DNA of 64,000 nucleotides from Methanospirillum lacunae (lineage in GTDB: Archaea; Halobacteriota; Methanomicrobia; Methanomicrobiales; Methanospirillaceae): positions 496,001 to 560,000 of the forward strand of contig NZ_QGMY01000002.1 in NCBI RefSeq assembly GCF_003173355.1. The letters run 5' to 3'. A program made the position numbers and the translations under genes. Under the pieces are notes generated by a model. That model was given only the letters and a program-made list of their open reading frames with translations, ran no database searches and was not told the origin of the DNA. Shown here piece by piece: positions 1 to 64,000 of the stretch. Every line of letters begins with the position of its first letter. Positions within the stretch are counted from its first letter, which is position 1.

Positions 1-165
1 GGCATTCTTGATTTTATAATTCAGGAGGCGAAATATGCGGGATTATCTTCTCTTTTTTTAGTGGCAGAACCTGATACCACTGTATTCTATAAAAAATCAG
101 GTTTTATCTGCAATAAGGGCCTGATCTTCTTATCATATAATCCGGATGGTCAGTATGAGACTTGA
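1..165 (+). CDS. GNAT-family acetyltransferase, C-terminal fragment (gene enters from the left edge)
   Basis: Frame 1 is open from the first base to a TGA at 163-165, giving 54 residues. The segment VAEPDTTVFYKKSGF is the typical last alpha-beta unit of a GNAT N-acetyltransferase, where the substrate-side Tyr and the 'FYxKxGF' turn sit. The substrate cannot be read from this end. The next gene starts inside its last codons (ATG at 146 or 155), so the two are probably co-transcribed. Confidence 0.7.
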   Translation, partial: GILDFIIQEAKYAGLSSLFLVAEPDTTVFYKKSGFICNKGLIFLSYNPDGQYET

Positions 166-1051
166 CGATGATGATTTCCACCCACTCACGCTTGAAGATA
201 AAAAAATCTTTGATGATTTTTACTCACGATATCCTATAGAACATTCTGAAAATACCTTTGGTACTCTGTATTGCTGGCGAAAGTATGGTAATTATGAGAT
301 CGCCGTGGTAGAAGAGTGTCTTATTATTAGAGGGAGTACTGATTCTTACACCTCACTCCGCTGTCCCATAGGGCCAAAAAATCCGGATCTCCTGAACGCT
401 GTTATTGATCTCGCTCTCTCCACTGGTAAACAGGCACCATTTCTCGTCCTTGAACCTTGGCAGTTTGAATGGGTACAACAGATCAGGCCAGATCTGCAGT
501 TCAAGGCTGATCGGGATTTTTTTGATTATGTTTATGAAACTTCAGATCTTGCAACCCTTGAAGGAAAGCAATACCTGATGATTAGAAAACAACTCCATAA
601 ATTTAGAAAGAAATGCCCATCAACGGTGGAAAGAATAACCCAAGAAAACTTTGACGAGGTGAAGGAATTTCTCAAGCGGTGGTGTCAGTGGAAGGAATGT
701 GACAAGTACACTATCCTTAAACATGAGAAAGAAGCACTTTGGGAATCACTAGAAGTATTTGATCAGCTAGGGTTTGAAGGGCTAGCAGTAAAGCCTCACG
801 GTGAAATAGGTGGTATTGCTATTTATGAAGAACTTAATCCCCGGACAGCAGTTGTTCATTATGAAAAAGGCATGCCTGATTGCGAAGGAGTATATAAGGA
901 AATTAATTATCAGACGGCATCTCTTCTCAAGGATCGATACCAATATATTAATCGCGAGAGTGATATGGGTTTACCTGGTCTAAAGGAAGCTAAAGAACGA
1001 TATCATCCGCATCATATGGCAGAACTTCATTATCTTGATGTTAGTTCGTAA
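155..1051 (+). CDS. DUF2156 / phosphatidylglycerol lysyltransferase C-terminal-like protein
   Basis: About 298 residues and no membrane segment. The sequence has the two-lobed GNAT-like fold pattern of the DUF2156 (LPG_synthase_C) family: an N-terminal lobe with HPLTLEDKKIFDDF and a C-terminal lobe with a 'GLPGLKEAKERYHP' ending. In bacteria this domain transfers aminoacyl groups from tRNA to lipids. The stand-alone archaeal proteins have no proven substrate. ATG codons occur at 146 and 155; I prefer 155, but both overlap the upstream acetyltransferase gene. Family assignment is fairly safe; the function is open. Confidence 0.8.
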   Translation: MRLDDDDFHPLTLEDKKIFDDFYSRYPIEHSENTFGTLYCWRKYGNYEIAVVEECLIIRGSTDSYTSLRCPIGPKNPDLLNAVIDLALSTGKQAPFLVLEPWQFEWVQQIRPDLQFKADRDFFDYVYETSDLATLEGKQYLMIRKQLHKFRKKCPSTVERITQENFDEVKEFLKRWCQWKECDKYTILKHEKEALWESLEVFDQLGFEGLAVKPHGEIGGIAIYEELNPRTAVVHYEKGMPDCEGVYKEINYQTASLLKDRYQYINRESDMGLPGLKEAKERYHPHHMAELHYLDVSS

Positions 1052-1171
1052 CATCAAGGGAGGCCGTATTTATTCCAAAACCGCTGATAGTCATGATAAT
1101 TATCAAAAATTCCCTTAAGGAAATTTATCACATTTATTTTATAGTTTTATATCAATACTAAAAATGCGATA

Positions 1172-2605
1172 ATGCTTCGCCCTTTGATATCTCGGGCAAT
1201 ACTGTTTTTATTCATAATACTGGTAAGTGGATTTCTTTTTTGTGTATCACCTGTTGTTTCTGAAGTATCTGTGACTACACTCATAGATACAGTCGGGATG
1301 ACACATGATAGTTCAACTATAACACAAGGATATGGGAATCCATATGTGAATGGATCATCGCAGTTATTTCGAGACTCAACAATGACCAATGGTGGAGCTC
1401 TTACCCTCTCTAAGGCTGTCTCTGCCGGGGGTAAGAACTATGAGAATGGGTTGGTAGATACTCAAAAAATACTCAGTTATGATGCAGCAACAACCGGCAG
1501 TCATCTCACAGCCAGTGAATATACTATAACTACAACAGCCCGTGGTTCGAGTGACAATTCAACACCACTCTGTACCCTGGCATCTGGAGATTCTGCAAGT
1601 TCGAGTTCTAATAGATCTTTCTCTGCATCAGCTTCACTTGATGTCATCACCGCGAACACCCTCCAACTTGCATCCAGAACCCGCATTTCACCTGAAGATC
1701 TCCAGTACTCAGTGAGTGCCAATACCTCTAGCCCTGCAGGTAATTATTCTAGTCCTGCTATTGTTGCTACTTCGTTTAATTACGGCTCAGGGACCGCAAG
1801 TGATATGAATATGGCTTCTGATAGGTCAAAGGTTTCAGGGCTCTTTGATCTATTCAATCGTGTTTACCATGGAGGAACTAGCGCCACAATTCAGGCACAG
1901 ACTGGTGGCTCTGGCATGGTGAATTCACGGACAATTGCAGAACACACGTATGACAGCAGGAATACAACAGGTCAGACTGAATGGACTGGGACAGCAGTGT
2001 ACACCTCGACTCTTCTTACCAACGGAGGAAATCTTGAGGAGACACGCTCTATAACAGCAGATAAGACAACATCTTCACAGCGACTGATAAGTTATAATGC
2101 AAATGGTTCTACCTCAATGCAGACTGATGAAAGGATGGTTGCTGTGAAACAGGTCAGAGATGGAGTTAATACATCCACTGATCCAAGTTGTGTATTTGGC
2201 GGAAGTACTGCAACAGTTAATGGAACAACTGCCTCATATCAGTCAGTGAGTGCATCATCACAGGTGATGGGTGTTGACTCGGCAGAGATTGAATCATTTG
2301 GACATATGGATATTGGTAGTGGAAATAACGGAACAGCACCTGTAATTGTTCATTACAAAGCTGATATCACATCACCGGTAGAGTTTGATGCTTCGATCCT
2401 TCAGAAAATGACAGATCCCAATAATGATGGAAAATATGAGGATCTTAATGGGAATGGAAAGCTCGATATGCAGGATTTGGTCCTCCTCTTTAGAAATTTT
2501 GACTGGCTTTCCAAGGGTAATATATCTTCACGGTTTGATTATAACAACAATGGCAGGGTTGATTTTGCAGATCTGACTCTTGCCTTCAGAGATATTCAAA
2601 AGTGA
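1172..2605 (+). CDS. Secreted Ser/Thr-rich protein with C-terminal dockerin-like domain
   Basis: 477 residues. Residues 1-30 form a signal peptide (RAILFLFIILVSGFLF core). About 380 residues rich in Ser, Thr, Gly and Asn follow, suggesting a beta-rich extracellular region likely to be glycosylated. The last ~65 residues hold two EF-hand-like calcium loops, DPNNDGKYEDLNGNG and DYNNNGRVDFADL, spaced as in a type I dockerin. Dockerins bind cohesin modules, so this protein could dock on a surface scaffold. A cohesin-like protein is encoded about 38 kb downstream. The start is the only ATG that keeps the whole signal peptide. The central region resembles no family I recognise. Confidence 0.75.
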   Translation: MLRPLISRAILFLFIILVSGFLFCVSPVVSEVSVTTLIDTVGMTHDSSTITQGYGNPYVNGSSQLFRDSTMTNGGALTLSKAVSAGGKNYENGLVDTQKILSYDAATTGSHLTASEYTITTTARGSSDNSTPLCTLASGDSASSSSNRSFSASASLDVITANTLQLASRTRISPEDLQYSVSANTSSPAGNYSSPAIVATSFNYGSGTASDMNMASDRSKVSGLFDLFNRVYHGGTSATIQAQTGGSGMVNSRTIAEHTYDSRNTTGQTEWTGTAVYTSTLLTNGGNLEETRSITADKTTSSQRLISYNANGSTSMQTDERMVAVKQVRDGVNTSTDPSCVFGGSTATVNGTTASYQSVSASSQVMGVDSAEIESFGHMDIGSGNNGTAPVIVHYKADITSPVEFDASILQKMTDPNNDGKYEDLNGNGKLDMQDLVLLFRNFDWLSKGNISSRFDYNNNGRVDFADLTLAFRDIQK

Positions 2606-2746
2606 TGAAATTGTTACCAGGAAATATATATAATTTCGATATGAGTAAAATGATTCATTTGGAAGAGCATAAGAAGAGTCAATAGTAAAAAAAAAAATTT
2701 CAATACAAATGGATAAACCGTTTCAGGTGAGAGAAGTACCTGTTTC

Positions 2747-3991
2747 ATGTCAGTGGATATTTCGCTTATTATCGTCGGAGGAGGGCCTGCAGGACTTTTT
2801 TGCGCATTACAGGCAGCGAGTGAAAATATAGATGTTTTAGTGCTTGAAAAAAAGCGTTCATGCGGAAATAAACTCCTGATAAGTGGATCTGGTCAATGCA
2901 ATATCACTCATGATGGTGAAATTCAGCAATTTCTATTGCACTATGGTGATAATGGATCCTTTCTCAAACCCTCTCTTATGAATTTTGGAAATCAGGATCT
3001 TATCAGTTTTTTCAATGAAAGAGGGGTTCCATTGGAGATTGAACCTGGTGGAAAGGTGTTCCCAATCTCCCACAAAGCATCTGATATCCTTGATTTTCTT
3101 ATTCATGATTGTCAGAAATACGGAGTTAGGATTAAAAATTCCAGCCCTGTAACTGATGTCACGTACACTGATGGCAGGTTTCAGGTAACAACTGATGAAG
3201 ATATTGTTACCTCAAATTACCTGGTGATTGCCACAGGGGGAGAAACATATCCAGCGACGGGATCTACCGGTGATGGTTTTACATTTGCATCTCGTCTGGG
3301 CCATACAGTGACTGAAACTGGATCTGCACTTACTGGAATACAGGTAAAAGATTACCGTTTCTCCGATCTTTCAGGGATTTCTTTTGCTGACCTGAATATA
3401 ACTCTTTTTAGAGATGGGAAAAAGATAAAAACCCACATTGGTGATATCCTTTTTACTCATTCAGGTCTTTCAGGACCTGGTATTCTTGATTTCTCCAGAT
3501 ATATCCGTCCGGGGGATACTCTCAAAGTCTCTTTTACACCAGGGATTGATACCCGGGAGATGAACGAGAAATTAATTAAACGGATTTCAGAATCTGGTAG
3601 TAAGCAGCTCCGGACAGTTCTAAATGGATTCAGACTCCCTGAAAGAGTTGTCAGGAGGCTACTCGAACTTGCGAATGTTGATCCAGATCTCACCGGTCCT
3701 CACCTAACAAAAAAGGATCGCACAAATCTTGTTGATTTGATTACCGCTTGTCCTTTTGAGGTTAGCAAACTCGGTGGTCATGAAGAGGCTATGGCTACCC
3801 GGGGAGGAGTAAATCTGTCAGAAGTTAATCCAAAAACCATGGAATCACGTATCATTTCAGGCCTCTTCTTTGTTGGAGAGGTTCTTGACATAGATGGTGA
3901 TACTGGGGGATATAATCTTCAGGCTGCATTTTCAACAGCAAAATTAGCTGGACAGCGAATACATGTTCTTTCTGAAGACGAAAAACATTAA
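2747..3991 (+). CDS. HI0933/YhiN-family FAD-dependent oxidoreductase
   Basis: 414 residues, cytosolic. The N-terminus carries a dinucleotide-binding motif (IIVGGGPAGLFCALQAA, residues 7-23) followed by the family signature around 'GNKLLISGSGQCNITH'. The end has the FAD-ribityl segment 'GLFFVGEVLDIDGDTGGYNLQAAFSTAKLAG'. This matches the HI0933-like flavoproteins, some of which (BaiN) reduce double bonds. The substrate in methanogens is unknown. The length is normal. It ends 33 bases before a convergent gene on the other strand. Confidence 0.85.
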   Translation: MSVDISLIIVGGGPAGLFCALQAASENIDVLVLEKKRSCGNKLLISGSGQCNITHDGEIQQFLLHYGDNGSFLKPSLMNFGNQDLISFFNERGVPLEIEPGGKVFPISHKASDILDFLIHDCQKYGVRIKNSSPVTDVTYTDGRFQVTTDEDIVTSNYLVIATGGETYPATGSTGDGFTFASRLGHTVTETGSALTGIQVKDYRFSDLSGISFADLNITLFRDGKKIKTHIGDILFTHSGLSGPGILDFSRYIRPGDTLKVSFTPGIDTREMNEKLIKRISESGSKQLRTVLNGFRLPERVVRRLLELANVDPDLTGPHLTKKDRTNLVDLITACPFEVSKLGGHEEAMATRGGVNLSEVNPKTMESRIISGLFFVGEVLDIDGDTGGYNLQAAFSTAKLAGQRIHVLSEDEKH

Positions 3992-4024
3992 GGATTGTTG
4001 AGGATTTTAATAATTTGATCAAAT

Positions 4025-4516
4025 TTAAACGATCTCAAATTCTGGTTTTGTACACCAGACTTCGAGAAGGTATCCTCCTGGCAGTTCTTGATCATCATAC
4101 ATCGGATTGTCCTTTATCCCCCCGGCTTCTGAAGTCAGATATAATATCTCTTCACTGTTCCAGTCTTCTTTTTTCACTCGGATTACTCTGCCAAGGTTCT
4201 CGACCCAGTAAACCAACTTGAATGGCCAGTCTTCTGACACATCATCACTCCGTGTCAGGTATCTGCTCCTCGTCAGAGCTGCTGTATAATAGACCCCAGG
4301 TTTAATTTGAAAGAGATGATCAGTAGTATATTTTTTGAGAAAATACTTGAGGTCAGAGGCCAGTGATATGGCTCCTGCCAGGGTAGAAACCGGGATGTAT
4401 ACGCCAATAGAAAGACTAACAGGCCCGTAAAACCGGATCGCATCCCATGCAGTTTCAGACTCCCTGAGAGATCGAAGGAGTGGAATTCCGGGTCTACTGA
4501 TTAGGAGAAGATTCAT
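4025..4516 (-). CDS. Conserved methanogen hypothetical protein
   Basis: 163 residues, soluble, with mixed alpha/beta composition and no recognised motif. It starts with MNLLLISRPGIPLL and ends with an acidic strand-rich segment (YLLEVWCTKPEFEIV). It lies 15 bases downstream of the PAN-like ATPase gene on the same strand, so it is probably read from the same message. That is the only clue to its role. I do not recognise the family. Confidence 0.6.
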   Translation of the reverse strand: MNLLLISRPGIPLLRSLRESETAWDAIRFYGPVSLSIGVYIPVSTLAGAISLASDLKYFLKKYTTDHLFQIKPGVYYTAALTRSRYLTRSDDVSEDWPFKLVYWVENLGRVIRVKKEDWNSEEILYLTSEAGGIKDNPMYDDQELPGGYLLEVWCTKPEFEIV

Positions 4517-4531
4517 TGGAAAAAAGAAGGT

Positions 4532-5719
4532 TCAGATGTACATCCTGGAGTCTGAACGGGGTTCATCACGCCTGACCTTTATTATTGCTTCATGGATATC
4601 ATCGCCGGTGACAGCCCATGCATCCCTCCTGACAGCAAACATCCCTGCTTCCCGACAGATCGCCTGTAATTGGGCTCCAGTGAAACTTTCAGTTTCATTA
4701 GCGAAATTGTTCAGATTAACACTCTCATCTAATGTCATCCTGCGGGTGTGAATTTTCAGGATTTCAAGTCTGGCTTTTTCATCTGGAAGTGGCACCTGGA
4801 TTACTCTGTCAAATCGGCCAGGTCTTAACAGAGCAGCATCCAGCATATCAACCCTGTTTGTTGCAGCCATTATTCTGACATCACCCCGATTATCAAAACC
4901 ATCCATCTCTGCAAGTAGTTGCATCAAGGTCCGCTGTACCTCTGCACTTCCTGAAGTTCCGTCGTTAGTCCTCGTTGTTCCGATAGCATCAATTTCATCG
5001 ATAAATACAATCGATGGGGCACGATCACGGGCTAATGTGAACAGTTCACGAACCATCTGTGCTCCTTCTCCGATAAACTTGTGAACAAGTTCACTCCCTG
5101 ACATCCTTATGAATGTTGCCTTTGCATTATGAGCTACAGCCTTTGCAACGAGAGTTTTTCCAGTTCCAGGAGGCCCGAAAAGGAGGATACCCTTAGGTGG
5201 TTCAACACCAATACGTTCAAACACTTCAGGTTTGGTTAGAGGGTATTCAACTGCCTCCCGGACCTCTTCAATCTCTGAGCTTAATCCTCCCACAAGTTCG
5301 AATGTTACATCTGGTGATTCTTCAAGTTCCATTACCCGGACCCTCGAGTCATATGTTTCCTCAAGAACTTTAACAATGGAGAGTGCGTTATTGACCGCAA
5401 CCTTACATCCGGGTTTGATATCTGGCTGAAGTTCTTCAGAGATAGTAGTAATATATTCCTGATTATTGCCCATCTGACGGAGGTAGATCTCACCTGACGG
5501 AAAAATATCTACTACCACTGCAACAAATAGTGGCATTCGTTTTAGCTGACTGTTCTCACGCTTCAGAACAACATTCTCTTTGAATAGTTCCTCTGTGCGG
5601 ATAGAGAGTTCGAGGTTTTGGGCCTCGAGTTCCTGTAGCCGTATTTGGTAGGCCAGGGACTGATCCCGTATCACGTTGTCCCGTGGCAGGGAAGAGTCGG
5701 GATAATCCATAATACTCAT
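4532..5719 (-). CDS. pan: Proteasome-activating nucleotidase (PAN-type AAA ATPase)
   Basis: 395 residues. The order is an N-terminal coiled coil (about 20-60), an OB-fold (about 65-120) and one AAA module with Walker A GPPGTGKT (182-189), Walker [10 protein letters not shown] and a sensor/arginine-finger stretch '[14 protein letters not shown]'. The last three residues are Met-Tyr-Ile, which fit the hydrophobic-Tyr-X (HbYX) tail that opens the 20S gate. PAN unfolds substrates and feeds them to the archaeal proteasome. No proteasome subunit gene is nearby. ATG at 5719 is used; an in-frame ATG lies three codons later. Confidence 0.88.
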
Positions 5720-5767
5720 AAGTGGGGAGGATATGGTTTAATAGTTCTCTTTGGGGATAATTTGGAA

Positions 5768-6586
5768 TTAGTATCCTGAAGCATAATAATACCCATTTTC
5801 TTCCTTAACAGTAATAGGTATATCAAAGAGCTGACTGATATTTGTACTAGTCAAAAGCGAATCCTTACAGCCATCAGAAAATAAATTTCCATTTTTCATC
5901 ATTATTATTCGGTTGATTTCTGGTATTATGTCATGAATTTGATGAGTAACCAGAATGATTGTAACACCGCTTATGGCAATCTTACGAAGGTATTTACGCA
6001 GAGTATGGAGAGCATGGAGGTCAAGACTGCTTGTTGGTTCATCAAGAATAAGTACCTGTGGTTGATGAACCAGAGCACGTCCAATGATCAGCCGTCTTGC
6101 TTCACCTGATGAAAGATCAGAAATGCATCTTGTTAAATGCGATTCAATATTTAAAAATCGGGCTACTTCGTATACTTTCTTTTCCATCTCACTGGTTACT
6201 TTATGGTTGAAGAGACCAATGCTGCTAAAGAATCCAGATAACATGACCTCCTTTCCTGTGATCGATCGGGTGAATGTGAATTGAAGGTCATTTGATACAA
6301 TTCCAAAATGTGCTCGCAGGTCAAAGACATGCCACTGTTCCTTTCCAAATACTTTACAACAATGGTATTTCTCATCCTGAACAGGATAGATTTCCTTCAT
6401 GAGAACTTTGATAAGAGTGGATTTTCCTGATCCATTTGGCCCCAGAATTGCAACATGCTCCCCATTAGGGATTACCAGGTTAAGTGAATCAAGAACTTTC
6501 GTTCCACCCCTACAGATAGAGATGTTGGTGCATTCAAACAAGGGTGGTGGACATGTGGATAAATATTCTGTTTTGTTCTGGGACAT
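5768..6586 (-). CDS. Stand-alone ABC transporter ATP-binding protein
   Basis: 272 residues, with a single nucleotide-binding domain: Walker A GPNGSGKST (about 50-58), a Q-loop, a signature in the altered form LSSGEARR in place of LSGGQ, Walker B 'VLILDEPTSSLD' and the H-loop 'ILVTHQ'. It resembles the ModF/YlmA-type ATPases, which sit alone and are often not linked to a permease. No membrane subunit adjoins it. The gene follows the PAN gene's 5' end with a 48-base gap on the same strand but is more likely an independent unit. Substrate unknown. Confidence 0.8.
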   Translation of the reverse strand: MSQNKTEYLSTCPPPLFECTNISICRGGTKVLDSLNLVIPNGEHVAILGPNGSGKSTLIKVLMKEIYPVQDEKYHCCKVFGKEQWHVFDLRAHFGIVSNDLQFTFTRSITGKEVMLSGFFSSIGLFNHKVTSEMEKKVYEVARFLNIESHLTRCISDLSSGEARRLIIGRALVHQPQVLILDEPTSSLDLHALHTLRKYLRKIAISGVTIILVTHQIHDIIPEINRIIMMKNGNLFSDGCKDSLLTSTNISQLFDIPITVKEENGYYYASGY

Positions 6587-7119
6587 CTGGATCAGTACCT
6601 GAACTTTTCTATTGGTTCTTCTACCATCTTTTGATTTCGGAAATAATCAGGCCGTGAAGCAAATTATTTCTGATTTAACTGTAATCATTATATTTGTGGT
6701 TTTTTAACTTCAAAACTCATTATTTATTATGTTATAGAAATGAAAATGTCATTATGCTCAAATTCTAAAATTAGTTAGTATTTAATTAGTTTTCAAGTGT
6801 TTATATTAAAAATTAATTATTGCGGACTCCTTTTTTTCCGATATTAAATAGGGTCATAGCGATATGTGTATGCTCACATGTACCGCAAATCCAGGATAAA
6901 TCGGCGGTCACTTGGGGGCCGAAGTATCACTTCGCTCGGATTATAAAAATCCTCAATAACCACTGATGGATGAAACCACACACTCTGGCGGTTATTTCCT
7001 CCTCGAAATTACCGTCTTTTCTTTAAGAAATTTTTTTCATATCTACTGCTGGATTTTCTTCTTCAAATAAGCATTTCAATTATCAATGTACACATAGTTC
7101 TCTATACTTATTTACGAGG
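6587..7119. other. Long intergenic region with a structured, more GC-rich block
   Basis: No convincing reading frame. The outer parts are very A+T rich. The middle (about 6850-7000) is visibly richer in G+C and can form several small hairpins: ATGTG/CACAT around 6860-6880, CGAAGT-ATC-ACTTCG at about 6920-6935, and AATAACC (6955-6961) with GGTTATT (6990-6996). It may contain a small RNA gene or the remains of a mobile element. Neither can be shown by reading. Confidence 0.35.
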
Positions 7120-7125
7120 GTGTCT

Positions 7126-7722
7126 ATGAAATTCATGAAAAATCTGTTCATATCATTTAGCAGGACGTGTCTGCTGATTACCATACTAAGCATTTTCTTT
7201 ACAAATTGTATTGTGGTTGCAGACTCCTATGACCCCTTTCATCCACCACTGAATTCTGATAACTACCCACTCCCAGCAAGTTTTACGGCAATTGGATCTT
7301 CGACCTCGTTTACCAGTACTCCTTCTACTTCTACTAGCCAGGAACCAATAGTTCTTACCGAGACAAGGGCTTCAGTTCAAAGGAATCAGTCTGCAGTCCA
7401 GATGATCACATATAAAAATGAGGGGACACTAAAAGCAGAATGTCTATCTGGTAATGGATTTGAACTCTATTCATTGAAGAACGACAAATTCCCTGATAAT
7501 ACAACGTTTAGATCAGATTATGGGAAGTCCTCTATGGTGACTCTTACTTCTCCGGTTACTCTTAACATATCTGCAGGAACATGGTACTTTACGATATTTC
7601 CTATCGGTGATGGCTGCTCGTATGATATAACTGCCATACAGAAGGGAGGTTCTAGTACGGGATCAAGTTCAGCAAGTTCATTTTCATCATCAATGGGAGT
7701 AAGTTCTATTTCTCTGAGTTGA
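7126..7722 (+). CDS. Small secreted Ser/Thr-rich protein
   Basis: 198 residues. A signal peptide covers about residues 1-33, ending near 'CIVVADSYDP'. A Ser/Thr linker follows, then a ~90-residue domain with alternating strands (QMITYKNEGTLKAEC ... GTWYFTIFPIGDGCSYDI) containing a pair of Cys that could form a disulfide. The C-terminus is a run of Ser and Gly. GAGGGTG at 7116-7122 sits just before the ATG at 7126, which is why it is preferred over the GTG at 7120. It is probably a surface or exported protein; no family recognised. Confidence 0.6.
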   Translation: MKFMKNLFISFSRTCLLITILSIFFTNCIVVADSYDPFHPPLNSDNYPLPASFTAIGSSTSFTSTPSTSTSQEPIVLTETRASVQRNQSAVQMITYKNEGTLKAECLSGNGFELYSLKNDKFPDNTTFRSDYGKSSMVTLTSPVTLNISAGTWYFTIFPIGDGCSYDITAIQKGGSSTGSSSASSFSSSMGVSSISLS

Positions 7723-7794
7723 TTTCAATCTTTTTTCTCCAGTAACTATACTCTTCCCATTTGTTTCCACAGAACATATCATTCTCCCCCTCCT

Positions 7795-8517
7795 ATGTTT
7801 TCTGTGGACCCGATTATTAAGAAAGTCCGACGTGACCTTATAGAAAATGGTCATGAAGAGATACGAAAAGGATCTAAAAGATTTTTTAAGGAGGACATTC
7901 TGTGTTATGGGGTTAAAACAGCCACCGTGGGGAAAATCGCCAAGAAATATTGGGGAGAAATAAAAAATAGGGAAAAACAAGAGATTTTTACTCTTTGTCA
8001 AGAATTATATTCGTCTGGTTATATGGAGGATGCTTTTGTAGTTTCAAATTGGATGGCAAATATGTCCGTTCAACTTACTCCTGCGGATATGCCGACTATC
8101 AGATCTTGGGTTTCTACATATATAACCAACTGGGCTATGTGTGATAGTTTCTGTAATCATGCCGTAGGAGACCTGGTTGATGCATATCCTGAATGTATTT
8201 CAGAATTAATCGCATGGACTGCATCAGATAATCGTTGGATGAGAAGGGCCGCTGCGGTATCACTTATTATTCCAGCAAAACACGGAAAATTTCTGGAAGA
8301 GTCGATGAGGATTGCAGATCTGTTACTTACTGATGAAGATGATATGGTCCAAAAAGGCTATGGGTGGCTCCTAAAGGAGGCCAGTCGGAAGCACCAGCAG
8401 ATTATATTTGAGTATGTCATGAGGAATAAGCAGAAGATGCCACGGACCTCGCTTAGGTATGCGATTGAATTGATGCCTGGAGATCTTCGAAAACTTGCAA
8501 TGCTAAAAGACTGGTAA
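7795..8517 (+). CDS. AlkD-like DNA alkylation repair enzyme (HEAT-repeat glycosylase)
   Basis: 240 residues, all-helical, matching the AlkC/AlkD family of HEAT-repeat DNA glycosylases that excise cationic N3- and N7-alkylpurines. Diagnostic stretches are 'DILCYGVKTATVGKIAKKYW' near the N-terminus, the 'NWAMCDSFCNHAVGDL' helix pair and 'WTASDNRWMRRAAAVSLI', where the Trp/Asp/Arg of the DNA-binding groove lie. The length equals that of bacterial AlkD. It appears to stand alone between a secreted-protein gene and a TPR gene. Confidence 0.85.
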   Translation: MFSVDPIIKKVRRDLIENGHEEIRKGSKRFFKEDILCYGVKTATVGKIAKKYWGEIKNREKQEIFTLCQELYSSGYMEDAFVVSNWMANMSVQLTPADMPTIRSWVSTYITNWAMCDSFCNHAVGDLVDAYPECISELIAWTASDNRWMRRAAAVSLIIPAKHGKFLEESMRIADLLLTDEDDMVQKGYGWLLKEASRKHQQIIFEYVMRNKQKMPRTSLRYAIELMPGDLRKLAMLKDW

Positions 8518-8560
8518 CGGAAATAAATTTATTCATACATTAATTAGTATAATGATGGTC

Positions 8561-8592
8561 ATGATTATTGCTATCAGCGATATGATAATCAT
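8561..8592. promoter_or_regulatory. Dyad-symmetric element upstream of the TPR gene
   Basis: ATGATTAT (8561-8568) and ATAATCAT (8585-8592) are perfect inverted arms, and the loop holds a second short dyad, TATC-AGC-GATA. It lies about 35 bases before the TPR gene start and could be an operator or an RNA stem in the leader. Confidence 0.35.
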
Positions 8593-8627
8593 TGATGAAT
8601 CTAATCAACATATACAACTGAACTGAA

Positions 8628-10223
8628 ATGAGTGCATTCCAGGAAGGTATTAGATTATATAAAGAAGGACGGTATGCTGAAGCAGTTGAGAAATTGCATG
8701 CAGTTACTAGTGTAGAGCACACCAACCATAAAGCCTGGAATGCTCTTGGTGTAGCTTTGTCTAAAACGGGAGATATTGACCAGTCTGTGATCTGTTTTGA
8801 GAATGCTCTTCAGTTAGATGGTGCTAATAAAACGTATCTAAAAAACCTTGATCGAGCAAAGGTTAAGCGGTTTGAGGGAATCAGGATACATCCTTTGGTT
8901 GAGGACAAATCAGGAGGCTCAAAAGAAATTATTGGGTTTTCTTCTCAAACCATATTAGATAAGGGGCAGATACAGACAATTGAATCTGTACCATCAATAA
9001 TGCAGACGCCAAATCCTATATCTTCAAGTTCTGTGTTTTCTAATTTAAGTAATAACGAAGATCAGGCAAAAGAATTCATGGATAGAGCCCTTTCTCTCTT
9101 TGGACAGGCATCATATCATGAGATGCCTGATATGATGCAGGAAACCTTATCCTATGTTGAAAAGGCAATATCAATCAAACCTGATTATTATGACGCTTGG
9201 CAATTGAAAGTCTCCATTTTGATTTCTACTGGATTGAATCATGTAGAGGATCTGGTTGATGCACTTGATGCATGTGAACATGCTCTTGCTATAAAACCAG
9301 ATCAGGCAGCTATGTGGTATAACAAGGCCGGGATACTTGAAAGTCTTGGGCGGTATGATGAAGCAATTTCAGCATATGACAAGTCATATTTGAACTCTTC
9401 AGATGAACCCTTGAGACTCGGCCTTATATTGATGAAGAAAGGTGCCATACTTGAGGCCACAGATCAGAGTGCTCAAGCAGTAGAGGTATATGAGCAGGTC
9501 CCTGTTCATGATCGCTTTTTTGGGGACGCAATGGAAAAGAAGGCTGAGTTCCTTATGAATTCAGGCGAGAATGATTTGGCACTTTCAACTTTGAGAACTG
9601 CAGGTATGAGCTACCTGAAAGTACATCAATATGAAAAAGCGATTCATGTCTTTGATTACCTTCTTACTATCAACCAAAATGATGCCGAAATATCATATAA
9701 TAAAGGTATAACTCTGCTTGCTCTTAATGAAAGGAATCAATCTAAAGATTTACTTGAGGATGCACTTCGTTATTTTGATATTGCAGTTCAGGCCCAACCC
9801 GATAATATGAGTTACCTTATCCAGAAAGGTCGTTGTCTTCTGGATCTTGGAAGGTTTGAGGAAGGTCTACAGTACCTTGACCGTGCCTTGTGGATAAACC
9901 CTGATGATGGGATTACTCTTATGAATAAGGGGATTGCCCTCTACCAGTTATCTCGTCATGAAGAGGCATTAAGGTACTTTGATTTAGTCTGTTCGCATTA
10001 TCCTGAACATTCGGCAGCATGGATCATGAAATCACGAATTCATCTTGACTGGAAACAATATGAAACTGCTCTTATGGATATTGAAGAAGCAATAAGGCGG
10101 TCAGAGGATGAACCCCGTACTTTTGCTCAAAGAGCGATTATTCTTCGTGCTCTTGGTAGAGAAACGGAGGCTGAAGAGGATGAGAAAAAAGCGCAGAGTC
10201 TATTAGAGATGACTCCTGAATAA
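8628..10223 (+). CDS. Tetratricopeptide-repeat (TPR) protein
   Basis: 531 residues with about a dozen 34-residue TPR units, for example 'AWNALGVALSKTGDIDQSV', 'AMWYNKAGILESLGRYDEAI' and 'TLMNKGIALYQLSRHEEAL'. A Ser-rich linker (about 85-140) separates the first pair of repeats from the rest. There is no signal peptide or membrane segment, so it should be a cytosolic protein-protein scaffold. Its partner is not evident. TPR proteins are numerous in this lineage; another is encoded at 42329. Confidence 0.85.
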   Translation: MSAFQEGIRLYKEGRYAEAVEKLHAVTSVEHTNHKAWNALGVALSKTGDIDQSVICFENALQLDGANKTYLKNLDRAKVKRFEGIRIHPLVEDKSGGSKEIIGFSSQTILDKGQIQTIESVPSIMQTPNPISSSSVFSNLSNNEDQAKEFMDRALSLFGQASYHEMPDMMQETLSYVEKAISIKPDYYDAWQLKVSILISTGLNHVEDLVDALDACEHALAIKPDQAAMWYNKAGILESLGRYDEAISAYDKSYLNSSDEPLRLGLILMKKGAILEATDQSAQAVEVYEQVPVHDRFFGDAMEKKAEFLMNSGENDLALSTLRTAGMSYLKVHQYEKAIHVFDYLLTINQNDAEISYNKGITLLALNERNQSKDLLEDALRYFDIAVQAQPDNMSYLIQKGRCLLDLGRFEEGLQYLDRALWINPDDGITLMNKGIALYQLSRHEEALRYFDLVCSHYPEHSAAWIMKSRIHLDWKQYETALMDIEEAIRRSEDEPRTFAQRAIILRALGRETEAEEDEKKAQSLLEMTPE

Positions 10224-10241
10224 GTTCAAGGATGACATTAC

Positions 10242-10970
10242 ATGACATCTTCGAACATTAGCAGTAAAAGTTCTGATATTATTACATCTGAATTATCTTC
10301 TCTCCTTATTTCTGAAGGAGCATCTATTATAGGTATTGCAGATATTCAGGGAATTAATGAAAATCCATTCCCTGATTTACCTGTTGCAGTATCTATCGGT
10401 TGTCAACTAACCCCTACTGTCATCTCGATGATAAACCATGGTCCAACTGAAGCATATATCCAAGAATATAATCGTGTTAATCAGAAATTATTGAATTTCG
10501 CAGATATTTGTATAAGGTATATCAAAAAAGAAGGATTCAGGGCTGTAACTGTTGAACCAACCCCTTCGCAGGTCTATCTGAACCATCTATATGATACATT
10601 TTCACATAAGACTGCGGCAACTCGTGCTGGTATTGGATGGATAGGGAAGTGTGCACTACTTGTAACCCGAACGTGGGGGTCAGCCATCAGACTTACTACT
10701 GTCTTTTCGGATGCTCCATTAAAGATCGGACAACCAGTTGTTCAATCAGAATGTGGGGAATGCACTATTTGTACTAATTTATGTCCCGCATCGGCCCCAT
10801 CTGGTAAAAACTGGAATCCTGGATTAATCCGTGATGAGTTCTGGGATGCCAATGCCTGTTTTCTTCAGTGTGAGAAAACACAGAAGAATCGTCAGATGAG
10901 TGCACAGGTATGTGGGATATGTATCTCTATATGTCCTTATACACAACGTTTTATTAAGGATTCTTCCTGA
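10242..10970 (+). CDS. Short epoxyqueuosine-reductase-like double 4Fe-4S protein
   Basis: 242 residues. The central part matches the QueG family signature around 'TRAGIGWIGKCALLVT'. Two 4Fe-4S motifs follow: C-G-E-C-T-I-C-T-N-L-C-P, and later C-G-I-C-I-S-I-C-P with extra Cys in 'NACFLQC'. QueG reduces epoxyqueuosine in tRNA using cobalamin, but bacterial QueG is about 350 residues and this protein lacks the C-terminal HEAT repeats. A reductive role is likely; a queuosine role is unproven. It follows the TPR gene by 18 bases. Confidence 0.75.
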   Translation: MTSSNISSKSSDIITSELSSLLISEGASIIGIADIQGINENPFPDLPVAVSIGCQLTPTVISMINHGPTEAYIQEYNRVNQKLLNFADICIRYIKKEGFRAVTVEPTPSQVYLNHLYDTFSHKTAATRAGIGWIGKCALLVTRTWGSAIRLTTVFSDAPLKIGQPVVQSECGECTICTNLCPASAPSGKNWNPGLIRDEFWDANACFLQCEKTQKNRQMSAQVCGICISICPYTQRFIKDSS

Positions 10971-10994
10971 AGATCTTGCTCAAATGATACAGGT

Positions 10995-11360
10995 TTAGGG
11001 CTCTGGTTTTTTACAGGTTTTCTTTTGTATAGGGCAACCATGGCTTGTCAGATACTCAGCACCCCATACACAGAGTGAGTCTAGAACCGGCACAACTGAT
11101 TTTCCGAGAGGTGCCAATGCATATTCAACGCGTGGAGGGACTTCAGGATATACGGTTCTCGTAATCACAGCGTCCTCTTCAAGTTCACGCAGTTGTTTAG
11201 TCATCATCCTGGGGGTGACCATGGGAAGACGGTCCATTAACTCTGTAAACCGCAGAGTTCCGGATTTAAGCTGCCAAATGATAAGTGCTTTCCATTTTCC
11301 ACCAATAACCACAAGTGCAGCCTCAACCGGGCAGTGATATCCGTTTAATTTCTGGTTCAT
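10995..11360 (-). CDS. HxlR-family winged-helix transcriptional regulator
   Basis: 121 residues. The HxlR pattern is clear: an N-terminal Cys in 'YHCPVEAALVVIGGKWK', the recognition-helix region 'RFTELMDRLPMVTPRMMTKQLRELE', the wing 'VYPEVPPRVEYALAPLGKSV' and a C-terminal dimer helix. Several HxlR proteins sense thiol, aldehyde or quinone stress through that N-terminal Cys; two further Cys occur near the C-terminus. The gene diverges from a redox cluster at 11535, and perfect inverted repeats lie directly upstream of its start, consistent with autoregulation. Confidence 0.88.
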   Translation of the reverse strand: MNQKLNGYHCPVEAALVVIGGKWKALIIWQLKSGTLRFTELMDRLPMVTPRMMTKQLRELEEDAVITRTVYPEVPPRVEYALAPLGKSVVPVLDSLCVWGAEYLTSHGCPIQKKTCKKPEP

Positions 11361-11363
11361 AAT

Positions 11364-11381
11364 GTAAGTAGAGTTACTTAC
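11364..11381. promoter_or_regulatory. Candidate HxlR operator 1
   Basis: GTAAGTA-GAGT-TACTTAC is a perfect 7+7 inverted repeat with a 4-base spacer, 3 bases upstream of the hxlR-type gene start. The position suits repression of that gene and perhaps the divergent cluster. Protein binding is inferred. Confidence 0.5.
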
Positions 11382-11415
11382 TATACATTCTGTATCTATA
11401 ATTTATTAATATAGT

Positions 11416-11434
11416 CACTATTCTAGATATAGTG
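11416..11434. promoter_or_regulatory. Candidate operator 2 in the divergent promoter region
   Basis: CACTAT-TCTAGAT-ATAGTG is a perfect 6+6 inverted repeat. Its half-site differs from that of the repeat at 11364, so it may be bound by another factor or be a promoter-proximal structure of the redox cluster. Confidence 0.35.
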
Positions 11435-11534
11435 TTAGATCTATGAATGGAAAAACTGGTTTAGAAAAAAATAAAGGCTTTGTCTTCTTTGCGTCGACAG
11501 GAATTTTGAATTCATTACATATGGGAGTACCGGT

Positions 11535-11717
11535 ATGCCTGTGATATCTGTTGAGATTGGTCCTCTTACTTCTGAAGTGAAAGAAGAACTCATAAAAACA
11601 CTTACAAAAACCGCTTCCTCAATAACAAAGATTCCTGAAAGTAGTTTTATTGTTCTTGTGAAAGAATACCCCGCAGATGCTATTGGGGTTGGAGGGATTC
11701 CACTCTCTAAACGGTGA
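11535..11717 (+). CDS. 4-oxalocrotonate tautomerase family protein
   Basis: 60 residues, the usual 4-OT monomer size. Pro2, which becomes the N-terminal catalytic Pro after Met removal, is present in MPVISVEIG, and the beta-alpha-beta pattern is normal with 'SSFIVLVKEYPADAIGVGG'. Family members tautomerise keto/enol acids or dehalogenate small compounds. It is the first gene of a same-strand cluster with an FMN reductase and an Fe-S nitroreductase, and its stop is 4 bases before the next ATG. Confidence 0.85.
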   Translation: MPVISVEIGPLTSEVKEELIKTLTKTASSITKIPESSFIVLVKEYPADAIGVGGIPLSKR

Positions 11718-11721
11718 TGAA

Positions 11722-12288
11722 ATGGTATCTGTTCCTATTTTTGTTGGAAGTCCACGAAAGGGGAATACTCTCATCCTTGCATTAGAAGCCGAAAAAGCAC
11801 TTCGCAGTAAGGGAATCTCAACTGAAATAATTATGCTCAATGATCTCTCTATTATGGGGTGTCAGGCCTGCTATTCATGTAAACAGAAGGGTAATTATTC
11901 CTGTTTACTTCAGGATGATATGCAAAGAATTTATAATCTCATCGAAAATGCTGATGGTGCCATCCTGGCGACACCAATATACTTTGGTGGTGTTACAGCT
12001 CAAACAAAACTCTGGCTTGATCGTCTTTTTCCATACTTAAGTATGGATCTTGGGAGTCTTCTTCCAAGGAAGATTCCATTGGCATGTATCTACACTCAAA
12101 ATCAACCAGACCCCTCCTATTTTACCGGTGCTATGAAATCCTTTGAATTTGCTCTGGGACTTATTGGGTTTTCATTAAAGAACCGGGTTATTGGTTATGA
12201 TCTTGATACTGGAATTAAACCAATGGCAACCGAGTACCCTGAACTTATGAAAAAAGCCTGGCAAGCAGGCAACGATCTTATCTCATGA
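11722..12288 (+). CDS. NADPH-dependent FMN reductase / iron-sulfur flavoprotein-type flavodoxin
   Basis: 188 residues. 'PIFVGSPRKGNTLILALEAEKALRSKG' is the FMN-phosphate loop. 'MGCQACYSCKQKGNYSC', with four Cys in the order C-x2-C-x2-C-x6-C, resembles the compact cluster motif of archaeal iron-sulfur flavoproteins (Isf). 'GAILATPIYFGGVTAQTKLWLDR' is the flavin ring loop. It probably passes electrons from ferredoxin or NAD(P)H to small acceptors. ATG 11722 is chosen because GGTGATGA just upstream serves as the ribosome site and the flavodoxin core begins at once; a longer frame from 11677 would run deep into the tautomerase gene. Confidence 0.85.
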   Translation: MVSVPIFVGSPRKGNTLILALEAEKALRSKGISTEIIMLNDLSIMGCQACYSCKQKGNYSCLLQDDMQRIYNLIENADGAILATPIYFGGVTAQTKLWLDRLFPYLSMDLGSLLPRKIPLACIYTQNQPDPSYFTGAMKSFEFALGLIGFSLKNRVIGYDLDTGIKPMATEYPELMKKAWQAGNDLIS

Positions 12289-12310
12289 TTTTGCGTGTTA
12301 AATTTTACAG

Positions 12311-13141
12311 ATGATGAATGTGACTGACATTAGAATTAATACAAATTTCTGTAACGGGTGTGCGATATGTGCCGGTGTATGCGCATATGGTATTCTTGAT
12401 CTTGGATCTGAAAAAAAGGCAATGGTTAAGCCAGGGGCTGAAAAATTCTGTAGTAACTGCGGTCTGTGTGAAGCGATCTGTCCTAAAGGGGCAATACAGG
12501 TAAACTACGAGAATGCAGGACGAGTACCTGATTTTTCCACCGAGAGGTGTCCAACTACTAGAGAGATGGGATTACTCATAACCACTCGCAGGTCTGTTCG
12601 GGACTATAAAAAAATGTCAGTTCCTAAGGAAATATTTGAAGAAATCTTTGACATTATCAGGTATGCTCCGACCGGGATGAATGGTCAATCAGTTCACTGG
12701 ATAGTGATATCTGAACCTGATGAAGTTGCTGCTCTGGTTTCAAGAGTTATAGATTGGGCTCGAATGGTTATCAAAACACAGCCTGAATCAGTGATTGCCC
12801 CTATTCTTCCGGTATTTGTCAGTGCCTATGATCAGGGAATTGACAAGATTTGCCATGGGGCCCCTCATGTGGTAATAGCCCATAGCCCTGCTGAAAACCC
12901 AGTAGGATTTGTTGACGCCATAATTGCAATGACTCATCTGGATCTTATAGCCCCATCATTTGGATTAGGAACCTGTTGGGCTGGAATCGTTCAGGGAGCC
13001 CTAGCAACATCACCTACAATTAGGGAGAGCATAGGAATCCCGGAGAATCATGCACCCCACTATGCAATGATGATTGGGTACCCAAAGTACACCTTCAAGA
13101 GAGCACCAAAGCGCAACTCTCCAAAGATTACCTGGAAATAA
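12311..13141 (+). CDS. Nitroreductase-family protein with N-terminal 2x[4Fe-4S] ferredoxin domain
   Basis: 276 residues. Residues 1-65 form a ferredoxin domain with C-N-G-C-A-I-C-A-G-V-C and C-S-N-C-G-L-C-E-A-I-C-P. Residues 85-276 are a nitroreductase/FMN domain ('TTRRSVRDYKKMSVPKEIF', 'RYAPTGMNGQSVHWIVI', 'FGLGTCWAGIV'). Such fusions let reduced ferredoxin feed an FMN-dependent hydride-type reduction. It is third in the redox cluster controlled, presumably, by the HxlR protein. The first ATG of an ATG-ATG pair is used. Confidence 0.85.
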   Translation: MMNVTDIRINTNFCNGCAICAGVCAYGILDLGSEKKAMVKPGAEKFCSNCGLCEAICPKGAIQVNYENAGRVPDFSTERCPTTREMGLLITTRRSVRDYKKMSVPKEIFEEIFDIIRYAPTGMNGQSVHWIVISEPDEVAALVSRVIDWARMVIKTQPESVIAPILPVFVSAYDQGIDKICHGAPHVVIAHSPAENPVGFVDAIIAMTHLDLIAPSFGLGTCWAGIVQGALATSPTIRESIGIPENHAPHYAMMIGYPKYTFKRAPKRNSPKITWK

Positions 13142-13549
13142 CATATTTTCAATCATCCCACCAGAATATAATATTAAAAAAAACTGCTAATTCTGGAATA
13201 ATATTCTTCCCTTTTTAATAACCCTTTAGTTTTTTATTCAATCAAAACAGTTTTCAGGTAAGCAGCATTGCCTCAAATGGTGAATAAATTTCATTCATCT
13301 CTTGTTGAGGAAATTACTACAAACCTTTCTCCAGTATATTTATCCTTGGAATTGACGTCTGTAATCAATAAGTGGATAGACGATAGAATGGGATTATTAC
13401 CCAAATTACTGGAAGAAATTTGCCATGTATAAAGAATCTGGTCTATCAAGATATATATCACGCCATTCTACTCATTGTTCATGTGTATAACCTGCGTATA
13501 TTTGGTGAAGAAAATTGTTGCATTCTAACATCAAGGGATTGGTACGCTC
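13142..13549. other. Intergenic region, A+T rich, with one possible small reading frame
   Basis: 408 bases between the nitroreductase and dtdA. A 51-codon frame (13277-13432) is listed separately. Outside it I see only A/T tracts (13180-13235), which could include a terminator for the redox cluster and the promoter for the dtdA-ftsZ block. Confidence 0.4.
13277..13432 (+). CDS. Possible 51-residue small protein
   Basis: The frame ATG...TAA encodes 51 residues with helical character (NKFHSSLVEEITTNL ... INKWIDDRMGLLPKLLEEI) and balanced charge, unlike the low-complexity peptides that random A+T-rich DNA gives. There is no clear ribosome site before the ATG, and an in-frame TTG lies 9 bases upstream. 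It may be a real small gene, a gene remnant or chance. Confidence 0.25.
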   Translation: MVNKFHSSLVEEITTNLSPVYLSLELTSVINKWIDDRMGLLPKLLEEICHV

Positions 13550-14866
13550 ATGAAGAATGGGAAAATGAATGATAAGATTCTGTTAGTTAGTTCTCTTGTC
13601 GATCCGGCAGGCAGTCTGATTCACGAGGAGATCCGACGCATCCTATATGAGAATCCTGTACTTCAAGAACAATATCAACACAGACAATTTGATGAACGAC
13701 TGATTTACATTGAACCATCTTCGCTCACAACCGATGCAGATCTCATCATCTTTCTCTCTCGTCATGCGAGTAAGGAGCCGCGATCAGTTCTTACGGTTCA
13801 TGTTACTGGAAATTTCGGGAATGCTGTTTTCGGAGGAAATCCTGGAACTCTTACTCCTGCGGCAACAGACATGATGCATGCGATATTGAATCGTCTTGCG
13901 AAAGAAGTACCGGAGGGATATGAAGTTACCTACGAGGCGACTCATCATGGTCCGACATCTCTTTCGATACCTTCCTGTTTTGTAGAGATGGGAAGCACAG
14001 AGAGGGAATGGAAGGATCGAAATGCTGCAACAGCTATAGCCCGTGCTGTTATCGAAGCTGAACCTGAAGGTGTAATTTCTCTCGTTGGGTTTGGAGGAAC
14101 TCATTATGCTCAGCGCCAAACCGAGATTACTCTCACTACAAGGGGTGGATTTGGGCATATCATGCCAACCAGAGATCTTGTTTATCTCAACCAAGCCATG
14201 TTTGATGAGATGGTCTCATCGTCTGGGGCAGAAGCAATCTACATAGATCGAAAATCTGTAACACGCGATGATATAGAACGAATTGAAGAGTATGCTTCAA
14301 AACGGGATATATTGATTGTGGGGCAGTCAGATCTGCAGAATATGATATACATTTCCCTTTCAGATTACCGGCACATAAAGAGGCTTACTGAAGAGAGCCT
14401 AGCCGGTTCTGGGATTACAATACATGGAAAGATCCAGGGATCTGATCTAACTCCAATAACAATACCTTCGGATCTCCTTTTTGAAGCAACAAAAACAGAC
14501 CCCGAGGAATTTACGGCTGGAATAAAATCGCTTCCAATAATCCATCTATCAGGGAAAGGTATTGCTTTTTATCCCACATTCATTACCAATCAGGAAAATG
14601 CCCTCCGGATTACGAATGAATTAATACATCTCTGCGTATCAATCTTACATAGAAACTGTATCTGCAGATTTGATGGGGACTGTCTAATCATCACCAAAGA
14701 AAAGTTTGATCCAGGAAAGGCAGCATCTCTTGGCATTCCGCCCGGCCCATTGTTTGGAAGACTCATGGCCGGCGAGGTGGTGTTGCACGAGGGCAGGGAA
14801 ATAACTCCTTCGATGGTGAAGAGGATGACAGAAAAGAAGATCTGCATTCCGGGATGGGGCACATGA
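13550..14866 (+). CDS. dtdA: D-aminoacyl-tRNA deacylase (DtdA/GEK1 type) with C-terminal extension
   Basis: 438 residues. The first ~280 match archaeal DtdA, which frees tRNA from D-amino acids: '[23 protein letters not shown]', '[10 protein letters not shown]' and '[14 protein letters not shown]', with the His-rich zinc-binding pattern. The remaining ~155 residues form an extra domain containing '[17 protein letters not shown]', reminiscent of the GPLxGxLxxGE motif found in several tRNA-acting proteins. Either ATG 13550 or ATG 13565 could be the start; neither has a strong ribosome site. The stop overlaps the ftsZ start, suggesting translational coupling. Confidence 0.85.
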
Positions 14867-15954
14867 TGAGATCTATTGTCGAAGAGGCATTAAACAGGGC
14901 GAAAACAGAGAGCCAGCCACCGCAGAATAACAGCGATCTGGATGCTGTTCTCAAGTCCATGATGACAAAAATAGCTGTCATCGGATGTGGGGGGGGAGGA
15001 TCCAATACCATAAGCAGGATGCACGACGAAGGGATTACTGGAACCACTCTCTATGCAGTAAATACTGATGCCATGCATCTTGCAACTGTCCGTGCGGATC
15101 ACCGGATTCTCATTGGAAGACAACGAACCCGTGGTCTTGGAGCAGGATCCTATCCTCAAGTGGGTGAGGAGGCAGCATTAGAGAGTGAGCATGAGATCCA
15201 CCGAGCTGTTGATAATGCAGACATGGTTTTCATCACGGCAGGGCTTGGAGGGGGAACCGGCACCGGTTGTGCACCTGTTGTTGCCAAGGCAGCACATGAA
15301 GAAGGAGCCCTGACCATTGCGGTTGTAACCCTTCCATTCACAGCTGAAGGAGCTATTAGATCAGAGAATGCGGAATCCGGCCTTGAACGTCTCCGTGAAG
15401 TAGCGGACACTGTGATTGTGGTGCCAAATGATCGGCTCATAGAGGTGGTGCCGAAATTACCACTATCAGCAGCATTTAAGGTTGCAGACGAAGTCCTGAT
15501 GCGTGCAGTGAAAGGTATAACCGAGTTAATCACTGTCCCGGGACTTGTAAACCTTGACTTTGCTGATATCAGGGCAGTCATGGAAAAGGGAGGGGTTGCC
15601 ATGATTGGAATGGGTGAGAGTGATGCCACAGATAAGGCAGCAGATTCTGTGCGCAAGGCCATCAGATCCCCTCTCCTGGACATAGATATATCTGGCGCGA
15701 CGTCTGCTCTTGTAAATGTTACCGGGGGTCCAGACATGACAATGGCAGAGGCAGAAGGGGTTGTTGAAGAGGTGTATAACCTGATTGACCCAGATGCACG
15801 TATCATCTGGGGAGCTCAGATCGATCCGACTATGCAGGGTTCAATCCGTACCCTCCTGATTTTAACAGGTGTTCGGTCGCCACAAATATATGGAAGAAAT
15901 GAGAAAAGTAACCCGAAATTTCAGAGACACTTTGAGATAGACTTTCTGAAGTGA
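14863..15954 (+). CDS. ftsZ: Cell division GTPase FtsZ
   Basis: 363 residues. It has the tubulin/FtsZ signature GGGTGTG (within '[16 protein letters not shown]'), the N-terminal nucleotide loop '[17 protein letters not shown]' and the T7 loop '[13 protein letters not shown]'. It polymerises with GTP into the division ring. The C-terminal tail is short. ATG at 14863 overlaps the dtdA stop in an ATGA and lies 4-12 bases after a GGGATGGGG stretch; ATG codons at 14854 and 14866 are alternatives. It is followed 6 bases later by secE. Confidence 0.95.
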
Positions 15955-15960
15955 TATCAT

Positions 15961-16152
15961 ATGGAAACCCCTAAGATCAATCTAAACCTGAATGAAGAAC
16001 TCTTTCGCAAATATTGGCGGGTTCTTAAACTGGCACGCTTCCCAAAGCGTGATGAATATACAAAAATTGCCCTCGTGGCAGCAGCCGGTGTGCTGATTGT
16101 CGGAATGATCGGTTTCATTGTATACCTGCTCTTTGTATACCTTCCGAAGTGA
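15961..16152 (+). CDS. secE: Preprotein translocase subunit SecE (Sec61 gamma)
   Basis: 63 residues: an amphipathic N-terminal helix (LFRKYWRVLKLARFPKRDEY) and one membrane helix (about residues 36-58) near the C-terminus, as in archaeal SecE/Sec61-gamma. It clamps the SecY channel. The ftsZ-secE-nusG order is conserved in archaea. Confidence 0.95.
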   Translation: METPKINLNLNEELFRKYWRVLKLARFPKRDEYTKIALVAAAGVLIVGMIGFIVYLLFVYLPK

Positions 16153-16154
16153 TC

Positions 16155-16634
16155 ATGGAGACTGAACCCCGCCTCACCCGAATCTACGCTGTCAAAACGA
16201 CAAACCGGGCTGAGCGTAGCGTAGCAGACAACATCGACAAGGCAGTCCGGGATGTCCACAATACGATTAAAGTTATGTCAGTCATCGCACCAGATGAATT
16301 GAAAGGATATGTCCTTGTCGAAACTACTGAACCTCTTGCGCGTGTTCAGGAACTGATGGAACAGGTTCCAAGTGCGCGTACCGTCCTGCCAGGAGCAACT
16401 TCTCTGGAAGAGGTTGGACATTATCTCACACCAAAACCGGCAGTCAGCGGAATTGATGAAGGCACTATCGTTGAACTTATCGCAGGCCCGTTCAAGGGCG
16501 AAAAAGCGGTTGTTAAACGTGTTGACGCTTCAAAAGAGGAAATTACTGTTGAGCTGTACGAGAGTGTTCTTCCAATTCCAATCACGGTCAGAGGCGATCA
16601 CGTCAGAATAATTGACCGTGGCGAGGATGATTAA
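16155..16634 (+). CDS. nusG: Transcription elongation factor NusG/Spt5
   Basis: 159 residues: an NGN domain (about 1-95, 'RIYAVKTTNRAERSVADNI', 'VPSARTVLPGATSLEEV') and a C-terminal KOW domain (about 105-155, 'EGTIVELIAGPFKGEKAVVKRVD'). It binds the RNA polymerase clamp and couples to the ribosome. ATG 16155 lies 2 bases after the secE stop; the in-frame GTG at 16149 is less likely. Confidence 0.95.
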   Translation: METEPRLTRIYAVKTTNRAERSVADNIDKAVRDVHNTIKVMSVIAPDELKGYVLVETTEPLARVQELMEQVPSARTVLPGATSLEEVGHYLTPKPAVSGIDEGTIVELIAGPFKGEKAVVKRVDASKEEITVELYESVLPIPITVRGDHVRIIDRGEDD

Positions 16635-16657
16635 CGTCATCCATTTTTTCTGAAACT

Positions 16658-16673
16658 CGCAAAGTATTTTTAT
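16658..16673 (+). promoter_or_regulatory. Archaeal promoter (BRE/TATA) of the L11-L1-L10-L12 operon
   Basis: CGCAAAG (purine-rich BRE) runs straight into TATTTTTAT (TATA box, 16665-16673). Transcription would start near 16694, giving a leader of about 40 bases before the L11 ATG at 16735. Confidence 0.5.
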
Positions 16674-16703
16674 TCTTATCCTTCGACCTTTATGAACCCA
16701 AAA

Positions 16704-16718
16704 GGGCATACCATGCCC
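16704..16718 (+). promoter_or_regulatory. Leader hairpin before the L11 ribosome-binding site
   Basis: GGGCAT-ACC-ATGCCC is a perfect 6-base-pair stem with a 3-base loop, followed 4 bases later by the Shine-Dalgarno AGGGTGAT (16723-16730) and the L11 ATG. It is well placed for translational control of the ribosomal-protein message. Confidence 0.45.
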
Positions 16719-16734
16719 CATCAGGGTGATAACA

Positions 16735-17211
16735 ATGGCAGATGTGGTCGAGGTACTAGTACCCGGTGGAAAAGCTACTGCAGGTCCGCCACTCGGACCG
16801 GCACTAGGTCCCCTCGGTATCAATGTCAAAGCTGTTGTTGACGAGATCAACAAGAAAACTGCAACCTTCAATGGGATGCAGGTTCCTGTCCGTGTAGAGG
16901 TGGATGCGAAGAAGAACTTCACCATCTCAGTCGGTATCCCGCCAACAACCGCCCTCATTATGAAAGAGGCAGGCATTGAGAAGGGTTCAGGAGAACCCAA
17001 TACCAAAATTGTGGGGAATATTCCACTGGAGGCCGCTGTCACGATTGCCAACATGAAACTCGAATCCATGCTTTCATATGATCTCAAGAACGCCGTAAAG
17101 GAAGTTGTTGGGACCTGTGTTAGTCTTGGTGTCACAGTTTCAGGCAAAAAGCCCAAAGATGTCATAGCTGAGATCAACACGGGCGTTCATGACGCGGTTC
17201 TCAAGGGATAG
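16735..17211 (+). CDS. rpl11: Large-subunit ribosomal protein L11 (uL11)
   Basis: 158 residues. The N-terminal motif 'VLVPGGKATAGPPLGPALGPLG' and the rRNA-binding C-terminal half ('PPTTALIMKEAGIEKGSGEP', 'ANMKLESMLSYDLKNAVKEVVGTC') are diagnostic. It builds the base of the GTPase-associated centre together with L10 and L12 encoded downstream. ATG 16735 is used because AGGGTGAT lies 4-12 bases upstream; an in-frame GTG at 16726 falls inside that site. Confidence 0.97.
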   Translation: MADVVEVLVPGGKATAGPPLGPALGPLGINVKAVVDEINKKTATFNGMQVPVRVEVDAKKNFTISVGIPPTTALIMKEAGIEKGSGEPNTKIVGNIPLEAAVTIANMKLESMLSYDLKNAVKEVVGTCVSLGVTVSGKKPKDVIAEINTGVHDAVLKG

Positions 17212-17274
17212 GTTCGCTATTAGCCATAGAAGATCGTGCTAAAATTCACGGTCGCAGAACTATGGAGGAACGTA

Positions 17275-17919
17275 ATGGTAGAGAAGAGCGTCATAATTGA
17301 CGCGATACAGAAGGCTAAGGAGTCGGCTCCTGAACGGAAGTTCACTGAGAGTGTCGATATTACTATCAACCTGAAGAATATCGATATGTCTCAACCGAAA
17401 AACCGTATTGACGAGACAATTCTCCTTCCTCATGGAAATGGCAGCAGAGCCAAGATCTCTGTCCTTGGTAGCGGTGATATCGTTACCCAGGCAAGAGATG
17501 CAGGTGCAGAGCTGATCATGGGCCCTGACGAGATCGAAAGACTCGGTGGAGAGCCCCGTGAGGCAAGAAAGGTTGCATCTGACTATCGGTTCTTCCTTGC
17601 AGAGACAAAGGTAATGGCCCTTGTCGGTCGCTGGCTCGGTCCACGGCTCGGTCCAAGGGGTAAAATGCCACAGCCAGTTCCGGACGGAGTAGATATCCGC
17701 CCGATTGTCGAGCGTCTACGCAACTCTGTACGGGTTCGTACAAAAGACAAGATGGCTTTCTCACTGAAGGTCGGAACAACGGCAATGTCTGACGAACAGA
17801 TTAGCGAAAATATCGATGCGGTACTCAAACGTGTTCTGGATAAACTTGAATCAGGTGAATTCCAGGTACGCTCGGTCTATGTCAAGACTACAATGGGTCC
17901 GGCAGTTAAGGTGATGTAA
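17275..17919 (+). CDS. rpl1: Large-subunit ribosomal protein L1 (uL1)
   Basis: 214 residues. The L1 fold shows in 'TESVDITINLKNIDMSQPKNRIDE', 'LVGRWLGPRLGPRGKMPQPVP' (rRNA contact loop) and 'VYVKTTMGPAVKV'. It forms the L1 stalk at the E site and in methanogens also represses its own message. TGGAGGAAC at 17261-17269 sets the ATG at 17275. A perfect hairpin lies just inside the coding start. Confidence 0.97.
   Translation: MVEKSVIIDAIQKAKESAPERKFTESVDITINLKNIDMSQPKNRIDETILLPHGNGSRAKISVLGSGDIVTQARDAGAELIMGPDEIERLGGEPREARKVASDYRFFLAETKVMALVGRWLGPRLGPRGKMPQPVPDGVDIRPIVERLRNSVRVRTKDKMAFSLKVGTTAMSDEQISENIDAVLKRVLDKLESGEFQVRSVYVKTTMGPAVKVM
17288..17303 (+). promoter_or_regulatory. Hairpin inside the L1 coding start, candidate L1 autoregulatory site
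   Basis: GCGTCA-TAAT-TGACGC forms a perfect 6-base-pair stem with a 4-base loop, 13-28 bases after the L1 ATG. In Methanococcus species the L1 protein represses its operon by binding the mRNA a few tens of bases inside the L1 gene. The position agrees; the binding sequence itself is not verified. Confidence 0.4.
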
Positions 17920-17921
17920 GA

Positions 17922-18770
17922 ATGCCACTGTATACTGCCCACCTTCCCAAATGGAAGAAAGACGAGATCTCCGAGATCAAAAGACTCTCGGAAGAGTACA
18001 AGCTTATGGGCCTCGTCGATATGTATGGTATTCCAGCACGTCAGGTGCAGGATATCAGACGCAATCTGAAGGGCAAGGCAGAACTTCGGATGACGAGAAA
18101 CACCCTGATCGAACACGCCCTTGGAGAAATCGGCGGGGAGATCAAGGATCTCGGTGGCAAACTTGACGGACACTCTGCACTCATCTTCACAAATGAGAAT
18201 CCTTTCAAGCTTTACAGTATGCTTGAAAAGACCAAGACGAAGATGGCAGCACGTCCCGGTGAGCTTGCACCAACCGATATCGTTGTCGAGAAAGGACCAA
18301 CCAGTTTCAAGCCAGGTCCGATCGTAGGAGAACTCCAGCAGGCAGGTATCCCTGCAGCCATAGAGGCAGGCAAGGTTACTATCCGAGAGACCAAGACGGT
18401 CGTCAAGGAAGGCCAGGAGATATCAAAGAAACTTGCAGACGCTCTTGCCAAGCTGGATGTCAAACCGATGGATGTCGGTCTGCTTCTGCAGGCAGCCTTC
18501 TTTGAAGGTACAGTCTACGAGTCTGATGTCCTCGCGATCGACGAGGTTGCGTTCTACAACAACATCATTACCGCTGCGAAACAGGCATTCAATCTTTCAC
18601 TCAATGCTGCGATCCCGACAAAGGATACTGCATCTGACCTGCTTACCAAGGCAGTACGTGAGGCACGCAATGTTGTAGTTGAAGCTGCTGTCGTCAGCAG
18701 TGATGTTATGGATGCAATCATCGGAAAGGCACAGTCACAGGCAATGGCACTACAATCTGTGGTTGAATGA
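17922..18770 (+). CDS. rpl10: Large-subunit ribosomal protein L10 (uL10, P0)
   Basis: 282 residues. The N-terminal rRNA-binding domain ('HLPKWKKDEISEIKRLSEEYKLMGLVDMYGI', 'LRMTRNTLIEHALGE') precedes the archaeal/eukaryotic insertion and a long C-terminal helical spine for L12 dimers. It ends without the acidic P-protein tail common in other archaea, so the tail is carried only by L12 here. It follows L1 by 2 bases. Confidence 0.96.
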   Translation: MPLYTAHLPKWKKDEISEIKRLSEEYKLMGLVDMYGIPARQVQDIRRNLKGKAELRMTRNTLIEHALGEIGGEIKDLGGKLDGHSALIFTNENPFKLYSMLEKTKTKMAARPGELAPTDIVVEKGPTSFKPGPIVGELQQAGIPAAIEAGKVTIRETKTVVKEGQEISKKLADALAKLDVKPMDVGLLLQAAFFEGTVYESDVLAIDEVAFYNNIITAAKQAFNLSLNAAIPTKDTASDLLTKAVREARNVVVEAAVVSSDVMDAIIGKAQSQAMALQSVVE

Positions 18771-18815
18771 AACTGAGTAAAAACGTCATACGCAAATAAT
18801 TATAGGTGAACATAA

Positions 18816-19127
18816 ATGGAGTATATCTACGCTGCACTCCTCCTGCACAAGGCAGGTAAGGAAGTCAACGAATCCGCAGTTCAGGCAGTTCTCTCTGCCG
18901 CTGGTATCGCAGTTAACGAATCCCGTGTAAAGGCACTGGTTGCAGCCCTTGATGGCGTCGACATCGAGGATGCTATCAGCAAGGCAGCAGTTGCACCGGT
19001 TGCAGTTGCAGCAGCAGCAGCTCCTGCAGCAGGCGCAGCCCCCGCTGCAGCAGCAGAAGAACCAAAAGAAGATAAGAAGGCAGAGGAAGAGAGCGGTATG
19101 GCAGGGCTTGGTGCCCTGTTCGGGTAA
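18816..19127 (+). CDS. rpl12: Large-subunit ribosomal protein L12 (P1/P2 stalk protein)
   Basis: 103 residues: an N-terminal dimerisation domain ([19 protein letters not shown]), an Ala/Pro hinge (about 60-80) and an acidic Lys/Glu-rich end finishing '[10 protein letters not shown]', the conserved factor-binding tail. It recruits translation factors. It is last in the four-gene operon. Confidence 0.97.
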
Positions 19128-19259
19128 TCCCCTCTCCTTTTCCTGATACGTATCAATTCTGTTTTCAAGTTTTATTTCTAGTAAGTAGTTTCTGCTTTGA
19201 AGATTCTGTTTAAGCAGTTAATCGCATGTCGATAATTATGTTTAAAAAAAGGTTAGTTA

Positions 19260-21197
19260 TTATGCACTTGCCGGTTTTGTAAGTTTTTCTCTGAGTTCTG
19301 ATCCAAACAACGGGCTTTGAAGTTCAGGTCTTGCCATCATAGTTTTAATGTATTCTTCTTTCGCAGATTCAAACTGTGCATCGCTCATACCTGCTTTTTT
19401 CTGGTTCATGCAATTTCGCAGATCATAGAATGCATAACGACCGTCACTACTTATCAATGGCTTTGTTCCGGTGAGAGTAGTTATGGAATTTTCAGTTTTT
19501 GCTCCTCCGTCTGCATATCCGTATCCATCAACAAGAAGGCCAGTAAAGCCGGTGGCATAAAGATGACCCATCATATCTTCTGGGTTTGAAGCACAAACCG
19601 CAGTTTGCCAGTTGTCCCAGAATCTCCCTTTCATCGTTGGATAACTCCATTTCAGGGTATGTGTGTGGAGATAGGGTTTGAGACTGTCTAGTCCTTTGAT
19701 CTTTCCCGGAGGATTGGAGTTTGGAAATCCACCGATATCAGGGAGAATAAAAATTGATGACCCTGCTGGCATTTCTGCTTCTATCTGGGCAAAGTAGTCT
19801 GCCTGCATCTGAAACTCCTTCTCGCGGTCAGATCCGGGAGTAAGGGCGTATCCTGCAGGTACCTGATCAAATATTCCAAATGTCAGAAGAACAAGAAGCA
19901 GGATAAGAAAAATCGGACAGAAAAGTGGTTTTGTCCTGTATTGTTCAAACAGAAGTTGGAGGAATAATAATACTGTCAGAATTGCAAAGAAGGCTATATA
20001 GAGGCTGATGCGGTTATATGAGTGTATATCAGGGAAGACCTGGGCTATAATTGCAGATATTCCACCGATAGTTCCGATGAGTATCGATGCGAAGGTAAGC
20101 AGAGAAAGATGATCCATAAGAGGAGATCTCTTATCAAGACGTGCCTGGATGTAAGGGAATCCTCTGATAAAGATCCAGCCAAGCAGAATAATAAGACCGA
20201 TACTACCTATTATTCCAAGTGAGGCACTGACATTTTCATTTACAAGAGGTCTGTATAGCGTATATTTCTGTGCGATATCGGCAAGGAAGGGTATCCGGTT
20301 CCCCTGGGCCGGAAGCAATAATTGAATCAGTTTCAATCCCCATGTTTCAGATTCAAATGCATAACGGTATGACATCACGAAAGATGGTCCGTTGAAAAGT
20401 CCGTATATGAGGGATGGAAGTTTATTGAGAAGGATACCAGCAATAAGAATGATGCCCGCTATTGCCCCATTGAAAAAGTCAGATCTCTGAAAAGTTCTTG
20501 AGTATGCCCAGAGGACAGCAACGGCGAGAAGTAGCAAGCCAAAGTATCCATAATATGAATGGGTTGAAGTGATGAGAAGAATTACTGCTGCGATAAGACC
20601 CTTATGGGTAAGAGTAAATCCTGACAATAACCTGGAATTCCCCTTACGGTAGAACAGGGATTCATTCTGACATATCCAGAGAATTACCAGCACCATCAGA
20701 GGCACCATGTAATAAGAAACCAGGTTGTAGTGAATGATTCTAAAGAAGTGATAATAAAGGAATGAAAAAATCAGACCCCCAAAAACCGCGATAGGATATG
20801 CAATTTTGAGTTGTCTGAAAACATACAGTGAACACAATGCAGTCAGGAAAAAACCTAAAATGTAATATACATTCATTACCACGGCATAATTGCCTGAAAA
20901 GAGACTGATGATCTTCATGATCAGGAGATCGAGGTTGCTCCCAATTGCATAATCATACATCTCTAAGGTGCCTGGTGCCCCGGTCATTGGATTTTCAAGC
21001 CACCAGCCATTCTCGATTGTGGTTTTTACGAGAAGATTGTACTCAAGACCATCACCATCATATGTGTACGGAACATCTAGTCGTGCTCCATTTAGCAATC
21101 CAAGAGTCCAAATGAGGTAAATTGCACATAGAATGATCAGGATTGCTGACCAGATAACCTGCGTGCGTGTAATAGAAGACAGGGGATTATTTTTCAC
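19260..21197 (-). CDS. Large polytopic membrane protein, GT-C/YfhO-like
   Basis: 645 residues. The first ~430 hold about 11-12 membrane helices. The first extracytoplasmic loop after helix 1 contains 'YTYDGDGLEYNLLVKTTIENGW' with acidic residues, as in GT-C glycosyltransferases. The last ~200 residues form a soluble outer domain. It could transfer sugars from a lipid carrier to surface glycans or proteins, but no family signature is complete. The start is a GTG at 21197. It is a single gene with its own promoter region and is convergent with the ribosomal operon. Confidence 0.6.
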   Translation of the reverse strand: MKNNPLSSITRTQVIWSAILIILCAIYLIWTLGLLNGARLDVPYTYDGDGLEYNLLVKTTIENGWWLENPMTGAPGTLEMYDYAIGSNLDLLIMKIISLFSGNYAVVMNVYYILGFFLTALCSLYVFRQLKIAYPIAVFGGLIFSFLYYHFFRIIHYNLVSYYMVPLMVLVILWICQNESLFYRKGNSRLLSGFTLTHKGLIAAVILLITSTHSYYGYFGLLLLAVAVLWAYSRTFQRSDFFNGAIAGIILIAGILLNKLPSLIYGLFNGPSFVMSYRYAFESETWGLKLIQLLLPAQGNRIPFLADIAQKYTLYRPLVNENVSASLGIIGSIGLIILLGWIFIRGFPYIQARLDKRSPLMDHLSLLTFASILIGTIGGISAIIAQVFPDIHSYNRISLYIAFFAILTVLLFLQLLFEQYRTKPLFCPIFLILLLVLLTFGIFDQVPAGYALTPGSDREKEFQMQADYFAQIEAEMPAGSSIFILPDIGGFPNSNPPGKIKGLDSLKPYLHTHTLKWSYPTMKGRFWDNWQTAVCASNPEDMMGHLYATGFTGLLVDGYGYADGGAKTENSITTLTGTKPLISSDGRYAFYDLRNCMNQKKAGMSDAQFESAKEEYIKTMMARPELQSPLFGSELREKLTKPASA

Positions 21198-21316
21198 GTG
21201 TTTCCCACCGTATTAAAAGAATTGTTAGCCGTAGGCTTTCATATAGCCTTTGATCTGGCTAGATAACTCCTAAAATGATATCATCTGTTCTCTGATTAAT
21301 AAATATTTGATAGATA

Positions 21317-21862
21317 TTATCTGATACAGACAGGATGTAGGGTTTTCAATCTCATTTTACAGTCATCACAGAGCCAGGTTTTTTTGTGATCGAGGTCGTC
21401 AAGACATTCGGGGTTTGCCATTACACATCGCTCATCCTGGCAGTGCTCCAGACCGAGAAGGTGTCCTATTTCATGGGCCCCTTCAGTAATAATCCGGTTA
21501 CCTAAGGCTTTCTCATCTGATGGAAGGTCCCAGAATTCATTTCTTAACCGAGCTGCAGATACTACTGCTGATCCAGTTCTGGGACGTGCTAGTCCGAAGA
21601 TATACAGTGATGCCGGCTTGAAGATGTCATCGCTGATTACGAGCAGCAATGGCGATTCAATATTATTCCTTCGCTTATAGGTATCAATACAGGAAAGGAT
21701 AGCGGTTGCATCAAACTGATGTCTGTTGATAGAAAATCCATTATATAATAGAGGATTGGTAAATACCTGCACTGGAATATCCAGAACCTGAGATATAGTG
21801 CGTGATACCGGGATCTCAAGACCCTGTGGTGCTCCCCGATCCCAGAATATTTGGATATCCAT
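21317..21862 (-). CDS. amzA: Archaemetzincin-like metalloprotease
   Basis: 181 residues. The zinc motif HEIGHLLGLEH (about 130-140) is followed by C-Q-D-E-R-C-V-M and, after a 16-residue spacer, C-D-D-C. This is the archaemetzincin pattern HExxHxxGxxHCx4CxM...CxxC, with one structural and one catalytic zinc. The physiological substrate of the archaeal family is unknown. ATG 21862 is preferred over the in-frame TTG at 21868. Its start is only 17 bases from that of the divergent UPF0146 gene. Confidence 0.9.
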   Translation of the reverse strand: MDIQIFWDRGAPQGLEIPVSRTISQVLDIPVQVFTNPLLYNGFSINRHQFDATAILSCIDTYKRRNNIESPLLLVISDDIFKPASLYIFGLARPRTGSAVVSAARLRNEFWDLPSDEKALGNRIITEGAHEIGHLLGLEHCQDERCVMANPECLDDLDHKKTWLCDDCKMRLKTLHPVCIR

Positions 21863-21879
21863 TCCCAATACTCTGAGTA

Positions 21880-22281
21880 ATGAGTGGGTATAAACATATT
21901 GAGACGCTTATTGCCCGGTATATTGCTGGAAGATACCACTCTGTGCTGGAGATTGGGACAGGACACAATACCCATGCTGCTGAATTAATCCAGCGTTCAG
22001 GGATATCAGTAACCTGTAGTGATCTTTCAATTCCCCAGGGATTACTTTTAGTTCCCTACGTAATTTTTGATGTAGGTTCACCTGATAACAAAATCTTTTT
22101 TGTCGAATGTATACTTGCTATCAGGCCAATTGAAGAGATGATGTCATCACTTATTTTATATGCACAGCGATGTGGTGCTGATCTTCTGGTGTATCATCTT
22201 GGGTTTGAAGGGTATTCACACCCTCACCAGATTATCAACTGCGGAGTTTCACTCTGCCAGTATGTCACCCGCCAAAATTGA
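21880..22281 (+). CDS. UPF0146 family protein
   Basis: 133 residues. 'YHSVLEIGTGHNTHAAELIQRSGISVTCSDL' looks like motif I of a SAM-dependent methyltransferase, but the protein stops well short of a full fold, as is usual for UPF0146. Function unknown. It diverges from archaemetzincin and runs 17 bases into the convergent rfcL 3' end. Confidence 0.85.
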   Translation: MSGYKHIETLIARYIAGRYHSVLEIGTGHNTHAAELIQRSGISVTCSDLSIPQGLLLVPYVIFDVGSPDNKIFFVECILAIRPIEEMMSSLILYAQRCGADLLVYHLGFEGYSHPHQIINCGVSLCQYVTRQN

Positions 22282-23731
22282 ATAGAGTTGACTGTGACCG
22301 ATTCTTCTCTGCTTTGCTACTTTTTTCATCTGGATTTATTTCTGTCTCTTGTTTTTCCTGGTGATCTGCGGTTGGTGAATCGGTTTTTACTTCTTTAGAA
22401 GGAGCGGGAAGGGATCTTTGCTTTTCTGCAACTTTTCTGGATTTTTGTGCTGCTTTAGCCTCTTCTTTTTCCCGCTTTTTGAGCTCCTTTTCTATCTCTT
22501 TCTTGCGATCTTCTATCTTCTTAATAATTGATTTAGCGATATCAGAATCCTGAATCAGAAGATCAAGTTGATCTGTATCAAGTGAGAACTCTTCGGCATA
22601 TTCTTCTGCATTGTGCTCCGCGAGAAGAGAGATTGGCATCAAGTACCCGCTTCGTACTGTACCTGCAGCCATATGCATAGTCCTCCCAAGCCGGGAAAGA
22701 AGTTGTTCACGCGCTGACTTCTGTCTTTTTGCCGTGGACATTCTTCTCCAGCGGTCTGGTGGCATGATCTTCATGAAACCGCCGGTTCCAAAAGCTGCAT
22801 CATTCACCCCAAGAAGCATTGTAGCCGTAGCATACCGCCAGAGAGTATAATACTGGGTTTTATAGGTTCTACCCAAGTACTCATCTGCCCTCGATACTGC
22901 CTGGTACGCTTTGCATATTGCGCCCTGATCCTTCATGAGTCCGATATTCCCTTCAATCCATTGTAGTTCTGTGTCTGGTGTTTCGTCTACTTCAAATGCA
23001 ATATCAGTCAGAGGGCGAGTGGGGTTTTTATGAAGAGTAGCAGCGACCAGATCAAATATTGTGGATCTGTTGTCTTTGCGTGATGTCGATAGGTCATCAG
23101 ACAGGAGCTCTGATCGGCCTATGGTTGCTGCATAGAGCATGGTGACTGCAGACCTGATGTCACCTCCTGATCTGCCTGAAATATCATCCAATGCTGAAAT
23201 ATCGCAGGTAATACCTTCTTCTATACAGATCTCTTTCAGCCTGGGTGTAATAGTCCTTGCCTGAGCAGCCCTGAATTGGACTTTCATGCATAAAGTTCTG
23301 ATAGCGGCATCAAGGCCATAGAGGTCGTTGGCGATAAGAACAATCGGCTGACTGGCTTTTTTGATGACATCAACAATAGCTCGTGCCCCTCCCCGGTCTG
23401 CGTTTCCCTGCAGGTTATCAGCCTCGTCAAGAAGGATTAGTTTTCGACCTGAACCCAGCAGGGATCCAGTACTTGCACTTGTTCCTGCAACACGTTCAAT
23501 AACCGATTTTGTCCGCTGATCACTCGCGTTCAGCTCTACGACATCCCAGTTCATGTCAGTGGCAAGTGCATTTGCAGCTGATGTTTTTCCTATTCCTGGT
23601 TTCCCATACAGGAGCAGAGGTTCAGAGTCTGTGGTCCAGTTCTGCGCCCAGGTGAGCATCTGTCGTATCGATTCCTTATTTCCTACCAGGTCAGTTAGAT
23701 GCCTAGGACGATATTTCTCTGCCCAGTCCAT
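22265..23731 (-). CDS. rfcL: Replication factor C large subunit
   Basis: 488 residues. AAA+ clamp loader: 'MDWAEKYRPRHLTDLVGN' start, Walker A 'GKPGIGKTSAANAL', Walker B 'LILLDEAD', then the RFC collar. A long Lys/Glu-rich tail ends in QSTLFNF, a PCNA-interacting (PIP) box. It loads PCNA with the small RFC subunit, which is not in this window. The family usually begins at MDWAEKYRP, hence the start at 23731; in-frame starts at 23749 (ATG) and 23773 (GTG) would add up to 14 residues. Confidence 0.93.
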   Translation of the reverse strand: MDWAEKYRPRHLTDLVGNKESIRQMLTWAQNWTTDSEPLLLYGKPGIGKTSAANALATDMNWDVVELNASDQRTKSVIERVAGTSASTGSLLGSGRKLILLDEADNLQGNADRGGARAIVDVIKKASQPIVLIANDLYGLDAAIRTLCMKVQFRAAQARTITPRLKEICIEEGITCDISALDDISGRSGGDIRSAVTMLYAATIGRSELLSDDLSTSRKDNRSTIFDLVAATLHKNPTRPLTDIAFEVDETPDTELQWIEGNIGLMKDQGAICKAYQAVSRADEYLGRTYKTQYYTLWRYATATMLLGVNDAAFGTGGFMKIMPPDRWRRMSTAKRQKSAREQLLSRLGRTMHMAAGTVRSGYLMPISLLAEHNAEEYAEEFSLDTDQLDLLIQDSDIAKSIIKKIEDRKKEIEKELKKREKEEAKAAQKSRKVAEKQRSLPAPSKEVKTDSPTADHQEKQETEINPDEKSSKAEKNRSQSTLFNFGG

Positions 23732-23900
23732 TCCTGATCCATTCAGCATGGCACCAGATAAACCGCTCCTCACTGTGTTTGATATCTTGAATAATTGTCT
23801 GGTTTCATAATTGCATTATCAACCATTTCTTGAAGAAACATGCTAGTATCAGACAGTTTATGTCAGATGAGACAGAAACGGGAAAGAGAGCTTAGATGCC

Positions 23901-24917
23901 ATGGGAGAGCACACCTGTTCCACCGAACTGATTGCTAAAGCGGTTAGGGAGTATGAAGGCGTCAGACGGAAGAGTGAGATCGGGGCGATAGTAAACGATC
24001 TGAAACTTGACTGTCCTGGAGTAATTGCTTCATTTGGAGAAGATGCCGCAGTAATTCAAAATAATGGGGATGCCCTTCTCCTGGCTGCAGACGGTATCTG
24101 GAGTAAGCTTATGGACGCGGATCCATATTGGGCTGGCTATTGTGCCGTTCTAGTAAATATTCATGATATCGCTGCAATGGGTGGTCGTCCCCTGGCAATG
24201 GTAGATGTCTTTTCAATATCATCAGGATCAATTCGTGATGCAGTAATTGCCGGAATGCGTGATGCATCAGCCCAGTTTGGTGTTCCGATAGTTGGAGGTC
24301 ATCTTCATCCTGAAACACCATATAGTGTAATCGATATTGCTATTCTTGGAGTGGCACCGATAAATGGTATCATCTATAGCAGTACTGCACAGGCAGGAGA
24401 CCTGATTGTTGTAGCAATCGATCTGGAAGGAAGAGTTCACCCCTCTTGTGCTTTGAACTGGGATAGTGCCACACTCAGAACAGCTGAAGAGGTAAGAGCA
24501 CAGATCCATGTACTTGAGGAACTTGGAACAAGACAACTCGTGACTGCAGGAAAGGATATCTCAAACCCTGGTATCATCGGAACACTTGGAATGCTTCTTG
24601 AAGTATCAGGAATGGGAGGAAGAGTAGATCTTTCTGCAATTCCTCGTCCTGATGACTGTCACAATATCCCATTTGAACAGTGGGTTCGAATGTATCCTGG
24701 GATGGGCTTTGTGCTAACATTGAGGGAAAAGCATCGTGAGGAGGTTTGTGGTCTCTTTTCTGCTGTCGGGATGACCGCACAGGTTATTGGTAAAGTGAAT
24801 GATTCAAAAGATCTCCGAATTGTATATAATGATGAGGATACCAGCGTGTTTGATTTTAGCAGTGATATTGGTATTACTAATCTGGGTGCTGAGGAGCGAT
24901 GCCCCAGGATCTCATAG
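23901..24917 (+). CDS. Methanogenesis marker protein 2 (AIR-synthase-related)
   Basis: 338 residues. It has the PurM/ThiL/SelD ATP-binding fold: 'GEDAAVIQNNGDALLLAADGIW', 'AVLVNIHDIAAMGGRPLAMVDVF' and a C-terminal 'MYPGMGFVLTLREKH'. This subgroup, Mmp2, is found in methanogens and has no assigned reaction. GGGAAAGAGAG upstream supports ATG 23901. Its last 19 bases overlap the start of the Mmp4 gene, so the two are co-translated. Confidence 0.88.
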   Translation: MGEHTCSTELIAKAVREYEGVRRKSEIGAIVNDLKLDCPGVIASFGEDAAVIQNNGDALLLAADGIWSKLMDADPYWAGYCAVLVNIHDIAAMGGRPLAMVDVFSISSGSIRDAVIAGMRDASAQFGVPIVGGHLHPETPYSVIDIAILGVAPINGIIYSSTAQAGDLIVVAIDLEGRVHPSCALNWDSATLRTAEEVRAQIHVLEELGTRQLVTAGKDISNPGIIGTLGMLLEVSGMGGRVDLSAIPRPDDCHNIPFEQWVRMYPGMGFVLTLREKHREEVCGLFSAVGMTAQVIGKVNDSKDLRIVYNDEDTSVFDFSSDIGITNLGAEERCPRIS

Positions 24918-25663
24918 GTATCGGTGTTTCTGCTGATCCGGAACGGGTTATTCGAAGTATTATAAATTGTAATTTTTCAGACAGGATTGTATGTTATACT
25001 GATCCTGATATTGCGGTGCAATTTTCTTTTCCTTGCCTGGTAAGAACATCCGACCAGCCTGGAGAAAAAATGGTATCTGATCTTGTAACTGATCAGATTT
25101 CTGCTGCAGTCAGAGGTACCCTTCCTGCCACTCAAACGTTGTCAGCTCTTAAACTTGCATATGGTGTCCGGGAACTTGAAAGGATTGTGCTCCTTGAATC
25201 TGCACAATCAAAACGATTTTTCCTTGCCCCGGTTGGTATAGATGAAGGATGGACAATCAGCCAGAAGATCTCACTCATCAACAAAGGGAATAAGATAGCT
25301 ATTGGAGCTGGCCTCTCAGAAAAGGTAGGTGTTCTATCTGGTGGCCGGTTTGGTGATGCTGGAAGACATCCTGCTGTTGATCGGAGTATGGCAGACGCGG
25401 AACTTGTTTCACGATTAACCGGGGCTCGGCATTATGAGATCCTTATCGAAGATGCGATCGCAGAATGTGGACTCATAATAGCTCCTGATGGGATAACGGG
25501 AAATTTAATCTTCAGAACGTTGCTCTTTGTCGGGAACGGTGTTTCACATGGGGCACCTGTTGTAAATATCGGTGGTATCTTCGTAGATACTTCGCGCGTC
25601 AACCCAGATTACTCGAATGCCCTGAATCTGGCGGCATCTATGTATTATATGCAATTCTCCTGA
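24899..25663 (+). CDS. mtxX: Methanogenesis marker protein 4 (MtxX family)
   Basis: 254 residues. It resembles the MtxX/phosphotransacetylase-like group: 'RVIRSIINCNFSDRIVCYTDPD' at the start, 'VGVLSGGRFGDAGRHPAVDRSMADAE' in the middle and a Gly-rich 'LFVGNGVSHGAPVVNIGGIFVD' near the end. It was once proposed to be methyltransferase-associated; its reaction is not established. The start overlaps the end of Mmp2. Confidence 0.85.
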   Translation: MPQDLIGIGVSADPERVIRSIINCNFSDRIVCYTDPDIAVQFSFPCLVRTSDQPGEKMVSDLVTDQISAAVRGTLPATQTLSALKLAYGVRELERIVLLESAQSKRFFLAPVGIDEGWTISQKISLINKGNKIAIGAGLSEKVGVLSGGRFGDAGRHPAVDRSMADAELVSRLTGARHYEILIEDAIAECGLIIAPDGITGNLIFRTLLFVGNGVSHGAPVVNIGGIFVDTSRVNPDYSNALNLAASMYYMQFS

Positions 25664-25795
25664 AAACCTAATGATTAAGGATATTTATAGAAATTTAATT
25701 TTATTCGTCTGATTCGCAATCATCAGGTAAGATGGTGAGGAAAATTAAAAAACTTCTGATTATAGAGCCGAAACGCAAAAAAATCAATGCAATCT

Positions 25796-25811
25796 CGAAA
25801 TGTTTAAATAG
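25796..25811 (+). promoter_or_regulatory. Archaeal promoter (BRE/TATA) of the histone gene
   Basis: CGAAATG (BRE-like) is followed by TTTAAATAG (25803-25811). Initiation is expected near 25832, leaving a short leader that contains GAGGTAGAGG as the ribosome site just before the ATG at 25845. Confidence 0.6.
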
Positions 25812-25844
25812 CTATCAAGATACCTTTTTTTGAGGTAGAGGACT

Positions 25845-26051
25845 ATGGCAGACTTACCTATTGCAGCAGTTGTAAGAATTGCAAAGAAGAATGGTGCTGA
25901 ACGTGTGGGAAGCGACGCAGCTACAGCACTGGTTGAAAAAGCTGAAGAGTACATTGCAACCCTTACCAAAGAAGCCAATCGACTTGCACTACATGCAGGA
26001 AGAAAAACAATAAAAGAAGAAGACGTTAAGATGGCAGTAGAGAATGCCTAA
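25845..26051 (+). CDS. Archaeal histone (HMf-like)
   Basis: 68 residues, a single histone fold without tails: 'MADLPIAAVVRIAKKNGAERVGSDA' and 'LALHAGRKTIKEEDVKMAVEN', with the conserved Arg-Thr/Lys DNA contacts. Dimers wrap DNA and polymerise. The strong BRE/TATA and ribosome site fit an abundant protein. Confidence 0.97.
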   Translation: MADLPIAAVVRIAKKNGAERVGSDAATALVEKAEEYIATLTKEANRLALHAGRKTIKEEDVKMAVENA

Positions 26052-26124
26052 GACATCCTCTCTCTTTTAATTGTTTGATTACTGTCCTGACTTCTGCTTA
26101 AATGTCAGGCATGGATGGGGATTT

Positions 26125-26139
26125 CACGGAATTTCCGTG
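26125..26139. terminator. Hairpin between histone and hisB
   Basis: CACGGA-ATT-TCCGTG is a 6-base-pair stem with a 3-base loop followed by GTTTTG. It lies in the convergent gap after the histone gene and hisB and could act as a terminator or 3'-end stabiliser. Confidence 0.4.
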
Positions 26140-26203
26140 TTTTGTATAATATTATTCAGACTTTTTTCTGCTTTGGATTTTTTTCCGAATAATTAGGAAA
26201 AAA

Positions 26204-26785
26204 TTAGAGTATTCCTTTTGTACTTGGTATGTTACCATTTGGATCAATGATCCGGGTAGCTTCGTGAAGAGTCACACCACATGCTTTGAAGAACGCTTCA
26301 CAGAGATGATGATCAGATCTACCAGAACCTTCCAGATGCAATGTAATGTGTGCTGATGATGTAAGAGTAGTAAAGAAGTGTTCTATCAGGTATGGTTCCA
26401 GCACACCTTCTATTGGACCACTAAATACTCCTGAAAAAACGCAGTATGGTCTGCCACTGATATCAGTTGTAACCATCACCCGTGCTTCATCCATTGGGAT
26501 AATAGCATGGGAGAACCGTCTGATACCTCTGCCATCTCCAATTGCTTCCCGTAACGCTGATCCAAGAACTATGGCTATGTCTTCTATTGTGTGATGTGGT
26601 CCGACATTTAGGTCTCCATCTGCCCTGATTGTAAGATCAAACCTTCCATGCCGGCCAAATGATTCGAGCATGTGATCAAAAAATGGTATTCCAGTTTCTA
26701 TCTGGCAAATCCCGTTGCCATCAAGGTTGAGATCAACTTTTATCTTTGTCTCCCTGGTCTCTCGTGAAATTGATCCAGTCCTCAT
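26204..26785 (-). CDS. hisB: Imidazoleglycerol-phosphate dehydratase
   Basis: 193 residues with the two HHxxED motifs of HisB: 'NVGPHHTIEDIAIVLG' and 'GRSDHHLCEAFFKACG', plus 'FDHMLESFGRHGRFDL'. It makes imidazole acetol-phosphate, step 6 of histidine synthesis. Its ATG overlaps the hisA stop in an ATGA. Confidence 0.96.
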   Translation of the reverse strand: MRTGSISRETRETKIKVDLNLDGNGICQIETGIPFFDHMLESFGRHGRFDLTIRADGDLNVGPHHTIEDIAIVLGSALREAIGDGRGIRRFSHAIIPMDEARVMVTTDISGRPYCVFSGVFSGPIEGVLEPYLIEHFFTTLTSSAHITLHLEGSGRSDHHLCEAFFKACGVTLHEATRIIDPNGNIPSTKGIL

Positions 26786-27492
26786 GATGATGCTCTTAGT
26801 GCCTCTTCAAGTGTAATCTTTCCTGAGTAGAGTCCAGAACCAAGAACTATGCCTGCTGCATCACATTGCCTTAATGTGCTGACATCTGAAGGATTAGTAA
26901 TCCCTCCAGCGACAATAACCGGGACTGTCACTCTACTGGTAAGCAATCTTACTGGTTCTACTTCTATTCCCTTACAGAGCCCTTCCACATTTACATTGGT
27001 ATAGAGGAGTGATCCTGCCCCTTTTGCAATGAAGAGTTCAGCCCATTTAAGATAATCTCCAGCAGGCCGTTCCCAACCGTTTACAACGATCTGCCCTTGT
27101 CTGGCGTCTACTCCAGCCATAATTCGGTTAGATCCATACTCATCAGAAAGAATGGTGAGGCAGTCAGGATCATTCACTGCAAAGGTGCTAATGATTATTC
27201 TATCGATTCCGGTGTCGAGCCAGGATCGGGCATCTTCGAGTGAACGGATTCCGCCGCCAAGTTGTATTTCGACCCCTGTTTCTTTGATTACTGTTTTGAT
27301 CTTTTCTGCATTAATTTCCGAAGAGCCAAATGCCCCATCCAGATTTACAATATGAATAGCTTCTGCTCCTTTAGAGATCCAAGATTGTGCAAAAGTGAGT
27401 GGATCTCCATATATGGTTGCAGAATCCTTCTTACCCTGGATTAACTGTACACAGTTCCCTCCAAGGATATCTACTGCTGGAAATACCTTCAT
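26782..27492 (-). CDS. hisA: Phosphoribosylformimino-5-aminoimidazole carboxamide ribotide isomerase
   Basis: 236 residues, a TIM barrel with the start 'MKVFPAVDILGGNCVQLIQGKK' carrying the catalytic Asp, 'VEIQLGGGIRSLEDARSWLD', and the second Asp in 'AGVDARQGQIVVNGWE'. It does step 4 of histidine synthesis. It starts 2 bases after the hisG stop. Confidence 0.96.
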   Translation of the reverse strand: MKVFPAVDILGGNCVQLIQGKKDSATIYGDPLTFAQSWISKGAEAIHIVNLDGAFGSSEINAEKIKTVIKETGVEIQLGGGIRSLEDARSWLDTGIDRIIISTFAVNDPDCLTILSDEYGSNRIMAGVDARQGQIVVNGWERPAGDYLKWAELFIAKGAGSLLYTNVNVEGLCKGIEVEPVRLLTSRVTVPVIVAGGITNPSDVSTLRQCDAAGIVLGSGLYSGKITLEEALRASS

Positions 27493-27494
27493 GG

Positions 27495-28403
27495 TTAATG
27501 GATTAGTCGCTCTATTGACATGACAAGGATATCTCTGGCACCAGCTTGTTTGACCTTATTGATTAGTTGGTATACTTTTTCTGCATCCACTACAACATGG
27601 ACTGCTACCATATCCGGACGTGATGCGACTTCCATCACTGTCGGACCACTTAAACCTGGTATGATATCCTTGATCTGATCAAGACCCGATCTCTCCACAT
27701 TCATCATCAGATAACATTTGCCTCTTGCATTGATGACGCTTTCAAGAGCAAGATGTACCTCATCGATTTTTTCTTTTTTGGATAAGCAGGATTGTTTGTT
27801 TCCAATTAGGAATGTACTGGTTTCAAGTACCTTATCGATAACTTCGAGACGGTTCTGCCTAAGTGTGGTTCCTGAACTTGAGAGATCAACGATAGCATCA
27901 GATATACCAAGATGGGGTGTTGCTTCACAAGCGCCCCCCACAGGCACTATGATCGGTTTAACTCCATTTTTTTTAAAATATTTTCTGGTAATCGCAGGAA
28001 ATTCTGTTGATACGCGTTTTCCTTCAAGATCAGTCACAGTTTTGTATGTAGACTTTTCAGGAACTGCAAGAACCACTGTGGCTCTCCCAAAGCCCAGGTT
28101 CAGCAGTTCTATTATTTCGGAGCCACGTTCGACAACCATATCATGACCGGTGATTCCAAGATCAGCTACTCCGGTTGCCACATATTCAGGAATGTCGATT
28201 GGTCTTGCGTATAGTATCTCAACGTGTGGATCCCTGGTCTTGACAATGAGTGAGCGGTCACTGTTTTCTACGATACCTAGACCCGATTTTTCGATAAGAT
28301 CCCGGATAGGCTCAGCTATCCGCCCTTTATTAGGTATGGCTAGACGAATAGCATGACTTAGTATCTGAGTATCCTTGTCGTTTGACACGTGGGTTGTATC
28401 CAT
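27495..28403 (-). CDS. hisG: ATP phosphoribosyltransferase, long form
   Basis: 302 residues. The catalytic part ('IRLAIPNKGRIAEPIRDLIEKSG', 'DLGITGHDMVVERG', 'IVDLSSSGTTLRQN') is followed by the ACT-like regulatory domain (about 225-302, 'PTVMEVASRPDMVAVHVVVD'), so this is the long, histidine-inhibited hexameric form that needs no HisZ. The start shares one base with the stop of the preceding MAT gene (TAATG). Confidence 0.95.
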   Translation of the reverse strand: MDTTHVSNDKDTQILSHAIRLAIPNKGRIAEPIRDLIEKSGLGIVENSDRSLIVKTRDPHVEILYARPIDIPEYVATGVADLGITGHDMVVERGSEIIELLNLGFGRATVVLAVPEKSTYKTVTDLEGKRVSTEFPAITRKYFKKNGVKPIIVPVGGACEATPHLGISDAIVDLSSSGTTLRQNRLEVIDKVLETSTFLIGNKQSCLSKKEKIDEVHLALESVINARGKCYLMMNVERSGLDQIKDIIPGLSGPTVMEVASRPDMVAVHVVVDAEKVYQLINKVKQAGARDILVMSIERLIH

Positions 28404-29605
28404 TAGAATGTCTTTAATTCGCCCTTGATCACACGTTCAGTGATTGAGGTGATGTTTTCAAGACCATAGTCGATGATCTCGTACACGTCCTTCTCAATGT
28501 CTTTAAGGGTAACCCCTGACTCCGAGATGATCTGCACACTTGCGATAAGAGGCTGGTCAATTGGCATTCCAATCTGGGAGAGAAGCCTGACCTGAATTTC
28601 TGATAAACCATCGACCTTTTTTACACATTCGTGAGCGAGATCACTTGAGAGAAGATTATAAATCTTTCCGATATGGTTGATTGGATTCTTTCCAGATGTT
28701 GCTTCCATGCTCATCGGTCGGTGTGGGGTAATAAGTCCGTTGGCTCTGTTTCCACGACCTACAGATCCGTCATCACCCATCTCTGCAGATGTCCCGGTTA
28801 CTGTCAGGAATAAACTACATTCCTTGTCACAGTCTGCGGCATTTATCGAGACCTCAACAGACCTTTTTGTACACTGTTTAGCAATTCTTGTGGCTTCTTC
28901 CTGGAGTCTTGACCGGTAGTCGACATATTCTGAAAGTGAAGAGATATATCGGTCCACCATTGCACAACAGAGAGTGAGTTTTATTGCATCACCCTGACGT
29001 AGGCCCATGATTTTAATATCCTGACCATATGCCGGGTACTTTGGCCTAAGGGTGTTGTCAATATATGAAGAGATCTCACGTACACAGGTTTCGATCTCTG
29101 AAAATGGCGCAAAAGAGACTCCAAATGAGGTATCATTTGCTCTTGGAATAGTCCCTTCTTCGGGTTTGAACACATCACGAAGATCGGTAGACCCGGTTCC
29201 CAGACGGACATCCATAGTCACATCCCGGTCAAAATCAAGTTCTGGAAGAATTGTGCGCAGGTAATCCTTTGCTGCCTTAAGTGCAATGGGTTCTGCAGGA
29301 ATCTTCTCACCATTGAACTCTTTTGTTGCACGACCGTCCAGAAGGATGAAGATCGGTTTTAATATTTTACCGCCACCAAAAGCAGGGAGTGATTCGCCGG
29401 CAACGACTTCTCCCTGGTCAGTATTGTGGTGGAGAACACCACCTACCTGATCGATATAGTTCCTGCAGAGAGCCTGACTTATCGATTCAGCAATCCCGTC
29501 TGCAATACTATCCGGATGGCCAAGGCATTTCCGTTCTACCAGTTCGATCTGTTGTTGTTCAAGAGGGGTCTGATTTAATATGTCTATGGCGATGTTTCGT
29601 TTCAT
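28403..29605 (-). CDS. mat: Archaeal-type S-adenosylmethionine synthetase
   Basis: 400 residues. It matches the archaeal MAT family rather than MetK: '[21 protein letters not shown]', '[15 protein letters not shown]', '[32 protein letters not shown]' (written here in parts of one conserved region) and '[14 protein letters not shown]'. It makes SAM from ATP and methionine. First gene of the MAT-hisG-hisA-hisB string; the link with histidine genes is only by position. Confidence 0.95.
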
Positions 29606-29832
29606 GTCAAACCTCTGATTTTGTAAACGTTATGACCGCTTACCAGTACAGAATAGAGTACTCATTCGTGTTCAGGGAAATAATAGGTTCACCCCAGGCA
29701 ATGAAGGGAGAACTCAAGTTTTCGGATCTTTGTAAAAAAGGCGCGAAGAACTAAGTTAAGATCATTTTAGAGTATTTATTAAAAATCCGGATTAGTAATT
29801 GGATCCTTAATTCCCAAAAATTGTGAATATTA

Positions 29833-30843
29833 TTAAAATTTGAGTATTTCTGCAGGAACTGCAAGTTCAAATCGTGAACACTTTCCCGGAATACCTGTTT
29901 CAGATATTCCTATTCCAAATACTCCGAGTTCTTGTTCTGCAAGAAACAAGCCGAAACCATCTCCAGAGCCAAATCCAAGTTCAAAAATTCTCTTCTTCTG
30001 TTCTGTAGGAATTCCAATTCCATCATCTTCAATGATTATTATGCCACCAGTTTCGGTTTTTAAAAAAGAGAGTTGAATTTCTGTTGCATTTGTTGCATGG
30101 TTTGGTATATTTTCAAGGATTTTTATCAAGGCCTGTTTGAATGTCTTGTCAATGAAGATTTTTAGGTTTTGTTGAATCGTATTCTGAACCGGGAGTCTGC
30201 TACACCCGGCTTCACCTATGGCTTCAGTTAAGAGATGGGTTAGTTTAGTCCATTCGAATTCCAACTGCCCAATTTTCTGATATTCTCTGGTGAAAATGAG
30301 TTTTTCTCTTATCCTTTCTGCTGCGTTCTGTTCTTTTCCAAAAAAATCCTCTAACATTGGATCTGTTATAAGATCCTGTGATAACTCAAGGTATCCGAGA
30401 ATCGCAGTCAACTGGTTGAGCATGTCATGACGGATCTTGGAACTTACCATATTCCAGGCATTTGCTCCCTTTCCTAAAAGTCTCCACTCAAGAGGAAGTG
30501 TAGATGTCCACAGCAGGCTTCCCGCTGACTCTACTGAACCATTCGGATTATATGTCAGACAGCATTGATCTTCTATCCACTGCACTCCTGCTGGATGATG
30601 GATTCGGTACCGCATAGTCACTTCATCTCGCTTCTGCATTACTGCAGCACCCAGTTTCCGTGTGATGAGATCCTTATCTTCTTCCTGGATTACTGTGATG
30701 AGATCAAATTCACCATGTGAAGGAATTCCATATTTTTCAGCATTTTCTGAAGTTGAGGTAATTCTCCAGAGATCTGCAGGATTACGGAGTAAAGCTATGA
30801 CCGGCCCTTTTTGATATAGGTCATCAATAGTATTCATTCTCAC
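29833..30843 (-). CDS. PAS-domain sensor histidine kinase (cytosolic)
   Basis: 336 residues with no membrane segment. A PAS-like domain (about 10-120) precedes a dimerisation helix with the phospho-acceptor His139 in RHDMLNQLTA, then a HATPase domain with 'IIIEDDGIGIP' (N/G1 region) and 'GFGSGDGFGLFLAEQ' (G2). The HD-x-LNQ His-box is the same as in the membrane kinase at 36629. No receiver gene adjoins it. It lies 69 bases after the thiol-redox gene string on the same strand and could be its fourth gene. ATG 30837 is an alternative start. Confidence 0.8.
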   Translation of the reverse strand: MRMNTIDDLYQKGPVIALLRNPADLWRITSTSENAEKYGIPSHGEFDLITVIQEEDKDLITRKLGAAVMQKRDEVTMRYRIHHPAGVQWIEDQCCLTYNPNGSVESAGSLLWTSTLPLEWRLLGKGANAWNMVSSKIRHDMLNQLTAILGYLELSQDLITDPMLEDFFGKEQNAAERIREKLIFTREYQKIGQLEFEWTKLTHLLTEAIGEAGCSRLPVQNTIQQNLKIFIDKTFKQALIKILENIPNHATNATEIQLSFLKTETGGIIIIEDDGIGIPTEQKKRIFELGFGSGDGFGLFLAEQELGVFGIGISETGIPGKCSRFELAVPAEILKF

Positions 30844-30912
30844 TCCGATTCATATTATAGTGGTATAGTTGACTCATCCTATCTATGTTCCTGATTGTTT
30901 CAGGGTTAGCCT

Positions 30913-31260
30913 TTACATCGAAGAAATAGATTCTCTTATGGCATCCCCGATTTGTGGCAAAGATATTCGGCCAATCGGAAATAATCTCTTGTTGATAAGA
31001 ATCATTGGAATTGCAGGGTGTTCAGCCTCGTAGATTTCCCTGATATAATCAGGTACATTATCATCAAGGAGGGTAATTTGCACAGTAATGTCAAAATCTG
31101 GAAAATCTTCTTTTAACTTTGCGCGTAATGCTTCAGTTGCTGGAATCAGTCCATTAGAAGGTTTGCATGCAGAAAGCCCACAACTCCGTTCTTCATCACA
31201 TGGAAAGGGTGAGCATTCGGAGTCACGGTATCCCACGACCTCAACAGTTACAGATTTCAC
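30913..31260 (-). CDS. Small thioredoxin-fold-like Cys-rich protein
   Basis: 115 residues. A strand (SVTVEVVGYRD) leads into a Cys cluster C-S-P-F-P-C-D-E-E-R-S-C-G-L-S-A-C, a long helix, and a closing half with cis-Pro ('AIPMILINKRLFPIGRISLPQIG') typical of thioredoxin folds. Function unknown. It is the third gene after glutaredoxin and ferredoxin-thioredoxin reductase, so a role in thiol exchange is inferred. Confidence 0.65.
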   Translation of the reverse strand: MKSVTVEVVGYRDSECSPFPCDEERSCGLSACKPSNGLIPATEALRAKLKEDFPDFDITVQITLLDDNVPDYIREIYEAEHPAIPMILINKRLFPIGRISLPQIGDAIRESISSM

Positions 31261-31309
31261 AGAAATATATAGATCAAAAAGAGAGATAAGTCATGCCGAT
31301 CTGAATCGG

Positions 31310-31816
31310 CTAAGAGATGAATATTTCAAAACGATCTTTCTTAGCTTTGCATATAGGACATACTTCGGGTGGGGCATCTCTGGCAGCGAGATACCCACAC
31401 ACTTTGCACCGCCATACCGGGTATGGAAGAGTTTTTTCTTGTCCTGATCCTGGCATCTGTTTTGCCTTTCGTTCACTCCGGGATGGCCTGCGTTCAGGTA
31501 TTGCAGGAGCACCGGTTCCATCTGCAATTTTCTCACCGGTCAGATACAATCCACAATAACAGGCACCAAACTCTGAGAGATCAGGATCACGATAATCACA
31601 AGGGCATATAACGTCCCTGTCATCTTCAATAGTTCCGAATGCAAGGCGGCAAGGGCATGCTTCATATCCATATCTTTCTTTATTGATTAGTAGACCCTCA
31701 ATGAGACCTTTGGTCATGGAAAGATCAGGGTTCAGGTGATAACCCCCTCGTTCAGCATCCCTGTTTAGTTCCTGATATCTGCGCTCAACATCGGGAATGA
31801 TCTCAGACCCTGTCAT
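31310..31816 (-). CDS. ftrB: Ferredoxin-thioredoxin reductase catalytic subunit fused to a rubredoxin domain
   Basis: 168 residues. Residues 1-95 carry the FTR cluster and disulfide motifs CPC, CPC and CYC ('YGYEACPCRLAFG', 'VICPCDYRDPDLSEFGACYCGLYL'). The last Cys pair has Tyr where plants have His. After a charged linker, residues 133-168 form a rubredoxin-like iron site 'WRCKVCGYLA ... VCPICKAKKDRFEIF'. It should pass ferredoxin electrons to disulfides. Its ATG shares bases with the upstream glutaredoxin stop. Confidence 0.9.
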   Translation of the reverse strand: MTGSEIIPDVERRYQELNRDAERGGYHLNPDLSMTKGLIEGLLINKERYGYEACPCRLAFGTIEDDRDVICPCDYRDPDLSEFGACYCGLYLTGEKIADGTGAPAIPERRPSRSERKAKQMPGSGQEKTLPYPVWRCKVCGYLAARDAPPEVCPICKAKKDRFEIFIS

Positions 31817-32100
31817 CAGGCGAGTGCCTCCCTAATTTCATCTTCTCTGGCTCCGATAATTGTGTGTGAACCATTAATAACAATCGTTGGAAAAGATCCA
31901 CGTGGATTGAATTTTTCTACCTCTCTTAAGACGGTATCCATTTCTTCACGGGACAGTTGATCTACATAAAGATAATCGTATGAAACTCCTAATTCATTGA
32001 GAAGTTCCCGTGTTCTTCTACAATGACCACAGGTGCTAAGAGCATACAGCATGACCTTTCCTTTGTCTTTTCCTTCAATGTGTATAGGTGTGATGACCAT
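31816..32100 (-). CDS. Glutaredoxin/NrdH-like protein
   Basis: 94 residues, a thioredoxin fold with the active site C-G-H-C ('YALSTCGHCRRTRELL') and cis-Pro in 'GSFPTIVINGSHTIIG'. It is the likely partner of the reductase encoded immediately downstream (overlapping start and stop). Methanogens lack glutathione, so the FTR is the plausible reductant. Confidence 0.88.
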   Translation of the reverse strand: MVITPIHIEGKDKGKVMLYALSTCGHCRRTRELLNELGVSYDYLYVDQLSREEMDTVLREVEKFNPRGSFPTIVINGSHTIIGAREDEIREALA

Positions 32101-32182
32101 CGGGTTCCCTCATAGCAGTATCATGGCACCATATATTTACTGGTTGGGTCTCTTTGGACCTGATTGCTAATCTGGTTGGTTT

Positions 32183-32857
32183 ATGAATAAAAATTTGATC
32201 AGAACCAGGGACCAGAAAACAGATAAAAAACCTTCATTATTAATCTTCTTCGATACTGAAACAACCGGTCTTCCCTCACGTGACCGGAAAGTGAGATCAA
32301 ACCCGCTTACATGGCCCAGGTTGGTGGAACTGGGTTGGATACTTATGACTGTTGATGGGACTATCCTTGAGGAATTGAGTTTTTTGGTACGGCCTGACGG
32401 GTTTGAGATTCCATCAGCTGCCATCAATATTCACGGTATTTCAAATAGTGATGCAGAAATGATGGGATTGCCTGTATCAGATGTTATCAATCGGTTTTAT
32501 GCATCCGCGCGAAGGGCAGATCTACTTGTCGCTCATAACCTCTCATACGATATTAGAATTATTCTAACTGAACTTATCAGGATGAATAAACGTGACCTCT
32601 TCTCTACAATTGAAGGAATCTGTACAATGAAGTCTTCTGCCCGGTTTTGTGGTATCCCTGGAAGGTACGGAAAGGGATTTAAATGGCCTTCGTTAGCAGG
32701 TTTATATCATAAATTGTATGACAAGGAACCAGAATCAGCTCACCGTGCTCTTGATGATGCAAGAACTTGTGCAGATTGTTTTTTTGAATTAAAGAAAAGA
32801 GGGGTGAAGATGCAGACTGAAGATCTCACAGGCGTGTTTTTCTCAAATAAACTTTGA
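32183..32857 (+). CDS. DnaQ-like 3'-5' exonuclease (DEDDh)
   Basis: 224 residues: ExoI 'FFDTETTGLPS', ExoII 'LLVAHNLSYDIRI' and ExoIII 'SAHRALDDARTCADC' with the His-x-x-x-x-Asp pair, so the catalytic set is complete. It may proofread, trim RNA or degrade DNA ends. It diverges from the glutaredoxin gene. Confidence 0.85.
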   Translation: MNKNLIRTRDQKTDKKPSLLIFFDTETTGLPSRDRKVRSNPLTWPRLVELGWILMTVDGTILEELSFLVRPDGFEIPSAAINIHGISNSDAEMMGLPVSDVINRFYASARRADLLVAHNLSYDIRIILTELIRMNKRDLFSTIEGICTMKSSARFCGIPGRYGKGFKWPSLAGLYHKLYDKEPESAHRALDDARTCADCFFELKKRGVKMQTEDLTGVFFSNKL

Positions 32858-32889
32858 TCTATGAGCGAGATATCCAGTTCTGAACTCAG

Positions 32890-33111
32890 TTACCAGTATC
32901 CGATCTTCTTTTCTTTCCATTCCCCGCATTTCCAGCTTCCTTCGACTCTGGGCCGGACGAAAGATGTTCGTGGCTTTCCTTCTGAATCTGAACCGGCATA
33001 TAGTGGAACCGGGGGAAATCTCCAGCATTCGAGTCTCAAAATCTCTTTATTCTTCCCAAGTATCGGAAGGCAGAACTGACAATTCTGACAGAAGTGAGGA
33101 TCTGCTGGCAT
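32890..33111 (-). CDS. Small Cys-containing protein, metal-binding type
   Basis: 73 residues: FCQNCQFCL near the start, 'LECWRFPPVPLYAG' in the middle and 'SWKCGEWKEKK' near the end. The pattern C-x2-C ... C-x-R-x-P-P ... W-x-C-G-E is common to a family of tiny proteins in bacteria and archaea thought to bind metal; no role is known. ATG 33111 is taken because ACTTAATA at 33136-33143 on the minus strand would place a leaderless start there; a longer upstream frame runs into the Mmp14 gene. It is convergent with the exonuclease gene. Confidence 0.6.
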   Translation of the reverse strand: MPADPHFCQNCQFCLPILGKNKEILRLECWRFPPVPLYAGSDSEGKPRTSFVRPRVEGSWKCGEWKEKKIGYW

Positions 33112-33219
33112 ATAATCAGTTTTAAACGCGATTTCTATTAAGTATTTCAATTTGAAGATCGAAAGTTCTGCAAAATTGATATCGAAACATATATCGGTCT
33201 CATCAGATGACAAGTTCTT

Positions 33220-34728
33220 ATGAATCCCGGTATCCTGGGCAGACTGTTTCATTCTTCTCCAAAACCACATATCGTAGAAAGCCCGCCACCACCGCGTATT
33301 GTTCGTGGGCCAGGCATGGAATGCCGGGAATTTGATGAAAAGCCCTATTTTATCGTGGCTTCTGTTGAGATGGGTAATACCACTACCAAGTGTATTCTGA
33401 CAGGTGTAAGCCTTGAAACCGGCATGAGTTATGTCATAAACAAAACCGTCAGTATGAGCCGTGATGTCAGACCGCCAAAACACGGTGAAGAGGTTTTTGG
33501 GAAAACTCTTGATGGAACGGAACTGACCCGGGAATCTGTCACTGAATTGGTTCGCGATACACTAATTAAGTGCCATAAGGATGCAAAACTCGATATCAAA
33601 AAAGATCTTGACTTCGTGGTAAGGAGTACCGGTGTTGTAGCAGCGATGGATTCTCCTGATCAGGTCGGAGACTTTATTATCGCGCTTGCAAATGGGTGCC
33701 TTGAAGCCGGAGTCCCTCCAAAGAAGATGACCCCCCCCATGTCTAAAGCGAACCAGTCAGCAAAACTTCAACCATTCTCTTTTGCAGATCGTGTAAACTT
33801 TTCAGGTGCGGTAGCTGGAGTGGTTCCACCTCAGGGAACAACCGGCGTTGAAATGGTGGCAAATGAGATGGAAGGAGAACTTGCAATGGCAGGTATTAAA
33901 GAAGGGGCTAAATGGACTCCTGTTGACTTTCGAAATCCCTGCATTTCTATCGACTTTGGAACAACTCTTGATGGACGGGTCACAAGTGATGTAGATCCAA
34001 CAAGCACGAATCCCTTCTCCCGAACGATAGGTAACTTCTGTGGTCTTGCAGGAGCAATTCCAGATTCCATTGTAAGAGGAACAGGTCTTGTTAAAGAGCG
34101 GACTGGTACAGCATTGGATATCTTTGGAGACAAGACCAGCCTGACTGGCGCATTCTCGCTCCGTAAGGAATCAGATGTTGTAAAAGAATATGTGAAAAGA
34201 TGCAATGACCTGATTTCTGTTGAGGTCGTTCCTGAAAACCGGACCCGCTACGGGATGGTGCCTGTCTATGCAAAAGTTGCAAAGGAATCAGGTGTAGCGC
34301 TCATTGGAGTTGACGCAGGAATGAATGGGGGCGCTCTTCCTGATCTCGGTCGCATCGGGAAGGAGATTATCACTAATCATAGTGTCCCGGTTTTACACGA
34401 GGTAATTGACAGGGTTTGTTCAGATATGGCTCTTCGAATGATCGACGTATCTAAGTCAATGGGACTAATCTTTCCAAATACCTCAATTGGTTTTACTGGC
34501 AGGGCAGCAATATCAGGGAAGAAACCGGATTATATCCTTGAGGGCATCATCGATAGAAAACTATTCTCAGATCCGGTAAATCATGTTGTATTTGTCGACG
34601 ATGGATTAGCTCGTGGAGCTGCCTTAATGGGTAGATGCATGAATTCCCTTGGAAAACCAAATAACCCAATTGGTGGAATTAGAGAGGGCAAATGCATTAT
34701 GTCCCGGCGAATTGCAATTGGTAGGTAA
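33220..34728 (+). CDS. Methanogenesis marker protein 14
   Basis: 502 residues. It has an ASKHA-type ATPase pattern: phosphate loop 'VASVEMGNTTTKCILTGV', a second 'ISIDFGTTLDGRVT', and 'GVDAGMNGGALPDLGRIG' near the C-terminal half. Mmp14 occurs in methanogens and is suspected, from its ATPase type, to energise maturation of a methanogenesis enzyme; this is not proven. The N-terminal ~40 residues are Pro-rich and poorly conserved, so the start may be later. Confidence 0.88.
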   Translation: MNPGILGRLFHSSPKPHIVESPPPPRIVRGPGMECREFDEKPYFIVASVEMGNTTTKCILTGVSLETGMSYVINKTVSMSRDVRPPKHGEEVFGKTLDGTELTRESVTELVRDTLIKCHKDAKLDIKKDLDFVVRSTGVVAAMDSPDQVGDFIIALANGCLEAGVPPKKMTPPMSKANQSAKLQPFSFADRVNFSGAVAGVVPPQGTTGVEMVANEMEGELAMAGIKEGAKWTPVDFRNPCISIDFGTTLDGRVTSDVDPTSTNPFSRTIGNFCGLAGAIPDSIVRGTGLVKERTGTALDIFGDKTSLTGAFSLRKESDVVKEYVKRCNDLISVEVVPENRTRYGMVPVYAKVAKESGVALIGVDAGMNGGALPDLGRIGKEIITNHSVPVLHEVIDRVCSDMALRMIDVSKSMGLIFPNTSIGFTGRAAISGKKPDYILEGIIDRKLFSDPVNHVVFVDDGLARGAALMGRCMNSLGKPNNPIGGIREGKCIMSRRIAIGR

Positions 34729-34847
34729 AAGGTACCCAATTTATACAACTCATCCTATTATTTCCGGGTTGGAATGTTTTTTTTAAAAAAAGATCATCTT
34801 TGAAATAAATAACAATACTCATGTGTTCTGAAATAGTACAGTACCCT

Positions 34848-35090
34848 ATGGCAGAGCAGGATTCACCGCAACTATACGATCTTATATTTCCTCCTGGGAC
34901 TCCCAGATCAATAATTCGCGATATTATCAATCAATTTGATGTTGAACTTATTGATTCTCCCGAGAAGTTACAGTTTGCAAATATGGAAGGGGATGTAAGA
35001 AATCTGATAGCGGCCAGAGGCAAAAAGGATATTATGATCCAGGTTGAGGCATTCTTTAAAGAGAAGATGAAGGAGTTTGTGGATAATTAA
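34848..35090 (+). CDS. Small conserved methanogen protein
   Basis: 80 residues, acidic, alpha/beta ('LYDLIFPPGTPRSIIRDIINQFDVELIDS', 'ANMEGDVRNLIAARGKKDIMIQVEAFFKEKM'). AAATAAATAA at 34801-34810 looks like a TATA element, and initiation near 34830 favours ATG 34848 over ATG 34821. It follows the Mmp14 gene by 119 bases. I do not recognise the family; the position next to Mmp14 is the only hint. Confidence 0.6.
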   Translation: MAEQDSPQLYDLIFPPGTPRSIIRDIINQFDVELIDSPEKLQFANMEGDVRNLIAARGKKDIMIQVEAFFKEKMKEFVDN

Positions 35091-35155
35091 TTTTTTATCA
35101 AATCTGACAATATTTCTGAATCCAAAACCTTGAATCTGAATATAAATTCCAAGTT

Positions 35156-35653
35156 TTAGGAATTAGTCAGGTTCTGTTCCGATGCATTATTCCCTGTTTT
35201 CTGAGATGCCGTATCCTCCTGATTCGGAGAGGAAGAGGCATTCATTGATACAATGGAATGAGGCGTGTCCGGTTTATTCTTCTCTATAAGAGTAATAATT
35301 GAAGTCTCAATGAAGTCCTTTCCGATAACTTCAGCTCTGACCATATACTGATCAGGACTCCATCCCGCTGAACTCATGTTAGCAGACCAGAAAAATGTTC
35401 CAGTTTCATCTTTAACTACAGGGACAACGGTTGAATTTCCGCCTGACATTGTAGGATCATACTTCTTAGTTGGACCGAATGATGCTGGATATACCTCAAC
35501 AAGAACCTTGTTATCTGTATTAAAGTTGGTTTCACCACTGATGGTGATCTGATCACCAATGGTATATGGCCCTCCGATGTTTAGTGAATCAGCATTCATG
35601 GGTAAAACAAGTGCAAGAATAACCAGTACTACTGATGTGAGAACCTTATTCAT
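35156..35653 (-). CDS. Secreted beta-domain protein (archaeal S-layer-associated type)
   Basis: 165 residues. A signal peptide (KVLTSVVLVILALVLPMNADS) is followed by one immunoglobulin-like domain: 'IGGPYTIGDQITISGETNF', 'VLVEVYPASFGPT', 'GTFFWSANMSSAGWSPDQYMVRAEV'. This matches the repeating domain of DUF3821-type surface proteins in Methanomicrobiales. The tail is Ser/Asn/Gln rich, with no membrane anchor. It diverges from the amidotransferase gene. Confidence 0.7.
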   Translation of the reverse strand: MNKVLTSVVLVILALVLPMNADSLNIGGPYTIGDQITISGETNFNTDNKVLVEVYPASFGPTKKYDPTMSGGNSTVVPVVKDETGTFFWSANMSSAGWSPDQYMVRAEVIGKDFIETSIITLIEKNKPDTPHSIVSMNASSSPNQEDTASQKTGNNASEQNLTNS

Positions 35654-35736
35654 GATGTATGGATTGATCAGCCCTACGAATGAGTTTTGTGATCGTTCAG
35701 TTTTTACAAATTACTTCCCATATTTCTCCAACTAAC

Positions 35737-36453
35737 ATGATTCAGATTTTTTCTCTAGAGCATGCTCCACACGAAGATCCAGTTTATATTACTCAATGGC
35801 TGCATGAAAAACAGATCAATCTTCAACCTGTGCGGTTGTATGAGGGTGATCATTTTCCCGATGTCGCAGAAGTGGGTATTCTGCTTATCATGGGTGGCTT
35901 TATGAACATCTATGAGGAAAAGGAGTTTCCCTGGCTAGTCGAAGAAAAGAAATTTATTCGGAAGGTAATAGATGCAGGAAAGCCAGTGCTTGGTATATGT
36001 CTTGGTGGCCAGCTTATTGCCGATATACTAGGCGAAAAAGTGACTAAAGCACTTCATCCTGAATATGGCTGGCACACAATCAACCGGGTAACTCCTCTGT
36101 TAGAATCGTCCTATGTTTATCCAGAAAGACTATTCGCTCTCTTTCCTGAAAAGGTTCAAGCATTTGAATGGCATCAGGATACATTTGCTATACCTGAAGG
36201 CGCAGTCCGTATATATGCATCAAAACTCTGTGAAAATCAGGCATACTTATATCATGATCGAGTGATAGGGCTTCAGTTTCATCCTGAAATGGATGAACTC
36301 ACAATCCGTGAATTTCTTCATTACTCCTCGTCTGAAATCAAAGAGAAGGGACTTGAAGATGTTAAGTTAGATATACTTGAAAGAATTTCTCTTACTTCTT
36401 CAGGAAACCTGTTTGTTGCAGGTCTTATGGAATATCTTCTTGAATTAGCATAA
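35737..36453 (+). CDS. Class I glutamine amidotransferase-like protein
   Basis: 238 residues. The nucleophile elbow GICLGGQ holds Cys88, the catalytic His is in 'GLQFHPEMDE', and the Glu follows in 'HPEM'. 'IMGGFMNIYEE' replaces the usual GGP-type loop. It resembles stand-alone GMP-synthase-like amidotransferases whose acceptor is unknown, some acting as gamma-glutamyl hydrolases. ATG 35737 is preferred because the fold begins there (MIQIFSLEHAPHED); the frame opens at 35680. Confidence 0.8.
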   Translation: MIQIFSLEHAPHEDPVYITQWLHEKQINLQPVRLYEGDHFPDVAEVGILLIMGGFMNIYEEKEFPWLVEEKKFIRKVIDAGKPVLGICLGGQLIADILGEKVTKALHPEYGWHTINRVTPLLESSYVYPERLFALFPEKVQAFEWHQDTFAIPEGAVRIYASKLCENQAYLYHDRVIGLQFHPEMDELTIREFLHYSSSEIKEKGLEDVKLDILERISLTSSGNLFVAGLMEYLLELA

Positions 36454-36628
36454 TAATCACTTTATCAGTATATTTTCCACTTATGAGTTATGAAAAAAAT
36501 CTGTAATTGTGATCAAATTAACGTTTTAAAATTTATCTAAAGTAGTAAGATCATTAACAATCCTGAAAAAATGTAGAGGTTTACACCAATAATTGTTAAT
36601 GGGAGATGTATACTAGTAGATATATTAG

Positions 36629-38539
36629 ATGCTCCGCCCCATCCGTTCATATTCTTTGAGCAATGTGCTGATGATTATCTTCTCTCTGATCTTTATCTGC
36701 ATTATTGGCATGCTGTCTCTTATTCAGTATAATTCGGTGGCATCAGACCTCCAGGGGCAGTTTTCTGATGAGATCTCAAAGACAGACCTCATACTCAATC
36801 ATTCAGTGTCAGTTCTTTTTGAAGCATTAAACCTCTATGATTCCCGATATGATTACGAGATGGAGATGGTTCTAAGTCGCTTATCTGACAATTATGTTAA
36901 ATCTGGGAATGACATTGAACAGATTAATCTAACCGGTTTTAAAGAAGAGATATCTCCCATTTTTCCAGGAGATGTAGATCTTTATGTTATCAACTCAGAT
37001 AACATCATTGAGAAGACAACATATGATCCTGATATATATTTAAATTTTAATGAATATCCTGAATTTTCCAAATCACTTAATAATATTAGAAATAACTCCA
37101 GGTTTGTAGCAGATCAGTGGGTTGACTCAATAAATACTCCCGGATATTATCGAAAGTATGCCTATTTTCCCACTCCTGATCATCGGTATATCCTGGAGAT
37201 TGGTGTTCATTCAGATGAGTTTTGGCAGGCACGACGCGATGTATTCTCATATGAAAAACTTGGAAGCAGTATTCTTGAGATCAATCCGGATCTTTTGTCC
37301 ATTTCCTTTTTCAACAAAAAATTAGATCCCATTAGTGAGTTGCCATCTCAAGATCACCCTTCTATCAATTCCTCATTAACCCATTACATAACCATAGAAG
37401 ATTTGAACTCAACACTTATCTCAGTATTTACTCACAAAGAAGGTCAAATACATGACACAGGATCATATCTGATAGACTTTCAGTATTTCACGATCCGTCG
37501 TAATATTACTCCATCTTCATCTGAAATGAGTGTTGCGTCAGTTCTGGTGTATTCACGAGATAATCTGAATCGGTCACTCTCGACCTATCTAATAATTCAC
37601 ATGAGTATTACTCTATTTGCAGTAATCCTCGCTATTTTATTCGCTATATACATATCCGGGCACATTTCCCGTCCGTTAGAGCAGGTAATTGAAGATATAG
37701 AGCAGATAGCCCGGGGCGACTATCACCATGGTATAAGGAAGACCGGAGGAACTGATATCGACCGGTTAGGACACAGTGTTGAACTAATGGTCCAGAAGAT
37801 CCTCTTTGATATCGAAATGATTCAGCGTGGGCACGAGGAAATAGCAGCAGAATTGGTAAGAAGGAAAGAGGCTGAAGAAGCTCTTATAATTGTAAATAAT
37901 AAACTGAATAATCTGTCCAGTATAACCAGACATGACATTCTTAACCAGGTAACCTGTATCAGAGGATATGCATTCCTTGCTGAAAATAGCACAGATACAG
38001 AAGAGAGTGTTATTCATGCCAGACATATTCAACGTATATCATGTCTGATAGAAGAGATGATTGCATTTTCTCGTGATTATCAAACGATTGGGATTTCAGG
38101 GTCATCATGGCAAAATCTTGGTCACGTAATCCATAGAGCAATATCTGTTCCCTTTTCGGATCGGATATCACTGGATGTTTCTGGAACAAATATTTTAATT
38201 CTTGCTGATCCGCTTTTACAAAAGGTGTTCTATAATCTTGCTGATAATTCCCTTACGCATGGGGGCCCTGGAGGAGAGAGGGTCCACATTTCATTTGAAA
38301 AAACTGAAACCTGTGGAATAATAATCTATGAAGATCAGGGGATGGGGATTTCAGACTCAGATAAGGAACTTATTTTTGAGCGTGGATATGGCACAGGGAC
38401 CGGCCTAGGTCTTTTTTTAATCAGAGAAATCCTCGCAATTACTGGAATGACAATTAAAGAAAACGGGCTACGTGGTTCTGGAGTGAGGTTCGAGATCCAT
38501 GTTCCTCCAACACAATGGAAGGAAGATTCTAATAATTAA
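36629..38539 (+). CDS. Membrane sensor histidine kinase with extracytoplasmic sensor and HAMP
   Basis: 636 residues: TM1 (about 13-33), an outer sensor domain of ~285 residues of Cache/CHASE type, TM2 (about 321-343), HAMP ('SGHISRPLEQVIEDIEQIARGDY', about 343-395), a coiled coil, His435 in TRHDILNQVT, and HATPase with 'NLADNSLTHG' (N box), 'IIYEDQGMGIS' (G1) and 'GYGTGTGLGLFLIREI' (G2). It is complete. A response regulator follows about 4.5 kb away after the surface-protein genes and may be its partner. Confidence 0.88.
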   Translation: MLRPIRSYSLSNVLMIIFSLIFICIIGMLSLIQYNSVASDLQGQFSDEISKTDLILNHSVSVLFEALNLYDSRYDYEMEMVLSRLSDNYVKSGNDIEQINLTGFKEEISPIFPGDVDLYVINSDNIIEKTTYDPDIYLNFNEYPEFSKSLNNIRNNSRFVADQWVDSINTPGYYRKYAYFPTPDHRYILEIGVHSDEFWQARRDVFSYEKLGSSILEINPDLLSISFFNKKLDPISELPSQDHPSINSSLTHYITIEDLNSTLISVFTHKEGQIHDTGSYLIDFQYFTIRRNITPSSSEMSVASVLVYSRDNLNRSLSTYLIIHMSITLFAVILAILFAIYISGHISRPLEQVIEDIEQIARGDYHHGIRKTGGTDIDRLGHSVELMVQKILFDIEMIQRGHEEIAAELVRRKEAEEALIIVNNKLNNLSSITRHDILNQVTCIRGYAFLAENSTDTEESVIHARHIQRISCLIEEMIAFSRDYQTIGISGSSWQNLGHVIHRAISVPFSDRISLDVSGTNILILADPLLQKVFYNLADNSLTHGGPGGERVHISFEKTETCGIIIYEDQGMGISDSDKELIFERGYGTGTGLGLFLIREILAITGMTIKENGLRGSGVRFEIHVPPTQWKEDSNN

Positions 38540-38678
38540 TCTTATAGCATCCCTATCCAAAAAGATGGATTATATGGCTATGCATTCATCATGCCCTTTT
38601 GTTTTTTACGTATCTCTTACCGGAACCTTTATTCGTTTACCATTATTATAATCAAATGAATATATCGGGGGACTGATT

Positions 38679-40304
38679 TTGGTACGTACAAAAAGACGAG
38701 TGGAGGTTCTGGCTGTTTTAATACTGCTCTGTTTTATTCCACTCATAGGGGTTGCAGATAGAGGTTTCTCTTCCCAGATGGATGCTCCAAAAATTCTATT
38801 CCAGTCTGATACAACGGCTGTGTCTACATCTGCTCATTCAGCAATGATTGCTCATCCTTCATTGGATCAACGAAAGCAATGGAATTCAGAGTACCTGAAT
38901 GCTCCTTTGGCATCAGTGAAAAACAGTGATCTCAAAAAAGATCTTTCCGACTCGTCCACGATGAGCCTTTTAAGTTACATAACATACAATGCAACTGAAC
39001 GGGATCAACAAAATTGTGGAAATGGCTGGGTATGGGTGGGAACCAGTGCTCTGGAAGTTGCGCATTCTACACAGAACGGTGTAAATGACAGGTTGTCTGT
39101 CCAATATCTCAACTCTAAGTATCATAATGGAGGGAAATCTCCGTACTCCTCATCTGATTGTGCATGCAACGGAGGAAATCCTGGAAATTTTGTAGATTTC
39201 TATATGTTGAGTGGTAAGTATGGTGGCAATAAAACTGTTATTCCCTGGAACAATACAAATGCTGCATTTTTCGATGGAAATGTTACGTCTACAGGGCATT
39301 CGAATATTGACTCCAGTCTTATTAATCTGACTCCTTCATACAAACTTACAAGTCTTGATGTTTCACGTGTTGAAACATTAAATATCCCGCAGGATTCTGC
39401 AATAAAAAATATCAAAAGATTGCTGGAAAATGGAAAACCAGTAATGCTTACTTTCTATCTTCCTGACCAGAATGCCTGGAATGAATTCGATCGGTTCTGG
39501 GATTATGGGCTACAGGATGCGTCATACTTTGATATTGACACCTATGCAGGAAGTACCTATACCTCAACCGGAGGGAGTCATATGGTTCTGGTTACCGGGT
39601 ATACTGACAATGGAACAGCAGGATATTGGCAATGCCTGAACAGCTGGGGGACTTCTGCATACAGGCCGAATGGTACATTCTACATAAATGAGTACATGGA
39701 TTATTCTGCAACATATTTGGATTATGGGGAAAGCCTCCCAGTGACTCAATGGGAGACACTTGATACAGTATATAATACGACAGTACAGAATATCACACCA
39801 ATTGACAATCCAAACTTGATTGCTGATTTTATTGTCTCTCCTGAAAGTGGATATCCTCCACTTAATGTTCATTTTGCTGATAATTCAAGTGGAGGACCAG
39901 ACTCCTGGAAATGGAACTTTGGAGATGGAGGTGGCTCTATCATCTCAAGTCCGAACCATACCTATACCCAGCCCGGGCATTATTCTATATCATTGTCTAT
40001 AGGAAAGTCCGGATATTCTGCAGGGACAATTAAGGAAAATGCTGTAACTGTTAAATTCCCGTATGTCACGGTAAGTCCGTTTCCAAAACCTGATGGAGGA
40101 AATTATTCTGTACCAACTGATCCTGATGGAGATGGAAGATACGAGGATATTAATGGGAATGGATGGCTGGAGAATGATGATCCAATAGTATACCTAAAAA
40201 ATCTTCAGTTTGCACAGAAGAATGAACCAGTTACCCAGTTTGACTTTGACGGGAGTGGTTTCATTGGGTATGGGGATATTGTGATGCTGAAAAAGATGGT
40301 GTGA
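38679..40304 (+). CDS. Secreted papain-like (C1) protein with PKD and dockerin-like domains; catalytic Cys replaced by Gly
   Basis: 541 residues: a signal peptide (about 8-28), a papain-like domain (about 95-370), a PKD domain (about 385-460, 'WKWNFGDGG', 'SPNHTYTQPGHYSISL') and two EF-hand-like dockerin loops (DPDGDGRYEDINGNG, DFDGSGFIGYGDI). Oxyanion Gln110, structural Cys113, His301 (GGSHMVLVTGY) and Asn321 (NSWG) are present, but position 116, the nucleophile, is Gly (codon GGC at 39024-39026). The start is TTG 38679, 8 bases after GGGGGA. It overlaps, or nearly touches, the cohesin-like gene downstream. Confidence 0.82.
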   Translation: MVRTKRRVEVLAVLILLCFIPLIGVADRGFSSQMDAPKILFQSDTTAVSTSAHSAMIAHPSLDQRKQWNSEYLNAPLASVKNSDLKKDLSDSSTMSLLSYITYNATERDQQNCGNGWVWVGTSALEVAHSTQNGVNDRLSVQYLNSKYHNGGKSPYSSSDCACNGGNPGNFVDFYMLSGKYGGNKTVIPWNNTNAAFFDGNVTSTGHSNIDSSLINLTPSYKLTSLDVSRVETLNIPQDSAIKNIKRLLENGKPVMLTFYLPDQNAWNEFDRFWDYGLQDASYFDIDTYAGSTYTSTGGSHMVLVTGYTDNGTAGYWQCLNSWGTSAYRPNGTFYINEYMDYSATYLDYGESLPVTQWETLDTVYNTTVQNITPIDNPNLIADFIVSPESGYPPLNVHFADNSSGGPDSWKWNFGDGGGSIISSPNHTYTQPGHYSISLSIGKSGYSAGTIKENAVTVKFPYVTVSPFPKPDGGNYSVPTDPDGDGRYEDINGNGWLENDDPIVYLKNLQFAQKNEPVTQFDFDGSGFIGYGDIVMLKKMV

Positions 40305-40306
40305 TC

Positions 40307-40828
40307 ATGGTGAAATTAGCACATTTTTTAGAACTTATTGCAGTATTTTTCTTTATCAGTATATTTTCCACTCCAGCCCTAGCTCTATCGCAGCCTGTTC
40401 TCTTCTTTTCTCCGGATTTGGTGGAAAGCAATACAGGTGACAATGTTCAGGTTCACCTTCTGATGGACGGTGCTTCACGTGGATTATCCGGATATGGACT
40501 AATCATTTCACTAGATACTCCTGACATTGTTGATATCATCGGCATAGATCTACCAAAATGGACAGGACTTCAGGATATTGAAAAGCAATCTGATTCTTCT
40601 TACCTGATACAGGGAGTTGATTCCAATGATAACCAGCATCCAGGGGCACCGAAAATTGATCTGGCAACAGTAAAGGTACATGCCAAAGCTCCCGGTTATG
40701 CGACAATTAGGGCAACCCCGGTAATGATCGATGATGATCAAAAAGGCAGGTACGAAACCAGTCCTGTTGCAATGACAATTGTTATAACTGGAGCTGGTCC
40801 GGTTCCTTTAGTTCCAATGAGTACCTGA
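40307..40828 (+). CDS. Secreted cohesin-like domain protein
   Basis: 173 residues: a signal peptide (LAHFLELIAVFFFISIFSTPALA) and one ~140-residue beta domain with 'SNTGDNVQVHLLMDGASRGLSGYGLIISLDTP', 'DIVDIIGIDLPKWTGL' and a closing 'KIDLATVKVHAKAPGYATI' pattern, which follows the cohesin jelly-roll layout. Cohesins bind dockerins, and the gene just upstream ends in a dockerin. There is no membrane anchor, so it would need a partner for surface retention; the next gene encodes an anchored protein. ATG 40307 lies 2 bases after the upstream stop. Confidence 0.65.
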   Translation: MVKLAHFLELIAVFFFISIFSTPALALSQPVLFFSPDLVESNTGDNVQVHLLMDGASRGLSGYGLIISLDTPDIVDIIGIDLPKWTGLQDIEKQSDSSYLIQGVDSNDNQHPGAPKIDLATVKVHAKAPGYATIRATPVMIDDDQKGRYETSPVAMTIVITGAGPVPLVPMST

Positions 40829-40953
40829 TATTCTTTTTTCTTTAACTGACGATCAAGTCAGGTCTATGGACATACCAGGCACTACTTTTTATTCATGTGA
40901 ACAATTGAAAACGATAGATATAGTTTATCTCAAACCGAAATAGTACATATTCT

Positions 40954-42336
40954 ATGAGGGACTGGAGTTTACTGACCCGGATTGTTCCTTGTGCTCTCAT
41001 TCTGCTTTTTGCAGTACATGTATCAGCCATCCCACCTATGCCCACTGAATTTTATGGTAGTGTAGTTATCGATGGTAAACCTGCTCCATCTGGCACAAAT
41101 ATAACTGCCATGATTAATGGAGATGAAAAGGGAAGCATCAAGACTGTAGTAGATGGGTTTTATGGTGGTCCTGGTATTTTCGATGATAGATTGAAGGTAT
41201 CTGTTCCAGAAGAAGAGTACAAGCCAGGTATGCTTAAAATTTCTTTCAAGATCGGTGATAAGCAGGCTGTCCAGACTGTTGATTATGAACCGGGTGTATC
41301 TAAACAACTTGATCTTGCGGTAGGAACAGGCTCTACAACAATGGCATCTCCTGCTACATACATGACTCCGGTTGACAATATAACTTCTATTTCTACTAAT
41401 AATGCAGTTGTAAATTCGGATTCCGGGCCCTATTCGTCATCCACATCGGGAAGTACATCATCCGGGTCTGGAACCACGATAAGTTATGGTCTTGATCAGG
41501 ATCGTATATTCAAAGCTGAGGATGGTCTTGCCGAGTTACAGTTTGGAAAGGCAACCATGCTCTTCTCTCCTGAAGGGCAGTTTTTGAGTGCTGTTGGTAT
41601 ACGACCAAAAAGTGTCTCTGATCTTCCACCACTCTCAACAAATAAGAGTCTGAAGTTTACTGGATATGCATATGAAATCATTCCATCAGAGACATACTTT
41701 AATCCAAAAGGTATACTGGTACTCAAACTCCCTCCTGAACGAGCCTATGATATCATCAGTGCTGGTCCTTCACTGTATGAATACATCTCCCAGACTGCCT
41801 CTTGGGAACCCGTCCATACAACATCAAGTGCTTTTACAAATGAAATAACAGGAGATATCTACGAAGCCGCGATATATGCCCTATATATTCCATCAGAGTC
41901 TCATCAGATAAATCAAAGTGTTCAGAATTCTGTAAATAATCAGACTCAAGGTTCTTCAATATCTTCAGGTGGTGTTAGTTATCAGCCATCAATTCCAATC
42001 GATGCACCAGTAACTCCCATAACCACAATTCCAGCGAATACTCCTGAGGTTACTACTCCAGTACCAACTCCGGGAGAACAAGGTAGCAATCCTCAGACAC
42101 CTGTTATCACCCCTCTGCCATCAGTTACCCCGGCAGTACAGACTAAAACAATTACTAATTCCAGTTCACAGAAAAATCCAGGTCCAGTATCGTTAACACC
42201 GCTGACATCCATAACGAATAAAGTTCCCAAGTCAGTTCTTTCAATAATTGGAATAGTGTGCCTGATTATTATAATCAATGCTGCTGTTTATGCTGTATAT
42301 CGGTATTGGTGGCAGAAGCGGAAGCAGAATGGGTAA
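40954..42336 (+). CDS. Membrane-anchored surface protein
   Basis: 460 residues: a signal peptide (about 1-25), an N-terminal beta domain ('PTEFYGSVVIDGKPAPSGTNITAMING', 'GFYGGPGIFDDRLKVSV') of a type repeated in Methanomicrobiales surface proteins, a Ser/Thr linker, a central domain (about 170-320), a Pro/Thr-rich stalk (about 340-425) and a C-terminal membrane helix (VLSIIGIVCLIIIINAAVYAVY) followed by positively charged residues. This is a wall-spanning anchor layout. The stop overlaps the start of the TPR gene. Confidence 0.7.
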   Translation: MRDWSLLTRIVPCALILLFAVHVSAIPPMPTEFYGSVVIDGKPAPSGTNITAMINGDEKGSIKTVVDGFYGGPGIFDDRLKVSVPEEEYKPGMLKISFKIGDKQAVQTVDYEPGVSKQLDLAVGTGSTTMASPATYMTPVDNITSISTNNAVVNSDSGPYSSSTSGSTSSGSGTTISYGLDQDRIFKAEDGLAELQFGKATMLFSPEGQFLSAVGIRPKSVSDLPPLSTNKSLKFTGYAYEIIPSETYFNPKGILVLKLPPERAYDIISAGPSLYEYISQTASWEPVHTTSSAFTNEITGDIYEAAIYALYIPSESHQINQSVQNSVNNQTQGSSISSGGVSYQPSIPIDAPVTPITTIPANTPEVTTPVPTPGEQGSNPQTPVITPLPSVTPAVQTKTITNSSSQKNPGPVSLTPLTSITNKVPKSVLSIIGIVCLIIIINAAVYAVYRYWWQKRKQNG

Positions 42337-42988
42337 ACGGGCAGATACTGTTCTTGCGGCTACTATTATCCGTGAGATACAGAGGGGAAACCCGGAGAAG
42401 GCTCTTACCTCTATTGATCGGTTTCTTGAAAAGAAACCAGGAGAACCTGCTCTCCTAAATCTGAAAGGAGTGTCCCTTGATATGCTCGGGAAGCATACCG
42501 AGTCCCTCTCCTGTTATGAACAGGCTCTTTTAGCAGATCCGTCACCAGCAATATACTGGAATAACAAAGGGCTTGCCCTTCAGAACCTTGGCAGATATAA
42601 TGATGCAGAACTTGCTTACAGAGAGGCTCTTTCAAGGGATTCTGAGTCTCTTGAAGCGTCTTACAACCTGGCAAATACACTTCAGTCTCTCGGGAGATTT
42701 GATGAAGCACTTGTTCTTTATGACCTGGCTCTGGATATCAGGCCAGATCATCTCCTTGCACTTCTCAATAAAGGAAATGCCCTGGCATCATTGAAACGGT
42801 TTGAAGATGCCATAGCATGTTACTTAGAAGTATTGGATATCAGACCTGACTATCCTGATGCTGCATATAATATTGCTCACACATATGAAGAAATGGGAAA
42901 AGTGAAGGATGCAAGGGACTGGTATTCGAAAACCTTAATCATTGATCCCGACTACCATCATGCTACAGAGCAGTTGAAATCTCTGTGA
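42329..42988 (+). CDS. TPR-repeat protein
   Basis: 219 residues made of about six TPR units ('LLNLKGVSLDMLGKHTESL', 'YWNNKGLALQNLGRYNDAEL', 'LLALLNKGNALASLKRFEDAI'). Cytosolic, no signal peptide. ATG 42329 overlaps the end of the surface-anchor gene by 8 bases; the frame opens further up at 42278. It sits between surface genes and a response regulator, so it may scaffold that regulatory unit, by inference. Confidence 0.8.
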   Translation: MGKRADTVLAATIIREIQRGNPEKALTSIDRFLEKKPGEPALLNLKGVSLDMLGKHTESLSCYEQALLADPSPAIYWNNKGLALQNLGRYNDAELAYREALSRDSESLEASYNLANTLQSLGRFDEALVLYDLALDIRPDHLLALLNKGNALASLKRFEDAIACYLEVLDIRPDYPDAAYNIAHTYEEMGKVKDARDWYSKTLIIDPDYHHATEQLKSL

Positions 42989-42996
42989 GGTGGGGT

Positions 42997-43761
42997 ATGA
43001 TTCGGATTCTTGTCGTTGATGATTTAAAGGCACTTCTTGATGTGGTAAAATATATTCTGGAGTCTAATCCAGATTTTGAAGTTGATACTGCCCCTTCAGT
43101 TGCCGAGGCTCTAGTCTTACTTGAAGAACATAAATACGACATCATCATCTCTGATTATTATATGCCTGAAGAGAATGGACTTGACTTTTTAAAACAGGTC
43201 CGTGCGATGAACCTGAGTATCCCTTTTGTCATTCAAACCGGTCACGGAGATGAAATTACAGCACTTGAAGCCCTGCAGGGAGGAGCAGATTTTTTCCTGG
43301 AGAAAGGATCAGAAGGTCCTCTTCAATATCTCGCATTCACTCAGATCATCAATCTCTTAGTATCACAAAATAAAATGGAAATAAAACTACAGAAGCAGAC
43401 TCATGCCCTACGTGATCTCAGTGATATCAATCATGACGGTTTGGTATATGTTGATACTAATGGATGCATCCAAAATGTCAACCTTGCCTTCCAGAAGATA
43501 ACAGGATGTCTGGAGGATACGGTAAAAGGGGTTTCTTTCTTAAATTTGATTCCTGACGAGTGGAAAGAAGGAACTTCCCTTTCTCTGAAAAGTATTGATG
43601 ACTCTGATAATTTGTCGGAAGAGTACAAGCGTGAGTACATCCGGTGTACAGGGGACAGAATTCCTGTTTCTATTCGAGCTCATGTTGTGCATAATGATAA
43701 CGGCGATCCTGAAGGGATGTGGCTTATAGTCCACGATTTATCTGATACAGGCCAAACTTAA
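42997..43761 (+). CDS. Response regulator with receiver and PAS domains
   Basis: 254 residues. The receiver (1-120) is intact: acidic pair Asp8-Asp9, phospho-acceptor Asp53 (IISDYYMP), Thr81 and Lys103. A PAS domain follows (about 145-245, 'GLVYVDTNGCIQNVNLAFQKITG'). There is no DNA-binding output, so it may act through another kinase or by protein contact. ATG 42997 lies after GAGGTGGGG; the preceding TPR gene stops at 42988. The kinase at 36629 is a possible phosphodonor. Confidence 0.85.
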   Translation: MIRILVVDDLKALLDVVKYILESNPDFEVDTAPSVAEALVLLEEHKYDIIISDYYMPEENGLDFLKQVRAMNLSIPFVIQTGHGDEITALEALQGGADFFLEKGSEGPLQYLAFTQIINLLVSQNKMEIKLQKQTHALRDLSDINHDGLVYVDTNGCIQNVNLAFQKITGCLEDTVKGVSFLNLIPDEWKEGTSLSLKSIDDSDNLSEEYKREYIRCTGDRIPVSIRAHVVHNDNGDPEGMWLIVHDLSDTGQT

Positions 43762-44192
43762 GATATTTAATATTATCCAGTTGGTTTTCATTTATGGTCC
43801 GAAGACCTCATGGGATGATATGTAGCGGTGATGAAGAACCTTAAATAGTTCCCCTTTTTTACTAGGATTTCTTTACCTCTATTTTTAGTATTTAACTTGA
43901 TCTTTTTCGTAGACATTATCAGGGCTGCAGAAGAATCTGATGATGAAGCACTCTTTATGGTTAGTATGGGAATTTTGTTATATGATTCGTTACCATGAAT
44001 ACTGAAACTAACGATTAAATCAGGACTCATATGGTTCTGATATCCGTGAAGGGTCAATTAAAGGAATCAACAATTTTTTTTGGAAGAGATTACAAGATTT
44101 GTAGTGATGAATCTTTTTTTGATGCAATCAGCCTGCTGTATATAAAAAGACGAATTTAAAAGATATTATAGATATTTTCGTTTGGCGTAATC
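43762..44192. other. Intergenic region, A+T rich, no supported gene
   Basis: 431 bases. Short open frames on both strands have poor composition and no ribosome site. A/T-rich stretches near 44130-44165 (ATATAAAAAGACGAATTTAAAAG) probably contain the promoter of the permease gene at 44193. Confidence 0.4.
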
Positions 44193-45209
44193 ATGGATTT
44201 AATTAAATCTCTCGGTAATTTTTATCATATAATTCTGGGTCTTATTCCTCCAGTTATTATTGGAATTATTGCCTGGGAAGTTGGACTGGTAGTTCCTATT
44301 CTTGGTGGACCGGTAGTAGCCATTCTTATTGGTTTATTCACCGGTCAGGTTTTCGGTCTGCGAAATGAATGGATATCAGGAGTAACTTTCGCTTCAAAGA
44401 AAATTCTTCAGGCATCTATCGTGTTACTGGGCGCCGGAATGTCACTTAGTCAGGTGGCAGAGATCGGTGGTTCGGGATTGCCAATCATGATTGGAACTCT
44501 CGCGGTCTGTCTGGTCGCTGGCCTAATTATCGGGCGGTTTTTAAAGATTGAAGATCAAACCCGGACTCTTGTCACGTATGGGACTGCGATATGCGGAGCT
44601 TCTGCCATTGCAACGATGAGTGTTGTGATTGGAGCATCAGGCCCAGCAATTGCTGTTTCAATAACGGTAATTGTTATTTACAATGTTCTGGGTGCTATAC
44701 TCTTTCCAGCTATTGGACATATTCTGGGAATGTCACAGGATACTTTTGGAATGTGGGCCGGTACAGCTATAAATGATACATCCTCAGTGGTTGCTGCTGC
44801 AACAGTCTATGGTGCCATTGCTGCAACGTATGCAGTAGTGGTCAAGCTTACCCGAACACTTGCAATAATTCCTTTAGCACTGTTTGAGAGCTGGCGACAT
44901 AATAACCAGTTGCCTCCTGATCAAAGACAGACCACTGTCTGGTATCGACTGATACCTCCGTTTCTTATCTGGTTCTTAATTGCCGTTCTTGTTCATACTG
45001 GTGGATTTATCCCTGATCTTTTAAATGATCCCATAAATTTCATGGCACATTTCGGGACTACTGTGGCGATGGCCGCTGTTGGGATGAGTAGTTCATTTTC
45101 TGCAATAAAAGAAGCCGGATGGCGTCCGGTTGCACTTGGTGGGATTCTCTGGTTCCTTGTTGCAACAAGTAGTCTTGGTCTTCAGTGGCTAAGTGGACCT
45201 CTCTCTTAA
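44193..45209 (+). CDS. UPF0324 (YeiH/PSE-type) membrane protein
   Basis: 338 residues with about 10 membrane helices. Family signatures are 'KKILQASIVLLGAGMSLSQVAEIG', 'GTAICGASAIATMSVVIGAS' and 'GMWAGTAINDTSSVVAAATVYG'. Some members are annotated as putative sulfate exporters; the substrate in archaea is unknown. Length normal; stands alone. Confidence 0.88.
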   Translation: MDLIKSLGNFYHIILGLIPPVIIGIIAWEVGLVVPILGGPVVAILIGLFTGQVFGLRNEWISGVTFASKKILQASIVLLGAGMSLSQVAEIGGSGLPIMIGTLAVCLVAGLIIGRFLKIEDQTRTLVTYGTAICGASAIATMSVVIGASGPAIAVSITVIVIYNVLGAILFPAIGHILGMSQDTFGMWAGTAINDTSSVVAAATVYGAIAATYAVVVKLTRTLAIIPLALFESWRHNNQLPPDQRQTTVWYRLIPPFLIWFLIAVLVHTGGFIPDLLNDPINFMAHFGTTVAMAAVGMSSSFSAIKEAGWRPVALGGILWFLVATSSLGLQWLSGPLS

Positions 45210-45314
45210 CTTCTTAAGCCGTCAATCTAGGTCATATATGAAGAAATGAGTCTATAGATGATACAATAATCTCAAAACAAAAACTCTTTTTGTTAGCAGA
45301 GGATATTACCACCT

Positions 45315-45587
45315 ATGATTCCGCCTGAAGAAGAAAGACGGATTAGGTCATGTGAAGAATGTAGTCGTTATAACCCGGATAAGGAAGGAGCTGATCGATG
45401 TTCAAAGTGGATGATTGGCCCGAAGAATTTGTGCTCAAGCGTTTTAATGCGAGATGCATTACGGTTGTATGATCTAATTCACTGGCCATGTTCATTCCAT
45501 ATTACTCACGAAGAATTTCGTGAATGTTCTCTAATTGAAGGGTTTATGTCCTGTATAACACCGGGGCATGGTGAATATAAGATTTAA
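45315..45587 (+). CDS. Small Cys-rich protein
   Basis: 90 residues with seven Cys (SCEECSRYN, DRCSKW, NLCSSV, WPCSF, ECSLI, MSCIT). The first CxxC and the later Cys could bind zinc or an iron-sulfur cluster. There is no signal peptide. I do not recognise it; it lies between a permease and a decayed gene. Confidence 0.5.
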   Translation: MIPPEEERRIRSCEECSRYNPDKEGADRCSKWMIGPKNLCSSVLMRDALRLYDLIHWPCSFHITHEEFRECSLIEGFMSCITPGHGEYKI

Positions 45588-45928
45588 TTCCCTTTTATTT
45601 TCCTCTAGTTCGAGTATAACCCCTTGATCGGTTTATGATGATATGGGGTAATTTCATACTATCTTTGACAATTGGTGAGTTTATTATAGATAATGAAATT
45701 TTTCAAATTACTCAATTCAGAATTCTACTAGAATTGTGACGATTTTGGTATAGTTATCCGTTTCAAAAAAGCATGCCTTTGTTGATTATCATCTCAAAGA
45801 TCGTACCAAATGTCTCAAATAGGGCCCTAATTTTGCTGCCCCACTTCCCTATGGAGAACGGATATATATGAATTTATTTTTTCTCATAAATAAATACAAA
45901 TTTATAAGAATTTACTACCGAGTGTTCG
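45588..45928. other. Intergenic region, no supported gene
   Basis: 341 A+T-rich bases between the Cys-rich protein and the decayed secreted-protein gene. Frames on both strands are broken by frequent stops. A TATA-like run lies at about 45871-45905 (ATTTATTTTTTCTCATAAATAAAT), just before the signal-peptide remnant. Confidence 0.4.
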
Positions 45929-46143
45929 ATGATAGTAATTCTATGTTCTCTTTTCCGCTTTGTTCATGCAGACGAATCTGACAAAATTTCTCATCAGGAT
46001 TCTCCATGGACCGGGGCATAGGGTGATGTAATTATACATTATACCTCTATTAGAATGGCTCTGTAATAGATTGAATAACCACGGTACCTAATCCGGTTGT
46101 GGCTGATCCGTTCTAATTATCAGGGAAACTCTCAAAAGATACC
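45929..46143 (+). pseudogene. 5' remnant of a decayed secreted-protein gene
   Basis: ATG at 45929 opens a signal-peptide-like sequence (MIVILCSLFRFVHA-DESD) that ends after 30 codons at a TAG (46019-46021). Further on, the frame of the gene at 46144 is already open upstream (from 46081: TVPNPVVADPF, then a TAA at 46114, then LSGKLSKDT). At least one frameshift and two stops therefore separate the leader from the downstream open part. Confidence 0.5.
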
Positions 46144-46539
46144 ATGGATTTTTACGGTACCGGAACCGTAAATGTTGTGGTTAATATTGGTGAATCTTAC
46201 TCGTACACATTTAATGCAACCAGAAATGGAACTGTTATCCCTGATCAGGATTGGACCGGTATCTTGGCCAGTAAATGGAATATTATAATTTTAATTCATA
46301 ATGGTTCCACTATAATCAGAGATTATTACGCCCTGTCTTCAACACAATTCTGCGTTTATGTTGAAGGAAATATTTCAATAAACGGAAAAATTCTCTTTAT
46401 GATCTGGATATCACCAGTACAGGATACTTATTCTCTATCGGATGATGGTCAGTATATGATAGATGGAGAACGTACAGATGAAAAATTAAGTGTAAATGGG
46501 GATTTTTTTAGTCTGACCAAAAAAGAATATACACTTTGA
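46144..46539 (+). CDS. Downstream open part of the decayed secreted-protein gene
   Basis: 131 residues, beta-rich and acidic-neutral ('FYGTGTVNVVVNIGESYSYTFNA', 'WNIIILIHNGSTIIRDYYAL', 'TYSLSDDGQYMIDGERTDEKL'). It has no signal peptide of its own although its composition is that of an exported domain, and coding-like sequence in the same frame continues upstream of the ATG beyond a TAA. It is most simply the 3' part of a broken gene. No family recognised. Confidence 0.45.
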   Translation: MDFYGTGTVNVVVNIGESYSYTFNATRNGTVIPDQDWTGILASKWNIIILIHNGSTIIRDYYALSSTQFCVYVEGNISINGKILFMIWISPVQDTYSLSDDGQYMIDGERTDEKLSVNGDFFSLTKKEYTL

Positions 46540-46628
46540 ACATACCCTCTTACTTTTTTTGATATTATTCATTGTATGAATATCTCAATAATTCTGGCCC
46601 ATTCCAATTTCGGGTAACATTGATTGGT

Positions 46629-47849
46629 TTATTCCTGGATATCTGCCACCTTTAGTTTTTTCACTATTAGCCATCCAACGAGACAGACAAATCCAACAAC
46701 GATATTCAAGGTTCCTAAAAGGAATGTTCCCGTCATATCAAAGGAGATGAGAAACATTCCGATTGTTCCAAAAATGAGACTAAAAGAATTTACTAATGCA
46801 ACTGCGGAACCAGTATCCTTTTTTTGTTGTTCGAGGGTTAAGAATGTCCCGGGTATCTTGACGCAACTTGTCATCACTGATGCAGGAAGGAGGGCGAAAG
46901 AGAATACAAGCGGTCCCAAATTCCCGATTATACAAACCAGAACACCTCCGATGATGGTGATTATAAAACTAAAAACGATAATCTGTGATCTTGTGAAATG
47001 GCGAAAAAGCCATAGATATATAAATGGTCCAAGGATGAGTCCGAGAGCATTCAGGGCAAAAAATAAACTAAATACTTGTTCAGACACACCGAATCCTCGT
47101 TCAAAGATGAATGAAGATGCAGCTACAAATGACAGGGGGGTGATTGTAGTCAATGAAAAAATGATAAGAAGAGAGGAAAAACTACGGTTGCTTAAAACAA
47201 CTCCCAGTTTCTTCATCGATTGCATAACCGTCCCGTTAAATCTGGATGGTATAGATTCACTAAAAAGAAGAGCACCGCAAAGAGAGATGAGACCTATAAG
47301 AGTTAAAGTCCAGAATATGCCTCTCCATGATGTATAGGGTAGCATGAATGCACCCAGAACAGGGGCTACCGCCGGGGCTATAAATATCATGGACTGTACA
47401 ACTGCAAGGACAGATTCCTGTTTTTTTCCTGAATATGAATCCCTGACAATGGCTGTGGCAACAGTAATTGCACCACTTCCTCCAATTGCCTGAAAAACCC
47501 TGAATACGATCAGGTACCAGATGTTCAATGAAATTGCGCATCCAAAACTAGAAATGATATAGAGAACGAGACAGGTTATTAAAATAGGTCTGCGTCCGTA
47601 TTTATCTGATAGTGGCCCCCATACAAACATCCCGAGACTAAAAAATATAAAAAAGAGGATGAGAGTAAGGTTTGCAAGATCGCCGGTGACATGAAAATAA
47701 TCACTCATACCGGGAAGAGCAGGTAGATAGAGATCGGTAGAAATTGGGGCAAAAGCTGATAAAAGAGCGATAAACACTATAAGCCCTTTATCACCCAGAT
47801 ATTTCTGTCTGGATGAAATCGGTTTGGATTCCTGATATATGGCAGTCAT
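46629..47849 (-). CDS. MFS efflux transporter, Bcr/CflA (DHA1) type
   Basis: 406 residues, 12 membrane helices. Motif A between helices 2 and 3 reads 'GPLSDKYGRRPILI', and the antiporter motif C region is 'APVLGAFMLPYTSWRGIF', with the N-terminal 'APISTDLYLPALPGMSDYF' typical of Bcr/CflA drug exporters. It should expel a small organic compound against protons. It has its own TATA-like element (AATTATATTTAG, 47897-47908, minus strand) and lies downstream of the small peptide gene on the same strand. Confidence 0.88.
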   Translation of the reverse strand: MTAIYQESKPISSRQKYLGDKGLIVFIALLSAFAPISTDLYLPALPGMSDYFHVTGDLANLTLILFFIFFSLGMFVWGPLSDKYGRRPILITCLVLYIISSFGCAISLNIWYLIVFRVFQAIGGSGAITVATAIVRDSYSGKKQESVLAVVQSMIFIAPAVAPVLGAFMLPYTSWRGIFWTLTLIGLISLCGALLFSESIPSRFNGTVMQSMKKLGVVLSNRSFSSLLIIFSLTTITPLSFVAASSFIFERGFGVSEQVFSLFFALNALGLILGPFIYLWLFRHFTRSQIIVFSFIITIIGGVLVCIIGNLGPLVFSFALLPASVMTSCVKIPGTFLTLEQQKKDTGSAVALVNSFSLIFGTIGMFLISFDMTGTFLLGTLNIVVGFVCLVGWLIVKKLKVADIQE

Positions 47850-47999
47850 ATTAACATTTAGAAGTTATTTCGGGGGTTGTTATTGTAATCAAAACTAAAT
47901 ATAATTGAGTTCTTTGTGAAATATTGCAATCTGATATCTTGGGAAAAAGTACCTGAATCAAAAAGAATTCAGCTGATTTAGGTAGACATAATATTGTGG

Positions 48000-48006
48000 A
48001 AAAAAA
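48000..48006 (-). terminator. T-tract after the small peptide gene
   Basis: Seven consecutive T on the minus strand, 7 bases after the peptide stop codon. Oligo-T is the main archaeal termination signal, so the peptide message is probably made mostly as a short transcript. Confidence 0.45.
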
Positions 48007-48013
48007 GACTGCT

Positions 48014-48151
48014 TTAAGTAGTTACACCTGACCCAGTGCAACAGGCAGGATTATTGAACATTTCTCCATATGTACATGTTTCGGCCCCACCGATGAATGC
48101 GTCACTGTTCAGGTCAATAGCCATTGGTTTCTCATAATCCATCTTTTCCAT
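48014..48151 (-). CDS. Small Cys-containing peptide, RiPP-precursor-like
   Basis: 45 residues. The N-terminal half is a charged leader (MDYEKPMAIDLNSDAF); the C-terminal half is a Gly/Thr/Cys core (GGAETCTYGE ... NPACCTGSGVTT) with three Cys. The 'YEKPxxIDL' opening resembles leaders of ribosomally made, modified peptides. Starts at 48151 (MEK) or 48142 (MDY); the frame opens further up at 48250, but that would fall before the expected leader. TATA-like AAATTTATAATAG (48250-48262, minus) could drive it. No radical-SAM or other classical maturase is adjacent. Confidence 0.55.
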   Translation of the reverse strand: MEKMDYEKPMAIDLNSDAFIGGAETCTYGEMFNNPACCTGSGVTT

Positions 48152-48442
48152 TTTTACCACAAGACATTCTTTTGTTCTACTTGTATATGAGTTTGTTTGA
48201 GTTACAACAAGGATAGTGATAGTATGATGGAAAATTCGGACTATCTGCACACTATTATAAATTTAGCCAGAAATTCCCATCAGGGTTTGAAGGAACTTTT
48301 CGATCGATAAAAAACGTGGAAGTTTCTACTTACGCAATTGATCCGGATATAATATCTTCATCTTTGAATTTTTAATATACTGTATTTGTAGATTCAGATC
48401 TCAATATTCTCTTAGCATATGTTAAATTCAATATTCTGGTTT

Positions 48443-49225
48443 CTAGTTAGCCATTATCTTTTTCATGATATTTTCAAATCTTGTATTACTGATCGGATGA
48501 TGACTGATGACTTTTCCGTTGTAAATAATGCAGAAGGTCCCAAATGCGCAGGGTGTTTGCCTTATTTTTTGTGGACTTTCTAGATCTATCAGGACGGGAG
48601 TCTGGTGATATTTTTCTTTCGCAGTTTTCATAATTGCCTCAACGTTTTTTTCAGAATATGGACACTGGGCAGATCTTATTATAGTCAGGCCAGAGGGATA
48701 ATCTGCAGCCCGTGATGAAATATCATTAGAAAATCGGGGCATTTTATTGTCAATATGAAACGACAATGTAAGGAGATCAAAGTCAGGCTGTACAGAATCG
48801 GTGATGGTAAAACCAAGATTGATGAAAATATCTTTCTTTGCCATGAATGCTCCAGAGCGGGTGACTACTGCGACACCTTTAAAGTCCCCCTCTTTCGCCT
48901 CTCTGATACATTCCCTGATTAATTTTTTTCCATATCCTCTTCCTTTGTATTCTTTATTAAAACCAGTAAATAAGCATTGAATAAAAAGATATCCGTCTGC
49001 CTCAACCGGTCGGTGAGCGATTTCTCCTGGCATATATTCAATCATACCCTGATATCCTGCTGATTCTGAAAAAAGGATTTTCATCCTGAGTCCCTTGGGA
49101 TAGTATTCTTTAAACCAGTTGATCTTCTTCCTGAGTTCTAGGTGTTTTTCCATATTTTTGTACCCACAGACTCCATATTGGGCAATGTTTTCAGGAATTA
49201 TATTAATAATTTCAAGATCGTGCAT
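48443..49225 (-). CDS. GNAT acetyltransferase with C-terminal YoaP-like thioredoxin domain
   Basis: 260 residues. The GNAT domain (about 1-160) has the acetyl-CoA loop 'YKGRGYGKKLIREC' (about 93-106). The C-terminal part (about 180-260) is thioredoxin-like with Cys188 in 'SAQCPYSEKN' and 'QTPCAFGTFCIIYNGKVISHHP', matching YoaP-type fusions. The substrate is unknown. It lies upstream of the small peptide and exporter genes on the same strand; TATA-like AATTATATATTCC is at about 49257-49269. Confidence 0.8.
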   Translation of the reverse strand: MHDLEIINIIPENIAQYGVCGYKNMEKHLELRKKINWFKEYYPKGLRMKILFSESAGYQGMIEYMPGEIAHRPVEADGYLFIQCLFTGFNKEYKGRGYGKKLIRECIREAKEGDFKGVAVVTRSGAFMAKKDIFINLGFTITDSVQPDFDLLTLSFHIDNKMPRFSNDISSRAADYPSGLTIIRSAQCPYSEKNVEAIMKTAKEKYHQTPVLIDLESPQKIRQTPCAFGTFCIIYNGKVISHHPISNTRFENIMKKIMAN

Positions 49226-49296
49226 ACAGAATCCGATTAAATTGATATCTCAAAAAGGAATATATAATTTCTGAAAACACATTCTAATTATTTTGA

Positions 49297-49345
49297 GGCT
49301 ATCCAATGGAAGTTTTTAGATTGGACAGCCTTATTAGGGCTGTCA
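49297..49345 (-). repeat. Pair of mutually exclusive inverted repeats
   Basis: On the minus strand, GACAGCC (arm A), GGCTGTCCAAT (arm B) and ATTGGATAGCC (arm C) follow one another. A-B can pair over 7 bases, B-C over 11 (with one G-U), and both use arm B. The block lies between tRNA-Thr and the GNAT gene, upstream of that gene's TATA-like element. Confidence 0.5.
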
Positions 49346-49460
49346 GTATTTCCTGGATGATGGTTCAAGATCTGATGGAGTAGATATCACCGTCATTGAA
49401 TGAAAAGGATTATTCGTTATGTATTGTTTGAAAACAAATATTTCCTGAAATAATACATAC

Positions 49461-49467
49461 AAAAAAA
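49461..49467 (-). terminator. T-tract downstream of tRNA-Thr
   Basis: Seven T in a row on the minus strand, 24 bases after the tRNA 3' end; a plausible archaeal terminator for the tRNA transcript. Confidence 0.45.
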
Positions 49468-49490
49468 GTCTTTAGGAATTAATAGTTCAA

Positions 49491-49562
49491 AGCCGCTGGA
49501 GGGACTTGAACCCTCGACCTGCTGATTACGAATCAGCCGCTATACCGCTAAGCCACAACGGC
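49491..49562 (-). tRNA. tRNA-Thr (anticodon CGU)
   Basis: 72 bases fold as a full cloverleaf: acceptor GCCGTTG/CAGCGGC (one G-U), D stem GCT/AGC, anticodon stem GCTGA/TCAGC around TTCGTAA (anticodon CGU, reading ACG), T arm GAGGG-TTCAAGT-CCCTC. The discriminator base is U, as in archaeal tRNA-Thr. CCA is not encoded and there is no intron. TATA-like AAATATATTTT lies about 45-55 bases upstream. Confidence 0.95.
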
Positions 49563-49614
49563 GTGCCTATATATGTCGATCTCCTGACATAAAAAAAAAT
49601 CGTTAAAATATATT

Positions 49615-49905
49615 TTACGAGTATCCGGTCATTGACGTAACATTCTGTGCTTTTTCCTTTGATGCTTCAAGTGGCCGGAACTTTTGTTCATATTCTCCAA
49701 CTGTTCTCTGAAGTACCTCTAACAGATTCTTTGCATGGGTTGGTGAGATGCTGACTACTGCCTTGCCCCGGGCCTGGTTGATTCCCGGAATCTGGTGAAG
49801 GAACATAAACGTAAACTCATCCTCTTTATAAGCGATCTGGATCATATTACTGTATACGGGCTCCAGGTTTGGGGGAATAGTCACCTGAATCTCATTTGAG
49901 GTCAT
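49615..49905 (-). CDS. DUF3467 protein
   Basis: 96 residues: 'NLEPVYSNMIQIAYKEDEFTFMF', 'GKAVVSISPTHAKNLLEVLQRTVGEYEQKF' match the DUF3467 family of short beta-beta-alpha proteins in methanogens and bacteria. The role is unknown. It lies upstream of tRNA-Thr on the same strand and 30 bases from a divergent Cas4-like gene. Confidence 0.85.
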   Translation of the reverse strand: MTSNEIQVTIPPNLEPVYSNMIQIAYKEDEFTFMFLHQIPGINQARGKAVVSISPTHAKNLLEVLQRTVGEYEQKFRPLEASKEKAQNVTSMTGYS

Positions 49906-49935
49906 ACCTACATCTTATATGGGATCTGCATTAAA

Positions 49936-50634
49936 TTGACCGAATCAAACAATAAAACCGGGGATACTATTTCGATATCTTCAATTATTCAGGCATACCG
50001 GTGTCCACGACGATACTACTTTTCAAGACATGACCCGGTGATATCCTCTGGAAAGTATACCATCTGCAAGCAGGTGTCTCTCTGTAAGGATCAGACACCT
50101 GATGAAGATCAACTCTGGGAAGAAATATGTTTGATCGATCCTACCGTGAAGCCAGACCTGCGGGAATATCTTTCCCGGTGCCTGGAGATTATGGCCCACA
50201 CACCGGTTGTTAAGTATACTGACAGTGATATTCAGGTTCATTCTGTTCGGTACGGGATCTATGGACTTGTTGACAAACTTGACTCTTCTTCAAACACGAT
50301 CTCAATAATCAGAAGTTCGGGAGCTCCTGCATACGGGTGCTGGTCTGATGACCGGGTTCGGTTAGCTGCCTGTATTCTTTGTCTCAAAGAATCTACTGGC
50401 ATTGATATAGTTGGGGGAAATATCGAGTACATTCCTGATGGAATTGTCAGGTACTGTGAACCGCAACCACGGGACCGGCGAAGACTATTGCAGGCATTGC
50501 ACATGGCGCAAAAAGTGATGAATGGCAATCTTCTGGATAAACCGGTGAATGCCCCATGTAAAAAATGTCTGTATGTGAATCAGTGTAATCCTGACAAACC
50601 AAAAACACTCTCAAGCATTCTCTTCAAGAAGTGA
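49936..50634 (+). CDS. Cas4/RecB-like Fe-S protein lacking a clear nuclease active site
   Basis: 232 residues. The first Cys is in 'YRCPRRYYFS' and three more are near the end ('CKKCLYVNQCNP'), the four-Cys 4Fe-4S pattern of Cas4. 'YGIYGLVDKLD' gives the first Asp, but where Cas4 has (D/E)-x-K the sequence reads ISIIRSS. It is therefore either inactive or built differently. The start is TTG. There is no CRISPR array or other cas gene here. Its 3' end overlaps the convergent nucleotidyltransferase gene by 24 bases. Confidence 0.6.
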   Translation: MTESNNKTGDTISISSIIQAYRCPRRYYFSRHDPVISSGKYTICKQVSLCKDQTPDEDQLWEEICLIDPTVKPDLREYLSRCLEIMAHTPVVKYTDSDIQVHSVRYGIYGLVDKLDSSSNTISIIRSSGAPAYGCWSDDRVRLAACILCLKESTGIDIVGGNIEYIPDGIVRYCEPQPRDRRRLLQALHMAQKVMNGNLLDKPVNAPCKKCLYVNQCNPDKPKTLSSILFKK

Positions 50635-51546
50635 AAGTGATCTGATAAACTCACCTTTCGCCTCCCGGGTAGTTCCGACAATGAGCCACTTTTGATCACC
50701 GTGTTTTTCTACAATACCCTGTGCCTCTATCGTCTCACCTTTCTTTGCCTGTCCGGTATAGGTATGGGTAAATGATAAAACCCGGTTGATTTCAGGATGA
50801 GAAATCTCAAAGATTGACGGACTGTCAAAGGCGAATGTATCATCTATAACAGATGCTTCGATGGTCCGGGTTCCAAGTACCTCTCCTTTATGCATCACAA
50901 AACCGGGCAGGTCTTCATACCCCCGGGAATAGAGGAGATCAAAATAGGTACCGTCTATCTGCCCGCGATTCCACTTTCGTTGCTCATGAAGGATAAACTC
51001 CTCGTACCCAAGATCCGGATTGCGTTTTTTATATACGGTCTTCCAGAGACTATCATCAAGATCTTCGATATCACCGGATACAATTCCCTCTTTCAGTCGT
51101 TCCTGGGCACGGGAAAACCAGTTCCCATACACGACCCCGTCGATATCTGATCCAGAATCCGCAATTTCGCAAAGTCGGGATCCGGTAACACCAAATGTTC
51201 CTTCCGGAAGATTGAATATTTCCTTGAACCGGTTAACCGCTGAATCTCGATCAGCAATAACCGACAATTTTTCATCTGGCTTGAGTATCTCTACAATATC
51301 TGAAAGAGGAATCCTGTGAACAAGGCCTGAGTACTCGGGCTTCTTCTTCTGGATCAGGGCATATGCTTCTTCAAAGTCTACCTTTCGATATCTGATTCCC
51401 TTTGGATCAACACGTTCACCAGATGGATCAGGGATATACCGGAGAACACAACCAACACCCCCATTCGTATCGTATGCAGCTACTGCATAAAGCCAGTTAT
51501 CAGCATCCCTGATAAAGTCGCGGATTCTGATTGGACGAGTATTCAT
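50611..51546 (-). CDS. Predicted nucleotidyltransferase (DNA polymerase beta fold, COG1665 type)
   Basis: 311 residues. The nucleotidyltransferase motif is 'GVTGSRLCEIADSGSDIDGVVYG' (G-S ... D-x-D), and 'YFDLLYSR' supplies the third Asp. The C-terminal ~80 residues form an OB-like domain ('TGQAKKGETIEAQGIVEKHG'). The substrate is unknown. It is an archaeal family. ATG 51546 overlaps the Sua5 stop in an ATGA. Confidence 0.82.
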   Translation of the reverse strand: MNTRPIRIRDFIRDADNWLYAVAAYDTNGGVGCVLRYIPDPSGERVDPKGIRYRKVDFEEAYALIQKKKPEYSGLVHRIPLSDIVEILKPDEKLSVIADRDSAVNRFKEIFNLPEGTFGVTGSRLCEIADSGSDIDGVVYGNWFSRAQERLKEGIVSGDIEDLDDSLWKTVYKKRNPDLGYEEFILHEQRKWNRGQIDGTYFDLLYSRGYEDLPGFVMHKGEVLGTRTIEASVIDDTFAFDSPSIFEISHPEINRVLSFTHTYTGQAKKGETIEAQGIVEKHGDQKWLIVGTTREAKGEFIRSLSLLEENA

Positions 51547-52124
51547 TCTATCCACTCTGCAAGCATGGCTGCTATCCGTTCAATATCTGCTCCCGGACGA
51601 ATAATCTCCCTGTTCACCAGATCTACAACCGTTGATGGCGTGCCTTTGAGTGCCCCAACATCAATGGCAAAATCATGTGGGACCAGGGCATCATTAATCG
51701 TTATCGGGGAGGGAGCTCCTGAAAGATTGGCACTGGTTGCAGTTATCGGGCTGTCAAACCTGTTTATTATCTCAAGTGCTACATCCTGTGCCGGATACCT
51801 GATACCAATAAGATTGGTTCCAGAAGTCAGAAGGGAAGGAAGTACTGACCGTGCCTTAAGAACCAGTGTTACCGGTCCTGGCAGAAATTCGTTGAGAAAC
51901 GCTTCTGCAATCTCATCAACATAGGCAACGGCTGATATCATCTCTACATCACAAACTGCAATAGAAAGTGGTTTGTGATATTCGCGACCTTTCGCCTCAT
52001 AGACTTTATGAATCGCCTCTTCTGAGAGGGCATCAGCCCCCAGACCGTATAGAGTATCAGTCGGATATACGATAAGTCCGTCTTTATTCAGGACATCAAC
52101 TGCTTTTTTAATCTGCTCTTTCAA
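51543..52124 (-). CDS. L-threonylcarbamoyladenylate synthase (Sua5/YrdC family)
   Basis: 193 residues. 'GLIVYPTDTLYGLGADALSEEAI' and 'EAKGREYHKPLSIAV' are the nucleotide-binding signatures, and 'GPVTLVLKARSVLP' follows. It makes threonylcarbamoyl-AMP for t6A37 of tRNAs reading ANN codons. The YrdC domain alone is present, without the Sua5 C-terminal domain. It overlaps both neighbours by ATGA. Confidence 0.92.
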   Translation of the reverse strand: MKEQIKKAVDVLNKDGLIVYPTDTLYGLGADALSEEAIHKVYEAKGREYHKPLSIAVCDVEMISAVAYVDEIAEAFLNEFLPGPVTLVLKARSVLPSLLTSGTNLIGIRYPAQDVALEIINRFDSPITATSANLSGAPSPITINDALVPHDFAIDVGALKGTPSTVVDLVNREIIRPGADIERIAAMLAEWIE

Positions 52125-52738
52125 AATTTTCTCCCCTGTACCCGGTATAAATCAAAAACTGCTATCGATGAAACATGCATGACTGCGAATACACCTGCTT
52201 GTATTGGATCGGTTACGACAAGATCGGCATGATCAACAACCGTACCTGCCATGTTTAGTGCAATTACCGGAATTCCCGAAGCCCTCACCCTGTCGACTGC
52301 TCTAGATACCTCTCCTCCCATCAGAGATCCGGCAAGGACAAGCATGGATGCCCTCGGCAGTCTTGCTACGGCATCAACAGCTTGGGTAAGAGTCTTTTCA
52401 CCAACGAGCGGGATTGTATCAACTGAAATTCTCTCTCCCCTGATATTATGCCGGTCTGCCTCGTTAACTGCTCCAAGGGCTACCTGAGCAACCTGTGCAC
52501 CGCCACCGATGATGATAACCCTCTTTCCATAAATATCGCCGAAGGAGCGATGGATAATGACTTCACTGACTCCAGGAAGATTCTGAAGACTGGTGATGAG
52601 ATGATCTTCAATGATCTCTCCTTCAAATTCAACATAAAGTTCTTCGTATGTCTCATCACACTGTCCTTCACAGGCTTCTAGGTGTATCATGACAATGTTT
52701 GCCTTATGTTCTGCAAACACTGTTGCAATATCTTTCAA
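52121..52738 (-). CDS. ACT-domain protein (start codon unclear)
   Basis: At least 205 residues from TTG 52738. The N-terminal ACT domain, however, begins upstream of this codon: the in-frame codons from 52804 down read TGSEEGLKAVCIIARNKSGV, the first ACT strand, with no ATG, GTG or TTG. A TGA (52805-52807) then blocks the frame, and AGGAG lies just before it. A Rossmann-like second half follows ('GKRVIIIGGGAQVAQVALGAVNEAD'). It may sense a small molecule. First gene of a three-gene operon with Sua5 and the nucleotidyltransferase. Confidence 0.75.
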   Translation of the reverse strand: MKDIATVFAEHKANIVMIHLEACEGQCDETYEELYVEFEGEIIEDHLITSLQNLPGVSEVIIHRSFGDIYGKRVIIIGGGAQVAQVALGAVNEADRHNIRGERISVDTIPLVGEKTLTQAVDAVARLPRASMLVLAGSLMGGEVSRAVDRVRASGIPVIALNMAGTVVDHADLVVTDPIQAGVFAVMHVSSIAVFDLYRVQGRKF

Positions 52739-52913
52739 AACTCCTGACTTGTTTCTTGCTATGATACAGACTGCCTTGAGTCCTTCTTCAGATCCCGTTC
52801 TGAATCAACTCCTATCCATCATCAATAATAATCAGAATTTTTCTTGTTCTGGTTTCCAAAGTAGAGTTGACGTTACCAAAGATACAATTTTTCTCGATCC
52901 TGTAAAAAAACAG

Positions 52914-53594
52914 TTATGGATCACGTCGGTGCATGATCCCCTGAAGAAGCATCTTGATAACCATGCCGACTGCAAAGAGGCAGAGTAGAAGAACAAACCA
53001 CATGAGCACTCCGACATTGTGCTGAACTACCGGAACATTTCCGATTATATTACCTCCAAGAACAAGTCCCCCGGCCCAGAGAAGACCGCCGGCTATGTTA
53101 TATATCAGGAACCAACGATAGTGCATATTTCCAATTCCCGCGAGGAAGGGGGCAAAAGTTCTGATATATGGAACAAATCGTGCAACAACAATGGTGGCAC
53201 CGCCCCATCTGGCGTAAAATTCCCTGGTAAATTGGATCCATTCCCCTTTTACAAACCCTGAAAGTCTCCCGGTCATCATCCTTTCTCCAGCATAACGACC
53301 GATCCAGAAGTTTGCAGTGTCACCAAGAATGGCGGCAGATGCTACAACAACAAGTAGGAGCGGAAGGTCCAGAACTCCGGATCCTGCTAGTGCTCCGGCA
53401 ATAAAGAGCAGTGAATCGCCCGGAAGAAATGGTGTTATTACAAAACCGGTTTCGCAAAAGATGATGATAAAAAGAACAAGGTAGATGAGCAGACCAAGTT
53501 CACCGGCCATTTGGGATAACGATTGATCAAGGTTGAGGAAGAGATCGAGAGGATTGACGGACATGCTCATAGGAGATTGTTCGTGCCTCCTCAT
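52914..53594 (-). CDS. DedA-family (SNARE-associated/VTT) membrane protein
   Basis: 226 residues, about 5-6 membrane helices. The signature 'FCETGFVITPFLPGDSLLFIAGALAGSG' and 'FARWGG/FVPYIRTFAPFLAGIGNM'-type arginine region are present ('YARWGGATIVVARFVPYIRTF'). DedA proteins flip phospholipids or undecaprenyl/polyprenyl phosphate. ATG codons at 53594, 53570 and 53564 are possible; the first is used with low certainty. Confidence 0.9.
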   Translation of the reverse strand: MRRHEQSPMSMSVNPLDLFLNLDQSLSQMAGELGLLIYLVLFIIIFCETGFVITPFLPGDSLLFIAGALAGSGVLDLPLLLVVVASAAILGDTANFWIGRYAGERMMTGRLSGFVKGEWIQFTREFYARWGGATIVVARFVPYIRTFAPFLAGIGNMHYRWFLIYNIAGGLLWAGGLVLGGNIIGNVPVVQHNVGVLMWFVLLLCLFAVGMVIKMLLQGIMHRRDP

Positions 53595-53770
53595 GAGGTT
53601 TCCCGCAAAAAATGATTTTCACTCTCATTTATTCAGGGTACTTGCTTCTGATAACAAGTCCTGATAAGGAAATATCTTTGCCTGGACGTCATGGAAGAAT
53701 GAGAATAACCCGTTCTCACCTGAAAGAATCAGACAGGCTAATATCGCGGGAAGACCAATGGAGATCATCC

Positions 53771-54217
53771 ATGAAAAGGAAAGTCCTTACTGCAGTTGAC
53801 GGATCACCTGAGGCAGATACAGCCCTTCTGAAGGTAATTGAGTATTTTAATACAGAGGAGATTGAACTTCATGCGATTTATGTCATTTCGCCTTCAAAAT
53901 ATGCCACTATAGAGGGAGCTGCTGGATATGAAGGAATATCCACACTTCATGAAATCAGGGACCGTATCATAGCAGAGGAAAAAGAAGCGGTTACTGAGAG
54001 AGTGAAGAATATCGCCCATGATCACGGTCTTGAGATCTCGTTAATTGTAAGGCTTGGAGATCCACGAAGTGAGATCCTGAAAGCAGCAGACGAGATCAAT
54101 GCAGACATTATCGCTGTTGGTTCAACAGGGAAAGGTCTTGGTCAGCGGATTCTACTTGGTAGTGTGAGTACTTACATTGTCACTCATTCCAAGATTTCAA
54201 CGATTGTTATCAGATAA
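53771..54217 (+). CDS. Universal stress protein (UspA family)
   Basis: 148 residues: 'MKRKVLTAVDGSPEADTALLK', and the ATP-binding G-x2-G-x9-G-S motif 'GSTGKGLGQRILLGSVSTYIV' near the end. It is of the ATP-binding class. The open frame extends to 53612, but the fold starts at ATG 53771. Confidence 0.93.
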   Translation: MKRKVLTAVDGSPEADTALLKVIEYFNTEEIELHAIYVISPSKYATIEGAAGYEGISTLHEIRDRIIAEEKEAVTERVKNIAHDHGLEISLIVRLGDPRSEILKAADEINADIIAVGSTGKGLGQRILLGSVSTYIVTHSKISTIVIR

Positions 54218-54289
54218 TCGGTACATGGCTGAACACCTCCGGTAACTTCCCGACAATTACCTTTTATTCTATGATGCAGAGAATTGGCT

Positions 54290-55162
54290 ATGCTGCCTCA
54301 TACTCTTCTCTCTCTGCTGCTGTGTCTATTTATCCTGGTATCAGGGTGTACGGCACTTGATAAACCAGTGGACTTCGTAAATCCGGGTTTACAAGTTTCT
54401 GATACATATGGTGCTACAGAGAACGCTGCCCCGGCCCCACTTGCTGAAAAAAGAGCAGCCGGTGGTACTAACCTCGTGACACAATCATTAGAACCACTTA
54501 CGCAATCAGACCAGAAGATCATAAACACGGCAGATCTTTCGCTGCAGGTTTCTGATGTCAGAAAGACAGCCGACTCAATTAAAGAAATTGTGACGAAAAG
54601 TGAAGGTGTTGTTCAGTCATCATCAGTATCAGCAGGACGTGAGGACAAATACACCGGTGTCGTGACTGTTCGTGTTCCTTCATCAAAGTTTGATAAAACT
54701 CTTAATGAAATTCAGATTCTTGGAAAAGTTACGACGAGTAGCGTTACAGCCCAGGATGTTACTGAAGAATACGTTGATTTGGATGCTCAAAAGAATGCTC
54801 TTACCAATCAACTCTCGCAGTATAACCGGATACTCGGACAGGCTGTTAATGTCTCTGAAATTCTTGAGGTTCAGCGTGAGATCGAACGGATTCAGGTTGA
54901 ACTCGACCGGATAACCGGGAAGATGAAATATCTTGATAACCGGATAACTTTCTCAACCATCACTGTTCGTCTGTCAGAACCTGCATCTGTTGTTCCTTCT
55001 CCCGGCTATTCTATCACTTCAGTGATCAGTCAGGCAATTGGAGGATTCGCAGATACCGTTGTCTGGCTCGTGATCATGATTATGACCTTACTTCCTGTCA
55101 TCATCATTGCCGCAATTGGAGTTATCATCTATTCCAGGTGGAAAGTACGGCGATCGAACTGA
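54290..55162 (+). CDS. DUF4349 lipoprotein
   Basis: 290 residues: a lipoprotein-type signal with lipobox 'LVSGC' (Cys about residue 20), a DUF4349 core ('KIINTADLSLQVSDVRKTADSIKEIV', 'VTVRVPSSKFDKTLNEIQILG'), a long coiled coil (about 175-225) and a C-terminal membrane helix with basic end (VIIIAAIGVIIYSRWKVRR). It is anchored at both ends. The role of DUF4349 proteins is unknown. ATG 54290 is chosen over the TTG at 54284. Confidence 0.88.
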   Translation: MLPHTLLSLLLCLFILVSGCTALDKPVDFVNPGLQVSDTYGATENAAPAPLAEKRAAGGTNLVTQSLEPLTQSDQKIINTADLSLQVSDVRKTADSIKEIVTKSEGVVQSSSVSAGREDKYTGVVTVRVPSSKFDKTLNEIQILGKVTTSSVTAQDVTEEYVDLDAQKNALTNQLSQYNRILGQAVNVSEILEVQREIERIQVELDRITGKMKYLDNRITFSTITVRLSEPASVVPSPGYSITSVISQAIGGFADTVVWLVIMIMTLLPVIIIAAIGVIIYSRWKVRRSN

Positions 55163-55215
55163 ATTTTTTATTTTTTTGCACGTGAATCTATGACCTGTAA
55201 GGTCAAACCTCCTGT

Positions 55216-56493
55216 ATGAATCTGGAGGAGGAAGTTCTGGTGCTCCGGGATGTTCTGATACCCGGAGGGAGGGTCTGTGATATTACCCTTTCAGACGGCA
55301 GGGTTTCCCATCTTGGCGCATCAGGAAAGGCTGATACGATATACAAATGTAACGATCAGATCGTCCTTCCTGCAGGCATTGATATGCATGTGCATATGCG
55401 AGACGGAATCCAGGCTCAAAAAGAAGACTGGGAGTCTGGAACTAAAAGTGCTCTTGCCGGAGGAGTGACTGTTGTTGTTGACCAGCCGAACACTATACCT
55501 CCTATAACAACCGGGAAGATTCTTCAGGATCGTGCGCACCTTGCAGAGGAGCAGGCATACTGCAACTTTGCCATAAATGCGGGTGTTACAACTGATGCTG
55601 ATCTGGAAGGCATGGCACGGGCCGGTGCAATGGCATTTGGAGAAACGTTTGCCGGTCCTTCTAGTTATGGAGAGGCTCTCACGCGTGACGATCTTGAGTC
55701 TGCTATTCATACCATCAAAAACCTCGACGGACTTGTGACACTCCATGCTGAAGTTGTGCAAGAGGGTCAGGACAACACACTTGCTACACATGATACGCTG
55801 CGATCCATCGCTGGAGAAAAACAGGCAGTTCAAATAATCCAGGAAATTGCTACACCAGGATCCCGGATACATTTCTGTCACATTTCATGTGCCGACACGA
55901 TATCGACTATAAAAAGTAAAGATATTGGGACTATCGAGGTGACCCCTCATCACCTCTTTCTTTCACATGATTCCTGTACTCCTGATGATACACATGCCAA
56001 GGTTAACCCTCCTCTGCGGACAGAACATGAACGTAAGCGGTTATGGGAATGCTGGAACAAGATAGATGTCATTGCTTCTGATCACGCTCCCCATACACTA
56101 CAGGAAAAATCAGTACCCTTCTCTGATGCTCCTTCCGGAATTCCTGGAGTTGAAACCATGATTCCTCTTCTTATGGCTGAAGTACATAATGGAAGAATTT
56201 CACGTATCGATGTTATAGAAAAGACTTCAACGAACCCTGCCCGGATCCTCGGGATTGAGCCTGCCGGGTACCAGCCGGGAATGCGTGCTGATTTCGCTCT
56301 CTATCCAAAAGTCTGTACCTCAATTCAGGCAGAAAATCTCTTCTCCAAAGCAGGATGGACTCCATATGAAGGGATGGAAGGTGTATTTCCTGATACGGTA
56401 ATCATGGCAGGACAAGTGGCATATGATCAGAAGGCCTGCATTAAAACGAATCCTACCTGGATAAAGGGAAGAGGATATATCCCGGTGAAGTAA
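55216..56493 (+). CDS. pyrC: Dihydroorotase
   Basis: 425 residues. Zinc ligands are seen in 'GIDMHVHMRDG', in 'VTLHAEVV' and 'IHFCHIS', and the catalytic Asp in 'VIASDHAPHTL'. The TIM-barrel core is complete. It closes carbamoyl-aspartate to dihydroorotate; pyrE lies 5 kb further on. Confidence 0.94.
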   Translation: MNLEEEVLVLRDVLIPGGRVCDITLSDGRVSHLGASGKADTIYKCNDQIVLPAGIDMHVHMRDGIQAQKEDWESGTKSALAGGVTVVVDQPNTIPPITTGKILQDRAHLAEEQAYCNFAINAGVTTDADLEGMARAGAMAFGETFAGPSSYGEALTRDDLESAIHTIKNLDGLVTLHAEVVQEGQDNTLATHDTLRSIAGEKQAVQIIQEIATPGSRIHFCHISCADTISTIKSKDIGTIEVTPHHLFLSHDSCTPDDTHAKVNPPLRTEHERKRLWECWNKIDVIASDHAPHTLQEKSVPFSDAPSGIPGVETMIPLLMAEVHNGRISRIDVIEKTSTNPARILGIEPAGYQPGMRADFALYPKVCTSIQAENLFSKAGWTPYEGMEGVFPDTVIMAGQVAYDQKACIKTNPTWIKGRGYIPVK

Positions 56494-56680
56494 ATAGTGT
56501 GGTGTGCCTTCCTCATTTCCATAGGTCCCCGGGAGATCTAATGAAGACTCAAGAGATGATCCATGGGACAACCCGGAAATGGTACATATTACGGCACCGC
56601 CCGGCAGAGGGCGTTTAATGGGTGAAGGACGGCAAAAGCCACTGATGATAACCATTTGTTAATGCCGGGTGACAACTCTT
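56494..56680. other. Intergenic stretch with a G+C-rich, foldable part
   Basis: 187 bases between pyrC and the YggU-type gene. CGCCC-GGCAGA-GGGCG (about 56597-56612) and GTCCC/GGGAC (about 56525/56570) can pair, and the segment is richer in G+C than other spacers. A small RNA is possible but unproven. Confidence 0.25.
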
Positions 56681-57016
56681 ATGACAACTCCTGATGAGAT
56701 CAGGGCTTCTCTTGTTGCCACTGATGGCGGTACTATTTTCACTATAGAAGTTTCAGCAAACAGCCGTGTCGAACGGTTTCCCACTGGCTATAATAGATGG
56801 CGTCAGGCAATTGGCATTCAGGTCAGGGCTCCTGCAGTAGAGGGAAAAGCCAACAAGGCAATCATGGGCCTTATCGCTGAAACCCTGAATGTTCCAAAGA
56901 CTAATGTCCATATAATCAGCGGACAGACTTCATCGGTAAAGAGAATTAAGATAGATCAAGTCTCTGATGAAGACCTTGCACAAAAACTGACTGCTCTCAT
57001 ATCAGCATCATCGTAG
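56681..57016 (+). CDS. DUF167/UPF0235 (YggU) family protein
   Basis: 111 residues. 'IQVRAPAVEGKANKAIMGLIAETLNV' and 'VHIISGQTSSVKRIKI' are the family signatures. It is small and cytosolic, with no known activity. ATG 56681 has GGGTGA 8 bases upstream. Confidence 0.9.
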   Translation: MTTPDEIRASLVATDGGTIFTIEVSANSRVERFPTGYNRWRQAIGIQVRAPAVEGKANKAIMGLIAETLNVPKTNVHIISGQTSSVKRIKIDQVSDEDLAQKLTALISASS

Positions 57017-57121
57017 TTTTTTTGTTGTTCCTCTTGGGAATCATCGTATTGTTTAAATACTTTGTGAGAGACTGTCTTCCCATAATTATGGTAATTATTG
57101 TTGTTTGTGGAGGTAGTGGGA

Positions 57122-58411
57122 TTGTATGAGCAGGAGACTACGAAATACCGGATACACCTTACCGTTCAGGCAGAAGGGGTGGTTGACCGGTCGGACGTAG
57201 TCGGTGCTATATTTGGACAGGTTGAAGGTCTCCTAGGCTCTGAACTCGAATTACGTGAATTGCAACGTCAGGGTAGACTTGGCAGGATTGATGTCCGGGT
57301 CGTAAGCAAACAGGGTCGGTCTTCTGGTGAGATCCTTGTTTCTACTTCACTGGATCGTGCAGAGACTGCAATCCTTGCCGCATCCATGGAGACTATCAGC
57401 CGTGTAGGTCCATGCGCTGCTCAGGTTCAGGTTCAGAACATTGAAGATATCAGGGTCACGAAGCGAAACCAGATCATAGAACGAGCTAAAGCACTTCTTC
57501 TTGAGTTTGAGGAACCGGGTATTGATCCCGAATCACTTATTGATGCAGTCAGGGAAAGCCAGCGTATTGAGAAGATTGAGACAATAGGCCCAGATAATGT
57601 TCCTGCTGGTCCGAATGTCCTTCAGTCAGATGCGATCATTGTCGTTGAAGGCAGGGCAGATGTGATCAATCTGCTGAGAGCTGGTATTAAAAATGCAATT
57701 GCTGTTGAGGGAACCAGTGTTCCAGGTACGATCATCAGTATGTGTCATAAGAAAACTGCAACTGCTTTTCTGGATGGAGATCGCGGTGGTGATCTTATTC
57801 TTCGTGAACTTCTCGAAGTGACTGACATTGATTTTGTTGCATTTCCTCCCAGGGGAGAATCAGTAGAGGATCTCTCGCGTAAAGAGATCATCAAATCCCT
57901 GCGTAATAAAGTTCCAATAGAGTATGTACTCGAGGACCGCGTAGCAGAATACTTATCGAACCGTGACAAAGAGGGAAAAACAGTCCAGAAGAATGAAGAG
58001 CCTGAAGAAGAAGTATCATCTCCACAGGAACCTGAAGAGATGCCTGAATCTTCTGTTTCTGAACCTGTAGAACCAGATCAGGCATCTCCTGAATCACCTA
58101 TAGACGAAGAAGTATCAGAGCCCCCTTACAAGCCACGCTCAGTCTTTACTCATATCAGTGAAGTCCGGGAACGGGGAGTTATCAGGATGTTGTCAGGAGA
58201 AGGAGATGTGGTTCTTGAGATGCCGGTGTCACAGATTGAGGATTCTCCTATTCCAGATGACCAGACATTTCAGGGAGTTGTCATTGACCAGGATGTAAAT
58301 CAGCAGCTTCTTGATCAACTATCACTCCTTGGCATTAAATTCCTGGCTGCACCTTCATTTACCGGAATTGTCAGGCGTCCTGCATCTGTTCGTCTTATTC
58401 CTTTTAGATAA
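57122..58411 (+). CDS. dnaG: Archaeal DnaG-like primase
   Basis: 429 residues. A conserved N-terminal archaeal domain ('[32 protein letters not shown]') precedes a TOPRIM domain with '[20 protein letters not shown]' (Glu) and '[15 protein letters not shown]' (D-x-D). A Glu/Pro-rich linker (about 290-345) and a C-terminal domain follow. The archaeal protein is linked to the exosome as well as to primase activity. The start is TTG 57122, with GGAGGT 7 bases upstream; the ATG at 57126 is out of frame. Confidence 0.93.
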
Positions 58412-58469
58412 GCCAACTGGCTCATTATTTTATATTTTTTAAGTTAATGTATACATGAGGAGTGATAGT

Positions 58470-58754
58470 GTGCATAAAGAGGAATTAATCTCACTCCATC
58501 AGATGCTCATCGATGTGAAGGATTACCTTCAGGAAAATAATCCTGATTCTGACTTTAGTGAGTATGAGTCACTGAAGATAACTCCTACACAGATTCACAG
58601 GAGCAAAGTGGAGCACAAATATGCAATATTTGTGTTGGGTAATGCTATTGCAAAGGCAATGAAAAATATTGAGAATCCTTCAACCGCTCATATGTCATCC
58701 CGTATGCAGGAGATGGCAGAAAAAGCCTTGAAAGAGATTGAGTGTGGATCCTGA
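58470..58754 (+). CDS. UPF0058 family protein
   Basis: 94 residues: 'HKEELISLHQMLIDVKDYLQENN' and 'YESLKITPTQIHRSKVEHKYAIFVLG' match UPF0058, a helical archaeal family of unknown role. GTG 58470 lies 4 bases after GGAGTGAT; an ATG at 58455 falls before that site. Confidence 0.88.
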   Translation: MHKEELISLHQMLIDVKDYLQENNPDSDFSEYESLKITPTQIHRSKVEHKYAIFVLGNAIAKAMKNIENPSTAHMSSRMQEMAEKALKEIECGS

Positions 58755-58779
58755 TAAGATCCACCAAATGTTGTTTTGT

Positions 58780-59574
58780 TTACTGTTTTTCTATCTTTCT
58801 TTGTTCAACCAGATACTCGGCAAGAAGTCTGGGGATTGGTGCTTCCATGCAGTGCCAGTTCGGAGTCCCGTTGACTTCGAGAACAGTATATGTATCTCCA
58901 TGAATCAGGAGATCAACTCCTCCATAATCAACCCCGGCACTTTTAGTTGCCCGTGATGCAATATCATTGATCTCCGGGGTAATGGGTACTGCACTACCAC
59001 AACCACCCTGGTGAATATTGTGCGTCAGACTGTCAGATACCCGCATAATTGCGCCGACAGCTTCACCATCTATCACGAAGACTCTGAAGTCTCGATCGTT
59101 TGGAATATATTCCTGCAGATAGTATGGAGGCTCACCAAGTTGCTCTTCTGATTCAACGAGAACTATCCCAACACCATCAAATCCATACACCGGTTTTGAT
59201 ACCGCTTTCCCGTGTTTTTTGATAAACTCTCCGGCAAGATAACGTGACTCGGTGAAAAAGGTCTCCGGAGTTGGAACATCATCTTTCATAAGAAGGGCTG
59301 AGGTCTTCACCTTGCTTGCACAGGTGACTATTCCTTCTGGTGGGTTGATAACCCTGTTATGGAGTGCCAGAGCAGAGAGAGTTTCGAAGTTATGTCCATT
59401 TTGTCTTATACCACAGGCCCAGATGGTCTCCCGCTCCAGCCCGCATGAGAATGGGTCTATGGCTTCAAGGAATAATGCCTGATAGCGCTCCCCCATCCGG
59501 TCGAGTTCATCCATTACCATGCGGGTAGAGTTATCTGATGGTATATCGGTTGGTTTTGGGATTATGGTTATCAT
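58780..59574 (-). CDS. RimK-like ATP-grasp ligase (possibly MptN-related)
   Basis: 264 residues. The ATP-grasp elements are 'AVSKPVYGFDGVGIVLVESEEQL', 'YYLQEYIPNDRDFRVFVIDGEAVGAIMR' and the Mg site 'YTVLEVNGTPNWHCME'. RimK-type enzymes add glutamate or other amino acids; MptN does this to tetrahydromethanopterin. The match to MptN is a guess from context. It is followed on the same strand, 11 bases upstream, by the tes gene. Confidence 0.78.
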   Translation of the reverse strand: MITIIPKPTDIPSDNSTRMVMDELDRMGERYQALFLEAIDPFSCGLERETIWACGIRQNGHNFETLSALALHNRVINPPEGIVTCASKVKTSALLMKDDVPTPETFFTESRYLAGEFIKKHGKAVSKPVYGFDGVGIVLVESEEQLGEPPYYLQEYIPNDRDFRVFVIDGEAVGAIMRVSDSLTHNIHQGGCGSAVPITPEINDIASRATKSAGVDYGGVDLLIHGDTYTVLEVNGTPNWHCMEAPIPRLLAEYLVEQRKIEKQ

Positions 59575-59585
59575 ACTAAAAAAAG

Positions 59586-61064
59586 TTATTCTGACTGTTG
59601 ACTGTATTTCTTCCAGACCTGTTCCCGGTATACAGGGCCACTGTTATAGGTACAGAAAGGAATCAGTTTACCATCAGGCGTAGCGTAGTGAATGCAGCAC
59701 CTGTTCACCCGGTCGATATCATAGTTGTAATTATCCATGAAGTGCATCGTACCGATGAAGAGTGCATTCCAGTGAAATGACCTGAGGGAATCAAAGTTAT
59801 GGGTGATAAGGGTCTTCCCAAGGATCTTCCAGACATCAAGCCCCTTATTCTTCTCATCACCCTTGAACTGGTTATAAAACTCCCTGAGGCCGTTGATGGC
59901 AACCATCTTCTTTGAAAGTGTGCCACTCTTCTCAAGTTTCCGTGATAACTGTTCAATTGAGTTGAAGAATGCATCCACATCAACTATCCTGTTGATTGGA
60001 ACAATTCCCTCTTCTCTGACAAAGACATAGGTTGCCGCACCACAATGCTGATGCGCAGTAAATTTGATCTGTGATTTTCCGGTATATGCTTCAACAAAGT
60101 CTGAAACCGGAACAACACAGGGCACTGGATAAAAGTCATTTTTTAAAATGGCTCCATCTGTCTGTGACTCTATTCTGTCTAAAAGTTCAGGAATTGTAAT
60201 TCGTTCACGGTTTAAATCTTCCTGGTTTGCTGCACCTGTAAAAGAGACCGGCTGGAAGTTGACACCCCTGATGACTGAAATGTTCTCGGTGGCAAACCTG
60301 ATGATTCCACCAATTTCATGGTCGTTCTTTGTCTTGATGATCGTTGGCACCAGGACAATACCAAGGCCGACCTTCTTGCAGTTTTCTACCGCTTTCAGAT
60401 CATGGTTTATTTTGAAATTGGTTTCTTTTGTAACTCCATCAAAATGCAGGTATACAGTCTGAAGACCTGCATCTTTGAGTTGTCGAGCATAATCGGGATC
60501 TGAAGCTAGTTTTATTCCGTTTGTTGCGAGTTGAACCTGAAGAAATCCCAGTTCTTTAGCTAACCGGAGAATATCCGGAAGATCATCCCGCATAGTGGGT
60601 TCCCCACCAGCAAACTGGACTGCAGGGGCTGCATTTGGTTTTTCAGAACGAAGAACCTGAAGCATACCTCTGATCTGTTCAAACGTTGGCTCATACACAT
60701 ACCCGCATGCTCTTGCATTTGCAAAACAAAACTCACAGTTCAGGTTACACCGGTTTGTCAGGTCAATATTTGCAAGTAGTGTTGTAGAGTGGTGGTGATT
60801 ACAGATTCCGCAGTCATTTGGACAGGAACTGATGTCAGTAGTTATTTGTGGGTTATCAAGACCATTTCCTGTAATATTATATTCATCATATCTTTTGTAC
60901 AGTTCAGCATCATCCCAGTACAGAAACGAAAACGGACCATGTTCCGGGCATGTGCGATCGATATATATCCGCCCCTCCCGTTCGTAGATTTCAGCATCGA
61001 GAACTTTTTTGCATACAGGGCAGAGACTTTTTGTCTTTTTCAGAAGGATAATATCACCCACCAC
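59586..61064 (-). CDS. tes: Radical SAM tetraether lipid synthase (Tes) family protein
   Basis: 492 residues. N-terminal Cys sites ('LCPVCKK', 'TCPEHGPF', 'CPNDCGICNHH') precede the radical-SAM C-x3-C-x2-C motif in 'DLTNRCNLNCEFCFANA', then 'VQFAGGEPTMRDDL'. This matches the MJ0619 group, which joins two archaeol chains into a tetraether. Related members were earlier proposed to methylate a pterin, so the assignment is by family. The start GTG pair at 61059-61064 lies in open frame further upstream; it diverges from carS. Confidence 0.8.
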   Translation of the reverse strand: MVGDIILLKKTKSLCPVCKKVLDAEIYEREGRIYIDRTCPEHGPFSFLYWDDAELYKRYDEYNITGNGLDNPQITTDISSCPNDCGICNHHHSTTLLANIDLTNRCNLNCEFCFANARACGYVYEPTFEQIRGMLQVLRSEKPNAAPAVQFAGGEPTMRDDLPDILRLAKELGFLQVQLATNGIKLASDPDYARQLKDAGLQTVYLHFDGVTKETNFKINHDLKAVENCKKVGLGIVLVPTIIKTKNDHEIGGIIRFATENISVIRGVNFQPVSFTGAANQEDLNRERITIPELLDRIESQTDGAILKNDFYPVPCVVPVSDFVEAYTGKSQIKFTAHQHCGAATYVFVREEGIVPINRIVDVDAFFNSIEQLSRKLEKSGTLSKKMVAINGLREFYNQFKGDEKNKGLDVWKILGKTLITHNFDSLRSFHWNALFIGTMHFMDNYNYDIDRVNRCCIHYATPDGKLIPFCTYNSGPVYREQVWKKYSQQSE

Positions 61065-61120
61065 AGGTTTGAAGATATCTGGTTCGAAACGCTTGTATCT
61101 GTTATTTATGCAGATTAGAC

Positions 61121-61132
61121 GCTTATATTTAT
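61121..61132. promoter_or_regulatory. Shared TATA-like element between tes and carS
   Basis: CTTATATTTATT on the plus strand reads AATAAATATAAG on the minus strand, TATA-like in both directions. It is about 55-65 bases before the tes start and would place a plus-strand start near 61150, where the carS frame opens. Confidence 0.45.
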
Positions 61133-61190
61133 TCAGGAGTGAGCATCTATAATCTTCTATCTCTTTCTTACAATAGCATCGGCCTTCTGG

Positions 61191-61694
61191 GTGATGCTCC
61201 CTGCATATGTTCCAAATTCAGCAGCTGCAGCTGTCGGCGGAGGGATTCCCATAGACGGTGGTCATACCTGGTATGATGGAAAAAGGATTCTTGGCGATGG
61301 AAAAACCATTCGAGGATTTTTTGGCGGGGTAGCCTGTGGTTGCATCATAGGCATTCTACAGATAATGGCGCAGGGACAGCCGGTCTTCTCAATGCTTCCT
61401 AAGTTAAACATCTTTTCTGTCTTGCTTCTTGCAACCGGCGCTCTTGTTGGTGACATGGTAAAAAGTTTCTTCAAGCGCCGGGCAGGAATTGAACGGGGAG
61501 GAAAATGGCCTCTTGTTGACCAGTATGATTTCGTGGCTGGTGCATTCCTGTTTCTCTTTGTTGGAAATCCGGCATTTGCATTCTCAGTCCTGACTGTCCC
61601 GGTAATCATCGCTATTCTGATTATCACGCCAGTATTACACCGGGTTGTTAATATTATTGGATACAAAATGGGAGTGAAAGACGTTCCATGGTAG
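61191..61694 (+). CDS. carS: CDP-archaeol synthase (CarS); true start probably upstream
   Basis: 167 residues from GTG 61191. 'PAYVPNSAAAAVGGGIPIDGG', 'ILGDGKTIRGFFGG' and 'SFFKRRAGIERGGKWPLVDQYDFVAG' are CarS signatures with the CDP-binding loop, and three or four membrane helices are visible. The frame continues upstream to 61143 and encodes the expected first helix (IIFYLFLTIASAFWVM) but has no ATG, GTG or TTG, though AGGAGTGA lies at 61135-61142. It makes CDP-archaeol from CTP. Its end overlaps pyrE by 7 bases. Confidence 0.88.
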   Translation: MMLPAYVPNSAAAAVGGGIPIDGGHTWYDGKRILGDGKTIRGFFGGVACGCIIGILQIMAQGQPVFSMLPKLNIFSVLLLATGALVGDMVKSFFKRRAGIERGGKWPLVDQYDFVAGAFLFLFVGNPAFAFSVLTVPVIIAILIITPVLHRVVNIIGYKMGVKDVPW

Positions 61695-62206
61695 AAAAAA
61701 GTCTTAAGGATCAGTTAATTCAGATTGGTGCAATTCGATTTGGTAATTTTACACTGGCATCTGGAAAGAAGAGTGATGTATATATTGACATTAAAATGGC
61801 TATGACTCACCCTGAAATCCTGAAATCCATTGCAGTTTCTGTCATGGATCAGAAACTGGAATGGGATGTGGTTGCCGGGGTAGCAGTTGGCGGTGTTCCT
61901 CTGGCTGTTGCATCATCTCTTGAGAGTGGAAGGCCTTATGTAATCATACGAAAAGAGCAGAAAACACATGGTCTCTCCTCCCTTATCATCGGTGATGTGA
62001 AAGGGAAACGAGTCGTCATGATAGAAGATGTTACTACATCTGGAGGGTCTGCTCTCTTTGGTGTTGATCAGATCAGACAGGCAGGCGGCGTTATAACTGA
62101 CATAATATCAGTTGTAGATAGGGGTGAGGGAGCAGAAGAGACACTTTCCAATGCAGGGATAAAACTGACTTCTCTGGTTTCCAAAAGCGATCTTGTTCAG
62201 AAATAG
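61688..62206 (+). CDS. pyrE: Orotate phosphoribosyltransferase
   Basis: 172 residues. The PRPP site is 'RVVMIEDVTTSGGSALFGVDQI', with 'FTLASGKKSDVYIDIK' and the flexible loop 'VIIRKEQKTHGL'. It converts orotate to OMP. It starts inside the carS end. Confidence 0.95.
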   Translation: MVEKSLKDQLIQIGAIRFGNFTLASGKKSDVYIDIKMAMTHPEILKSIAVSVMDQKLEWDVVAGVAVGGVPLAVASSLESGRPYVIIRKEQKTHGLSSLIIGDVKGKRVVMIEDVTTSGGSALFGVDQIRQAGGVITDIISVVDRGEGAEETLSNAGIKLTSLVSKSDLVQK

Positions 62207-62514
62207 GTATTAACATAATCTAGCCCATCTTTTTATGATGTTATATGAGTGGTTTGATACACTCTTTCTGATGAATGCCTTACGTTCGGTTAATTGTAAG
62301 ATCGTCAGAGTAATTACGCATGGCTGACAAATAGTCACAGGACAGAGAATCAGGCAGGCAACCGTGTCATTTTATTGATTTGGTAGCAGCCGTAATTGTG
62401 TTTCTCTATACAATAGATGCTCTGTATATCCGGGTATTGCTGTTCCCGGTAAATATCAAAAAATCCAGAAGATAGCGCATGAATACAAACACTCATCAGG
62501 AAAGCAGGCAGCAG

Positions 62515-63801
62515 ATGAAGGTTCTCGTTGTCGGGAGCGGAGGCAGAGAGCATGCTATAGCACAGGCTCTCTCAAAAGGCCAGGATATTGTTGTCTACGC
62601 AGCAATGACACGCATCAATCCGGGCATCGCTGCCCTGTCACAGGAGTATATTATCACAAGGGAGACAGCTTCCCGGGAGATTACAGACTTCTGTACCAGA
62701 AACCAGATTGGGTATGCGTTTATCGGTCCAGAAGTTCCTCTAGAGGCCGGGGTTGTCGACTCCTTAATTTCAGCAGGAGTACTCTGTGTTGGTCCGAAAA
62801 AGATGGCAGCACAGATAGAGACAGATAAAGCCTTCTGCAGGAACCTGATGAAACAATATAACATTCCGGGTTTACCTGGATATCATATATTTCAAGGTCC
62901 CGATGAAGCGATAACCTTCCTGAAGACCACATCATCTGATTTTGCAATTAAACCGATCGGACTTACCGGAGGAAAAGGAGTCAGGATCATGGGTGAGCAT
63001 GTTGATCAGGATGGCGCTTGTGAGTACATTCGTGAAATAAATGGCGGCGTAGTTATTGAGGAACGTCTGATCGGTGAGGAGTTCACTCTTCAGGCATTTG
63101 TAGATGGGAAAAACCTGGTCCCTATGCCTCTGGTTCAGGATCATAAGAGAGCCTTCGAAGGTGATACCGGACCAAATACCGGCGGTATGGGATCATATAC
63201 TCTTCCAGATCACCGGATGCCATTCATCACCGATGATGAATATGATCAGGCCCTAGCGATCATGAAAAAGGTTGTAGCTGCCCTTGAAACTGAGGGATAT
63301 CCGTATGTTGGAATCCTCTATGGTCAGTTTATGAATACTGCCCGTGGTCCGATGGTTATCGAGTTTAATGCAAGATTTGGAGACCCTGAAGCAATGAATG
63401 TCCTTAGCCTTTTAAGTTCAGACATCGGAGATGTGATCCGGGGAGTTACAACAGGGACCCTTGATAAGATCAGAATTTCCTTTGAAAACAAGGCCACGGT
63501 TTGCAAATATATTGTTCCTGACGGGTACCCTGATAATCCTCATGCCGGCAATCTCATAATACCCGGGGATGGAGGACCTGCACTGCTGTATTATGCATCA
63601 GTTGTCAGGGAAGGAGATCACCTGATTACGCAGTCATCACGAACCATGGCGTATGTTGGTATTGGTGATACCCTGGAAGAGGCTGAGAAGATAGCAGAAG
63701 CCGCAGCAGCATCGGTCCAGGGACCTGTTCGTCACCGCCGTGATGTGGGAACCATGGATGTCCTTAAAAAGAGGATAGATCACATGCAGGAGATTAGATG
63801 A
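62515..63801 (+). CDS. purD: Phosphoribosylamine-glycine ligase
   Basis: 428 residues. '[18 protein letters not shown]' start, ATP-grasp parts '[19 protein letters not shown]' and '[17 protein letters not shown]', and the GARS signature '[18 protein letters not shown]'. It is step 2 of purine synthesis. The family starts at MKVLVVG, so ATG 62515 is preferred over ATG 62479. The stop overlaps the argF start in an ATGA. Confidence 0.95.
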
Positions 63802-64000
63802 AAAAAGATTTTGTCTCGATTCTTGATATTTCACGTGACGAACTTGGCGAATTGATCGCAACGTCCCGCAGACTCAAAGAAGAGAGACGGGTCGGGGTTT
63901 TTCCTCCTCATCTTTCACAGAAGACTCTTGGCATGATCTTTGAAAAATCATCAACCAGAACAAGGATCTCGTTTGAAGTGGGCATGTATGAGCTGGGTGG
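63798..64000 (+). CDS. argF: Ornithine carbamoyltransferase, N-terminal part (runs off the right edge)
   Basis: 67 complete codons. '[17 protein letters not shown]' and the carbamoyl-phosphate loop '[16 protein letters not shown]' (S-x-R-T-R) identify ornithine carbamoyltransferase rather than the aspartate enzyme. It makes citrulline for arginine synthesis. Overlap with purD suggests co-expression. Confidence 0.93.

Follow-up and report, generated by a model that had tools for sequence, protein, structure and literature searches.

The window, the whole 64-kb stretch analysed here (C2:496001-560000), belongs to a genome (G000) of 3.74 Mb in 25 contigs. It carries a short gene on its minus strand whose translation, read on the reverse strand from 48151 to 48014, is MEKMDYEKPMAIDLNSDAFIGGAETCTYGEMFNNPACCTGSGVTT followed by the stop codon. 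The original prediction had described this 45-residue frame without stating its strand, and both the frame and its surroundings were found as it had said: a TATA-like element about 100 bases upstream, a T7 tract 7 bases after the stop, and a Cys content of one isolated residue (C26) and a Cys-Cys pair (positions 37-38). A longer frame of 78 codons beginning at a GTG is also readable upstream; the ATG at 48151 aligns exactly with the starts of the cassette precursors described below. No hairpin terminator was found 3' of the gene. The features are summarized in Table 1.

Table 1. Features of the precursor gene and its flanks (positions in the window)
Feature	Position	Strand	Basis
Precursor gene, 45 codons and TAA	48014..48151	-	translation; alignment and profile match to cassette precursors
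YEKP, the YxxP leader motif, residues 6-9; expected binding site of the PqqD-type ScmD	48125..48136	-	conservation; PMC12710340
IDL, residues 12-14, common to the precursors of the same genome	48110..48118	-	alignment
First CxxG unit, C26-T-Y-G29	48065..48076	-	C and G invariant in 35 precursors
Second CxxG unit, C37-C-T-G40	48032..48043	-	C and G invariant in 35 precursors
TATA-like TTTATAATA, putative element 102-110 bases 5' of the ATG	48253..48261	-	sequence
T7 tract starting 7 bases past the stop, possible archaeal terminator	48000..48006	-	sequence

With the 45-residue peptide as query, five further places were found in the same genome, every one of them at 76.6-85.6 kb of contig C3. These are parts of longer frames, of 129-144 residues where intact, with a leader of the form M-x-K-K-x-Y-x-x-P-x-x-IDLS followed by many Cys residues, mostly in CxxG units. 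Seven such longer Cys-repeat precursor genes surround a SynChlorMet cassette on C3, with ScmD, ScmE, ScmF and ScmC encoded between them; two of the seven are defective or aberrant (L007:17029-17412 lacks an ATG and is interrupted, and L008:374-790 lacks the YxxP). ScmE (492 bits) and ScmF (449 bits) pass their NCBIfam cut-offs of 400, and ScmC (150 bits) its cut-off of 125. ScmD scores 80 bits, under the NCBIfam cut-off of 100, and is clearly a PqqD-type protein by Pfam (PqqD, 50.4 against 23.4). Near the cassette lie genes for a signal-peptidase-like S26/S24 protein, an ABC exporter and an NTP_transf_5 protein, all of which recur in many of the ScmF loci treated below.

A profile (A2) was built from the C3 genes and genes of a congener, with the window peptide left out. 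Searched against the same genome it returned the seven C3 genes and the window peptide (E=9.9e-8), the next match (E=1.4) falling inside one of the C3 genes. In this profile search the window peptide is the only family member found outside the C3 cluster; its gene lies on C2 and the cassette on C3, two separate contigs. That the gene is a chance open frame, as its shortness and its presence in one genome might suggest, is highly improbable in view of this match to an independent profile, of a score of 33.2 bits against at most 19.2 bits among 20,000 shuffles of the peptide itself, and of a chance expectation of about 0.01 per window for the pattern YxxP...CxxG...CxxG. The core alone scores no better than chance frames and the leader alone gives a marginal score (E=0.06 across the frames of the window), so the match depends on leader and core jointly. 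Identity to the nearest relatives in the genome is 42%. Compared with the C3 gene L007:18025-18435, 19 of 45 positions are identical and all six key residues are kept (P=0.003, hypergeometric), a rough argument because three of the C3 genes themselves miss one or two key residues, which shows that the constraint has exceptions.

When 35 precursors from archaea and numerous bacterial phyla are aligned, P9, C26, G29, C37 and G40 (window-peptide numbering) are invariant and Y6 is kept in at least 90% of the rows. The window peptide retains every invariant position; it consists of one YxxP and two CxxG units, with a core of 20 residues, and at a total of 45 residues it is probably disordered for the most part. 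Lasso RREs are reported to recognize YxxP, and an RRE group which includes PqqD, FusE, McjB and StsC to recognize W/Y/LxxP/L/I (PMC12710340). The 'Gly-Gly step' of the original prediction does not hold up as a conserved GG cleavage site: the relatives in the same genome align G-I-G or G-V-G at this place. A double-glycine bacteriocin precursor was rejected on the same grounds, and also because the cassette ABC exporter has no C39 peptidase domain by Pfam.

The SynChlorMet cassette is present in methanogens and many bacterial phyla among the GTDB species genomes. Eighty loci of ScmF relatives were taken from these genomes: 58 (L064-L121) are similar to ScmF, with identities mostly of 31-74%, and 22 (L122-L143), below 30% identity except for the partial locus L123, served as control. 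With 18 Methanospirillum rows plus seven cassette precursors of methanogens as its seed, an iterative profile identified short precursor-like frames, with a YxxP leader and then CxxG, at 40 of the 58 ScmF loci and at none of the 22 control radical-SAM loci. A simple motif, [YW]xxP followed by two CxxG at a spacing of 5-10 residues, which was chosen after the alignment had been seen, occurred in 55 frames at 38 of the 58 loci, with one spurious frame in the control loci; the total lengths, 798 and 296 kb, cannot account for 55 versus 1. The same motif found a single frame in the 64-kb window, the peptide itself, and 100 windows shuffled at first order gave one frame. Iteration of the profile used these very loci, so its counts are biased towards detection; the control loci and the shuffles limit the biases of profile and motif. 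The assignment of the peptide as a RiPP precursor with leader and core, made in the original prediction from the sequence, is thus well supported by its homology to precursors encoded in cassettes, both in its own genome and in other phyla.

The original prediction was to fall if no relative had a homologue with a conserved leader and Cys positions. Such homologues exist in the same genome and in other phyla, and the prediction was not refuted, although no orthologue at the same site was found in the 11 other genomes of the genus. In one of these genomes (G010) the same cassette is accompanied by about ten precursors, and a second cassette is also present. A relic, meaning a former cassette precursor copy which moved away, lost its later repeats and fell out of use, would be in keeping with the restriction of the peptide to a single genome (11 congeners without an orthologue), with the threefold greater length of its relatives in that genome, and with the broken precursor copies that the cassettes hold (L007:17029-17412 and L026:6267-6663). 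It is nevertheless rather unlikely: the frame is intact from its aligned start to the stop, all invariant positions are retained at an identity that has fallen so low, and downstream no remnants of further repeats were found in any frame, for which reason truncation by a recent stop or frameshift was rejected as well. Furthermore, two-CxxG cores of the same size adjoin ScmF in the Bacteroidota MAG loci L088 (five in a row) and L092 (two), so the window peptide appears complete for its kind and is not evidently cut short.

Assignment to a named family is indirect. The curated precursor model TIGR04252 (ScmA) matches eight of the 35 related precursors, with a best E of 4.2e-6, which ties the set to the named family. 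The model, whose cut-off is 35 bits, matches neither the window peptide nor the precursors of the same genome, and it gives 16.9 bits for a cassette precursor of the methanogen G026; it overlooks whole substrate sets. Scans of the window peptide against Pfam and NCBIfam gave no match even at E=10. The peptide shares with ScmA, which goes with ScmC/D/E/F (TIGR04249/04248/04250/04251), the YxxP leader, the CxxG units and the presence of the cassette enzymes in the same genome, but its gene lies apart from the cassette and the curated model misses it. Since it has the ScmA layout, fails TIGR04252 and is encoded outside the cassette, it is filed as ScmA-like and not as ScmA. It has two CxxG units, as against seven to nine in three long Methanospirillum relatives. 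No paper on the SynChlorMet cassette was found in the literature that was searched under the cassette name or the family number.

The nearest genes are unlikely partners. A GNAT acetyltransferase with a YoaP-like C-terminal domain (48443-49225, minus strand) is conserved in four congeners that are without the peptide, and neither a like peptide nor a Bcr/CflA transporter was found near it within the flanks examined in these relatives; the neighbouring transporter and the acetyltransferase are therefore probably unrelated to the peptide. The radical-SAM gene of the window (59586-61064, minus strand) was rejected as a maturase, since no more than a weak, local match to ScmE was obtained. Its product looks like a tetraether-lipid synthase, and the gene beside it (61191-61694, plus strand) is presumably a CarS-like CDP-archaeol synthase. 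The statement that no maturase is adjacent is confirmed: no Scm-type maturase is encoded in the window.

Taken with the cassette on C3, these data make it likely that 48014-48151 is a minimal precursor of the Scm kind, situated away from its cassette and modified in trans by ScmE and ScmF of C3. Modification in trans had been one of two options offered earlier; it is now the leading account, and ScmD, ScmE and ScmF can be named as the likely enzymes. ScmD, a PqqD-type protein, would bind the YxxP of the leader and offer the 20-residue core to the radical-SAM/SPASM enzymes ScmE and ScmF, which would modify it probably at or near the Cys residues; action in trans is proposed because there is no such enzyme gene near the peptide. 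Leader removal may fall to the S26/S24-type protease of the cassette, and release of the product to its ABC exporter. The other option, a Cys peptide that has dropped out of the radical-SAM pathway and works unmodified or with simple disulfides, could appeal to the lack of an adjacent maturase and to a TATA-like element of the gene's own. It is judged very unlikely, as the peptide retains a YxxP leader of the type read by PqqD-type proteins, the cassette is present in the genome, and a peptide without a signal peptide would stay in the reducing cytoplasm, which is unfavourable for disulfides.

The proposed modification by the cassette enzymes has partial parallels elsewhere. Prochlorosins are made from many precursors, some encoded far from the single maturase, the lanthipeptide synthetase ProcM. 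The likeness is one of logic only, in that a single set of enzymes acts in trans on scattered precursors, and the enzymes differ, ProcM there and radical-SAM enzymes here. Sactipeptides and ranthipeptides (AlbA, SCIFF, PapB) have Cys-containing cores and radical-SAM/SPASM enzymes in common with the present system; ScmE and ScmF score on the corresponding maturase models, far below the cut-offs, and none is passed. A thioether at Cys would be the usual guess for radical-SAM/SPASM enzymes acting on Cys-rich peptides, but neither enzyme passes these sactipeptide or ranthipeptide cut-offs. The lasso, PQQ and StsC sactipeptide pathways, whose PqqD-type RREs recognize YxxP-like leaders (PMC12710340), resemble the Scm system in the leader motif and in a PqqD-type protein, but the precursor core is another one and no lasso cyclase is seen here.

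A wider reading, in which Scm enzymes act in trans on scattered substrates and the lone core yields a distinct product under its own promoter, regulated apart from the multi-repeat products, is offered only tentatively. No obvious common elements were found by eye in the upstream regions of the cassette precursors and the orphan gene. A core of 20 residues with two CxxG units comes close to the smallest substrate that could be hoped for, the cassette precursors of this genome having cores of some 100 residues, and its small size makes the cassette chemistry directly testable.

Further observations were made on the cassettes. At L007:16056-18435 and L026:5999-9809 a tandem unit of precursor, ScmD and approximately the first 35 codons of ScmE is repeated three to four times, the precursor stop and the ScmD start being close or overlapping; this looks like an amplification of the substrate along with its carrier protein. 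The cassettes also contain precursor copies that are broken, without an ATG or with the frame interrupted, and a second ScmC that is broken too (L007:17029-17412, L026:6267-6663, L007:9017-9493). A C-terminal Ser is common to all intact Methanospirillum cassette precursors (L007, L008, L026); in other taxa most precursors do not keep it, and the window peptide has Thr-Thr at its end. By a weak match to TIGR04352, ScmC is similar to HPr-kinase-like proteins, and enzymes of that kind phosphorylate the last Ser residue of certain lasso peptides. Another kind of precursor is encoded beside ScmE/ScmF-like genes in G003 (L023:3012-3287, minus strand, and 3439-3771, plus strand), with a YEKPT leader, VSGGEG and repeated Cys-x-x-GG-Ala units. 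A different Cys-rich family, present in several copies with a YEPPxLVxFG-type leader and about 12 Cys, was observed at L037:533-2771 and L044:1264-1665 (G031).
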